From Holophagae bacterium (GTDB lineage Bacteria; Acidobacteriota; Holophagae; Acanthopleuribacterales; Acanthopleuribacteraceae): a DNA stretch of 41,589 nt. The stretch's first letter is position 1. Each line of letters begins with the position of its first letter. The DNA lies in contig JAJCXM010000009.1 in the NCBI GenBank assembly GCA_029263455.1, positions 1 through 41,589 of the forward strand. Reading direction: 5' to 3'. A program made the translations under genes and the position numbers. Below are positions 1 to 41,589 of this stretch, piece after piece. The notes under the pieces are model-generated. The model saw only the letters and a program-made list of their open reading frames with translations. It did not search any database and had not been told where the DNA came from.

Positions 1-753
1 GAGTACTGGATTAACTACACGATGTGGGTTTACACTTTGGTCGTGTATTGTTGGAGTGGCCCCCCGCGGGACCACTCCAACAATATCGTTATTCAAAGTG
101 GTCCCGCGCGGGACCACTTTGTTTTGAGAAGCTAACATAGACTCAAAATCTCTGACAGCGAGTGGGAATAGACTGTTAAGTTGAGGGATTGCTTTGAAAA
201 TCTCAAGAGATCGCCTTACGTTTGTTTTTGGTAAGTTCAACTTTCCGGCGAGTTTCCGCTCACTTAGATTGAATTGCTCGCTGAGTCTACCGACGATCGT
301 CGCCTTCTCAATGTCACTCATATCGTCGCGCGCTTCATTCTCGGAGTATTGAAGAGTGACTATTTTCAGTTCGTCCCATTCGCTATTTGCATCGACTAAA
401 CCGTCTTTAACGAATGCAGGGACTGTTGTCCATTTTAGTTTTTTGCACGCTAACAACCTCCGGTGGCCTGTAATCAGTCTGTAGTTGTGCGAGCGCACGC
501 TAGAGGAGGGGTAAGGGGCGATGGTCAGTGGTGTTTGTAGACCATTTAGTTGAATGTCAGCTGCAAGCTCGTCGATGTCTCGTTCTATCCTGATGTTGTG
601 ATTGTTGTCGATGAAACGAATTTCTACATCGACTATTTGATAATCTACGTTGGTTTTGACACCCAGTGCGATTGCTTGAGTGGCATCATCAGAACCGGAC
701 GACTCAGGTTTTTTTATGGTCTGTCTAAACTTCGATACACCGCTACTAGACAT
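1..753 (-). CDS. parB: ParB-family partition protein (3' end beyond window)
   Basis: This is the DNA-binding partition protein that pairs with ParA. The frame is open from ATG at 753 to the window edge, so the C-terminus is missing. The start has an excellent ribosome-binding site (AAAGGAGG at 761-768) and overlaps the parA stop by 8 bases, indicating coupled translation. The translation shows the ParB/Srx nuclease-like fold motifs: an ITGHRR box (GHRR, around residue 105) and a YSENEAR box (around 150), followed by an HTH-like segment (LSERKLAGKLNLPKTNVRRS). After the HTH, around residues 211-235, the protein contains two copies of a VVPRG-type segment encoded by two large palindromes. Family assignment is from visible motifs and the parA neighbour. 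Which DNA site it binds cannot be read from the sequence. Confidence 0.88.
   Translation of the reverse strand, partial: MSSSGVSKFRQTIKKPESSGSDDATQAIALGVKTNVDYQIVDVEIRFIDNNHNIRIERDIDELAADIQLNGLQTPLTIAPYPSSSVRSHNYRLITGHRRLLACKKLKWTTVPAFVKDGLVDANSEWDELKIVTLQYSENEARDDMSDIEKATIVGRLSEQFNLSERKLAGKLNLPKTNVRRSLEIFKAIPQLNSLFPLAVRDFESMLASQNKVVPRGTTLNNDIVGVVPRGATPTIHDQSVNPHRVVNPVL
46..85. repeat. Large inverted repeat inside parB (palindrome 1)
   Basis: Two 14-base arms (TATTGTTGGAGTGG and its exact complement) enclose a GC-rich centre that is itself almost palindromic. It shares the core GGGACCAC/GTGG-CCC with the neighbouring palindrome at 94-121. Both lie in frame in parB. It may be a centromere-like ParB site, a regulatory hairpin, or an in-frame palindromic insertion. 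Confidence 0.75.
94..121. repeat. Perfect 28-bp palindrome inside parB (palindrome 2)
   Basis: Both halves read CAAAGTGGTCCCGC on their own strand, with no mismatch and no spacer, centred between 107 and 108. It lies 8 bases from palindrome 1 and shares its GTGGTCCCGCG-type core. It encodes the VVPRGTT segment of ParB. A perfect 28-bp palindrome in coding DNA is unlikely by chance and is a candidate parS-like or operator element. Confidence 0.8.
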
Positions 754-1783
754 GACTAACCTCCTTTATCGGAATCTCGCGATTCTGTATACCAAGAAGA
801 TCGTGCGCTAACCCTAAATAGGCGTCTGCGGCCGGCTTGCCTTCGGAAGACATCATCAAAAGAGGTTTTTGATGATGTCTCGACTCTTGTGCGTGAGCAC
901 GATGCGGGATCATAGACTTGAAAACTTTTGACCCAAAATGTTCTCTAACTTCTTCTATGTAAGCCTTTTGAAGATTAATCTCCTCATAATCGGTAATGAG
1001 AACACCTGCTAATGATAGTGGGTGATTCAACCCAAGTTTTATTGCTGGTCGTTTGATCAAATCAATTGTTTGTATAAGGTGGTATATCCCACGCAGCGCC
1101 ATAGGTTCGGGCTTAAATGGGATGATAACGGCATCGGACGCATAAAGTGTGTTTATGGATAAGAGTCCTAATGAAGGAGGGCAGTCAACCAATATATAAT
1201 CGTATCGATGTTGGATAGGGGCCAACACTGCCCTTAGAAATTCGTGTCGAACAATGCTGGCATGCATTTCGTTTTCAGCGCCGGCAAGGCGCACAGTTGA
1301 GGGTACAACGTCTATCTCTAACATCGGAGCGCCTCGTTGAGAAAAAATTGCTGGTTTAGCTACATCTAGAATAGGCGTACCATGTAACAAGACATCATAG
1401 ATATCATGGTCGTCACCTGTTGGGTCAACGTTCAAAGAGAGTCCTGCATGGCCTTGGGGGTCCATATCGACGACGAGAACTCTATAATCGAGATACGCCA
1501 GACTAGCTGCAAGATTTACACATGATATAGTTTTTCCCACCCCTCCTTTTTGGTTGAAAAATGAAATGACCTTCCATTTCTCCGACGGAATCTGGTGCTT
1601 TTTCGAGTAGAAGAGATCTAAAATCTTGCCACGACCATTTGCATTGTAGTTTCTATGGCCACCTTCGGATTCCATGTCTGGTTGCGGAATGATCCCTTGT
1701 GTTATGTATCGATCAACAGTTGAGCGCGAGACCCCTAAGAGTTCGGCGATATCGTTTATAGTCAATTTAGAGGGCTGGTTCAT
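746..1783 (-). CDS. parA: ParA-family partition ATPase with N-terminal MerR-like HTH
   Basis: Walker-type ATPase that positions plasmid or element copies together with ParB. Its 345 residues begin with a MerR-like helix-turn-helix (residues about 7-48; DIAELLGVSRSTVDRYI, then GGHRNY). This is typical of larger P1/F-type ParA proteins that autoregulate their operon. The ATPase follows: deviant Walker A KGGVGKT at 79-85 with the signature lysine, DMDPQG at 106-111, and an ILVDCPPSLG Walker B-like segment near 200. The start at 1783 has AGAAGGAG upstream. The gene overlaps parB by 8 bases. A palindrome about 100 bases upstream (1881-1897) is a plausible operator. The family call is firm; the autoregulation is inferred. 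Confidence 0.93.
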   Translation of the reverse strand: MNQPSKLTINDIAELLGVSRSTVDRYITQGIIPQPDMESEGGHRNYNANGRGKILDLFYSKKHQIPSEKWKVISFFNQKGGVGKTISCVNLAASLAYLDYRVLVVDMDPQGHAGLSLNVDPTGDDHDIYDVLLHGTPILDVAKPAIFSQRGAPMLEIDVVPSTVRLAGAENEMHASIVRHEFLRAVLAPIQHRYDYILVDCPPSLGLLSINTLYASDAVIIPFKPEPMALRGIYHLIQTIDLIKRPAIKLGLNHPLSLAGVLITDYEEINLQKAYIEEVREHFGSKVFKSMIPHRAHAQESRHHQKPLLMMSSEGKPAADAYLGLAHDLLGIQNREIPIKEVSHV

Positions 1784-2145
1784 ACAAGGCTCCTTCTGTT
1801 CACGATGGGACGTTTAACTACTTAAATAACCCACAAAGACCAAAAACACAAGTTAATGTTGTGGTGTCGGGTTGTTTTTGTACCACATGTAGTGGTATTG
1901 GCCTGTTGTATTGTTGTATTCGTGCAACTGCATCGGTGCAGCTCCTTTGTTTGGAAGCATTGATCAGCGGACTTAAGCATTAATTGGCTATCCGGTAGTC
2001 TACCGACATACGGTGATCAAAATCAACAAGAGATCTATACGTGCTATGAGGTTCAAAAAGTTATTGACACTGATGAGTGTTTAAGATACATTCCACACAA
2101 AGCAAGTTTAGCTTGTTTGATTCAAAATCCTGTTGGAGGCAAAAA
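1784..2145. promoter_or_regulatory. Divergent regulatory region between parA and the peptide locus
   Basis: No gene is visible in these 362 bases. The region holds the parA ribosome-binding site (1784-1795), an inverted repeat TACCAC-N5-GTGGTA at 1881-1897 that could be a ParA/ParB operator, a small CTGCA-TCGG-TGCAG hairpin at 1928-1941, and a sigma70-like promoter facing right at 2064-2092. These signals are read directly; their function is inferred. Confidence 0.55.
2064..2092 (+). promoter_or_regulatory. Sigma70-like promoter for the first peptide operon
   Basis: A perfect -35 hexamer TTGACA (2064-2069), a 17-base spacer and a -10-like TACATT (2087-2092). It lies about 50 bases before the peptide gene at 2146. 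Confidence 0.6.
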
Positions 2146-2298
2146 ATGAAGAAAGTTTTTTACATCGCTTTAGTGGTCGCAATGGCATTTGGTAGCACAT
2201 CGTTGTTTGCGAGGCACAAGGCATTCTCAAGTGGTGCAACTACCTATACGAACGGCGTAGCGTCGTGTAATCCGTGGGCACCCGGAGATGGTTGCTAA
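2146..2298 (+). CDS. Small secreted peptide with C-terminal Cys motif (peptide 1)
   Basis: A 50-residue protein with a clear Sec signal peptide: KK at positions 2-3, then a hydrophobic core (VFYIALVVAMAFGSTSLFA). This predicts a mature peptide of about 28 residues that ends in CNPWAPGDGC. The two Cys residues are the only ones in the protein. The start at 2146 is supported by GGAGG at 2135-2139; longer in-frame starts upstream lack a site and would spoil the signal peptide. A strong hairpin follows the stop and precedes a MORN-repeat gene and a beta-propeller gene. Two similar C-terminal motifs (CARGGLGC and CPDGGSGC) end the small proteins at 4029 and 4252. No family is recognised; function is unknown. 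The arrangement recalls the NVEALA peptides next to propeller proteins in Bacteroidetes. Confidence 0.8.
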   Translation: MKKVFYIALVVAMAFGSTSLFARHKAFSSGATTYTNGVASCNPWAPGDGC

Positions 2299-2309
2299 GA
2301 AGTAAGGCT

Positions 2310-2340
2310 ATATCGGCGGGGCAAAGTGCCTCGCCGATAT
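2310..2340 (+). terminator. 13-bp stem-loop after peptide 1
   Basis: Arms 2310-2322 and 2328-2340 pair over 13 bp with a single G-U wobble around a 5-base loop. No T-run follows, so it is more likely an attenuator or an mRNA-stabilising hairpin separating a highly expressed peptide gene from the downstream genes than a complete terminator. Confidence 0.7.
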
Positions 2341-2363
2341 CCGATTAGTAGTGGGGGTCCATT

Positions 2364-2960
2364 TTGTTGATGATACAAGTTCTTTTGCTCATAAACCAAA
2401 CGGCTGCGGGACCTCCAAAGGTTTTTGTGCCATTGGTTCAGTTTGATGAATACAAATGGAAAGGAAGATACAAAGACGGGCTTCCTGATGGGAAAGGGAA
2501 GCTACGTTTGTATTCTACTGGAGACCTGGTCGCGGTTTTTAGAGGTGTTTTGAACCGTGGACACCTTAACTCCGGCTCTCTTGAGGTTCGTGGTCGATTT
2601 ACGTATAAGGGTGAATTTGAGGCAGGACTGCCGGAGGGTGAGGGTACGATAGATTGGGGATCCGTAAATTATTCAGGGTTATTTCATAGAGGCCTACCTC
2701 ACGGCAAAGGTAAGAAAGTCGCGGAGACTTCGAACACATTCTACATTGGGGATTTTGTCAATGGTAAAGAGTGTGGTCAAGGAGCTGTTTATCAACGCGC
2801 ATTGTCGGCTCAGGTTCAATTAGAAGGACAAGTAAGTGGATACGATTTTATCTTGGCTGATCATATAGGTGAAGCACACATGTCGGAATGGACATGTCTA
2901 TATTCAGGTCAGTGGCTCGACGGAAAGCCAGTTTCCACTAAAGATGAAAGGAAAAGGTAA
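2364..2960 (+). CDS. MORN-repeat protein, probably secreted
   Basis: A 198-residue protein with at least four MORN-type repeats (YxGxFxxGxxxGxG pattern): WKGRYKDGLPDGKG, YKGEFEAGLPEGEG, YSGLFHRGLPHGKG and YIGDFVNGKECGQG. These span about residues 30-140. A short hydrophobic N-terminus (MIQVLLLINQTAA) may be a weak signal peptide. MORN repeats form elongated beta-hairpin surfaces used for protein or lipid contact; no enzymatic domain is visible. The start is TTG at 2364 (GGGGG six bases upstream) or ATG at 2370. The stop overlaps the start of the propeller gene (TAATG), so the two are probably co-translated. It lies between peptide 1 and propeller 1 and is presumably part of the same secreted system. 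Confidence 0.8.
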   Translation: MLMIQVLLLINQTAAGPPKVFVPLVQFDEYKWKGRYKDGLPDGKGKLRLYSTGDLVAVFRGVLNRGHLNSGSLEVRGRFTYKGEFEAGLPEGEGTIDWGSVNYSGLFHRGLPHGKGKKVAETSNTFYIGDFVNGKECGQGAVYQRALSAQVQLEGQVSGYDFILADHIGEAHMSEWTCLYSGQWLDGKPVSTKDERKR

Positions 2961-3892
2961 TGGTCGTAATTCTTTTGCTGTTGAGTCTGGGTGGATTATC
3001 TATACAGTGGCCAGGTGATGTAAAGGTGTACAACCAAGGCTTGTTGATTGTGGACCAGTTGGGCCACCAACTATTATGGACCGACTTTGAAGGAAATGAG
3101 GGCTGGCGCATAGGTCAACGAGGCGAGGGACCTGGCGAATTCGATTACCCTTCTGGGTTGTTTGTCGATAGTAGAGGAATCTGGCTGGGAAGCCAAACCT
3201 CAAAGCTCCAGCTGTTTGACGACGCCGGGCGCTTTCAGGATGTGAGTCTGTTCTACACAATGGGGCATACACCGATTGGCTGGGTTGACGACAATCTCTT
3301 GCTCAAGGGTGTGATGTTCGACGAAATTGGCAATCCAAACATGATTCACTTATTTAATCCACAAACTCAAGACATAACAAAAAGCTTCGCTGCAGCCTCG
3401 CCGGAATCAGTAAGTAACAATTTCGTGAATAACGACCACCTGGCCATCTTCTTTGGAAACCACATTGTCTACGCTGATGCCATGACAATGGAATTGAGGG
3501 AATATGATATGGCAGGCGATGTAGTTAGAAAGTTTGAACAGTCCTGGAGTGGCATTTCTCGATGGGAAGGGCAAAGGCCCTATATGATAGATGGTCGACG
3601 TCTCTCGAAAGCTGAGTTTTATCAGGCGTTAGATAGAATCCTCCCTCGTGCTTCTTTCATGTTTCATCACAATGATCGAGAATACTTGCTATTCACTATT
3701 ATCAAGGGGATGACCGAATCTGAACTTGTGATCCAGGTTCTTGATTTGGAGTCAGGAAAGTCGTTGGGTGTTTGGAGTCAGAACCTAGTGCCGGTTGCCG
3801 TTCGAAGAGATACGATGGTATGTCTTTCCGAGAACGCTGAAGGATATTTTGATCTGATAGAAAAGAAGATCCAAGTACCACTTGCAGATTAA
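2960..3892 (+). CDS. Six-bladed beta-propeller protein (propeller 1)
   Basis: A 310-residue protein with a short hydrophobic start (VVILLLLSLGGLSI) and the diagnostic blade motif RQGEGPGEFDYPSGLFVD around residues 53-70. This motif is typical of NHL/TolB-like six-bladed propellers (the Bacteroidetes BF3164-like group uses the same GxGPGEF box). The rest has repeated beta-rich segments ending in aspartate/glycine turns. No catalytic residues can be assigned; these proteins generally bind partners or peptides outside the cytoplasm. Its start overlaps the MORN gene stop. Two homologues occur in this window (4538 and 29905), each next to Cys-ended small proteins. This repeated association suggests a functional link. 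Confidence 0.82.
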   Translation: MVVILLLLSLGGLSIQWPGDVKVYNQGLLIVDQLGHQLLWTDFEGNEGWRIGQRGEGPGEFDYPSGLFVDSRGIWLGSQTSKLQLFDDAGRFQDVSLFYTMGHTPIGWVDDNLLLKGVMFDEIGNPNMIHLFNPQTQDITKSFAAASPESVSNNFVNNDHLAIFFGNHIVYADAMTMELREYDMAGDVVRKFEQSWSGISRWEGQRPYMIDGRRLSKAEFYQALDRILPRASFMFHHNDREYLLFTIIKGMTESELVIQVLDLESGKSLGVWSQNLVPVAVRRDTMVCLSENAEGYFDLIEKKIQVPLAD

Positions 3893-3971
3893 CCACGCCA
3901 GTACCAACACAACACACACCTGGCACAATTACGCATCAAGAACAAAAAATGTACTGAATCAAATTTAAAGA

Positions 3972-4000
3972 TTGAACGATCGTAACAATGAGATTAATAT
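3972..4000 (+). promoter_or_regulatory. Sigma70-like promoter for the second peptide operon
   Basis: TTGAAC (3972-3977), 17-base spacer, TAATAT (3995-4000), about 30 bases before the peptide gene at 4029. The spacing is ideal and it sits in the gap between propeller 1 and peptide 2. Confidence 0.6.
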
Positions 4001-4028
4001 GGGCAAGGAAACAGGTTGGAGTGATTGA

Positions 4029-4232
4029 ATGGTAAATGTTAGTTGTGCAACAGGGCTGTTTGTGCTATCACTCTGTATTCCCCTTCAGCCAGATTGTACG
4101 TTCGGTGTCACTCCACTAGTGTATAGCTATGCGCAAGTGCCTCCTGCTGTGAGTCTTGGTGGGGCTTCGGGCTCATGGAGATTTGTTAGTCCTGGTATGG
4201 CACCATGTGCGCGAGGTGGTCTTGGATGTTAA
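4029..4232 (+). CDS. Small secreted Cys-ended protein (peptide 2)
   Basis: A 67-residue protein with a hydrophobic N-terminal stretch (residues about 4-19) that could be a signal peptide. It ends in SPGMAPCARGGLGC. The PGM-x-C...G-x-GC ending matches the protein encoded 20 bases downstream (YPGMWCPDGGSGC) and loosely that of peptide 1. The start has GGAG at 4017-4020 with normal spacing. It is probably the first gene of an operon with peptide 3, propeller 2 and a thioredoxin-fold protein. No known family is recognised. It is small, so the call rests on the shared C-terminal motif, the promoter, the ribosome-binding site and the conserved context. Confidence 0.68.
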   Translation: MVNVSCATGLFVLSLCIPLQPDCTFGVTPLVYSYAQVPPAVSLGGASGSWRFVSPGMAPCARGGLGC

Positions 4233-4251
4233 AAATCTTGGAGGTTGTATT

Positions 4252-4461
4252 ATGAAATCAGTGATGTATTGTTTGGTTGTCTTTGGATGTAGCTTGTTTG
4301 TGGACCTCAATCCAGCGGTTGAAATCATTAACGAGTGCGCTAGCGAGTTGAGTAATGTATCGGCAGCACACGCCGAAATGAACGATCGAGACCGATTTCA
4401 AACAGGTATGCATATTGGTTATCCTGGAATGTGGTGTCCTGACGGCGGAAGTGGCTGTTAG
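4252..4461 (+). CDS. Small secreted Cys-ended protein (peptide 3)
   Basis: A 69-residue protein. The start at 4252 is fixed by GGAGG at 4240-4244; longer in-frame versions run into peptide 2 coding sequence. The N-terminus (VMYCLVVFGCSLFVDL) is a signal-peptide-like hydrophobic segment, possibly a lipobox variant. A hydrophilic linker leads to the C-terminal YPGMWCPDGGSGC. The last part parallels peptides 1 and 2: a Cys, a Gly-rich loop and a terminal Gly-Cys. A 12-bp hairpin follows the stop, before the propeller gene, as at peptide 1. Function unknown. Confidence 0.75.
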   Translation: MKSVMYCLVVFGCSLFVDLNPAVEIINECASELSNVSAAHAEMNDRDRFQTGMHIGYPGMWCPDGGSGC

Positions 4462-4476
4462 TAACTAAACATAAAT

Positions 4477-4509
4477 CCTCGGTCTGTTGTCGAGAAAAAC
4501 AGACCGAGG
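4477..4509 (+). terminator. 12-bp perfect stem-loop after peptide 3
   Basis: Arms CCTCGGTCTGTT (4477-4488) and its exact complement (4498-4509) enclose a 9-base loop. No strong T-run follows. Its position between peptide 3 and propeller 2 mirrors the hairpin at 2310-2340, so it probably sets the ratio of peptide to propeller mRNA. Confidence 0.72.
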
Positions 4510-4537
4510 TTATCTTTAACCCTCGGGAGTATCGTCT

Positions 4538-5518
4538 GTGCCTATTCTTTTACTATGCTATGGCCTAATGTTTCAAAGTAGTGAATTGATTATTGAAGTT
4601 GATGATCCACTAACTCTGGGTCACGATACAGTCCAGTTTGTTGACGATGGCTCAATCGTCGCAGCCAGTCAAGCCAAGGTCTACCATTTTTCTGCAGACG
4701 GCAACTTGATCAGAAGTTTTGGGGGCAAGGGTAAGGGCCCAGGCGAGTTTGTCTATCCAATGATCCCTCGTTGGAATGGCGATTGTTATATTGTCTATGA
4801 CGGAGTCGGCGCGGCAACGAGTATTTTTAATGCCCAAGGAGTTTTTGTCCGCAAAGTATTTATCGGCTTTGTTTCTTCCATTGAAGTTGAAGGTAGTAGG
4901 TTTTTTGCTGCAATCATGACGGACGGTGATTACGATTTGTCTAATAGGTCACCGCGACGAGTTATTGCTGAGCTGGACCCAGCTGTGAACGAGTTGGTGA
5001 AGGGCGCAAAGTTTCATGTGCTCTCTGATGGAGCAAGGGTGGCGCATTACAACAATACTCGTCATTACGTTGCTCTAAAGAATGACAAAATGGTCGTAAT
5101 GGGAGAAACGGAACCAATCTTGTATTCATACTCTATGAAGAGTTCGGAACCCCAGTTATTGAAAACAAAAGAGCTAGGGCTATATGGGTGGAAACAGTTA
5201 GAGGAATGGCCAAATAATCTCGGAGAAATGCAAGGACAGAGAATGCGGGAGTTTTGGTATAGTTGGTCAAGAGTAAAAAGTGTGACTGCAATCAAAGATG
5301 GCAGTTTTATCGTCTTGTATGATGTCCCTGATATCGAAGATCCCGGCGAACACTTTGTGGGATTTGCGACTCTAGACGACGAAGGAAGGTTATTGCATAA
5401 ACCAGGAAGGGTAAGAGGACAGTACGTCGGCGTCAGAGACGGTAAAATTGTGACTCTCAATGAAGATGATTCCGTCATTCTTCCGAGATATATTTTGTCT
5501 TATGTTGATAGACAATGA
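4538..5518 (+). CDS. Six-bladed beta-propeller protein (propeller 2)
   Basis: A 326-residue homologue of the protein at 2960. It has a GTG start with GGGAG upstream, a short hydrophobic N-terminus (PILLLCYGLMF), and the diagnostic blade motif FGGKGKGPGEFVYP near residues 61-74. Repeated beta-strand segments fill the remainder. It probably works outside the cytoplasm as a binding scaffold. The stop overlaps the start of the thioredoxin-fold gene (ATGA), a strong sign of co-expression. It is separated from peptide 3 only by the hairpin at 4477-4509. Family by motif; ligand unknown. Confidence 0.82.
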   Translation: MPILLLCYGLMFQSSELIIEVDDPLTLGHDTVQFVDDGSIVAASQAKVYHFSADGNLIRSFGGKGKGPGEFVYPMIPRWNGDCYIVYDGVGAATSIFNAQGVFVRKVFIGFVSSIEVEGSRFFAAIMTDGDYDLSNRSPRRVIAELDPAVNELVKGAKFHVLSDGARVAHYNNTRHYVALKNDKMVVMGETEPILYSYSMKSSEPQLLKTKELGLYGWKQLEEWPNNLGEMQGQRMREFWYSWSRVKSVTAIKDGSFIVLYDVPDIEDPGEHFVGFATLDDEGRLLHKPGRVRGQYVGVRDGKIVTLNEDDSVILPRYILSYVDRQ

Positions 5519-6051
5519 AGCTAAAGATAGCATTCGTATTATTAGTATTGGTGCTACTTTATATTCGATTCGGTGTCATGAACGGGAAAAAGATGATCTC
5601 ACTTGGGGATGGCCCTGGAATTAAGTCAGTCGAATTAGTTGCTTTAGATGGCGATCAACCGTTTACCCTAAGCGAAAGTAACTACGGGGGGTGTCTTTTT
5701 GTTTATTTGTCAGACCCTTCGGGCATAGAGTGTTCTCGATGTCTTCCTGAGGTAGAAGTCATAGTTCAACTGAACGAGAGGATCACTGAGGATGTGCTAG
5801 TTGCTTTTGTCTTATCTGATGATGCCCCGAGTCTTTTGTTGTACAAAGCTATCTCGGATAAATATCCTGGTCTTCCGGCGTATATTGATAATACGGACAG
5901 ATTTAGGGCGCATTACAATCTTGAATCGTCCCCCAGAATAATCTTGTTGAACGAAAACCATTCAGTGTTCGCTATATTGCCAGGAGGCGCAATTAGGGAG
6001 CCAAGAGACGTAGCTGAGTTTCTCTTAAACTGGATAAATACACTTGCCTGA
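5515..6051 (+). CDS. Membrane-anchored thioredoxin-fold (TlpA-like) protein
   Basis: A 178-residue protein with an N-terminal membrane anchor (residues about 4-21) and a redoxin domain. It has a CxxC active-site motif (ECSRC, Cys73 and Cys76) after the YLSDPSG strand, and a PRIILL segment near 135-140 matching the cis-Pro strand of thioredoxins. Such proteins reduce or isomerise disulfides outside the cytoplasm. It overlaps propeller 2 by 4 bases. Its presence downstream of peptides whose only conserved residues are Cys suggests it may set their disulfide state; that link is inference. The active-site dipeptide Ser-Arg is unusual compared with the common Gly-Pro or Pro-Pro. Confidence 0.78.
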   Translation: MKLKIAFVLLVLVLLYIRFGVMNGKKMISLGDGPGIKSVELVALDGDQPFTLSESNYGGCLFVYLSDPSGIECSRCLPEVEVIVQLNERITEDVLVAFVLSDDAPSLLLYKAISDKYPGLPAYIDNTDRFRAHYNLESSPRIILLNENHSVFAILPGGAIREPRDVAEFLLNWINTLA

Positions 6052-6056
6052 TCAGA

Positions 6057-8099
6057 TTAATGCCTTAGGGTCAGTTGCAATTCATATTTCCCAGGAAAAT
6101 ATTCCAAATCCTTGTCCTTAGCTCGAGTCAGTACGATACGGTATGACAACCCAAGAGGTTCAAGCTCGCGATCTAGGACTGCCTGCCAAGAATGACCTTG
6201 GACGTGGTCTGAATTCAAGGAGAGGTTTTTGAACGAGTCAAGGTCCTCATCACATGAGATATTAGATCTGTCTACCGTGTTCTGAATTAATGTTGCGAGT
6301 GTCCGTTGGCTAGGCAACATATGCCAAGTCCAAGCGATGATGCAGTCATCCGTAACTGGATCTATGTTAATGGGCTGTCCTTCAAGACCGACTTTAGTTT
6401 GACGGGATATTGATAAGATTTGTGAAAGAAGATCTTCGTAGGTTGTGTAGTTGAATGCACCATAGATCGGTGTCATAACCCTGTTTGTGTTGATTGGTAT
6501 ATTGGTTGCGTTAGATAGGTAGTTGAGGATATGTGTGATGGGTATTTCGTATGCGAAGAAAAGCTTTCGCTCATCAGGATCCCAGGGAATCATGGGGTTA
6601 GGTATGCGTTTGGTTTGCTCACTGGAATCAATGGTCTCAAACTTTAGTGTGAAATCCTGATCTTTAACCCACTCCGAATAAGATAGAGGTATCCGGGCGC
6701 TGTGAAAGTAGTAGTTGCTATCTATCCAGCTACCCAATTGAATCCACGGTTCCTCAGCAAATGAAGGATCATTGAAGATTACGGAAGTGTGGCTGCCTCC
6801 CCAAAATATGGCTGTGATTCTTGATTCAAGGAAATTTGTTGGTACTGGTGCCAATCCCTTTTTGTGTCCTGCTAGAGCGTGTATGGCATTCTCTCGAAGT
6901 TCTGAAAACGAATTGTTGTTGAGTGAATCGAATTCAATCATATTGAGCAGCGTTTGACGGTAAACCCTAGGGCTTATGTTTGTGTTTGCGTTGAGGTCCT
7001 CTATGAATGTCAATCCATTATCTGGCGCATATTTGGAATACTCTGGTGAACTAAGTAGATCGGGTTGCAACGCAGCGTACAGAAACAAAATACTCAGCGC
7101 TATTCCTGTAGCTGCCGCAAGTCGACCGAAGCTCAACATAGATCTGGAGCGCTTGCTTTTGTATGTCTTTAATAGAGCCAATACCTGGTCAGATGTAGGT
7201 CGATTCGCGATCTCAGGTTCTAAGCATTGAAGAGCTATTTCGCGGACAAAACTAATGGGCGACAGTTTGGGAGTGTTTCTGCTTGCGATGAAGATTCGAA
7301 TGGCATACAACCCGAAAATGAACATATCACTTTTAGAAGTAATTGATTGGGAAAAATGTTCTGGCGACGTCCAATTTGGATGGCCCTGTTCATCCAGCCT
7401 GCCTAAGTCGATAATTTTGATGGTGATTGAACCGTCTGTGGCCGTTTTAACCAGTACGTTGCTTGGGTTGGGGTCCTCGTGTGCATGGAAATTTGGAGTC
7501 ATGTCGGGTAATAGTGCTGATAGCTTTGTGTGAATCGAACTCAGACCTTGGGCAAACGCAATAAGGAAATCGATAACGTTCTCGTTGCTACGGAAGAGTC
7601 CGCGACGAAAAGTAGCGAATGGGTAGCCGTTGGTATCCTTAGCTAGTGACCAACTAGGCTGATGTGATGCGTAAAATGACAGGTTATGTGCATCAGTGTG
7701 GATAGTTATAGCTGCGCCCGTTCTAGTTTTGAAGATATGCTTATTTGCTGGGGCTGTTTGCGTATATTTAGACTCGAATATCTGTTGCGTTTTTTCGATC
7801 CACTCAAGAACTAATACTTGGAATGGCACCTCGGATTGAGGATTGGGCCATAGATCTCTTGGAAGATCCACGATCGCGTAAACGCGAACAATGTCATCAT
7901 CAACCAGTCCATGGCTCTTTAATATCTCAGGGTCGTTTCTTGGCAGGATTTTTCCGCAAATAGGTCGAATAGAGGCTCCTATTTGCTCCGTCCCTTTCCA
8001 AACCGTATACCTATTCTCTACTTTGCTAGTAAATGTGTATGGCCCGATGGAAAATTGTTCGCAAGTACTAAGCTTGCCTTCTACTCGTTGCTGTTCCAT
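6057..8099 (-). CDS. Transmembrane Ser/Thr-kinase-like protein with secretin/STN-like ectodomain
   Basis: A 680-residue protein. Residues about 170-312 match the C-lobe of Hanks-type kinases: HED at 207-209 with Asn214 (HxDxxxxN), DLG at 231-233 (DFG variant), SPE at 245-247 (APE variant), SDMFIFG around 257-263, and RPT at 300-302. The N-lobe is hard to recognise: no clear glycine loop or VAxK lysine, so activity is uncertain. A transmembrane segment lies at about 326-343. The remaining 335 residues face outside. They contain two segments (about 519-560 and 599-655) that resemble the STN domain of secretins and TonB receptors, e.g. the SWQAVLDRELEPLGLSYRI box. It is translationally coupled to the gene at 8081 (19-base overlap). 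It may be a sensor, or a pseudokinase scaffold. Confidence 0.72.
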   Translation of the reverse strand: MEQQRVEGKLSTCEQFSIGPYTFTSKVENRYTVWKGTEQIGASIRPICGKILPRNDPEILKSHGLVDDDIVRVYAIVDLPRDLWPNPQSEVPFQVLVLEWIEKTQQIFESKYTQTAPANKHIFKTRTGAAITIHTDAHNLSFYASHQPSWSLAKDTNGYPFATFRRGLFRSNENVIDFLIAFAQGLSSIHTKLSALLPDMTPNFHAHEDPNPSNVLVKTATDGSITIKIIDLGRLDEQGHPNWTSPEHFSQSITSKSDMFIFGLYAIRIFIASRNTPKLSPISFVREIALQCLEPEIANRPTSDQVLALLKTYKSKRSRSMLSFGRLAAATGIALSILFLYAALQPDLLSSPEYSKYAPDNGLTFIEDLNANTNISPRVYRQTLLNMIEFDSLNNNSFSELRENAIHALAGHKKGLAPVPTNFLESRITAIFWGGSHTSVIFNDPSFAEEPWIQLGSWIDSNYYFHSARIPLSYSEWVKDQDFTLKFETIDSSEQTKRIPNPMIPWDPDERKLFFAYEIPITHILNYLSNATNIPINTNRVMTPIYGAFNYTTYEDLLSQILSISRQTKVGLEGQPINIDPVTDDCIIAWTWHMLPSQRTLATLIQNTVDRSNISCDEDLDSFKNLSLNSDHVQGHSWQAVLDRELEPLGLSYRIVLTRAKDKDLEYFPGKYELQLTLRH

Positions 8100-8656
8100 A
8101 TGTTTTCAAAAAAGTACGGTACAAATACCTTCATATCAAGAAGCCATGTTCGGTCAGGTTCTGAAAACCAAAATCCACATGTGTCTCGTCCATTTAGGCC
8201 AACCTTAGTTTCAATATAATTCGGAAGAAATCGATCATATTGGGTGAACGGAGGAAATGTTTTGGAAACATGGGTCCATCTGAAGATCCCGTCGAGTTTG
8301 ATTAAGTCGTTGGTATTGGTTATATGGTCGGGTATCTCCAAGATGTCAATCCGATCAATGAGTTTCTGAAAATAGGCACGAATCTTTTTGGGAACAACAA
8401 CCCAAGTGCCTCCTGTCTTCTTAACTGAACCATCCTCTTGTAGTGTTTGCAAATCGGATCCGAGAAGTCGCTGCAAATGATAGGTTTGTATTTCTGGCGC
8501 TCCCTTAGCCGCCAAGATTTCGTTCATTTTGGCTTTTAGCTCCGTCCACCTAACGAGCTGCGGAACTTCGAACGCCTGTTCGAGGGATTTGCCTTCAAGA
8601 GACTCCAGGGGTTTGGTCACTATGTCTGGGAATTCATATATGTTGTCGTTGGTCAT
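8081..8656 (-). CDS. Unknown protein upstream of the kinase-like gene
   Basis: A 191-residue protein that I do not recognise. It is soluble, with no signal peptide and a charged N-terminal half (LKAKMNEILAAKGAPEIQTYHLQRLLG) that could form a helical DNA- or protein-binding bundle. The C-terminal half is aromatic-rich (FRWTHVSKTFPPFTQYDRFLP). GGAGG lies about 10 bases before the ATG at 8656. It overlaps the kinase-like gene by 19 bases, so the two form an operon and may be a regulator-receptor or substrate-kinase pair. It is transcribed divergently from the transfer operon at 8821, from the same 164-base intergenic region. Confidence 0.7.
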   Translation of the reverse strand: MTNDNIYEFPDIVTKPLESLEGKSLEQAFEVPQLVRWTELKAKMNEILAAKGAPEIQTYHLQRLLGSDLQTLQEDGSVKKTGGTWVVVPKKIRAYFQKLIDRIDILEIPDHITNTNDLIKLDGIFRWTHVSKTFPPFTQYDRFLPNYIETKVGLNGRDTCGFWFSEPDRTWLLDMKVFVPYFFENIWNSNE

Positions 8657-8695
8657 GGATGCGCGCCTCCAGGGTCAAGTATAACTGCTTTCCTG

Positions 8696-8784
8696 AAAGA
8701 TCGGAATCGCAAAGTGATCTTTTCGCTTGACAGATTTACATATGTGATTAAAATGATTGAAAGATTAAATATAACGCAAGATCT
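8696..8784 (+). promoter_or_regulatory. Promoter/operator region of the transfer operon
   Basis: A -35 TTGACA (8727-8732), 16-base spacer and TAAAAT (8749-8754) face the transfer operon. Inverted repeat AAAGATC (8696-8702) / GATCTTT (8716-8722) lies just upstream, and a third copy, AAGATCTTT, lies downstream of the -10 at about 8776-8784. The motif repeats around the promoter suggest a repressor operator. Confidence 0.55.
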
Positions 8785-8820
8785 TTAGTGCAAATGTTGA
8801 TCATGCGGGAGGGGTGATTT

Positions 8821-9216
8821 ATGGATTCTTCATTTGGAATCATATATCGATACAGAATACTCCTAGTCATCCTGGGAACAACCAACGCGTTGGCGTTCAT
8901 GGCCTATTTCTCATTCTTCTCACAAATCCAGGTGGTCGACCGCTTGCAGCACCATATGAAAGCGATGGTTGAGTCTCATCGCTTGGTACTCATCGCTCAA
9001 ACCGAAGAGAAAGAACTCTTACGACTCGCTTATCAACACTTGGGCCTGGCGTTCCGGTCCCAATCATCGGGAGACGACCCAACCGGCCACATCCTCCGGT
9101 TTAACGAACTTTTCGAGCAATACGAGCAATCGAGGAATCGTGCCGAACGGGTCTCTAAAACACTCGAACGCCAGGTCACCCATTTTGCGCAACTCCTAGA
9201 AGGGGAGGAGACATGA
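8821..9216 (+). CDS. Small membrane-anchored protein, first gene of the transfer operon
   Basis: A 131-residue protein with one N-terminal transmembrane segment (residues about 12-33, ILLVILGTTNALAFMAYFSF) and a long hydrophilic helical tail rich in Glu, Arg and Gln, probably coiled coil. A strong site, GGGAGGGG, precedes the ATG. Its stop overlaps the next start (ATGA). No family is recognised. Position and topology suggest an accessory inner-membrane subunit of the conjugation apparatus. Confidence 0.72.
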   Translation: MDSSFGIIYRYRILLVILGTTNALAFMAYFSFFSQIQVVDRLQHHMKAMVESHRLVLIAQTEEKELLRLAYQHLGLAFRSQSSGDDPTGHILRFNELFEQYEQSRNRAERVSKTLERQVTHFAQLLEGEET

Positions 9217-10532
9217 AACGCCTCATCCTGATCTTTTCATCCATGCCACTTTTGGCAGAGCCCGATATGGTGTTTGTTCGTGCGCTTGAGCCGGTAACGA
9301 GTGCCTTGTCTGGTTATGCGTTGCAGGTTTTCGCCATTGGGCTAACTTGGCATGTTGCGATGGCATTTTACTTTCGGACTCAAGGTGATGCGGGCCCGGA
9401 CAAGAGTCGGTCCCACATGTGGTCAGCCATCTTGGGTTTGCCTATCTATCTCATCATCTTTGTACCGACAACCCGTTCGAGTATTCAAACCGTGGATTAT
9501 GAAGACATTCATGTGCCATTAGGCACCTACGTCATTGAACGGTTGATGGCGATCTCAGATGGCATCAGCGCCCGCGTGATTACGGCGGGATCGCAAGATA
9601 TTGACGAACTTGGCGATTTGGAAACGACACAGGCATTGGGGATGTTTCTCAGGAACAGAGTTGTTTGGACTTCCATGATCGGGGAAGCCTTAGCAACGCG
9701 TCGAACGACGTATGGCTTGAGCGACGAATCAGACGAAGGTGAAATCGAGTATGACGAGGATGGTCGGCCATGGTGGAGAAACCCTTGGGTGGCCGTCGGT
9801 TTAGGCGGCCCACTTGGGTTGGCCATGACAGGTGTGGCGGGAGCCGCTGATATCGCGACGGATGGCATTTCGTCAGCAATGGATGGCGTATTCCGGTTTG
9901 CGGGACTAGCGATCAACTCTCCACTTACGGTGGTGGTTTGGGCGGCTACCGCGATCGTTGGCGTGGTCGTGAGCGGGCTGCACGGCATGCTGCGATATTT
10001 GCCGGCATTCGCATGGGCGGTCTTTCTGGTTCTCGCCCCGTTTGTTTATCTATTAAGAGGGAAGGGTGGCTTTGGCACGATCATCCACTTTTTCCTCGGC
10101 GTCTCATTGATCAAACCGGCCATGTATATCGTCGTGATGTTGGGCTTCCTTTTGATTGAGACGACCATGGCTGATTCATGGGCCGCTGCATTGGGCAGCT
10201 TGTCCGACAGCTTTTATGGCCAAAGTACCCAGATACAAGTCGCCAGTTATATCAATGATAACGGGAGCATTCCCGGGCTTGATCTGATTCCAATCCTTGG
10301 GATCTTCCTGGGCATGTTGCTCTCATTGATTGTCGCTCCGGTCATGACGTTTAAGTTTCTCACGGCTCAGGGCGGTGAGTTGGCGTCTGGATTCGCGGCA
10401 GCGGCCACCATGCTCATGGTGCAAACCCGGTCATTCCTAACACGCGGCGTGAAATCAGCCGTGGCCCCGGCAACGGCGCCGATCGCGGCCGCATCGAAAG
10501 TGGTTCCGCCAGCACTGGGAGGTAACTCATGA
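9213..10532 (+). CDS. Polytopic membrane protein, VirB6/TrbL-like
   Basis: A 439-residue protein with a signal-like start and several transmembrane stretches, e.g. around residues 30-50, 67-83, 220-280, 285-310 and 350-385. It includes glycine-rich hydrophobic runs typical of the VirB6/TrbL/TraG-N polytopic channel subunits. An acidic loop (SDESDEGEIEYDEDGRP) lies near residues 170-190. Placement just before a VirB5-like protein and near VirB4 supports the VirB6 role. No diagnostic motif exists for this family, so the call rests on topology and context. The stop overlaps the next ATG. Confidence 0.62.
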   Translation: MKRLILIFSSMPLLAEPDMVFVRALEPVTSALSGYALQVFAIGLTWHVAMAFYFRTQGDAGPDKSRSHMWSAILGLPIYLIIFVPTTRSSIQTVDYEDIHVPLGTYVIERLMAISDGISARVITAGSQDIDELGDLETTQALGMFLRNRVVWTSMIGEALATRRTTYGLSDESDEGEIEYDEDGRPWWRNPWVAVGLGGPLGLAMTGVAGAADIATDGISSAMDGVFRFAGLAINSPLTVVVWAATAIVGVVVSGLHGMLRYLPAFAWAVFLVLAPFVYLLRGKGGFGTIIHFFLGVSLIKPAMYIVVMLGFLLIETTMADSWAAALGSLSDSFYGQSTQIQVASYINDNGSIPGLDLIPILGIFLGMLLSLIVAPVMTFKFLTAQGGELASGFAAAATMLMVQTRSFLTRGVKSAVAPATAPIAAASKVVPPALGGNS

Positions 10533-11620
10533 TCGCTCGTTTTGTTGACCAAGCGTTTTCTTTGTTTGAAATCCACATCCTGACAGCGACGATCCACGTT
10601 CATCGAAAAGTAAAAAAGGCCTTGGCCGTCTGCCTGATTAGTGTCTGTTGCATCTACCCAGTTGGCGTGAAAGCGGACATCTGGGGCATCGACATTGTGA
10701 GCAGTTTTGGATCGTGGTTCCAGACCATCAAGTCTTGGTACCTAGAGCACAAGGGTGTCATCGATGGCGCGAAGCAAGTCTATTCGCTTTACATGCAGTA
10801 CCAAGCGATTGACGAAGATGCCTTGTTAGATGCGACGACTCTGCTAATCGAACGAGAAGTGATTGATTTCTTCTTAGATCAGGTTCCTTTCCTGATGGAT
10901 GAATCCGCTGTCTCATTAGCTAACTACCTGGACGGTCGAACCAACAAACTCGAATTCCGACCCCGTCTGCCCACGGATTCCATTTGGGCGCCAGTAGGGG
11001 AGTGGGACATCGAAAAGGGGCTGTTCTTAATGTTTGACCCCTTTAGCCCCGTCAATTACGAAGGGCATCTCGATGGTGAAACGGATCTTGAACGTCAATT
11101 ACGATTAGAGTCTGCTCGAGAGTGGTCGAAAGTAGCCAGCGAAGCCATGCGCTGGTACCGCAAACGCAATGTCCGGATCAAGCACGAAGTCGCACGCGTC
11201 GAATACGCGGTCAAGGTGTTTGATCGCGCGTTCGGTCAGTTTTCGATGAACATGTTGGGCTTTGCTCAGGATGCTTCAGGCGGATATCACGCGATCTACA
11301 CCAACTCCGATGTTGCCGCGATGGCGATCAACTACGCGGTCGGGTTTGATGTGGCCGGCTCCAATCGATTTAATCAAATGGTCTCTCAGATCAAAGGTCG
11401 TATGGGTGCGTTTGTGGCGAACCGCAAAGAAGCGGCCGCCAAGTACTTGGAACGCTTGAGAAGGGCCTATGAGCAGAACCACCAGATGATGGACCGGCTC
11501 AACGAGTTGATGAGCCGAAGATGGGGGTTGGAACGCCATCGCCATCAGTTCATGTTGCGCAAGGTCCATAAAGACTACTTGGACAATGCCTTTTCAACCC
11601 TGGTACAGGGAGCCGGCTGA
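10529..11620 (+). CDS. VirB5/TrbJ-like periplasmic T4SS protein
   Basis: A 363-residue protein with a hydrophobic signal (KKALAVCLISVCCIYPVGVKA) ending around residue 50. The actual start could therefore be later than the ATG at 10529, but that ATG overlaps the upstream stop by ATGA. The mature part starts with WGIDIVSSFGSWFQTIKSWY and continues as a long, largely helical protein (QVYSLYMQYQ...). This resembles TrbJ/VirB5 proteins, which are helical and act at the pilus tip or in channel assembly. The assignment comes from architecture and neighbours rather than a motif. The stop overlaps the next ATG by one base (TGATG). Confidence 0.55.
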   Translation: MIARFVDQAFSLFEIHILTATIHVHRKVKKALAVCLISVCCIYPVGVKADIWGIDIVSSFGSWFQTIKSWYLEHKGVIDGAKQVYSLYMQYQAIDEDALLDATTLLIEREVIDFFLDQVPFLMDESAVSLANYLDGRTNKLEFRPRLPTDSIWAPVGEWDIEKGLFLMFDPFSPVNYEGHLDGETDLERQLRLESAREWSKVASEAMRWYRKRNVRIKHEVARVEYAVKVFDRAFGQFSMNMLGFAQDASGGYHAIYTNSDVAAMAINYAVGFDVAGSNRFNQMVSQIKGRMGAFVANRKEAAAKYLERLRRAYEQNHQMMDRLNELMSRRWGLERHRHQFMLRKVHKDYLDNAFSTLVQGAG

Positions 11621-11898
11621 TGCGTTACCAAAGTCTGGGCCATCCTCATACCATCAAGCTCCCTTTTGACTTAGAAGTGCGCATCATCCGAGTCGTTATC
11701 TTTGTGCTAGCAATGCCTGCGATCGCGTTCGCCATCGATGTCACGCCGGCCAATGCCGTTATTCCAGGCGGCTTTGTGTCTCGCCTGGTTGTCCTCGAAT
11801 TTATCGGTGCCATGGTTTCACGTTTCACATTGGAAACCTCGCCTACTAAATCTTCGCTTGATACGCGTATGTGGGGCCGTCGGGGGCTCGAGCCATGA
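11620..11898 (+). CDS. Small membrane protein, candidate VirB3/TraL-like
   Basis: A 92-residue protein with two hydrophobic segments (about residues 24-41 and 47-68). VirB3-like subunits are small bitopic or polytopic proteins encoded just before the VirB4 ATPase, and here two small membrane genes (this one and 11895) precede VirB4. Which of the two is VirB3 cannot be decided from the sequence. The start overlaps the upstream stop and the stop overlaps the next start (ATGA). Confidence 0.6.
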   Translation: MRYQSLGHPHTIKLPFDLEVRIIRVVIFVLAMPAIAFAIDVTPANAVIPGGFVSRLVVLEFIGAMVSRFTLETSPTKSSLDTRMWGRRGLEP

Positions 11899-12179
11899 AA
11901 ACAACCTTGTTTGCCATGGCCATCGCTTGCAGCTTGAGCGGTCATCCGACCTGGATGCTGTTTCCCCTTTCGGCCCTCGTATATGTGGTGGCAAAGCCGC
12001 ACTTTCATCCACTCGCGGTGCTCGGTGCCATGGGCGCCGGCGCATTCGTGATGGCCCAAAGCCAACTGGGTGAGATGGCTCCGATGCTTCCCGCCATTTG
12101 GTTACTACTCTTTACGTCCGCGCTCGTTCGGGCGACGTTGCCAAGGTTCTTTCAATGGATGCGAAGGGGTGACCTGTGA
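11895..12179 (+). CDS. Small polytopic membrane protein, candidate VirB3/TraL- or VirB2-like
   Basis: A 94-residue protein with three hydrophobic segments (MKTTLFAMAIACSL, WMLFPLSALVYVV, LAVLGAMGAGAFVMA) and a basic C-terminus (RFFQWMRRGDL). ATG at 11895 overlaps the upstream stop, and its own stop overlaps the GTG of the VirB4-like gene. The immediate VirB4 linkage favours VirB3/TraL. Confidence 0.6.
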   Translation: MKTTLFAMAIACSLSGHPTWMLFPLSALVYVVAKPHFHPLAVLGAMGAGAFVMAQSQLGEMAPMLPAIWLLLFTSALVRATLPRFFQWMRRGDL

Positions 12180-14905
12180 AGTCCTTAACCCTTGTGGTGG
12201 AGATCCTGGTTTCGCTGCTGGTCGCGGCCATACTGGGATTTGCACTAACAGGCCTGGTCCGATTGGCTGGTGTCGCTATTCCTGCCACACTAGTGATGTG
12301 GGTGATGGTCGCCGCAACCGCCTTGGCCGCGGCCTTGCCCATTGCGCTACGCCTACGCGGATTCCTTATGCGCTGGTCGGCCTCAGCCCCGTACTTGAGC
12401 CTGAAAGATAATTTGGCCGGTTTGCAGATCGATGAAACCTGCGATTGGGTTGTTTCAACAAATGAAGGGCTCCGAGCCCTCGTGCAAATCGATTGGCCAG
12501 AAGGGGAGCGCTACTTAAGTGGTCGTCCTCTAGAACCTACCGTTCGACGCTTGCTAAGGCGTCCGCTTGCATCCATCCACGTGTTTGAGGGCCATTCTGC
12601 TCCCTTGTCTTATAGCTCCGACGAGGTTGAGCCTATCCTACAAACACTCATACGCCGAGAAAATCAACGGCTTGGTCAGCTCCTCCGCCAACCGCCGTTA
12701 CGGGTACATGTCTCGGTGGCTGTGGAAGATCAAGCGGACGCTGATGCGCTTTTAGAAGATCGTCGCATTCAACCCTTACCTTATATGGAATATCTAGCCG
12801 AATTCCTCGGCGTTCCCTTTGTGAATGGTCCTGAATCAGCTTGCGTGGCGCTAGAGGGGATCCCGGGCCGCATCTCGACGGCTGGCGGTACTTTCATGCC
12901 ACTCGTCCTCGCGGAATATTTGGACAGCAAACATGAGGCGAACCGCGCGCAATATGACGAGCTCAAGGACTATTTGGGTGATCGACGCTTGATGTTGCAG
13001 TATGTGTCTATGCCCTTTGGGGGGATGGAACACACCCGCATGGCTGTCCTTCAGGGTCTAGAACGCATGATCATGGCGAAGGGTCAGCTTGAGCAGGAAC
13101 TCAAAGAAAGCCAGTCGCTCTATCAAGAGATCAAAGTACTCAAGCATACCGACCATCCCCCGCGGCGTTTGTTGACGGTGGTCTGGGTCGAGGTCTTGGA
13201 TGATGAGCGCGCGAGCCGCCTCAAGGATCGAGTCTCGGAATTCATGTTGAGTCAGGGTCGCAAATACGTTTCGGTATCGCCGGCTCGGGCTTGCGGCCTG
13301 TATGCGAGTTTGTATCCGGGCGTTGAAAGCTTTGCAGCCGGTCGATCTTATGGTGCCGGCATCCCAGGATCTGAAGAAGAAGTGTCCAAGGAACTCGAAC
13401 AGGTTAGACGGTGGCAGGGCGATGACCGACCGACGTTGATCCTCGAGGATGGCCGCGGCCATTCCATAGGTCATTCGATGTGGCAGGGCAATAATTACAA
13501 TTCGATCACCGTGGGTCCCTCTGGATCCGGCAAATCCCTGTTGTTGAGTGTTCAAGTAGCTGTTCATCTGGCGGACTCTTCCCTCAACAAAGCGTTACTG
13601 GTCGATTACGGCGGCAGCTTCGATGGGCTGGTCGAAGCGCTTGAAGGACAGATCATCTCGAAGTCGTCCAAAGATCGAGTGTCTTTCTCACCGATCCCGA
13701 GATTTCAAGCCACGATTGACCCCACCGCGTTTTATGCGGAATTCCCCGGATCAGGGGAAGTGGAGCTCCAACAAGCACGCCGCGAGCAAGAAGACCAGGC
13801 GAACGCGTTACGCAAGTATGCGTTGACGCTGATTCTGAACCACCTGGTCCCTGGAAACAGCGTTGCCTTTTCGAACACACTCGAACAATGCTGGGGTGAA
13901 TATCTGGTATGGGCTCAGCCGATCGAACGATTGGTAGATCAGCTTAGCCAAGGCGTTGAGTGGGTGAAAGAACATCAGTCCTCAGCCACGGATGAAGCGG
14001 AACGTCAAAGTTATGAGTCGCTGGCTTGGATCCTTCGTGAGCTCGTGAGTCTGGAGAAAGTTAGTTCCTTCATCGGTGACTCGAAAGTTGATCTTTTTGG
14101 GGCTCGGGTTACGAGCATCAATATGGACGGCTTCACGCCCGAGGAGAAAGCGCAGCTGGTCGGGCTTATCGCTTTGCAAGTCAACGAAACGTTTGCACGA
14201 GCAACGACAGGCCGCACGTTGTTGGTCTTTGATGAAGCTCATATGTTCACGGTTAACGCGGACAAGAGCTGTTCCGCGATCGGCAAGCTGATCGGTGAGA
14301 ATCAACGATTGACGCGTAAATACGGAGCTTCTCAGATCCTCGCCAGCCAAAACACCACCGATCTACCCAAAGAACTGATCGATAACTCCAACCATCACTA
14401 CATCAACCGTTTGGGCAAGAACGATTTATGCGAAGGTTTTTGGGTGGATGAGCCCGAGATTCTGGCTCATGCTCGGCAAGCCGCCGCAGTGCAAGAGTGC
14501 GGGCATAGCTGGGTACATTTGGGCTCCAATGAGTTGCAGGGTGTCTATCGCTGCGTGCTGGATCCGGTTTGGATCTACACCTTTGAATCCGGCAAGGTGC
14601 TCAAGAATTTGATGCGCATGGCGTGTGTCCTGATCGACGTCGCGAATTTCGCGGAGCTCGGCATTGCGGTCCATGGGGATGACACGAAACTGATCCCCAT
14701 CGGTGGACCCGAATTCACGAGACGCATCGCGCTTCAACTTACAGACGCGTACCGTGCCGTATGTGATGTATTGCCCGTTTTAGACAGCACGGAAGGCAAA
14801 CGTCTGCTTAATCACTTCATCCATCAACGTCCCGATTGGGAGCAACTGCTTCGATCCCCACGGGCCTTGCAAGACTGGCTCGAACACCTAGAACACGTGG
14901 CCTAA
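12176..14905 (+). CDS. VirB4/TraC-like conjugation ATPase
   Basis: The main energy-providing ATPase of the conjugative T4SS at the inner-membrane base. Its 909 residues start with two hydrophobic segments (about 5-50), as in VirB4 proteins fused to or anchored by an N-terminal membrane portion. The ATPase domain has Walker A GPSGSGKS at 447-454 and Walker B LLVFDEAH with Asp686-Glu687, followed by a GASQILASQN-type segment around 720. Start GTG at 12176 overlaps the previous stop (GTGA). This is the most secure T4SS marker in the window. The N-terminal membrane part resembles TrbE/TraC-type proteins. Confidence 0.92.
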   Translation: MKSLTLVVEILVSLLVAAILGFALTGLVRLAGVAIPATLVMWVMVAATALAAALPIALRLRGFLMRWSASAPYLSLKDNLAGLQIDETCDWVVSTNEGLRALVQIDWPEGERYLSGRPLEPTVRRLLRRPLASIHVFEGHSAPLSYSSDEVEPILQTLIRRENQRLGQLLRQPPLRVHVSVAVEDQADADALLEDRRIQPLPYMEYLAEFLGVPFVNGPESACVALEGIPGRISTAGGTFMPLVLAEYLDSKHEANRAQYDELKDYLGDRRLMLQYVSMPFGGMEHTRMAVLQGLERMIMAKGQLEQELKESQSLYQEIKVLKHTDHPPRRLLTVVWVEVLDDERASRLKDRVSEFMLSQGRKYVSVSPARACGLYASLYPGVESFAAGRSYGAGIPGSEEEVSKELEQVRRWQGDDRPTLILEDGRGHSIGHSMWQGNNYNSITVGPSGSGKSLLLSVQVAVHLADSSLNKALLVDYGGSFDGLVEALEGQIISKSSKDRVSFSPIPRFQATIDPTAFYAEFPGSGEVELQQARREQEDQANALRKYALTLILNHLVPGNSVAFSNTLEQCWGEYLVWAQPIERLVDQLSQGVEWVKEHQSSATDEAERQSYESLAWILRELVSLEKVSSFIGDSKVDLFGARVTSINMDGFTPEEKAQLVGLIALQVNETFARATTGRTLLVFDEAHMFTVNADKSCSAIGKLIGENQRLTRKYGASQILASQNTTDLPKELIDNSNHHYINRLGKNDLCEGFWVDEPEILAHARQAAAVQECGHSWVHLGSNELQGVYRCVLDPVWIYTFESGKVLKNLMRMACVLIDVANFAELGIAVHGDDTKLIPIGGPEFTRRIALQLTDAYRAVCDVLPVLDSTEGKRLLNHFIHQRPDWEQLLRSPRALQDWLEHLEHVA

Positions 14906-14915
14906 GGAGGAACCC

Positions 14916-15089
14916 ATGGCCCATTTAGTTGGAAACGATTTTGGACAAGACCCACGATCTCTTTTGTTTGGATATGGTCATAGTTTCAGCGATGAATTGG
15001 AACGCCTCGATGCGGGTTTCTTCGAGGATGCCGAAGTCGAGGAGCTTGAACGAGCGATTGACGAGATAGGCAGTGAGGGTTGGACATGA
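14916..15089 (+). CDS. Small acidic protein between VirB4- and VirB8-like genes
   Basis: A 57-residue soluble protein, very acidic in the second half (FFEDAEVEELERAIDEIG). It has an excellent ribosome-binding site (AAGGAGGA) and a stop that overlaps the ATG of the next gene (ATGA). These signals make it a real gene despite its size. No family is recognised. Confidence 0.7.
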   Translation: MAHLVGNDFGQDPRSLLFGYGHSFSDELERLDAGFFEDAEVEELERAIDEIGSEGWT

Positions 15090-15697
15090 AAGGTCAAAAC
15101 CGTCTGCTCGCGGCGCTCCAGATCGTAAACCTGGCAGCCATCATCCCGTTAACGGTTGGGTATTACCATAAGGAAACGCACCCTACGATTGCGATCTATG
15201 ACCCGCATGAAGAATACGTGACGGTGGCGCATAGCAACCGAGATCAGAATATCCAACGGTTGTGGCGTGGGGCATTGCTAGATGCGACCCGCATGGCGAC
15301 CGCCAGCTTCCCTTATGACACCTATGGATTCGGTAGCCGCGACGAAGAGTTGCAGCTGGCGGACGCTACCTACCAGGAACGCTTTTCGAGCGTCGCTCAA
15401 GTTCCCGTTAAGAAGCTTCGATCCATGAGCACACAAAAGCACGCGAATCCCTATTGGGTGCCGCATCTCTATTACAACGGTCCAGCCGAAGTGGCGGTAC
15501 GCGTAAAGACACGCGAAGGGACGGTGCATTTAGAAGGTTTGTTCACTCAAACCTACCGCGTGGGTACGGAGCTCTTCTCGGTGGGTTGGTCGGTCGAAGC
15601 CACAGCCGTGGTCGCCGATCACACCGAATTGAACCCCTGGGGGTTGCAGTTCAAAAACTACACCGTCCGCATTCTCAAGAATGACAAGGGGCTGTGA
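15086..15697 (+). CDS. VirB8/TraE-like inner-membrane T4SS protein
   Basis: A 203-residue protein with a short cytoplasmic N-terminus, one transmembrane segment (residues about 7-25, LAALQIVNLAAIIPLTVGY) and a periplasmic domain of about 170 residues. The domain has alternating strands (VAVRVKTREGTVHLEGLFT), which fits the NTF2-like fold of VirB8/TraE. I chose ATG 15086 because it overlaps the upstream stop; an in-frame TTG lies 6 bases earlier. VirB8 proteins link the inner-membrane ATPases with the core channel. Support is topology, size and position before VirB9/VirB10-like genes. Confidence 0.58.
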   Translation: MKGQNRLLAALQIVNLAAIIPLTVGYYHKETHPTIAIYDPHEEYVTVAHSNRDQNIQRLWRGALLDATRMATASFPYDTYGFGSRDEELQLADATYQERFSSVAQVPVKKLRSMSTQKHANPYWVPHLYYNGPAEVAVRVKTREGTVHLEGLFTQTYRVGTELFSVGWSVEATAVVADHTELNPWGLQFKNYTVRILKNDKGL

Positions 15698-15698
15698 G

Positions 15699-16037
15699 AT
15701 GTTGTGGTTTGCTTTTCAATTTTGGGGCCCGAAAGAATGGCTATTCCCCGACATCTCCACCTCTATTTTGGGTGTTGGTTTGGGTTGTATGTTAGCGATT
15801 CTGAGCATCGATTGGTGGCGTGATCGTCCCGCTTCCCTACGCGTACTGTCTATCCAAGCATTCGCCTGGTCCCTTTCTTGGATGGTCTGGATCAGTGGCG
15901 ATCTGGCAGCCTTTGTTTGGCCGACTGTGACTCCCCAATTCCAAATGGTCGCCACCATCTTAGGTGTCGCATCCGCGGTGCACTTCTTTTACGCCGTGAC
16001 CGACGAAGCGGCAGGAAGTTATGAGGCCATGATATGA
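15699..16037 (+). CDS. Polytopic small membrane protein of the transfer operon
   Basis: A 112-residue protein, Trp-rich, with about three transmembrane segments (residues about 17-33, 45-70 and 76-95). ATG 15699 follows the previous stop by one base. The stop overlaps the next ATG. Not recognised; a membrane accessory factor of the T4SS by context. It shares the VWISGD / IWISGV type of sequence with the following gene (16034), so the two may be distant paralogues. Confidence 0.65.
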   Translation: MLWFAFQFWGPKEWLFPDISTSILGVGLGCMLAILSIDWWRDRPASLRVLSIQAFAWSLSWMVWISGDLAAFVWPTVTPQFQMVATILGVASAVHFFYAVTDEAAGSYEAMI

Positions 16038-16312
16038 CTCACTTACCCACGTTAACCGTTGCGCTGAGTCTTACGTGCTTTGTGACCGCCATTTTCGGTC
16101 ATGAACAGACCCGCAAGCCGCTCTTTATCAAACATCTGACCTGGTCAGCAAGTGGGGTTCTGGCCATGTTGATGATCTGGATCTCAGGTGTTGAGCAACC
16201 GCTGTGGATCCAGTCCTCGATGCTGATTCTGGTGATAGCGGGTGTGGGTTGGTTTCTTTCTGATCTGAAAGCAAATAAACGAATAAGAAGCAATGAGGAG
16301 TGGCAATCATGA
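16034..16312 (+). CDS. Polytopic small membrane protein of the transfer operon
   Basis: A 92-residue protein with three hydrophobic segments (about 6-22, 33-50 and 57-75) and a basic-acidic tail. It overlaps both neighbours by ATGA. The central MLMIWISGVEQP resembles SWMVWISGDLAA of the preceding gene, suggesting an old duplication. Function unknown; context implies the conjugation apparatus. Confidence 0.65.
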   Translation: MTHLPTLTVALSLTCFVTAIFGHEQTRKPLFIKHLTWSASGVLAMLMIWISGVEQPLWIQSSMLILVIAGVGWFLSDLKANKRIRSNEEWQS

Positions 16313-17145
16313 TGATTCTATTATTGGCCTTTTTGGCCTCGAACCCAGAAGGGGAACGTATTTGGACCAAACCTGCAGAAGAGGCGTACGACGTGGTGAC
16401 GTTTCATGTCCGTGAAGATCAAAAGGGCATCATTATCCCGATCTATAACCGAGTGGGCTGTGCCATCACGCTCAGTCATCCCTTCTCCGATGTGTGGTGT
16501 TCCAATGAACAAGCTTATGTCTTTGAGCAATGGGGTGACCGCACCTTAGTGCTCAAGAACCGAGCCGAAACGGAACATCCCGCTAACCTCTTCTTTTTTG
16601 TTGAAGGCGAAGTCGTTGAGATCTTGATTACACAAACGGATATGGCCCACGGCAAACGCCGTGTGGTGATTGAATTGCTCGGGTTCCCCCTACCCGAAGC
16701 GAAGCGCTCGGGCCCGAGCGCCCTCCTCTCGCCCACGGCCCGAGCGCCATTTACATCTACGGTGGTGGTGGACCCGCCAACGCTTGATGAAAGCGATCTG
16801 TGGCTTAAGCCCTTACGGGATGAAGCCTATACGGCTAAATCCAAAGTCGCCGACGTGTTGTATGGAGAAGGTCAGGGAGACGAGCATTCTTGGGTCTACC
16901 TCAATCCCGATGATTCGACGGCCGCCATCGAAAAAGCGGAAGTGATTCGCGGTAAGAAGAAACGGATGGGCAAGGGTTGGATTCTGGAATATCCGATCCC
17001 TGCGCAAGAAATCGTTCGCGATGGTACCCGTATGTTGTTGTTCCGCCGTTTTGCGCTTGATGCTGGTGAAGACATCTATCTACGCATCTTGCAGACCGGT
17101 GCCCGAAATGCGACCTATACCAAACTTTCCAAGTTGAACTGGTGA
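16309..17145 (+). CDS. VirB9/TraK-like periplasmic T4SS core protein
   Basis: A 278-residue protein with a short signal peptide (MMILLLAFLASNPEG). The N-terminal beta-domain is about residues 20-115; a Pro/Ser/Ala-rich linker is at about 125-150; a C-terminal beta-domain ends in a VLDAGEDIYLR-type segment. This two-domain beta layout immediately before a VirB10-like gene is the usual position of VirB9/TraK, the outer-membrane core-complex subunit. GAGGAG lies 8 bases before ATG 16309, which overlaps the upstream stop, so I use this start rather than the ATG at 16300. No strict motif is available. Confidence 0.55.
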   Translation: MMILLLAFLASNPEGERIWTKPAEEAYDVVTFHVREDQKGIIIPIYNRVGCAITLSHPFSDVWCSNEQAYVFEQWGDRTLVLKNRAETEHPANLFFFVEGEVVEILITQTDMAHGKRRVVIELLGFPLPEAKRSGPSALLSPTARAPFTSTVVVDPPTLDESDLWLKPLRDEAYTAKSKVADVLYGEGQGDEHSWVYLNPDDSTAAIEKAEVIRGKKKRMGKGWILEYPIPAQEIVRDGTRMLLFRRFALDAGEDIYLRILQTGARNATYTKLSKLNW

Positions 17146-17148
17146 TTT

Positions 17149-18477
17149 ATGGCTAATACGAAGGAACAGTGGGCGGCCAAATTCGAGGCGTGGGACAAGG
17201 TGTTCCAGGCCAAGAAATGGACGATCTTCGGCGTGTTGCTGATCGCGGTCGTGGTTCTTGGATCCGTGAGCTACCTTTTCCAAGGCACGGATTCTGATCC
17301 AAAAGTCCGTGTTCAAGAAGCGCCAACGCCGGAAAACGAAACCCGCTTGATGAGCGGTGATGCCCGTCAAGCGGATCCACCCCTGCACTTAGAAGAAAAG
17401 GTGGAAGGTCTGACGCCTGAACTGAAAGCCCGCATACACAGTATGTATGTGGCACAGAATTATAGGATACAAGAGATTGCACGCACGTTGGGGTTAGACC
17501 AGTCATTGGTGCAAACCTACTTAACGGAGCAAGGTCTACTAAAAGAGGATGTCGGTTTAGAACGCCAAGCCCAGAAACAACGCGATCAGGCGCTCAAAGA
17601 CGCCAAGTCGTTGTATGACTGGCAACCAGGTCGTGAACTGATTGTCACGCCTCATGATCCTAAGGAGCTGGACGGGATCTCCCCCGAACGTCAGCGCATG
17701 GCTTCGACGCTACGGAACAAAAAGTACGGGCCGCCAGAAGAAAGCACTTATGAACCAGAACGGCTCATCGAACCCCTGACAGGTGGATCCTTTGTGGCCC
17801 ACATCGAACCATCGGCCTCATTGAATCAAGGCGTGATTGTGCCAGGTACCTTTTTTGAGGCACGGTTGGAAGGTCGCGTGATCGCAAGCTTCTTTTCGCC
17901 CATCGTCTTTGCGAGGGTGTTTGACCAAGATGGCCAGTACATTGGGCGGGCGATAGGTAAAGCCCAGCTGAAACGCCATCTGAAGCATCGCGCGTTCATG
18001 ACGTTTTCAGAGATCTACCGCCCCGATGGCGAGGTATTGCAAGGGGCCATGATTGGGATGGATCGCGATTTAGCCGAAGGCATTTATGGCAAAGCCGATC
18101 GCAAGACGGTAGGCACCTTAGCCTTAGTCGCTGTGGAAGCGATGCTGGCGGCATTTGCGATTGACAGTGGTGGAGATGGTGGCATCTGGGATGTCTTTCG
18201 CGTCAATCTCGGCCAGAACCTGATTCAGGACGCTCGTCAACGATTGGGCGATGTGGATTTGAGCCGGACCGTTGAACTCGAACGAGACCAGAGTTTCATC
18301 ATCGCGGTCACGTCTGTCGGTCGTACCAAAACCCACGAAGCACATCCTCTATCGAGCGCTCAAGCATTAAGAGAAGCCCGAGAAGTCGCACTAAAGACAA
18401 TTCCCAAGGGGCAGGGCGAGATGACAGCCAATATGCAATACGCCCTCTCGGAGCTAGAGAAAGCGATGGCCAAGTGA
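17149..18477 (+). CDS. VirB10/TraB-like T4SS scaffold with an internal HTH-like segment
   Basis: A 442-residue protein spanning the periplasm: cytoplasmic N-terminus, one transmembrane segment (about 24-44), a linker, and the C-terminal TraB/VirB10 beta-barrel domain (about 215-420). The domain shows LIEPLTGGSFVAHIEP, GVIVPGTFFEARLEGRV (the family's GTxxxxxLxxxI box) and FARVFDQDGQYIGRAIGKA. VirB10 proteins transmit ATPase energy to open the outer-membrane pore. Unusually, residues 88-131 read like a resolvase-type helix-turn-helix (LTPELKARIHSMY... IQEIARTLGLDQSLVQTYL), placed on the periplasmic side of the membrane helix. The family call is good; the HTH resemblance is by eye. Confidence 0.8.
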   Translation: MANTKEQWAAKFEAWDKVFQAKKWTIFGVLLIAVVVLGSVSYLFQGTDSDPKVRVQEAPTPENETRLMSGDARQADPPLHLEEKVEGLTPELKARIHSMYVAQNYRIQEIARTLGLDQSLVQTYLTEQGLLKEDVGLERQAQKQRDQALKDAKSLYDWQPGRELIVTPHDPKELDGISPERQRMASTLRNKKYGPPEESTYEPERLIEPLTGGSFVAHIEPSASLNQGVIVPGTFFEARLEGRVIASFFSPIVFARVFDQDGQYIGRAIGKAQLKRHLKHRAFMTFSEIYRPDGEVLQGAMIGMDRDLAEGIYGKADRKTVGTLALVAVEAMLAAFAIDSGGDGGIWDVFRVNLGQNLIQDARQRLGDVDLSRTVELERDQSFIIAVTSVGRTKTHEAHPLSSAQALREAREVALKTIPKGQGEMTANMQYALSELEKAMAK

Positions 18478-19907
18478 TGTTGCTCTGTGTGTTGGCGACG
18501 TTGATCGCTCAGGATATCTGCTCCATGCAGCCGTTCATCAAGCCGGACACCTATGGCCCGTGGCCGGCCCAGGTCATCTTGATCTATCGCACGGCGCACT
18601 ATAAGGGCCCTGAGCCAGAGGATCGTTCATCAGCTCGTCTGGCTGACGGTTTCAAAATCGTCAATGTAGGGATGGATTTCGAATGGAACGTTCACGTTAC
18701 GAGCGACACGGTCAAACACAACATCAAAATCATCCGCAACCGTTTGGAACAGATCGAATTCCCGCCGCTGTCTGGCAATTACATCTCCGTGCTCATGCCA
18801 GACGACCTCTACAGTTTTAGTTTCGACACCAAGGACCAGAACATCGAGCTACGGGAAGTCGAGAATTGGGACACGGAGCTGCCGACCAACACCCACTACC
18901 CAGCCGGAGCAGGGGAGGAGTTCGGCACGATCGTCGTCTATTGGGAAAACGAGATCATGGCTGGGATTATGGAAGAGGAGGGTGTTTCTCGATACACCGT
19001 GGCTGATTTCGGCTATCAGGACTGCGGGGAAACCATGTGGGGCCCCTTCTACAAATATATGATGCACAAATTTCCAGCTCGCCTGGTGGCCGAAGACGGC
19101 CTGGTGTTAGAGAACTGGGAATGGCCCGAATATGATGGCGACTCTAAGCAAGACAATCTGGAGTTGTCCCAGGACCCAGAGTTGTTTGAAGAGTTGAACC
19201 CGGCCTTTCAAGAGAATGCGGCGACCTGGGAACCCGATTTCTTAGATGAAGCATTGGTGGATAAAGAGCAACAACGCCACGCCAATCGCACGGCGATTTC
19301 CGATAGTGAAGCGGCCTGGAACGATTTACGGCGCCGGGCCTTACGCGGGGACGTTGAAGCATCGTCTTACTGGGACCTCATCAATTACTTTCCAGCTCCA
19401 GCCAGTGAAGAATTCTCTCGCAAGAGTGAGGGTTTTAATCCGGACTATCTGGCCACCGAATCGAGACCCGACGGCATTCCGAATTGGGTCTATCAGTTGG
19501 GCTACGACGAGAAGATCATCGCGGCGCCAGACCAAGAATTTACGCATTCCATCCTGATCTCACAAGCCGTGATTTGGCGGCGACCTTGGCATGTGAATGC
19601 TTACGCGATGTTGCACGATTGGATCACATCCGTGATCAATGAAAAGACCAAACCCAAAATCGATCAAGCAACGGGTGAGATCACGATGCACAAACCCGAT
19701 CGCATTGCCGACATGCGAGCCGAACAACGAAAACGCACCAATGAAGTCACGGGCTCCAACGTGCAGTTGGATAGCCGCGATCACGACGAAGGCATCTGGT
19801 GGTCGTATCAACGGTGCCGTGATCGGTCTTGGGCTTTGGCAACCCGGTTAGCCTGGCACGACCTGTCGGTCGATCCCATGACCTATGACTGCGAAACGGG
19901 ACGATGA
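18474..19907 (+). CDS. Unknown secreted protein of the transfer operon
   Basis: A 477-residue protein with a short signal peptide (LLCVLATLIAQDICS) followed by a Trp-, Tyr- and Glu-rich region and few Cys residues. GTG 18474 overlaps the upstream stop; an ATG follows directly. It sits between the VirB10-like gene and small cytoplasmic genes, so it is likely a periplasmic or outer-membrane component of mating-pair formation, in the place where F-type systems have TraU/TraW/TraN-like proteins. I could not recognise any of those signatures. Confidence 0.68.
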   Translation: MMLLCVLATLIAQDICSMQPFIKPDTYGPWPAQVILIYRTAHYKGPEPEDRSSARLADGFKIVNVGMDFEWNVHVTSDTVKHNIKIIRNRLEQIEFPPLSGNYISVLMPDDLYSFSFDTKDQNIELREVENWDTELPTNTHYPAGAGEEFGTIVVYWENEIMAGIMEEEGVSRYTVADFGYQDCGETMWGPFYKYMMHKFPARLVAEDGLVLENWEWPEYDGDSKQDNLELSQDPELFEELNPAFQENAATWEPDFLDEALVDKEQQRHANRTAISDSEAAWNDLRRRALRGDVEASSYWDLINYFPAPASEEFSRKSEGFNPDYLATESRPDGIPNWVYQLGYDEKIIAAPDQEFTHSILISQAVIWRRPWHVNAYAMLHDWITSVINEKTKPKIDQATGEITMHKPDRIADMRAEQRKRTNEVTGSNVQLDSRDHDEGIWWSYQRCRDRSWALATRLAWHDLSVDPMTYDCETGR

Positions 19908-20089
19908 ACATGCACAAACGCACTTTCAAACGCCATGTAACAGAGCTCTTCAATGGGTACCAAATGCCTATGCCCAAACGGCTGCAACGTCTCAATCGTG
20001 ACGAAACGATCGATGTACTCGATAAGGCTCTGGAAGACTTACGTTTCGAGTTCGAAGCGCAATTGAACCGAAAGGAATCACATGTTTAA
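19904..20089 (+). CDS. Small basic-helical protein, unknown
   Basis: A 61-residue soluble protein. The N-terminus is basic (HKRTFKRHVTELF) and the rest helical (DETIDVLDKALEDLRFEFEAQL). It overlaps the upstream gene by ATGA and the next gene by 8 bases, which supports it as real. Not recognised. Confidence 0.6.
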   Translation: MNMHKRTFKRHVTELFNGYQMPMPKRLQRLNRDETIDVLDKALEDLRFEFEAQLNRKESHV

Positions 20090-20309
20090 TCGAATTCAAC
20101 TCAAACACTTAAATGACCTTAGTGAGCTGACGGATGTCACCGTCATCCTGACTGAGAAAAACTATATCCCTTATACCGAAGGGATCTTTATCCCGCTGAA
20201 TCACCCTCAATTTGAGGCCCTTATGGGCACCTTAACCCGCCGATTGCAGCAATTGCAGTCTCAACCCCAAACGAAGACGACGCCGTTGAGGTCGGCGTCG
20301 CCTTCATAA
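20082..20309 (+). CDS. Small soluble protein, unknown
   Basis: A 75-residue protein, overlapping the previous gene by 8 bases. It has a mixed alpha/beta look (LSELTDVTVILTEKNYIPY) and a low-complexity Gln/Thr/Ser tail. The tail is encoded over an 8-bp hairpin (CGACGCCG at 20278-20285 with its complement at 20293-20300), which may dampen transcription before the next gene. Not recognised. Confidence 0.58.
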   Translation: MFNRIQLKHLNDLSELTDVTVILTEKNYIPYTEGIFIPLNHPQFEALMGTLTRRLQQLQSQPQTKTTPLRSASPS

Positions 20310-20363
20310 CGCGCGAACACAAAAAAAAGCGCTCAAACGCATCTCCCTGTTGGAGGAGGATTT

Positions 20364-20807
20364 ATGTTTACCACAGTTAGTCTCATATTTCAGTTTTCTT
20401 TTCTTTCGTACTTCCCTCCGGAAGACAACGTTCTGGCCAATTTCCTATGGGGCCTCGCGAACTATGGCCTTTATGCCGTAGGTGGTCTGGTGGGTGTCTT
20501 TGGCCTAGCCAAGTTCTTCTGGGGCTTTGTTTCAGCTGACCCCCGCAAGATCGGTATGGGTGCCATCGCTATGGTGGGCGGCATCGGATTCATCGGTGCC
20601 AAATCCATCGCCAAATGGGCCTTCGAAAAATGGTGGGATGACCAAGTCGAGGATGAAGTCTATTGGGGTGATGAATCCGTCAAACGCATGGATTTGAAAC
20701 CACATATGCGACGCATCCTTATGGATGGCATACCTGAGGATGGGGTGATCGCCATTGAACCCGATGATGACTGCATCCCAGACCTAACCGTAACCCACGT
20801 CGCCTGA
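20364..20807 (+). CDS. Two-helix membrane protein, candidate VirB2-like pilin
   Basis: A 147-residue protein with an N-terminal hydrophobic stretch and two further helices separated by a short polar turn (YGLYAVGGLVGVFGLAKFFWG, then SADPRKIGMGAIAMVGGIGFIGAKSIA). This is the helix-turn-helix hairpin expected of VirB2/TrbC pilins, but with an unusually long acidic C-terminal tail (DDQVEDEVYWGDE... DDDC) that pilins usually lack. A strong GGAGGAGG site precedes the ATG, consistent with high expression. It could also be a small membrane accessory subunit. Confidence 0.5.
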   Translation: MFTTVSLIFQFSFLSYFPPEDNVLANFLWGLANYGLYAVGGLVGVFGLAKFFWGFVSADPRKIGMGAIAMVGGIGFIGAKSIAKWAFEKWWDDQVEDEVYWGDESVKRMDLKPHMRRILMDGIPEDGVIAIEPDDDCIPDLTVTHVA

Positions 20808-20827
20808 AATACCAGAAAGGAAGCACC

Positions 20828-21220
20828 ATGGAACACACGATGTTGAAACCCGATGTCCGTATCGCTCAAATGAAGCGGCCGCCTGCCTATTTGGAAATTG
20901 ATGAATTGCCTCGATCCACCAAAGGGGAATCCCTGCCCTTTTTCCTGTTCCAAGCGACGTCGCCTAAGTGTATGGATTGTTTGCGTGAGACACGGAAACA
21001 GCTCACAGACGCCTTGGTGATGGTGCTGAAGGTGCACGGAATCTTCATGTGGATCGAAGATCCGACCCCACGCATTACGAACGCGTCGATCGCTTGGGTT
21101 CCTGCCAAGGTGGGTGGCCATCAAGGGTGGTTTGGTTTCGATTTCGTTCAGTTCGTGGTTTACAAACAGGTGGTGTTGGATGCCCCTCAACTGTCCGGCT
21201 TGCCGAACCGGGACGCTTGA
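20828..21220 (+). CDS. Unknown protein with CMDC motif
   Basis: A 130-residue soluble protein with AAAGGAAG before ATG 20828. It contains a SPKCMDCLRE segment (CxxC, around residues 46-51) that could bind metal or act in redox chemistry, and an amphipathic hydrophobic half (DALVMVLKVHGIFMWIED). The last 41 bases overlap the start of the zinc-ribbon gene in another frame. Not recognised. Confidence 0.6.
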   Translation: MEHTMLKPDVRIAQMKRPPAYLEIDELPRSTKGESLPFFLFQATSPKCMDCLRETRKQLTDALVMVLKVHGIFMWIEDPTPRITNASIAWVPAKVGGHQGWFGFDFVQFVVYKQVVLDAPQLSGLPNRDA

Positions 21221-21557
21221 GCGGCGTCATGGACGTCATGGGTGGTTTTGGGGTTGTTCGCATTTCAGGCAGGGATGCGACTATTCGTTGTCTGATCGGG
21301 ACGGTCAGCCAGTATTCCCACATCTGCCCTTAACGGAAGGGGTCCGAGTGACCCCTCCTGCGTGTCCCGCCTGTGGGTCACACCAATTCATGAAGCATTT
21401 TCGTCGTCGGGACAAAAAGGGTTGGTTCTGGCGATGTCAACACGAGCATCCACCGGCGTACGTTCGCGCGGATGCCCAAGGATTCCTCTATCAATACCAA
21501 GCCTATCGAAGGAAAAAGAGCAAAACCAAGCGCCAGAAAGGAAATGAGGATGTTTAA
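21180..21557 (+). CDS. Double zinc-ribbon protein, topoisomerase-type C4 fingers
   Basis: A 125-residue protein with two tandem zinc ribbons like the C-terminal fingers of type IA topoisomerases. The first starts at residue 4: CPACRTGTLERR... GWFWGCSHFRQGCDYSL. The second (about residues 59-95) is CPACGSHQFMKHF... GWFWRCQHE, whose fourth ligand is less clear. A basic tail (YRRKKSKTKRQKG) would contact nucleic acid. The short form starting at 21180 begins directly before the first finger; longer in-frame starts exist. It overlaps both neighbours. Such fingers bind single-stranded DNA. No topoisomerase catalytic domain is present. Confidence 0.7.
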   Translation: MPLNCPACRTGTLERRHGRHGWFWGCSHFRQGCDYSLSDRDGQPVFPHLPLTEGVRVTPPACPACGSHQFMKHFRRRDKKGWFWRCQHEHPPAYVRADAQGFLYQYQAYRRKKSKTKRQKGNEDV

Positions 21558-22008
21558 GCTACTCAAGATCAATCAAAAACAACGCGCTCAGTATGCGTTG
21601 TTCACGCAGGTGGCCTGTCGTGGCTGTGGGTGCCACACGCCTCGGGTTCGCGTATTGGCCGAAGAAGAAGGCACCCAGAAATTTGTGTTTGTCGAAAAGC
21701 CGGGGATTGGCGTGCTTCATGGGGAGATGTTCGATCTCATGAAAAGCCTACCGTATGTGCAAGAGACCACATCGCATCAGGCGGCCGGGAAAGAGATCCA
21801 CGAGTTCTACCTGGGCAACGTGTGCCAGCAATGCGGGTTGAAGCACACAGAGTTCGACGTATTCGTGCGCTTCCCCGATTTGGTGAACACGGTGTTTGGG
21901 GAGGTCATGCATCTGGATGCGCCGAGCCTCGACTTCTTCGTCGATGAGTTTGACGAATCCTTCTTAACCGATATGGCCGAACCGGGCGTCGCTGCGATGG
22001 CGAGCTAG
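21550..22008 (+). CDS. Four-Cys zinc-ribbon protein, unknown
   Basis: A 152-residue protein with two CxxC pairs far apart, ACRGCGC (around residues 23-28) and VCQQCG (around 97-100), which together would form a zinc ribbon. The rest is hydrophobic/acidic. ATG 21550 is seven bases after AAAGGA and overlaps the previous stop by 8 bases; ATG 21544 is also possible. It is the second consecutive gene with metal-binding Cys pairs, just before the primase gene, so a DNA-processing role is plausible. Not assigned to a family. Confidence 0.65.
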   Translation: MFKLLKINQKQRAQYALFTQVACRGCGCHTPRVRVLAEEEGTQKFVFVEKPGIGVLHGEMFDLMKSLPYVQETTSHQAAGKEIHEFYLGNVCQQCGLKHTEFDVFVRFPDLVNTVFGEVMHLDAPSLDFFVDEFDESFLTDMAEPGVAAMAS

Positions 22009-22017
22009 GCGGCGCAA

Positions 22018-23919
22018 ATGCTACACAGTGAACATCGTACACCTGGTGGGCTTACGAAGACATCCTCAAGACGAAGTCGAGGTTATGGACTCACCGAACA
22101 GGCCATCATTCGGCAGCTGGATGCTATGGGTGCGAATTCCTATGACATTGCTGTCCGGAGTGAACGGACGGGCCAAACCTATATCGAAAACGACTTGACG
22201 GTTGAGCAAGTGCTGGCAAAGGTACCTGAGTTACGCAAGCGTAACGGAGACCTCAACCACATCGATGTTCAGCCCCACGGGCCCTCTAGCCTGACCTTCA
22301 TAGATGATCTGAACGAAGAAAAGCTCGAACGTTTGAAAGCTTGGGGCTGGCAACCAGCGGTGGTTGTTGAAACCTCACCACAAAACTACCAGGCCTGGCT
22401 CAAACATGCCCGTGTTCTGACGGCGGATGAAGCGAAGTTGGCGTCATCGATCATAACCAATCACGCTCAAGGCGATACAGGAGCGGTGGCGGTAACGCAT
22501 ATGGGTAAGCTAGGCGGCTTTACGAACCCCAAACTCAAACATATGAACGAAAAGGGGTATCAACCCTTCGTCCTGGTGCGCGAATGGCCGGGTAAGGCTT
22601 TTGATGATGCGATTGCATTCGGGAAACGTCTCGCATCAAAGGTCGAGGCTTTCAGGGAATTTGATGAAGCCGCAGCGGGGTTGGATGGAGACTACCGTGA
22701 TGCCGGTGACAAGACGATTGATTACTTCCGTCACCAAGCGAAATATTCGGGCGACCATCACCGAGAGGATTATGCCTATGCCCTATATGCGGCAGGTGCG
22801 GGCAGGGACCCCGAAAAAACGATGCAGGAAATATTGGAAAGTCGGGACCTGTCCAAGAAGGGGAATGCAAACAGGCAATGGCGCTACGTGGAGTCCACGG
22901 TCCTAAAAGCGTTTCGAGAACTCAGGGAGCGTCCTACCGCATGTCAATCGTGGACTGATCGTGATCCCTTAGAAGTCCTAAGCGCTCTGACATCAAAAAG
23001 GCAGCAAGCGCGGTGGCAGGAAACCCATCGTTTTCTTCACGCGCTTTCAGACAATACCCTGAGGCTGATGGTTCACAACGGGAATACGTGGATTCAACTG
23101 AAGGAGTTTGACCAAGTCAAGGGGTCCGAATTGGCGATGAAGTGGTCGGGTTCTGTCAGGGATCAAATGACGGACATCAAGGTCCGTGTCCTGAACCCAG
23201 AAATGAGTCTACATCGTCTCGATGCAGGTCAGTGGGAAAGACTACGCGCGATGGAAATCGGCCGTGTGGCGGTGATCAAAGTAGGCAAAATTCATGATGT
23301 GTGGATGAACCACGAGAACCTAAACGCCAATCAGCGTGAAGCTTTAGTTGAGATGCGTACGAGCAAGATCAGTGAGCCGGATTTAGGGCATCTCCCAGGG
23401 CTCACTTATGGCGCGAACTTGAAGGAAACCGCCGAGCTCGTTGAAGCCGATGGCAAAAACGTTGGCTACGACTTCAAGATCCTCAAGGGTCTGTTGACCG
23501 AGGTTTATGAAGGCAAGAAGAAGATCCTTTGGACGGTTGATGAAGCCTATATGCGCGTGTCCCAAGCGGAGATAGATCAGGCGCTGAAAGCCGATCTCAG
23601 GACGCTCGTCGAAGATCGTGGCGTGAAGCTACAAGCGCATCAGGAACGGGGCCAGACGTTTTACGTCGGCCGTGAACGTGATCACGCCATCACGCTCGTG
23701 CAAAACCCTGATAAGAGCTGGTTCTATTCTCGAAACAAAGACAACTACGCCTTGCGTGGGACGGCGATTGATTGGTTTGAGCGAGAGCACAAAGTGCCGT
23801 TCACCATCGCGGTTCGTGAACTGAATCGTTTGTCTGAACCAGCCCTGACAGAAAAAAAAACGGAACTGGCGCATCAACTGGAAGCGGCACTGGCCGCTCC
23901 GACGCTCAGCATGAACTAA
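22018..23919 (+). CDS. RepB-type DNA primase with C-terminal CHC2-like domain
   Basis: A 633-residue protein. Residues about 45-250 match the RepB/MobA primase family (archaeo-eukaryotic primase fold): NHIDVQPHGPSSLTFIDDL, VVVETSPQNYQAWL, and the KLGGFTNPKLKH / PFVLV box. This is followed by a helical segment that includes YAYALYAAGAGRDPEKTM, typical of the family. Such primases start complementary-strand synthesis on transferred single-stranded DNA. No relaxase domain with Tyr/His motifs is visible, so this appears to be a stand-alone primase. Residues about 520-606 form a separate domain (ALKADLRTLVEDRG... LRGTAIDWFE), resembling a CHC2-type finger without the Cys ligands. The same domain ends the next protein. 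Confidence 0.8.
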   Translation: MLHSEHRTPGGLTKTSSRRSRGYGLTEQAIIRQLDAMGANSYDIAVRSERTGQTYIENDLTVEQVLAKVPELRKRNGDLNHIDVQPHGPSSLTFIDDLNEEKLERLKAWGWQPAVVVETSPQNYQAWLKHARVLTADEAKLASSIITNHAQGDTGAVAVTHMGKLGGFTNPKLKHMNEKGYQPFVLVREWPGKAFDDAIAFGKRLASKVEAFREFDEAAAGLDGDYRDAGDKTIDYFRHQAKYSGDHHREDYAYALYAAGAGRDPEKTMQEILESRDLSKKGNANRQWRYVESTVLKAFRELRERPTACQSWTDRDPLEVLSALTSKRQQARWQETHRFLHALSDNTLRLMVHNGNTWIQLKEFDQVKGSELAMKWSGSVRDQMTDIKVRVLNPEMSLHRLDAGQWERLRAMEIGRVAVIKVGKIHDVWMNHENLNANQREALVEMRTSKISEPDLGHLPGLTYGANLKETAELVEADGKNVGYDFKILKGLLTEVYEGKKKILWTVDEAYMRVSQAEIDQALKADLRTLVEDRGVKLQAHQERGQTFYVGRERDHAITLVQNPDKSWFYSRNKDNYALRGTAIDWFEREHKVPFTIAVRELNRLSEPALTEKKTELAHQLEAALAAPTLSMN

Positions 23920-23931
23920 AAGGAGTCAAAC

Positions 23932-25209
23932 ATGGGATTGTGGAACAAACTCTTTCAACGTGAATCAAACGTAGCCGAACCGGATGGCCGTGGCCCTAAC
24001 GAACGGGATGAGGCCGGACGAACGCCTCTGCATGATGCGGCGAGCCAAGGTGACTTGAAACAAATCAAGTCCCTGCTAGGGCGGGGCGCTCATCCTCTGT
24101 ATGAAGATCTACGCGGGGTGAAACCGCTCGACTTGGCGGAAAAAGGAAGCCCTGAAGCAGCTGCCATGATTGAAGGCATGGGCCCATTCCTCCATGTCGC
24201 CACCGATCGAGGCAATGTGGCCGAAGTAAGAGCGTTGCTTAAAAATGGCGCACCGGTTGATTATCGAGATTTAGACGGCAACACCCCGCTCATTAAGGCC
24301 GTTGGCCATGGCGACGAGGCACTGGTCCAGACATTGTTGGACCAGGCGCAACCTCGCCTCGAAGCGCGTAACTATCACGGCGAAACCGCCATCCTCACTG
24401 CGGCCGTTCATAACCATTCGGATATTGCTAAAGCGCTCCTTGCAAAGTCTCACGGCGAGGATGTGAATATTACCGATGAATTGGGCCGAACGTCTCTGAT
24501 TGAAGCGGTCCGTGAAAACAATGTGGAAGTGACGCGGGCCTTGCTTGAAGCAGGCGCGGATCCCAATGTGAAGAATCTCGCCGGCGAATCGGCCACTCAT
24601 GTGGCGGCCCGTTCTCGCAATCCTAACCTGATAGATGAGCTCGTGAATCACGGGGCAGATCTTTATCTAAGGAATGACCAAGGCCTCACGCCACGCGAGA
24701 TTGCCCAAGCTCAGGGATTCCCATCGGTGGAACGTTTGATTGAAGATTATGAGCTACGCGCCTTTCTGGGAGTGGAAGGCCGTAGGGATCAACAACCGAA
24801 GGTGCGTGTCACCGAACGTGAATTGGGACAGGCGCTCGCGGCCGATCTGAGACCCTTTGTGGAACAAGATTTGGAAGGCCGCAAGCTGGAGGTCAGTGAC
24901 CACCCCGAAGGTCGTTTTCATGTCGGAAGAACGAGTGATGGCGAACTGGTCACCCTCCACCAAAGCCAAGACGGCCTGTGGCAGTTTTCGGTATCCAGTG
25001 GGCAAACCCGCATTGAAGGCAACACGATTGACTACCTGGAACAGGTGCGAGGTATGGCTCGCCACGATGCTGTTTGGGAGCTCAACGAAGCCAATGATTC
25101 TCATGATCGGATGATCAAACGAGACCATGTGCATGGGCTACCGGGCCAAAGTGAATTGCGCATGCCGGGCACGGCGCCTAACCCACCTGAACCTGAAATC
25201 AGTCTTTAA
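23932..25209 (+). CDS. Ankyrin-repeat protein with the same C-terminal domain as the primase
   Basis: A 425-residue protein. Ankyrin repeats run from about residue 25 to 275 (about seven; e.g. GRTPLHDAASQGDLKQIKSL, GNTPLIKAVGHGDEALVQTL, GRTSLIEAVRENNVEVTRAL). Residues about 298-390 repeat the C-terminal domain of the primase upstream (QALAADLRPFVEQ... HVGRTSDGELVTLHQ... GNTIDYLEQ). AAGGAG precedes ATG 23932. Ankyrin repeats mediate protein contacts, so it may partner with the primase or with a target in the recipient. The short gap to the coupling-protein genes would allow it to be a T4SS effector, but I saw no secretion signal to prove that. Confidence 0.85.
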   Translation: MGLWNKLFQRESNVAEPDGRGPNERDEAGRTPLHDAASQGDLKQIKSLLGRGAHPLYEDLRGVKPLDLAEKGSPEAAAMIEGMGPFLHVATDRGNVAEVRALLKNGAPVDYRDLDGNTPLIKAVGHGDEALVQTLLDQAQPRLEARNYHGETAILTAAVHNHSDIAKALLAKSHGEDVNITDELGRTSLIEAVRENNVEVTRALLEAGADPNVKNLAGESATHVAARSRNPNLIDELVNHGADLYLRNDQGLTPREIAQAQGFPSVERLIEDYELRAFLGVEGRRDQQPKVRVTERELGQALAADLRPFVEQDLEGRKLEVSDHPEGRFHVGRTSDGELVTLHQSQDGLWQFSVSSGQTRIEGNTIDYLEQVRGMARHDAVWELNEANDSHDRMIKRDHVHGLPGQSELRMPGTAPNPPEPEISL

Positions 25210-25218
25210 GGAATCCCC

Positions 25219-25548
25219 ATGTCTGAATCCAGCCGTACATCAAGCCCCAAGAATCCACGGGCGCCCTGGTGGCCAACGCTCTTGCTTATGGGCGTTGGTG
25301 TCCAGTATGGGCGTATGTTGTTTGAGGTTTCTCTGCCCACGACATGGACGTCGATCGATAGAGTCCTCGATTTGCTTGTGCTGGCGTCGCCGGCCATCGT
25401 CAAGGTACCCGGTTTCTATGTCCTCAGTTTTATGACCTTCATGGCCCTCTTTGAGATCGCTTACCTCATTCGCCGATGTTTTGTGTGGCTGCTACCAGGA
25501 AAAGGCAGCCTGACTAAAGGGTCCTTGGCCAAAGTGGAGTTGTCATGA
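25219..25548 (+). CDS. Small membrane protein preceding the coupling protein
   Basis: A 109-residue protein with a Ser/Pro-rich cytoplasmic start and two or three transmembrane segments (about 18-35, 46-60 and 66-85). The basic C-terminus is cytoplasmic. AAGGAAT precedes ATG 25219 and the stop overlaps the VirD4-like start (ATGA). It may be a membrane partner of the coupling protein, similar in position to the small genes beside traD/traG in other elements. Not recognised. Confidence 0.62.
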   Translation: MSESSRTSSPKNPRAPWWPTLLLMGVGVQYGRMLFEVSLPTTWTSIDRVLDLLVLASPAIVKVPGFYVLSFMTFMALFEIAYLIRRCFVWLLPGKGSLTKGSLAKVELS

Positions 25549-27305
25549 TCAAAGTCATCGGATGTTGGACGGTTGGCTTGATGTGGCTGATTTTGTGGCC
25601 CGAAACCTGGATGATGGAATCCCAATTCCAGTCACCTCTATATATAAAGATAAGTAGCATCGTCTTATCTGGCGTGCTTGGGCTCGGATTCATGGGCCTG
25701 TATCATGCGCTGCGAATCCGAAGAACCACCAAGCGTGGCAAAGACTACGAAGGTCATGTGGTTCGTGCTCATGAAATGCAGCTCATTCTTGAGCGGACCG
25801 AACTATGGAACGCCATCAAGTCTTGGAAGATCCCAAGAACGGATCGCAATCAAGTTTGGATCGGCCGTTCCCTGTTAACCGGTAAGGATGTCTATCTCAA
25901 CAAGGAAGATCTCTTCAAAGGCATTTTGGTTATTGGCAGTGCCGGCACTGGCAAGACCGCACGCTATATGAAAACCGTGGCCAAGCAGTTGCTGGACGAT
26001 GACAAGAGTTCGTTCCTCTATTTCGCGCTCAAGGCCGAAGACGCGATTGAGTTCAAGGACTGGCTAAAGGACGGAGGCCAGAAACCCCTTTGCTGGTCGA
26101 TGTCGTCTTTGGTGGATCTTACACGCGAACCTTCAGGCGCTATCGAGCCTGGCCGATTCACGGCTTTGGTGGAAGGCGCCATGCACGCTTTAGGTCACCT
26201 CAGTAATGACAAGTTCTGGACGTCTACCTTCAATTCCCATTTGCTGGAACATGTGATGGCCCTGAGCATGGATGGTTCAGCTGACTTTGGATCCGCCTAC
26301 GCGCGTTACGCCGCGACCATCAGCGGGAAACCCAACCCCACCCAACTCGAACAAAGTCTGTTGGCTACGGGTCGAGCGATTTTTCAAGACTACGCTTCGC
26401 CGGTGAGCCGCGTTCATCTGCTTTATGCGCCGTCACCGGGTGGTGTGCATGTCGGTCCGCTATATCTGGCTCGTGGACACAGAGCTCGTAATTTGCAAAC
26501 CCGCGAAATCCACTTCGCTGCAGAAGCGATGTTGTTGCCTTCGGGGGTCTATGAAGTGCCGCGAGGCGGCCGGATGCCGTGGACATGGGACCTGATGCGT
26601 CAAGGCTATTCGTTTATCTTGCCCCCGCCTGGCTCGGCGTCCTCTGCTGAAATCTTCGCGCTGAACTTGATCAAGCAATCGGCTTTTGCGTGGATCGCTG
26701 AAGACGTGGGTAGTCCTAACTCTCAACTGCTCAAACGTGATGCCGAGGACCGTCACCGCCTCATCTTCCTTCAGGATGAAGGGCATAACTTCGTCACGTT
26801 AGAAGGTCAATTCAATGACATCATGGCGTTGCAGCAATTCCGGCAAGCGGGCCTGGTCAACATCTTAGCCAGCCAATCGTTTTCCGCCTTCCGCAAGTCC
26901 AAGAACGCGGAAATCAATGACAACTTCTTTGCCAATTTGGGCTGCCAGATTTATCTGTCGGTGCAGGGCAAAGAGCGTGAATCGGTGATCAAGACGATTG
27001 GCAAATGCCGCATGAAACGGCTTGAACGCAATTACTCAAGATCCCAACGCCATGGTGGCCGTGACGCGGCCATGGATGATGCCGGCAACTTAATGGCCTC
27101 AGGTCCGACCGTCTCGGTGGCTGAGAACGTCCGAGAAATCGAAACCGAATTCATCACCGCAGAAGATTTCAAACGGCTGCCTGGCGGTGTGTCCGTCTGC
27201 GTTCGTCAAGAACATTTCGATGACGTGATCTTCTGCCCTTATCACGATCGTGTCCATTTCCATTGGGTGGGTAAGAAAGCCGTTGAAAGGAAAGAAGCAT
27301 GTTAA
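25545..27305 (+). CDS. VirD4/TraD-like type IV coupling protein ATPase
   Basis: Docks the relaxosome or substrate at the T4SS and pumps DNA. Its 586 residues contain two N-terminal transmembrane segments (about 6-20 and 30-50), Walker A GSAGTGKT at 131-138, and Walker B IFLQDEGH with Asp411-Glu412, the position typical of T4CPs. A QFRQAGLVNILASQS segment follows around residues 428-442. The C-terminal VRQEHFDD region is short, so the usual all-alpha or extended C-terminus is limited. It overlaps the upstream small membrane gene. Together with the VirB4- and VirB10-like genes this makes the element self-transmissible in principle, although no relaxase is in the window. Confidence 0.88.
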   Translation: MIKVIGCWTVGLMWLILWPETWMMESQFQSPLYIKISSIVLSGVLGLGFMGLYHALRIRRTTKRGKDYEGHVVRAHEMQLILERTELWNAIKSWKIPRTDRNQVWIGRSLLTGKDVYLNKEDLFKGILVIGSAGTGKTARYMKTVAKQLLDDDKSSFLYFALKAEDAIEFKDWLKDGGQKPLCWSMSSLVDLTREPSGAIEPGRFTALVEGAMHALGHLSNDKFWTSTFNSHLLEHVMALSMDGSADFGSAYARYAATISGKPNPTQLEQSLLATGRAIFQDYASPVSRVHLLYAPSPGGVHVGPLYLARGHRARNLQTREIHFAAEAMLLPSGVYEVPRGGRMPWTWDLMRQGYSFILPPPGSASSAEIFALNLIKQSAFAWIAEDVGSPNSQLLKRDAEDRHRLIFLQDEGHNFVTLEGQFNDIMALQQFRQAGLVNILASQSFSAFRKSKNAEINDNFFANLGCQIYLSVQGKERESVIKTIGKCRMKRLERNYSRSQRHGGRDAAMDDAGNLMASGPTVSVAENVREIETEFITAEDFKRLPGGVSVCVRQEHFDDVIFCPYHDRVHFHWVGKKAVERKEAC

Positions 27306-29908
27306 TCCTATTGAGCTTAATCGCACAATTTACCGTCACGTCTACGAGTCCGTCGGAATGGGGTGTTTCGGACAGTACCGCACTCATGGACGTGACGGTT
27401 CGCAACGACAGCGGCGCCACCGTCCATGGTTCGATCGAAGTGGACATGATCGGCTGCACGCCAGCTGGAGATCTTAATATCACGGTGCTAGATGGCACCT
27501 GGTCGAGTTGGTTGGCGGGTACGAGTCGAACCGTCACCATCGCGGCGCATCTTTACGCCTTGTCCAGTTGCACAGCATGTACAAGTGCCAGTTTGGCTGT
27601 GTCGATTCGGGAACTGGATGGGACGCTGACTGTTGCCTCCGGGCAGGTCAACTTGACGTTACCTCAATCGGGTGTGGCGATTGTGGAACGAGCAGCACGC
27701 TTGAAGAACCCACTTCCCAATGGCGGGTATATCGCTCATTCCGATGAAATCCCGGTCCAATTGACGACCAAGCATCCGATTGTGACACCCAAAAGTGATG
27801 CATCGACCAAAGTCTTCTTTGCGTTTGATTGGGACACTTATGGTCATGCGCCGAATACGATGTGGGATTATTTCGTCTATCCCATCGCGACGGGCTGTGG
27901 CCTGATTCATTTGACATGGGCAGCTGGCGAGATTCCCCATCACGCGCAACGACTGGTGGATCAAACGGGACTCGTCGCCGGCGCTACAGCAGGCGTGATA
28001 CCTCTGGCTCCGTTAGGAGGCGGGGGAGGGCAGTCGGGCGGACCGGGAAGCGGCTGGAACTTCTTTGATATCGGCGAGCTTGTGCTTTCGTGTGCCGGCG
28101 GCACCATTCGCTCAGCTCTAAGTTATGCATCACCGCCGTACATGATGGTCCTCGATGTGTTTCAACCTCCCGCGGTCATTCGGGAAGCAGCGATCTTCCT
28201 GGGTCGTCCCACCAATTGTGAACCCGGACCGGTTACTTTTGGCCCAGCTCCGGGCTCTTCGTTCCGAATGGACGTGATTCAGGCCACGACCACAGGCGAT
28301 GTGGCCTGCAACATCACGGTGCCGAATGCCTGGAAAACAGGCACGCAATTGAGCAGCCAGTATGCCATTACTTGGAGACATTTACAGGGCACGACCATCG
28401 ATGTCCTTGGCTTTGGCAACCCGAGTGCGTTGTCCTTGAATACGAGTGGCGTCAACTGGCAGACACATAGTCAAATTGAGGCGTTGATAGAACATCTCCC
28501 TAGTGGATCGATGGTGTCTGTACGAAGCCCTTTGGTACCGCTCTCGATCAAACGTGTGTCTTCAAGTTTCACGGGCGCCGAGAGTCCGGCCGATGCATTT
28601 CTTGACCCAGGCGAGACGGAAGTCGTCACCTGGTCGTTGATGAACACGTTTGCTGATGCGGTGACATCGCTGACTGTGAATCTTGAGGAATCACCGGATT
28701 GGCAGGCTTCAAGTGGCGTTTCAACGCCGCCGAGCTCTAGTCTCCCCGGAATGACCTCGTCGACTGTCGTAACTACACATGAGTTGCTCGCATCGCCCTG
28801 CTGTATATCGGTCGAAGCAGCATTGCGCCATACCTATATATATAGAGGAGTGCAATTCGATGTACCGCTGATGTTGCCTTTCCGCATCTCGGCCGATGAC
28901 GCTGAAATTTCCACATCGATTGATCAAACGTGGGTCCCTTCCGTGGGGACATGGAACGGAACCAGTGTGACGCCGGGCGGAAGTGGAACCGGCTGGAACT
29001 GGGCAGGTGGAGCCTGGTCGGTCCAAGGAGATGAGGTCAATACCGATTCGGTCTATATCCTGACATCCCCAGTCTTGTCTCGGTCAGACCATGATCGCTT
29101 GCTTCTCAACCATATGCCGGGCTTACCGCTAGCGGGAGGAGCCTTGGAGTTTAGAACCCGGACGGATGGGGTATGGAACGACTGGGCAGATTTCCCGCTT
29201 CATGCCGACATCCAAAGTCAACTGAGCTCGGCGTATCGGTACAACAATGGGACGTTCTATACCGATCCCGATAGCTACTTTGCGGGGAAACGCTGTTGGC
29301 GATTACGGCAGCTGAGTGACATCCACAGTTGGGCAATCGATGTACCGTTAGAGGGCGACGAATTACAGTTGCGGTTTGTGGCACAGGAGCCCTATTGGAC
29401 GTCGGGATGGTCGCACATGTGGTGGCGTATTCTCGATCTCAATTGGGTCCAGACGATTCCCGCGATCGACACTTACCTATTGGAAGCGGAGCTACCAAGT
29501 CCATGTCGTGGATTAGCGGTCATATTCGATGTGGTTCTAGGGAGCTATACGGTCCGTGGTTACGCAACTTTGGATGACTTGGTCAACGACATGCCGTCCT
29601 ATGAAACGTTCACCGTCGGTGAACAGGTCGCCTGGCCATCCCCTCCCGATCCTGACCCCGATCACCCATTCCTTTATATAGAGGTTGTCCGGGCAAGCGA
29701 CGGCGCTAGGCGTATATGGGAGATCCCCATCATGAACCCAACTTGGCAGGGTGGGGAAGTGCCGCCTCTATTAGCCGGCTTGCCTTGGTGGATCACGTCT
29801 GATGTGCTGTATGACCTAGACGAATCTAGCGTCGTCGACATGCTGGATTATGTGCTGTTGATCAATGCCGATTCGTGCGACGTCACCAAACGAGGTTTTG
29901 GGCCATGA
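27299..29908 (+). CDS. Large secreted surface protein with dockerin-like C-terminus
   Basis: An 869-residue protein with a signal peptide (MLILLSLIAQFTVTSTS) and almost entirely beta-rich sequence of immunoglobulin/CARDB-like character (VTVRNDSGATVHGSIEVDM, FLDPGETEVVTWSLMNTF). A Gly-rich linker (PLGGGGGQSGGPGSG) is near residues 239-254. The extreme C-terminus (YDLDESSVVDMLDYVLLINAD) matches one calcium-binding half of a dockerin repeat (DxDxSxxVxxxDxxxLxN), though a dockerin needs two halves. The start overlaps the coupling-protein stop, and its stop overlaps the following propeller gene. It is probably a cell-surface or pilus-tip adhesin for mating contact; that role is inferred from its operon position. 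Confidence 0.72.
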   Translation: MLILLSLIAQFTVTSTSPSEWGVSDSTALMDVTVRNDSGATVHGSIEVDMIGCTPAGDLNITVLDGTWSSWLAGTSRTVTIAAHLYALSSCTACTSASLAVSIRELDGTLTVASGQVNLTLPQSGVAIVERAARLKNPLPNGGYIAHSDEIPVQLTTKHPIVTPKSDASTKVFFAFDWDTYGHAPNTMWDYFVYPIATGCGLIHLTWAAGEIPHHAQRLVDQTGLVAGATAGVIPLAPLGGGGGQSGGPGSGWNFFDIGELVLSCAGGTIRSALSYASPPYMMVLDVFQPPAVIREAAIFLGRPTNCEPGPVTFGPAPGSSFRMDVIQATTTGDVACNITVPNAWKTGTQLSSQYAITWRHLQGTTIDVLGFGNPSALSLNTSGVNWQTHSQIEALIEHLPSGSMVSVRSPLVPLSIKRVSSSFTGAESPADAFLDPGETEVVTWSLMNTFADAVTSLTVNLEESPDWQASSGVSTPPSSSLPGMTSSTVVTTHELLASPCCISVEAALRHTYIYRGVQFDVPLMLPFRISADDAEISTSIDQTWVPSVGTWNGTSVTPGGSGTGWNWAGGAWSVQGDEVNTDSVYILTSPVLSRSDHDRLLLNHMPGLPLAGGALEFRTRTDGVWNDWADFPLHADIQSQLSSAYRYNNGTFYTDPDSYFAGKRCWRLRQLSDIHSWAIDVPLEGDELQLRFVAQEPYWTSGWSHMWWRILDLNWVQTIPAIDTYLLEAELPSPCRGLAVIFDVVLGSYTVRGYATLDDLVNDMPSYETFTVGEQVAWPSPPDPDPDHPFLYIEVVRASDGARRIWEIPIMNPTWQGGEVPPLLAGLPWWITSDVLYDLDESSVVDMLDYVLLINADSCDVTKRGFGP

Positions 29909-30855
29909 TGATGCTCGCCTTCGTTTGGCTCCTGGCCCGTGAACTGCCCAGCCTTTCGGCCCAGGTTGTTGGTCGCATCGAATGTGGCCGCGTGGCGGCC
30001 ATTCATCATGGATCCGATGCGGTCTATGTCATTGATGAGGATGGCGTCATTCTTCGATTGGTCTTGGACGGTCGCGAGCGTCATCGATGGGGACGAACAG
30101 GGCAGGGGCCCGGTGAAATCGAGCTGCCGATCACGTGTCTTTGGACAACGGGCGATCAGCTGGTCGTCAGCGATCGAGCGGGCAAGTCGACGCATCGCTA
30201 CCAGTCGAAAGATGGATCCCTGATCGACTCGAAACGATATGGGCAACCTTTGTTCTATCGATCCGATCGGTTGATTGATCTGGTGTTAACACCTCAAGAC
30301 TTTAGCCAATCATATGCACCGGTGGAAGTGGTTCTTTTCCGCGAAGGAAAAGAACTTGAGCGCATCCCACTCTCTGGCGAGGGATCCCGAGCCCTTTTAT
30401 TCCAGACCGGGGTGGTGGTGCTTGGTAATCACGTGTTGGTGGGTACCCAAACGAGCATTGAAGGAATCGTCGACCTGGTCGTACTCGACATGACCACCGG
30501 GACGGTTGTCCGCAAGAGTCAAGTGCCCCTTCTCGATCGACGAGGAAGTGATGCCAATGACTTGATTGCGGAGCGTGCGGGTTCCAACCCAACGTTAACG
30601 ATCCCTGTCGTTCAGGGCTGGACGGCGAGCCTTGAACTGAAGGGTTGGGTGATGACGGAACATACGGCCGTCACAGACTATCGCGTCATCCGCATCATTC
30701 GTCTGAATGAGAAGGACGATATTGCGTTTCGGCTTGACTACCCCAAGAACGAATCGAGCTGGAGCTTTGTCCAGCATATGAAAGAACGACGGTGGCTTGC
30801 TTACAACGGAAGTGAACTCGTTGTGTTTGATGTTGAGCCACCCTACGAATTGTGA
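29905..30855 (+). CDS. Six-bladed beta-propeller protein (propeller 3) in the transfer operon
   Basis: A 316-residue homologue of the proteins at 2960 and 4538, with a signal peptide (MMMLAFVWLLARELPSLSAQ). It has the blade motif WGRTGQGPGEIELP near residues 62-75, the same GxGPGE box. ATG 29905 overlaps the upstream stop (ATGA). Unlike the first two, it is in the same GC range as the T4SS genes and co-transcribed with the surface protein at 27299 and the Cys-ended small protein at 31390. It may have been recruited to the conjugation machinery. Family by motif; ligand unknown. Confidence 0.8.
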   Translation: MMMLAFVWLLARELPSLSAQVVGRIECGRVAAIHHGSDAVYVIDEDGVILRLVLDGRERHRWGRTGQGPGEIELPITCLWTTGDQLVVSDRAGKSTHRYQSKDGSLIDSKRYGQPLFYRSDRLIDLVLTPQDFSQSYAPVEVVLFREGKELERIPLSGEGSRALLFQTGVVVLGNHVLVGTQTSIEGIVDLVVLDMTTGTVVRKSQVPLLDRRGSDANDLIAERAGSNPTLTIPVVQGWTASLELKGWVMTEHTAVTDYRVIRIIRLNEKDDIAFRLDYPKNESSWSFVQHMKERRWLAYNGSELVVFDVEPPYEL

Positions 30856-30871
30856 GGAAAGAGGAGGAAGC

Positions 30872-31393
30872 ATGTATTTGATCATGGTGTTAGGGATGTG
30901 TCAGGAAACGACCGTTAGCCCGGTGCAATTTCAAGCGTTCGCCTGGTATATGAGTTACGACGACGTTCGTGCTCTTGTTGCCGAAAAGGAATGGACCGTC
31001 TTGAAGGAGAAGGCACCGAAGAAGCGCCGATTTGGGGGCCACGGTGACTTGAAAGTGAGTTTGGATGCCGGAGAAGGGCTTGTGTTTCATATCAGCTTTT
31101 CGTTTGACGAAAAGGGCTTGAAACAAGTGTTCCTGGTTGACCATTCCGAGTATCGGAAGGACAGAGATATTCACGCGCGTTACGCGCAGTTACGGCAACA
31201 AATGATCGACAAGGGTTGGCGGGTTGAGGATCAACCCAAGATCGAAGATATCTTCGACAACTTAGTTGCCGAGGACGATGGCGGCCGATTAGAAATGCGG
31301 GAAGAGCGTATGCCGTTGGAAGTCAAAAGCACCATCACCCTGCGTTACAAGCGCCTAAAAGCGCCACATCGATTGAAAGGAGTCGAGTTATGA
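30872..31393 (+). CDS. Unknown protein with hydrophobic N-terminus
   Basis: A 173-residue protein with a strong AGGAGGAAG ribosome-binding site. The first ten residues are hydrophobic (YLIMVLGMC), possibly a weak signal. The remainder is Lys/Glu-rich and soluble (LKVSLDAGEGLVFHISFSF, LRQQMIDKGWRVED). It looks like a compact alpha/beta domain. The stop overlaps the next start (ATGA). Not recognised; it is part of the tail of the transfer operon with propeller 3. Confidence 0.62.
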   Translation: MYLIMVLGMCQETTVSPVQFQAFAWYMSYDDVRALVAEKEWTVLKEKAPKKRRFGGHGDLKVSLDAGEGLVFHISFSFDEKGLKQVFLVDHSEYRKDRDIHARYAQLRQQMIDKGWRVEDQPKIEDIFDNLVAEDDGGRLEMREERMPLEVKSTITLRYKRLKAPHRLKGVEL

Positions 31394-31575
31394 GTGTATT
31401 GATCCCTTTTGCCATGGCTGTTGCCAGCCTATTTACGATGATACGGGGCCCTATAGTGTTCCCTTGTCGATTGGTGGCCACGGTGACGTCAGGCTGCAAC
31501 GTCGTCCAGTATTACCAATGTGATTTACCTGATGGAAGCGTGGCTGTCTACACGGTCCACGAACACAATTGTTAA
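31390..31575 (+). CDS. Small secreted Cys-rich protein (peptide 4)
   Basis: A 61-residue protein with an N-terminal signal-like hydrophobic stretch (VLIPFAMAVASLFTM) and four Cys residues in the mature part, including a Cys as the last residue (VHEHNC). It overlaps the gene upstream by ATGA and is followed by a stem-loop at 31584-31601. Its pairing with a six-bladed propeller and a Cys-ended tail parallels the peptide loci at 2146-4461, although the Gly-rich GxGC ending is absent. Function unknown. Confidence 0.65.
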   Translation: MSVLIPFAMAVASLFTMIRGPIVFPCRLVATVTSGCNVVQYYQCDLPDGSVAVYTVHEHNC

Positions 31576-31583
31576 GAATAAAG

Positions 31584-31601
31584 GGGGCTTACCAAAGCCC
31601 C
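31584..31601 (+). terminator. Stem-loop at the end of the transfer operon
   Basis: GGGGCTT (31584-31590) pairs with AAGCCCC (31595-31601) over a 4-base loop. It is followed by A/T-rich sequence but no continuous T-run. It fits the end of the long plus-strand operon. Confidence 0.5.
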
Positions 31602-31690
31602 TAATATAGGACTGGAACAAATTCGTTTCGTAGGAATCGTCTAATACTATATATATAAGGTAAACGGATGTGATGGGGAAAAGAGGCAAC

Positions 31691-31951
31691 ATGGAAAAGA
31701 ATTATGGCCGTAAAGACTATGCAGATTTCGCGCACGTTTCGGAGACGATTCCAGCTGATGAACCGGTGTTCCTATTGCGAGCTCAAGATGTGAACGCCGC
31801 ACGCACGATTCGTTATTGGGCAGATCAGCACGAGAAATCAGGAGGCGATCCTAAACTCTGTGATTTGGCACGTGAACACGCGAAGCGGATGGATGATTGG
31901 CCCATAAAAAAGGTGGCTGATATGGCGATGTTCGTCGCCGATGAAAAGTAG
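31691..31951 (+). CDS. Small soluble protein, unknown plasmid family
   Basis: An 86-residue soluble protein, reading ADEPVFLLRAQDVNAARTIRYWADQ in short overlapping parts and ending in a KKVADMAMFVADEK tail. The EPVFLLRAQD start resembles small orphan proteins found on plasmids and prophages whose role is unknown. GAGG lies before ATG 31691; in-frame GTG 31670 and ATG 31673 are possible alternatives. It stands alone between the transfer operon and the ncRNA unit, whose promoter begins 16 bases after its stop. Confidence 0.62.
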   Translation: MEKNYGRKDYADFAHVSETIPADEPVFLLRAQDVNAARTIRYWADQHEKSGGDPKLCDLAREHAKRMDDWPIKKVADMAMFVADEK

Positions 31952-31966
31952 CCGTCAACGGACAAC

Positions 31967-31995
31967 TTGACCATCAAGCTGAGAGGCCCTATATT
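31967..31995 (+). promoter_or_regulatory. Sigma70-like promoter of the I-F-repeat-like RNA
   Basis: TTGACC (31967-31972), 17-base spacer, TATATT (31990-31995). Transcription would start about 7 bases later, at 32001-32003, exactly at the first repeat-like hairpin. The spacing is ideal. Confidence 0.72.
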
Positions 31996-31998
31996 GAA

Positions 31999-32094
31999 TT
32001 TGACTGCCGAACAGGCAGCTCAGAAATTAGACTGATGTATTTACATTTAACTGCCGTACAGGCAGGAAAAGCCCGCAAATCACGCGGGCTTTTT
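31999..32094 (+). ncRNA. Small RNA with two type I-F CRISPR-repeat-like hairpins
   Basis: Between a promoter (31967-31995) and a terminator (32067-32094) lie two hairpins. The first, CTGCCGAACAGGCAG (32004-32018), is followed by CTCAGAAA (32019-32026). The second, CTGCCGTACAGGCAG, is at 32051-32065. The known type I-F repeat is a 28-mer whose core reads ACTGCCGTACAGGCAG followed by CTTAGAAA. The first unit matches its 24-base core and handle at 22 of 24 positions, and the second hairpin matches 16 of 16 core bases but not the handle. The interval between units is 19 bases, not the usual 32, and there is no cas gene in the window. This is not a normal CRISPR array. It fits a solitary-repeat-unit RNA, the type reported as RNA anti-CRISPR (Racr) on phages and plasmids, or a decayed mini-array. 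Confidence 0.7.
32067..32094 (+). terminator. Rho-independent terminator of the I-F-like RNA
   Basis: GCCCGC (32071-32076) pairs with GCGGGC (32084-32089) over a 7-base loop, extended by A/T pairs, and followed by a T-run (32090-32094). It is the clearest intrinsic terminator in the window and may also stop the convergent minus-strand operon. Confidence 0.85.
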
Positions 32095-32128
32095 GTTATT
32101 AGTAGCCAGTAGCCCGGCTAGGAGCCAT

Positions 32129-32620
32129 CTAGCGTTTGGCAAAAGGATAGGTGTACTTGGCAAAGACGGGCATGTTAACGAACCAAGTGCGGCCGAGAAC
32201 AGCCACTCCCGTTTCTGTCCAGGCCTCTTCAATCGTAAGTTCACGCGTAACGGTGCGTATTTGGCGTTCGTATAAATCCAAGGCAGCAAGGACATCGATA
32301 AGAAGGAAAATCCCACGCTTGGCCAATAATGTTGAAGTGTCCCATTTTGGATTGACGGCTGACAATTTGAGCTTAGGATTCCAATGTTTAAGCGTCAGTT
32401 CCGCAAGACGCCGATACTGTATGCCGTAGTCTTTATCCGCTCTCGAACATATTGGACACCAACGTCCAGCCATGATGTTGGCGGGCCGAGCGTTAAAAAC
32501 ATGGCCCTTTGAACAGCTCCACTGATGGAGCTGTCTGGAACCGAGATACTCCGTAGAAAGAAAGGTTCCCTCTCGTTTCTTGGCGACGGTATGCATGATT
32601 TTGACGGTGTGTGCCTTCAT
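32129..32620 (-). CDS. Treble-clef-type zinc-finger protein
   Basis: A 163-residue protein. Residues about 30-65 contain QWSCSKGHVFNARPANIM followed by GRWCPICS. This is the pattern W-x-C-x(2)-GH-x-F ... G-x-W-C-P-x-C of treble-clef zinc fingers found in mobile-element proteins and Vsr/HNH-related nucleases. The C-terminal half (TRELTIEEAWTETGVAVLGRT) has no recognised catalytic motif. ATG 32620 overlaps the upstream stop (ATGA), and AGGAA lies upstream. It is the last gene of the 38-32 kb minus-strand operon. A DNA-binding role is inferred. Confidence 0.66.
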   Translation of the reverse strand: MKAHTVKIMHTVAKKREGTFLSTEYLGSRQLHQWSCSKGHVFNARPANIMAGRWCPICSRADKDYGIQYRRLAELTLKHWNPKLKLSAVNPKWDTSTLLAKRGIFLLIDVLAALDLYERQIRTVTRELTIEEAWTETGVAVLGRTWFVNMPVFAKYTYPFAKR

Positions 32621-33081
32621 GATGCGATTCCTGGTAACCAAGAGGAGTTGGGTGGGGTAGGGTAGCTGGAATAATCGTCAGCAATCACGTGATATTGATG
32701 CCCTACACGAACAAGTGTCTGATTTGGGAGCGTACCATTTACCCCGAGATCGCGATGAGGCCCTGAGAACCTGGCGCGATCTGATCGAGTGGTCAAAGAG
32801 TCGGAAGCTTCAATAAGGTACTCATGCACATAGAACCAATGATAGCCCGGATTCATTCCCCCAGAAAGAGCCCCCGAAACGCCAAACGGTCGGCCGTTGA
32901 TGGCAATGGGTGCTTTTAGTTCGTGTCGATCTAAATCATAAATATGTTTCCAAATCGTGGCGTATTGGCCGATCGCTTTGGCTAAAGGACCGTGATAGCG
33001 CAGCCATCCCACCGGCACGATGACGAGGCGTTTTAGGTCGTCTATGATTGTTTGTTGAAAGAGATCCAGTTGACCGATCAT
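32617..33081 (-). CDS. Unknown protein with N-terminal beta-clamp-binding motif
   Basis: A 154-residue protein starting MIGQLDLFQQT. QLDLF (residues 4-8) is the exact consensus of the sliding beta-clamp-binding pentapeptide (QL[S/D]LF) used by polymerases, MutS, Hda and phage/plasmid proteins. The rest (VGWLRYHGPLAKAIGQYATI, GMNPGYHWFYVHEYLIEA) is a compact Trp/Tyr-rich domain that I do not recognise. Both ends overlap neighbours by ATGA. A frameshifted homologue lies at about 38690-39055. It probably attaches to the host replication clamp or recruits the operon products to DNA. Confidence 0.72.
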   Translation of the reverse strand: MIGQLDLFQQTIIDDLKRLVIVPVGWLRYHGPLAKAIGQYATIWKHIYDLDRHELKAPIAINGRPFGVSGALSGGMNPGYHWFYVHEYLIEASDSLTTRSDRARFSGPHRDLGVNGTLPNQTLVRVGHQYHVIADDYSSYPTPPNSSWLPGIAS

Positions 33082-33425
33082 AGCTGCCTGCCAACAAAGT
33101 GGATGGCCTGGTCTCGAAGCTCCGCCGCAACGTTAAGCCAACCGGTTCGCAAACAAACGTGAAACGTCTGGTCGCTTTGATCATAGGCCATGTCTCCATC
33201 AGACAAGGACCGGCAACGCAACTTGAGGAAGTCTGGATGAGCCATCGCACCCTCGAACTGAGCAAGGACAAACACTTCATCCAAGCTGTAAGCTTGGAGA
33301 TCACATCGATGCTGAATAGGAAGGATACGCGGGTCGAGGTCTGGCTTTGCAATCCATTCACTGGTTGGTAGTGACGAACCGTACTCGTGGTTCTTTTCGA
33401 GAAGAAAGAGTGTGTAAGTTCTCAT
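33078..33425 (-). CDS. YodL-like plasmid accessory protein
   Basis: A 115-residue protein. The C-terminal half carries an RSLSDGDMAYDQSDQTFHVCLRTGW segment (RSLSxGD ... GW) that resembles the YodL/antirestriction-like small proteins found on plasmids and integrative elements. The N-terminal strand RTYTLFLLEKN and the LQAYSLDEVFVLAQFE helix complete the domain. ATG 33425 overlaps the stop of the SSB-like gene (ATGA), and its stop overlaps the next start. The homology is by motif and is tentative. A decayed copy follows the pseudogene at about 39020-39110. Confidence 0.6.
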   Translation of the reverse strand: MRTYTLFLLEKNHEYGSSLPTSEWIAKPDLDPRILPIQHRCDLQAYSLDEVFVLAQFEGAMAHPDFLKLRCRSLSDGDMAYDQSDQTFHVCLRTGWLNVAAELRDQAIHFVGRQL

Positions 33426-33871
33426 GATCGACCTCCTTGAGAAGATCCCTCGTAACGGCGTTCGAACGGGGTGAAATGGTCGGGGCGGACGTCGGGGACA
33501 AACCAATCATCGTCCCGCTTTTCCGTTGGCGCACACGGTTCGATTTTCCAGCTAGGAGTTGTTTGACGTTTGGGTTCGGGGTGGTAGGCCCACTGATCCA
33601 CGCGAAGGTTTTTGTAGGAGCGGCCGTTGCGGGTGACGGTTGATTCGAAGACTTGAAAGGTGAAACGTTGACCCACCGAGAAGGCTTTGTGGCAGCCTGT
33701 TCCGGCCTTAGCCGCAAGGGCTTTAGCCTTGTCGCCGAATATGGCGATTTGAAGATACTCGCAGTGGGGTTTGAAGCCCGTCTTTTTGAAGACTGCAAGG
33801 GTGAAAAGGTAACCACCTTGTACGGGTCGAAATTGGGCGATGCGGCCGGTGTGTTTCTGAAGCTGAGTCAT
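33422..33871 (-). CDS. SSB-like OB-fold protein
   Basis: A 149-residue protein with a single OB-fold-like beta pattern: GRIAQFRPVQGGYLFTLAVF, EYLQIAIFGDKAKALAA, VGQRFTFQVFES, YKNLRVDQWAY. A disordered acidic/Arg-rich C-terminal tail follows. SSB proteins of plasmids coat the incoming single strand. The tail lacks the DDxPF ending of host SSB. An ideal AAGGAGG site lies 7 bases before ATG 33871, so longer upstream readings are unlikely. It starts a run of four genes joined by ATGA overlaps. A type of ssDNA-binding protein is likely; the exact family is uncertain. Confidence 0.66.
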   Translation of the reverse strand: MTQLQKHTGRIAQFRPVQGGYLFTLAVFKKTGFKPHCEYLQIAIFGDKAKALAAKAGTGCHKAFSVGQRFTFQVFESTVTRNGRSYKNLRVDQWAYHPEPKRQTTPSWKIEPCAPTEKRDDDWFVPDVRPDHFTPFERRYEGSSQGGRS

Positions 33872-34126
33872 GTGATCCTCCTTGGGTTGGGGTCTGGCCC
33901 CTTTGTCACCGTTTCCAAAGCGAAGCCCAAAGACACACGAGCAAGCTGAAATTGGGAGGGAACCGCCAGAGGTGGGAGGAACCGGATTTGAGCTTGCTTG
34001 TGGGGATGGCGAAGCATGCTCAGGTGAGCAAAGGGGATCGCCAAGCCAAGGCGTGTCACATTCCATTTGCTTCATCAACCGGCAAGCAGCACTGAGACGA
34101 GACAAGGTGGAATGTTGACACCTTAT
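33872..34126. repeat. Intergenic region with two long-spaced inverted repeats
   Basis: Between the methyltransferase-helicase and the SSB-like gene. One pair, at 33940-33952 and 33986-33998, has 12 of 13 matching bases with a 33-base spacer. A second, at 34053-34065 and 34108-34121 (GTGTCACATTCCA against TGGAATGTTGACAC), has a one-base bulge and a 42-base spacer. No promoter is obvious. They may be operators, folded RNA, or processing sites in a single operon transcript. Confidence 0.5.
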
Positions 34127-37100
34127 TCAAAAGAGAGACGGCTGGACCCACTCACCGATTTGGATAGGTTGTATGCGTATGGCCTTGTTTGGCCTTGCCG
34201 TGATAGGCGTTAATGCCGCGACCACATCAATGGTCAGGTCCTCAACATGCGCTGCGATAGAACGTGTCACTCGTTCAGGTTCTGGGCCAAAAGTCGAAGG
34301 ATGGATGGTCAATGTGCCGACGTCTCGAAAGAGCTCGTCGATAGAACAGGCAAAGGATGAGCAACTTTCCGTATAGCTGAATTGGAGTCGAAACATGTCG
34401 TAGCGAACCTGCCACTCCGTCTTACCAGGCTGGATATGGCTATCAATCTTGTCGACCCATTGTGTCCAATTGACCGGCTTGTGTTTACGAGCCTTGTTTC
34501 GCAAATCGGTGACGGCCATCGCGCGTTGAAGTCCCTCATCGATGACGTGTGAAGGGATGTGATTGAGCTTGCGCAAGGATCGCTCGTATTGGCGTAAAAT
34601 GGGCAGCGAAATGGCTCGTTTTTGCGGATCCGTAAAACCAAGCATTTTTCGAAGCAGGCTTTTGAAGCGATCCAATTGGTCGTCAATCTCTTTCTCTAAA
34701 CGAAGACCCTTGAGTTTCGCGATCGCGTCCTCGGGATCGAGCGCGATCGACGCAATCAGTTCGTCGGATACCGGCTCGTTAAACACGCCATCGCTCAACG
34801 AATCGGTTTGGCATGTTCGAAGCCCGTCCCACCAATGTTTCTTGTTAGTCGATGTCGCAAAGCGATAAATATCCGTGCTGCCCTTTAATAAGTAGTAGTA
34901 GATCTGGACCTGGTCGAGCTTGTTGCCTTGTCGAACGCCTCGGCCGATTCGTTGATGAATGCTTTGAGAATCCCAAGTGAGATTGTTGAAATGCATGGCC
35001 ACGGTGTTGACTTGCAGGTCAATGCCTTCACTGGCGATCGCGCCACCGATCACAATGCGATAGGTGCCCTTGTTGTATTTCTCTTGGATATCGAGGCGCT
35101 GCTCAATGCCTGGCGCCGTCTTCGCGTTGATGATGGCAATATGTTTATCCTGGACGCCGGCACCGATGAGCAGATCCTTGAGCCCGTCATGAGACTCAAG
35201 GCGATCACTGAAAATGATTTGGCTGCCATCGGTTTGTCGATAGGCCTCAAGGACACGCGAAACCAGTTCGTCGGCTTTGGGGTTGGAGGTGATGCCGACA
35301 CAAGGAGGAAAGGAGGCGACAGTGTCGATCGCACTGATGATCTGAAAAATGTGCAACGGCTTTTCGTCGTCTTTCAAAGCCTCATCAAGCCGTTGCTTTT
35401 GCTGATTCATCCAACATCGGATCTCTGTTGTCGGTTCGATGTGGACGACGTGTTCGGATTTGGAAGGGATAGGCAGGCCGACGTCACTCGCGGTCCGTGT
35501 CACCATGCAAGATTCCCACATGGCTCGGAGGGGTTCGAGATTGCGGAATCCTGTGATGGTCTGACCGCTGACGATCTTACCGGTTGGGCTAACAGCGGTG
35601 ATGGGATCCATCACGCAGAATTGATCAATGAATTGCTGCGTATTGAAGATCCCGCGCTGGCGCAGAACGGAGGGTGCCCAAATGCGAAGCATATTGAATG
35701 CTTCGGCAACCGAGTTCGTGATCGGCGTCGCGGTCAAGCAAAGCGTTTTACCTCCTGCTTGGCGAATGAGGTCGGCCTTGATTTTCATGTCGCGAGCTCG
35801 TTTGCTTTTGCCACAAGATCCCGCCATGACGAGCTGATTACCCCAGCCTGCAGAGGGCATGGGATGTAAGCTCTTGAATTGATGACCCTCGTCTACGATG
35901 AGTAAAAGTTGGGCCAATGGAAGGTCAGAAAAAGTTAGTTCACCTCCGTGTAGGAAATTTCGGGCAGCCGAGTTCTTGACGAATCGTGATCGTGCCGTCC
36001 GCGCGCGTTCGGTATCGGTCGAACCCAACAAGTCATAGGCGTCGTCACGATCGGCCTCAAGCTGTTCTCGTTTCGAGATCTGCAGCCGGCCGAAGACCTG
36101 ATGGCTCGTTAAGATGACCTTAACTTCAGGATCAAAAAACGCCTTCTTAGCTTGATCAACGAGCCCTGGCATATCCAATACCAGCTTGTTGTTTTTCGTT
36201 GGTCGGAAGCCAAGTAATTCGACCTTAATTTGTGGATAAAAGAGGGCAAATTCGCGCTGCCACTTACCAAGAACCGGTTTGGGGACGGCAATAAACGCTT
36301 TCCCGGGATGAGAGGCGCCCACGGTCATGGCACCCGCTGTTTTTCCGAGTCCAACATCCCAATTATTGATTGCTTCACCGTTGAGCAAGAAGGGGACATC
36401 ATCAATTTGCCAATAATGCAGTTTGATCGCAGGCTTAATCTGTTGAAGTCCTGAGACCGTCGCCCGACGTTCTGAATGAGACACCAGATAGTGGGCGTGG
36501 ACTTGAAAACGGAGCCTGGTTAGGTCGTGTTGATTCCAGTCATTCATGGCAATTGAAAATTCATGAGAGGCGGAAGCGTATGATTCGGCGTCGCCGGCCA
36601 CGATTCGTGTATCGCCTTTCCCGTAGTTCAGGTAGGCGAGGAGCCCACAGGCTTGATTGTGTTGACGATCCCGAACGAACAGGCCTTTGCGATCTAACGA
36701 CAAACCGAGATACTCGGCGACCAAAGAGCGAGGGATCCAAGGTGAACGCAATTCCAAACGGTTATGATCGATTTGACAACCACGAAGATGTTTTTCAACG
36801 TCGTGCTGAAGCCACTCAGGGACCAAATCAAGTTGCAGGTAAAGGCGGCACAATTGCGCAGGCTTTGCATAGGTCCGGTCAATCAGCCATGGTCCAATTC
36901 GATCGATGCTAGGCTTTGTTATGACTTTCAAAGTGCCGATATGCAAAACGCCCAGGCGCACGAGATCGGCCTCGAGCGGGCAGGTCACAATGGATTTGTC
37001 TTCCAGGAGATAGAGAAACGACCCGAAGGGCATGTGGCCGTATTTTTGGCGAAGGGCTGGCAAGTCTATGCCACGAATGGCCCATTGGGCAGAATGGACC

Positions 37101-38092
37101 GCGCCCTGGCGGTATAGATGGAACGCTTGTTGAGCGGTCACAAAATCATCTTCAACAAGGATGCCATTGACGTACCCATGCGTGTTGGCGGGTTCCCAGC
37201 CTTGATTGTTCAATTCATAAATGCAGCCAAGCCGTTCCCAGGTTGAGCCCAACGCTTTTGGGACCGGGTTCCAGATAAACTCGGCGGAACCGATTTCCTG
37301 CCTATGACGTCGGCAAGCAAAAGCTCCGAAGGAAAAGGCCTCAATGTCACGTTTCCAAAGGTAACCATGCACCGGGCCATGAAGGCCTTTCTTGGTGACG
37401 TAGCAAGGATCTCGATACAGCGCATAAGCGGGCGCCTTCATCAATTCGACCGCGCCCTGGCTCCAACGATCAGTAGGTTCATTTTTAGTCCATATGAACA
37501 TGGAGGTCGAGACCAACGCATGGTCGTACCCATTGATGGGGAGTTCACGGAGATCGCGTAAATCCCAACCCATCGATTCCATCGTTTGAAACGTTGTAAG
37601 ACACTCGGGATGATTCGCATAGGTGTTTGGCATGAGAAAGACCAAGTAGCGACGAGATAGGACGGATGCTGTGAGTAAGAAATAGGATTCGAACCGGGTG
37701 ATTTCAGGTAGATGAAGATCCGTTACTAATTCGCCCACTTCGGTTTCTCCGCAGCGGTCACCGAAAGGCGGGTTACAAAGAATGAGGTCGAATTGATTTG
37801 GGCTCGCATAGGTGAGGTTAAATTCCTCGGCCGTCATGTTGAAGATGCGATCGTTGGCTCCAGAGATCAAGGACTCAAGTTGAACGATCGGTTCGGTTTC
37901 GGGTTCGATGAATTTTAGTGATGCTGGAGGATCGCCTGTGCCTTCGGCCGATTTACGATAGGCCGCGGTCAGACGACCACTGCCGGCACATAAATCCAAC
38001 ACGTCTTGAACGCGACTCGCAGTGATCACGCGTGTGACTCGATTCATGATGGCGGTTGCCACTTGAGACTTGGTGTAGTAAGCCTGGACCAT
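34127..38092 (-). CDS. DNA methyltransferase-SNF2-type helicase fusion with C-terminal clamp-binding motif
   Basis: A 1321-residue protein. Residues about 1-200 form an N6-adenine/N4-cytosine methyltransferase: motif I DLCAGSGRL around 33-41 and NPPF at 107-110. A linker of some 300 residues follows. From about residue 560 it is a superfamily-2 helicase/translocase: DVGLGKT near 577, IVDEGHQF near 732, LTATPITNSV, then helicase-C motifs SEGIDL and HQRIGRGVRQG near 1047. The protein ends in EWVQPSLF; QPSLF fits the beta-clamp-binding pattern Q-x-S-L-F at the extreme C-terminus. A nuclease motif was not seen, so this is not a complete restriction enzyme. Similar methylase-helicase giants are found on plasmids and phages (DarB is a phage P1 example). 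Start 38092 has GGAGGG upstream. Confidence 0.82.
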   Translation of the reverse strand: MVQAYYTKSQVATAIMNRVTRVITASRVQDVLDLCAGSGRLTAAYRKSAEGTGDPPASLKFIEPETEPIVQLESLISGANDRIFNMTAEEFNLTYASPNQFDLILCNPPFGDRCGETEVGELVTDLHLPEITRFESYFLLTASVLSRRYLVFLMPNTYANHPECLTTFQTMESMGWDLRDLRELPINGYDHALVSTSMFIWTKNEPTDRWSQGAVELMKAPAYALYRDPCYVTKKGLHGPVHGYLWKRDIEAFSFGAFACRRHRQEIGSAEFIWNPVPKALGSTWERLGCIYELNNQGWEPANTHGYVNGILVEDDFVTAQQAFHLYRQGAVHSAQWAIRGIDLPALRQKYGHMPFGSFLYLLEDKSIVTCPLEADLVRLGVLHIGTLKVITKPSIDRIGPWLIDRTYAKPAQLCRLYLQLDLVPEWLQHDVEKHLRGCQIDHNRLELRSPWIPRSLVAEYLGLSLDRKGLFVRDRQHNQACGLLAYLNYGKGDTRIVAGDAESYASASHEFSIAMNDWNQHDLTRLRFQVHAHYLVSHSERRATVSGLQQIKPAIKLHYWQIDDVPFLLNGEAINNWDVGLGKTAGAMTVGASHPGKAFIAVPKPVLGKWQREFALFYPQIKVELLGFRPTKNNKLVLDMPGLVDQAKKAFFDPEVKVILTSHQVFGRLQISKREQLEADRDDAYDLLGSTDTERARTARSRFVKNSAARNFLHGGELTFSDLPLAQLLLIVDEGHQFKSLHPMPSAGWGNQLVMAGSCGKSKRARDMKIKADLIRQAGGKTLCLTATPITNSVAEAFNMLRIWAPSVLRQRGIFNTQQFIDQFCVMDPITAVSPTGKIVSGQTITGFRNLEPLRAMWESCMVTRTASDVGLPIPSKSEHVVHIEPTTEIRCWMNQQKQRLDEALKDDEKPLHIFQIISAIDTVASFPPCVGITSNPKADELVSRVLEAYRQTDGSQIIFSDRLESHDGLKDLLIGAGVQDKHIAIINAKTAPGIEQRLDIQEKYNKGTYRIVIGGAIASEGIDLQVNTVAMHFNNLTWDSQSIHQRIGRGVRQGNKLDQVQIYYYLLKGSTDIYRFATSTNKKHWWDGLRTCQTDSLSDGVFNEPVSDELIASIALDPEDAIAKLKGLRLEKEIDDQLDRFKSLLRKMLGFTDPQKRAISLPILRQYERSLRKLNHIPSHVIDEGLQRAMAVTDLRNKARKHKPVNWTQWVDKIDSHIQPGKTEWQVRYDMFRLQFSYTESCSSFACSIDELFRDVGTLTIHPSTFGPEPERVTRSIAAHVEDLTIDVVAALTPITARPNKAIRIQPIQIGEWVQPSLF

Positions 38093-38394
38093 GATTGCCC
38101 TCCGATTCCGTTTTCTGCGGAGGGGTCAAAGCGGACCGAAGTGGAGGTGAGGGCAAGGGCAAAATCGGAGTGTCTGCGCGCAGCGGAGAAACCGTGTTTG
38201 TCCTTTCCTGAACAGGCAAGGGACGTAGGCTCACGAAGCAGAGAAAACGGCTCGGAGGGATATTGGATTCAGCTTCTCGGAATACGGGTACCGATCTATG
38301 TAATTGATGAGTTAGCTTGTTTCACCCAACTCAACCCACTCAGATCTGTCCACAAGCTAGTAGCGTGTTCTAATAGTTTGTGGCGTTGAAAGGG
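38093..38394. promoter_or_regulatory. Upstream region of the methylase-helicase operon
   Basis: About 300 bases without a convincing gene. It contains the GGAGGG site before the helicase ATG and an inverted repeat CCACAAGCTA (38350-38359) / TAGTTTGTGG (38374-38383) with one wobble and a 14-base spacer. No clear sigma70 promoter was found on the minus strand, so the adjacent folded element (38395-38590) may supply the start signal. Confidence 0.4.
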
Positions 38395-38590
38395 GTTCAC
38401 CGACGAATGCGAGCTGAGAAGAAAAGGCGGTGAGCGTCAGCGAGTGAGGCCCAAATCCCGACTGGGATTTCGACCCGGCACGAGGGTCGAGAGTTTGGTG
38501 AAACCAAACAGGCACAGGTTCCCCCTGGGCCAAGTGAGACGAAAGCCTTTTCTGGTGAGGAACGAGCGAATCCCGTCGTTCGGCGGTGAG
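38395..38590. other. Large structured element of about 195 bases
   Basis: A closed multi-stem fold can be drawn. The outer stem is 38396-38407 with 38579-38590 (12 bp, one mismatch, one wobble). The second is AGAAAAGGC (38420-38428) with its exact complement (38545-38553). The third is GGCCC (38448-38452) with GGGCC (38527-38531). Inside these lie three tandem perfect 7-bp hairpins: 38453-38470 (AAATCCC/GGGATTT), 38470-38490 (TCGACCC/GGGTCGA) and 38493-38509 (GTTTGGT/ACCAAAC). Nested complementarity of this order is typical of a structured RNA or a functional single-stranded DNA element (single-strand promoter, replication or transfer origin). I do not recognise an Rfam-type class. Orientation is unknown. 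Confidence 0.6.
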
Positions 38591-38689
38591 TTCCATTACC
38601 CCGGCAAAGATAAATAGAGCTCAGCACGGTTCAAACATTGGCAAATACATGGATCCCTTTGACAATGAGCGTCGTTGTACGGTTCGCAG

Positions 38690-39110
38690 TAGGATCCAGA
38701 GCGCGGAAGGGTACCAGTTACCCCAAAGTCACGATGAGGCCTTGAGAACCTGGCGCGATCTGATCGAGTGGTCAAAGGGTCAGAAGCTTCAATATGGCAC
38801 TCATGGACATTGAACCAATGATAGCCCGGATTCTTTCCCGTAGAAAGAGCCCTCAAAATGCCAAACGGTCAACCGTTGATCCAGATCGGTTTCTTAAGTT
38901 CGCAGCGCCATAAATCACGAGGGTGTTTCCAAATTGTCGAGTATTGGCCAATTACATAGGCTAAGGGGCCTTGATAGCGCAACCATTCGACCGGAACGAT
39001 GATTAGAGGATTTGGAAGCTCATAAGCAATGTCAAGCAAATAGATGGAAAATCTGATCGATTTTGTCGAAGACCATATCTCCGTCTGACAATGACCGAAT
39101 ATTCCAATGA
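38690..39110 (-). pseudogene. Decayed duplicate of the clamp-motif and YodL-like genes
   Basis: Nucleotide and translated segments match the intact pair at 32617-33425. These include NPGYHWF-VHE-IEAS-LTTRSDRARFS (about 38720-38850), VPV-WLRY-GPLA--IGQY-TIWKH (about 38930-39000) and RSLSDGDM--D--DQ-FH (about 39035-39085). The copy is frameshifted: the matching segments fall in different minus frames. The QLDLF N-terminus is lost. Order and orientation are the same as in the intact pair, so it is a tandem-type duplication about 6 kb away that has degenerated. Confidence 0.78.
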
Positions 39111-39592
39111 AAATGACAGCGCTCTTTGCAGGTTTGAGTGCCAGATCGTGTTCGTTCCGTACGAACAATTTCCGATCCCAAAGATACTTGAGGTTACCTC
39201 CGATTTACTCCTTTATGCGAGCGTATAGCCGAACATCCCAGGTAAAGATGTAGGTATGCCTGGAGCCAGACTACGTTCTTAGTTGATCTGGAGGCAATGC
39301 GAGAATTTCTGAACCTCTCAAAGATCGCCGACAGAAAATCAGGGAGCCAGTTCGATAGTTTGTTTTCGACGCCGATCGAAACAGACTGGAGGAGCTCGCC
39401 GAGACAGAGCATTACCTTTAAGCTTAATGTGTCGTTGTGCTGCGTCAATCTTATAGTGACTCAGGTTCTTTTTTTTAGTGATAAATGTACTTGCCACTGT
39501 AATTATTTCCACATAACTTTAAAAGGATTAACGAGATGATATTTTTTGCCTGTCGAGAAATCGGCCACCATGATCAATTGTGAGGTGAATCT
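39111..39592. other. AT-richer intergenic stretch without a convincing gene
   Basis: Only short, non-supported reading frames occur here. Before the gene at 39593 there is a 15-codon ATG frame (39535 onwards, ending at 39582) with AAAGGA upstream, which could be a leader peptide, but nothing else supports it. Confidence 0.35.
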
Positions 39593-40720
39593 GTGATTAT
39601 CGTAATGATGTTGGCGTGCCTCGGTCAAGGCGTTAAAAGGGACTGTGGCGAGGTCTTGAAGTACCAGACAATTTTCGAACAAAGCGACTACCAACTTATA
39701 AAGGCATATCTAAAAGTGAATGCTAGTGAGGCGTATCAGAAACGAAAGATGGATGAGGATAATGGACTTGACACTGGCGGATCTTGGGGACCATTTGACG
39801 CTGACTATCGACAATCATCTAGCGCTTCAGAATTCGAGGAGAAAGTAGACAAACGGTTGACCAAAATAGGATTCAATATGTCTAAGGATGAGGCGAAAAC
39901 GTATAGCCAGAAATATTTGGACCCTGTTCAAGTTGCGGCATGGGCAAATTGCATGGGGATCGAGACCCTGACCGTGTGGGCAAGTGACTGGGACGATGGC
40001 GAAGGGGATAATAACTATACGTTACATGTGGTCTATTTTACTACCGGAGGGGACGAAGAAATAACCGTGCGCTCATTGAATAGAGGAACCCGCGTTGATA
40101 ACAGGAAAAGATTCAACATAACGCTTGAAGGTTCAGCCGAATATGAGTTTCTTGTTACCCATCGAAAAAACAAGTCGCAGGTGAGCGTTCAAATCGGCCA
40201 GTTTTCTAGAATCATTGCCGTCAACATGGATAAAATGAAAGAAGAAATCTTAGTTCCGCCCAAAGAAGTCGTCGTTGTTGCCTCCAACATCAGTGCTCTG
40301 TGCGGGAGGACAACGAACCTCATCTTCGAGCAGTCATTGGTAAAAGGCTACGTTACAGGTATCGAATTTTCCTCATCGCTACAGGCCGGGTATGATACGG
40401 ACTTCAACGGTCATTTCTTCATAGCTGAATTAAAAGTCGGAAATCAGAATATATCATTGCTTATTCGGAACAACGAAGTCGTACTTCCCGGACCGTTAAC
40501 CGTAGATCTGATGCAACCATCATTTAGGCATTGCTACGTAATCTCTGGTTTAGGTAATAATTCTTACAGGTACAGACTCAATCTGCAATGCATATACGAC
40601 CACCTCAAAAGAAGCCGATTGATTGAATGTGGCGTAGAGCCTATCACGATGACAGTCGATAATTTTGCTAATAGCCATGCTGAGGTCAGAGCTTATCTTC
40701 ACATCAAGCCTCGACCCTAA
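39593..40720 (+). CDS. Unknown, probably secreted protein in AT-rich cargo
   Basis: A 375-residue protein, GTG start with GAGGTG five bases upstream. It has a short hydrophobic beginning (IIVMMLACLGQG), then an alpha-helical Lys/Glu-rich region, and SSSASEFEEKVDKRL around residues 76-90. A beta-rich second half contains an Ig-like look (NVSVQI-type strands, FNITLEGSAEYEFLVTH). It has no recognised motif. Its base composition is more AT-rich than the transfer and helicase genes and similar to the 2-6 kb block, and it lies beside an IS256-family element, so it is probably recently acquired. Function not assigned. Confidence 0.68.
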   Translation: MIIVMMLACLGQGVKRDCGEVLKYQTIFEQSDYQLIKAYLKVNASEAYQKRKMDEDNGLDTGGSWGPFDADYRQSSSASEFEEKVDKRLTKIGFNMSKDEAKTYSQKYLDPVQVAAWANCMGIETLTVWASDWDDGEGDNNYTLHVVYFTTGGDEEITVRSLNRGTRVDNRKRFNITLEGSAEYEFLVTHRKNKSQVSVQIGQFSRIIAVNMDKMKEEILVPPKEVVVVASNISALCGRTTNLIFEQSLVKGYVTGIEFSSSLQAGYDTDFNGHFFIAELKVGNQNISLLIRNNEVVLPGPLTVDLMQPSFRHCYVISGLGNNSYRYRLNLQCIYDHLKRSRLIECGVEPITMTVDNFANSHAEVRAYLHIKPRP

Positions 40721-41028
40721 CGCGAAGCGTTTGTAAATTGTGAATATTGCCTGGCTTCGATTTCAAGACACCGCTCCAATCCGGTCTTCTCGAGTCCCTC
40801 CAGTAGCAATCTCGTCATTAAATTGGCATCGTGATCCAAGTCAGCCGGCACCCTAATGGTGCGATGGAAAACGGTCGTTGATGTGTCTTGAAATATATTG
40901 CCCTGACCTGTCATTTGGGACGCCCGCCAAAACCGTCGGCAGAGCAACTTCTTTTCTGTAAATTTGTGACGGATCAAGAGCTGATCTCTTGAGGTTCCAT
41001 CTTTAGATAAGTTCGTCCAGTAAGCCAA
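40717..41028 (-). CDS. Possible small gene or fragment at the IS border
   Basis: A 103-residue frame whose first third overlaps the transposase 3' end in another frame. From about residue 30 the sequence (FWRASQMTGQGNIF, LMTRLLLEGLEKTGLERCLEI) has protein-like composition, so the part outside the IS may be the end of a gene cut by the insertion. There is no good start signal. Low confidence. Confidence 0.25.
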   Translation of the reverse strand: MAYWTNLSKDGTSRDQLLIRHKFTEKKLLCRRFWRASQMTGQGNIFQDTSTTVFHRTIRVPADLDHDANLMTRLLLEGLEKTGLERCLEIEARQYSQFTNASR

Positions 41029-41589
41029 TCTTCATCCCATTCCATGAGCAGGGCGCTGACGAGGCGTAAGAGTGAGGCCTCATTTGGGAAAAGACCTGCA
41101 ACTTTGGTACGCCGTTTGATTTGTCGATTCGTATTTTCAAGCGCATTGGTGGTGCGCATGCGCTTTCGATGACTGGGAGGCAGATTAAAGACCGTCAGGC
41201 CCTGAGGAATGTTTTCCTCCATCCAGTCTGCGAGGGCAGGTGCCGTTTCTCGATAAGAAGAAACAGCTAAAGCGAGGCGTTGACATGCTTTTTCCTTATC
41301 AGGGGCGTTGAAGACATCACGTAGTGTTTGAGCGACTTCAACCCGCATATGGAGCTTGGGAACATAATGACCCGCGTTTTGTTGGAGGTGGAACTGGCAT
41401 CGTTGCCAGGGTGTGTTGGTGAATCGGGTATTTAGAGCAGATGTGAGCCCTTTGTGATCATCGCTGGTGATAAACTGAACACCATGCAGCCCACGATCCT
41501 GAAGGCTCTTAAGGAAATTCCGCCAATGGACTTCGGCTTCGCTTAGAGAAACACTAACACCAAGAATCGTCCGTTTACCGTCAGCGCGG
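40974..41589 (-). mobile_element. IS256-family transposase (5' end beyond window)
   Basis: The frame is open from the window edge to the stop at 40974-40976, about 205 residues of the C-terminal part. It carries the Mutator/IS256 signature: DGKRTILGVSVSLSEAEVHW, followed by SDDHKGL, then CQFHLQQNAGHYV and RTTNALENTNRQIKRRTKVA with the final catalytic Glu region. DDE transposases of this family move as simple insertion sequences flanked by inverted repeats. The segment just beyond the stop (TCACAAATTTACAG on the minus strand, about 40957-40970) resembles IS256-type terminal sequences, so the element edge is probably near 40940-40970. The other end lies outside the window. Confidence 0.9.

Follow-up and report, generated by a model that had tools for sequence, protein, structure and literature searches.

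Mini-arrays of two type I-F repeats around a shortened spacer of 6N-4 nt are reportedly embedded in cas operons between cas2/3 and cas8f, where they match their own promoter region and guide Cascade to repress the operon itself. This CreR-like class was reportedly described by Shmakov et al. 2023, who are also reported to have proposed that phage mini-arrays inhibit effector expression. RNA anti-CRISPRs (Racrs) are small RNAs which mimic CRISPR repeats, are encoded on mobile elements without cas genes and have their own promoter (PMC10651486). They often lie near acr genes (Camara-Wilpert et al. 2023, PMC10651486). RacrIF1 has the I-F repeat hairpin within a solitary repeat. Its product has no 5' handle and forms only a Cas6f-Cas7f subcomplex, and it titrates Cas6f and Cas7f (PMC10651486). 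I-F interference is also inhibited by non-targeting crRNA through competition (PMC10651486). The SRUFinder definition allows no second repeat within 100 bp, and mini-arrays were discarded (PMC10651486). Among the published Racr cases whose host has CRISPR-Cas, 83% are of the same subtype.

We analyzed a window of 41,589 bases, which is a complete contig within a 6.25-Mb assembly. It encodes ParA, a RepB-type primase, a TraC/TraG-like ATPase and a SNF2-type helicase. The first-pass annotation had spoken of a conjugative element; the first three of these genes make this likely, but no relaxase was identified on the 41,589 bases. Most likely, the element is a plasmid which is, or once was, conjugative. 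At 31967-32094 it carries a compact RNA gene composed of a promoter-like site, an I-F repeat, a short spacer, a second hairpin and a terminator:

31670-31951, + strand: open reading frame of 93 aa directly upstream of the RNA gene, possibly co-transcribed; no family match; putative anti-CRISPR candidate
31967-31995, + strand: sigma-70-type promoter-like site TTGACC-17-TATATT, boxes at 31967-31972 and 31990-31995, 10 of 12 positions as in the consensus
31999-32026, + strand: repeat 1, type I-F, 28 nt, TTTGACTGCCGAACAGGCAGCTCAGAAA, with hairpin at 32004-32018 and handle at 32019-32026
32027-32045, + strand: spacer of 19 nt, TTAGACTGATGTATTTACA
32046-32065, + strand: repeat 2 with hairpin CTGCCGTACAGGCAG (32051-32065), without 3' handle
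32066-32094, + strand: Rho-independent terminator, an 11-bp stem followed by a T run, starting at the next base after hairpin 2
32019-32065, + strand: mini-crRNA of 47 nt (handle, short spacer, hairpin), predicted from the Cas6f cutting rule (PMC10651486)

A promoter, two hairpins, a handle and a terminator had been described at this place before, and both the coordinates and the description were correct on re-reading the sequence. In repeat 1, the hairpin CTGCCGAACAGGCAG is followed by an intact 5' handle, CTCAGAAA (32019-32026). Visual comparison with GTTCACTGCCGTACAGGCAGCTTAGAAA, from an I-F-type array of Legionella, shows repeat 1 to be an I-F repeat with a few substitutions. The interval 32027-32050 has 24 nt, namely the 19-nt spacer and the 5 nt on the 5' side of the hairpin within a repeat of 28 nt. 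The chance expectation for the motif of hairpin and handle in the window is 3e-7 occurrences, and the RNA fold reaches z = -6.5 against shuffled sequences. The Rfam scan of the window gave no match. The promoter had been called ideal. The site itself is confirmed, and the expected start, about 7 nt past the -10 box (~32002), lies directly 5' of hairpin 1; however, 3 promoter-like sites were found in the region scanned compared to 1.8 expected in shuffles, so that the promoter taken alone is weak evidence.

Like the Racrs, the unit is an I-F repeat mimic with an intact Cas6f hairpin, located on a mobile element with no cas genes nearby. The genome contains exactly two exact copies of the hairpin, both in this RNA gene, and neither Csy4 nor Csy3 was found among its genes. 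The description as a stand-alone RNA without cas genes thus holds, and the case which the first-pass annotation had named as contradicting it, an I-F cas operon with a longer matching array on the same replicon, is absent. The unit differs from RacrIF1 in having two hairpins around a short spacer and a predicted product which keeps the handle. With the second hairpin only 47 nt away, it falls outside the solitary-repeat definition. The unit is a mini-array of two repeats around a shortened spacer, not a solitary repeat. Of the Racr-type assignment, the anti-CRISPR role stands as the best explanation, and in relatives the same design repeatedly lies beside acrIF24, whose anti-CRISPR function is proven; the comparison with the solitary repeat RacrIF1 does not stand.

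The unit is also distinct from a functional I-F array, which has a pitch of 60 nt and spacers of 32 nt. It consists of one pair with a hairpin pitch of 47 nt, compared to 60 nt in the real I-F array of the Legionella plasmid, and its spacer has 19 instead of 32 nt. The Legionella array, located on the Legionella longbeachae plasmid pB1445CHC_73K, is of I-F type with canonical spacing, and no cas genes are listed in two stretches of this plasmid (55469-73728).

A blastn search with the window unit revealed the same layout in 12 Serratia marcescens plasmids and in Pseudomonas phage IME307, where 100 nt align at 76% identity and a terminator directly follows hairpin 2. When the Serratia unit was used for the search, 17 Serratia plasmid records were matched. 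Of the eight inspected, six have a complete or almost complete pair, the second hairpin is missing from one, and another no longer has the first. Pseudomonas phage LESphi3, found in the phage search, also carries a unit. Public collections including IMG/VR were then scanned for an I-F hairpin with handle and a second hairpin within 8-32 nt, which yielded 32 stretches from viruses and 79 from genomes. According to their linkage with cas2/3 or cas8f, 47 loci were classed as resembling mobile elements, with no linked cas genes, and 50 as cas-linked. The design is thus common to unrelated mobile elements (Pseudomonas phages, Serratia plasmids and IMG/VR contigs). Close relatives of the window plasmid were not found, and conservation is therefore seen across unrelated elements rather than in the plasmid's own lineage. 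In the Serratia plasmid of locus L009 and related plasmids, the unit is located a few kb from psiB/psiA and adjoins a RelE/Phd toxin-antitoxin pair. The psiB/psiA region is usually the first to be transferred in conjugation.

The spacers of these units follow a length rule. In 38 deduplicated mobile units, the length distribution of the spacers has peaks at 14 nt and 18-21 nt, and some spacers have 24-26 nt. The lengths show a 6-nt periodicity (R=0.55, p=1e-5, phase 1.6), as do those of 48 deduplicated cas-linked units (R=0.59, p=7e-8), both values being uncorrected for kinship among units. The pattern is limited to a pitch of up to 55, and uncapped samples agree: in an uncapped tally of isolated pairs, the hairpin pitch clusters at 42, 46-48, 53-54 and 60. 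Cas-linked mini-arrays prefer spacers of 20 and 26 nt (among loci L046-L121, e.g., L084, L087, L099 and L110). For type I-F, the length L = 6N - 4 corresponds to the number of bases that N subunits of Cas7f cover (PMC7296934). I-F1 spacers shortened by 6, 12 or 18 nt still yield Cascade and R-loops but no longer trigger Cas2/3, and the lower spacer limit for I-F1 Cascade is ~14 nt (PMC7296934). The clusters of the family near 14, 20 and 26 nt and the phase of the periodicity fit 6N-4 with 3, 4 or 5 Cas7f; the 19-nt spacer of the window is one short of the value 20. The short set spacer lengths are a conserved feature, with 6-nt steps matching Cas7f. The 19-base interval had been taken as an argument against a working array. 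This is supported by the 47-nt pitch, but as a sign of decay the interval has to be given up, as set short lengths are conserved.

One upstream protein is common to 14 mobile loci and is encoded directly 5' of the units. In IME307 it was identified as AcrIF24 (E=1.6e-130 to PDB 7elm), and in LESphi3 the upstream gene is annotated as AcrIF24. As a guard against circularity, 19 loci of the AcrIF24 family were collected by protein profile only; ~8 of the 19 are absent from the earlier pattern set. At a distance of 20-620 bp downstream, at least 15 of the 19 have a minimum of two I-F-type hairpins, whose pitch is mostly 45-49 nt and in no case 60; one further locus is cut by the contig end. Compensatory changes are present in some of the stems (CTGCTG...AAGCAG), in support of the hairpin being the selected part. 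The downstream hairpin units are without mention in the AcrIF24 structure paper. The acrIF23-acrIF24-linked units of IME307 and LESphi3 have the layout of the window unit, i.e., a repeat, a short spacer, a handleless hairpin and a terminator, with a pitch of 46 compared to 47 in the window. In contrast to them, an orphan ORF of 93 aa, and no AcrIF24 homologue, lies upstream of the window unit; co-location with an acr gene is seen in the relatives, and no known acr lies beside the window unit.

In phages, AcrIF24-family genes nearly always have one to five tandem I-F-repeat hairpins downstream (L268-L286, L008, L018). Five hairpins in a row with near-duplicate spacers are found in one case, L018/L285. 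A second conserved ORF of ~120 aa is located between the AcrIF24-like gene and the RNA unit in L026 and L073.

Taken together, the RNA of the window is probably a short-spacer mini-crRNA which acts as a decoy against type I-F CRISPR-Cas and represents a variant of the Racrs. Its transcript would extend over ~95 nt from hairpin 1 to the terminator. Cas6f cuts at the 3' base of the stem (PMC10651486); in a cell with a I-F system, it would cut 3' of each hairpin and leave a Cas6f-bound 5' hairpin and the 47-nt mini-crRNA. The latter would contain the 5' handle as the Cas5f-Cas8f site, a guide of ~19 nt for about four Cas7f and the 3' hairpin as the Cas6f site. It would be built into complete but shortened Csy complexes of Cas8f-Cas5f, ~4 Cas7f and Cas6f. 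The first-pass annotation had considered binding of Cas6f and Cas7f only; the predicted product, with its complete 5' handle, should recruit Cas5f-Cas8f too. The shortened complexes would bind DNA weakly at most, would match nothing useful and would never fire Cas2/3. By this, Cas proteins would be drained from real crRNAs during plasmid entry.

Such an RNA might instead serve as a regulatory guide, sending the Cascade of the host to the promoter of cas8f, or to some other gene of the host, for repression without cleavage. Shortened Cascades still bind DNA (PMC7296934), and the cas-linked mini-arrays, a sister class with the same design, point in this direction. About 40 of the 50 have a match with 5'-CC PAM and full seed close upstream (tens of bases), in the gap between cas2/3 and cas8f; compared to shuffles, p is about 0. 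Where mismatches occur, they often fall on every sixth base. This pattern appears to be the signature of Cascade-guided self-repression, and the class served as a positive control for the PAM and seed test on mobile units. The role that Shmakov et al. reportedly proposed for phage mini-arrays would also fit such a guide. For the mobile units, however, the test gave a different picture. Their spacers show no PAM and seed match beyond chance in their own contigs, and units in genomes which own a I-F system have no match to the cas8f region of that system. In 67 + 29 cas8f upstream regions, a set without matched P. aeruginosa or Serratia hosts, no matches beyond chance were found: 19 were counted compared to 2-14 in shuffles, but at least 5 of them are repeat-derived (L021) and the rest fits chance. 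Matches of a Serratia plasmid spacer to the Cedecea locus L099 (CC and 8 nt) and of L013 to L238 were rejected, as they occur at the expected rate. The spacer of the unit in a Pseudomonas indoloxydans prophage has no convincing PAM and seed site in its own genome. Spacers of the mobile set fold on themselves no more strongly than shuffles. Five Serratia plasmid sequences, all of one lineage, were compared pairwise: per site, they differ by 0.05 in hairpins and handle, by 0.21 in the spacer and by 0.19-0.20 in the flanks. The spacers thus drift like neutral sequence, seed positions 1 and 2 included, while the pitch is constant at 47. Kept length and repeats with a drifting guide sequence are what a decoy needs. 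The window unit itself lies on a cas-free element in a genome without I-F cas genes, and no match of its spacer to a cas promoter was found, in contrast to the CreR-like class. We therefore regard a regulatory guide as rather unlikely, although some phage mini-arrays may guide cas gene repression instead.

The spacer matches also bear on two further explanations. In CreTA/CrePA, Cascade represses a neighbouring plasmid toxin gene by means of an antitoxin RNA, and CreA RNAs also consist of one or two ectopic repeats and a short guide (PMC9458426). The window spacer, however, matches no promoter of an adjacent gene: no CC-PAM seed match beyond chance occurs in the last 19.6 kb of the window (p=0.97), and with the PAM rule dropped, the best match in the whole window has 8 nt. 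As the host also has no I-F Cascade which could repress a toxin, a CreA-type role is very improbable. The unit could also be the decayed end of a I-F array, or a remnant or mini-array with an immune spacer against competing elements. The repeats are real I-F repeats, and mini-CRISPR arrays directed against related or rival viruses are known from viruses (PMC11656645; Medvedeva 2019, cited therein); they share with the window unit the location of a mini-array on a mobile element. Against this, the spacer has 19 and not 32 nt and is too short for cleavage, since R-loops below 32 bp fail to trigger Cas2/3 (PMC7296934). A search against viral contigs, with flipped positions left free, gave no match. 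A dedicated promoter and a terminator, and the recurrence of the design on unrelated elements, argue against decay. We consider this origin improbable.

The main weakness of the anti-CRISPR reading is that the window copy has no evident target in its present host. Csy4 is also absent from 199 relatives of the host, which suggests that the RNA is silent or useless there. The resident CRISPR system is of type I-C, with 37 exact repeats, Cas3, Csd1, Cas7, Cas5d and Cas1 (contig C26, 48000-66000). Its repeat is unrelated to the I-F repeat of the window, and among the matches listed for its spacers there is no long match to the window. The window unit thus differs from most published Racr cases, whose host has a system of the same subtype. 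Consequently, the unit might be a passenger without function, or its structured RNA might have a different role in a I-C host. However, both stems are perfect, the handle is intact and promoter-like site and terminator are present, so that no signs of decay are visible. Moreover, plasmids move between hosts, and the RNA would matter in hosts other than the present one; the action in a recipient put forward in the first-pass annotation is an inference. A passenger or an RNA with a different role is therefore unlikely as well.

Tentatively, and with a little less than even confidence, we propose that the decoys form a distinct and widespread class of RNA anti-CRISPRs. Its members would be mini-crRNAs with short spacers, in many cases arranged in tandem and adjoining acrIF24. 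Their fixed length of 6N-4 would lead to whole, cleavage-dead Cascades trapping Cas8f-Cas5f, Cas7f and Cas6f, and a conjugative-type plasmid would carry one beyond the I-F host range. Phage mini-arrays have already been described, and both these and the Racrs are known kinds; as far as the readable literature goes, the new content lies in the tandem units of fixed length that are linked to AcrIF24 and in their contrast to the cas-embedded regulators. If the units are decoys, the two-repeat exclusion in the published Racr survey has set aside a whole group of counter-defence RNAs, among them one at almost all of the AcrIF24-family genes inspected. Through the 6-nt rule, the RNA is linked to the stacking of Cas7f, with the prediction that the length matters and the spacer sequence does not. 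Decoys on mobile elements are also set apart from the look-alikes in cas operons, which have the design in common with them but match their own promoter region.

The RNA gene is located between the 93-aa ORF (31670-31951, + strand) and a convergent small gene (32129-32641, - strand). The 93-aa ORF matches no known Acr. When it was used to search for relatives of the plasmid, none were found in viral contigs, and a weak homologue is located on a Bosea plasmid. A direct repeat of 300 bp with 80% identity (window 32726-33025 and 38705-39004) flanks the large SNF2-type helicase gene. Small related phage proteins of ~80-105 aa with an N-terminus like MxYIIRNNxVIAE are encoded beside short-spacer units, upstream of them (L016, L024, L037 and L042). 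It is possible that they represent a new anti-CRISPR family.
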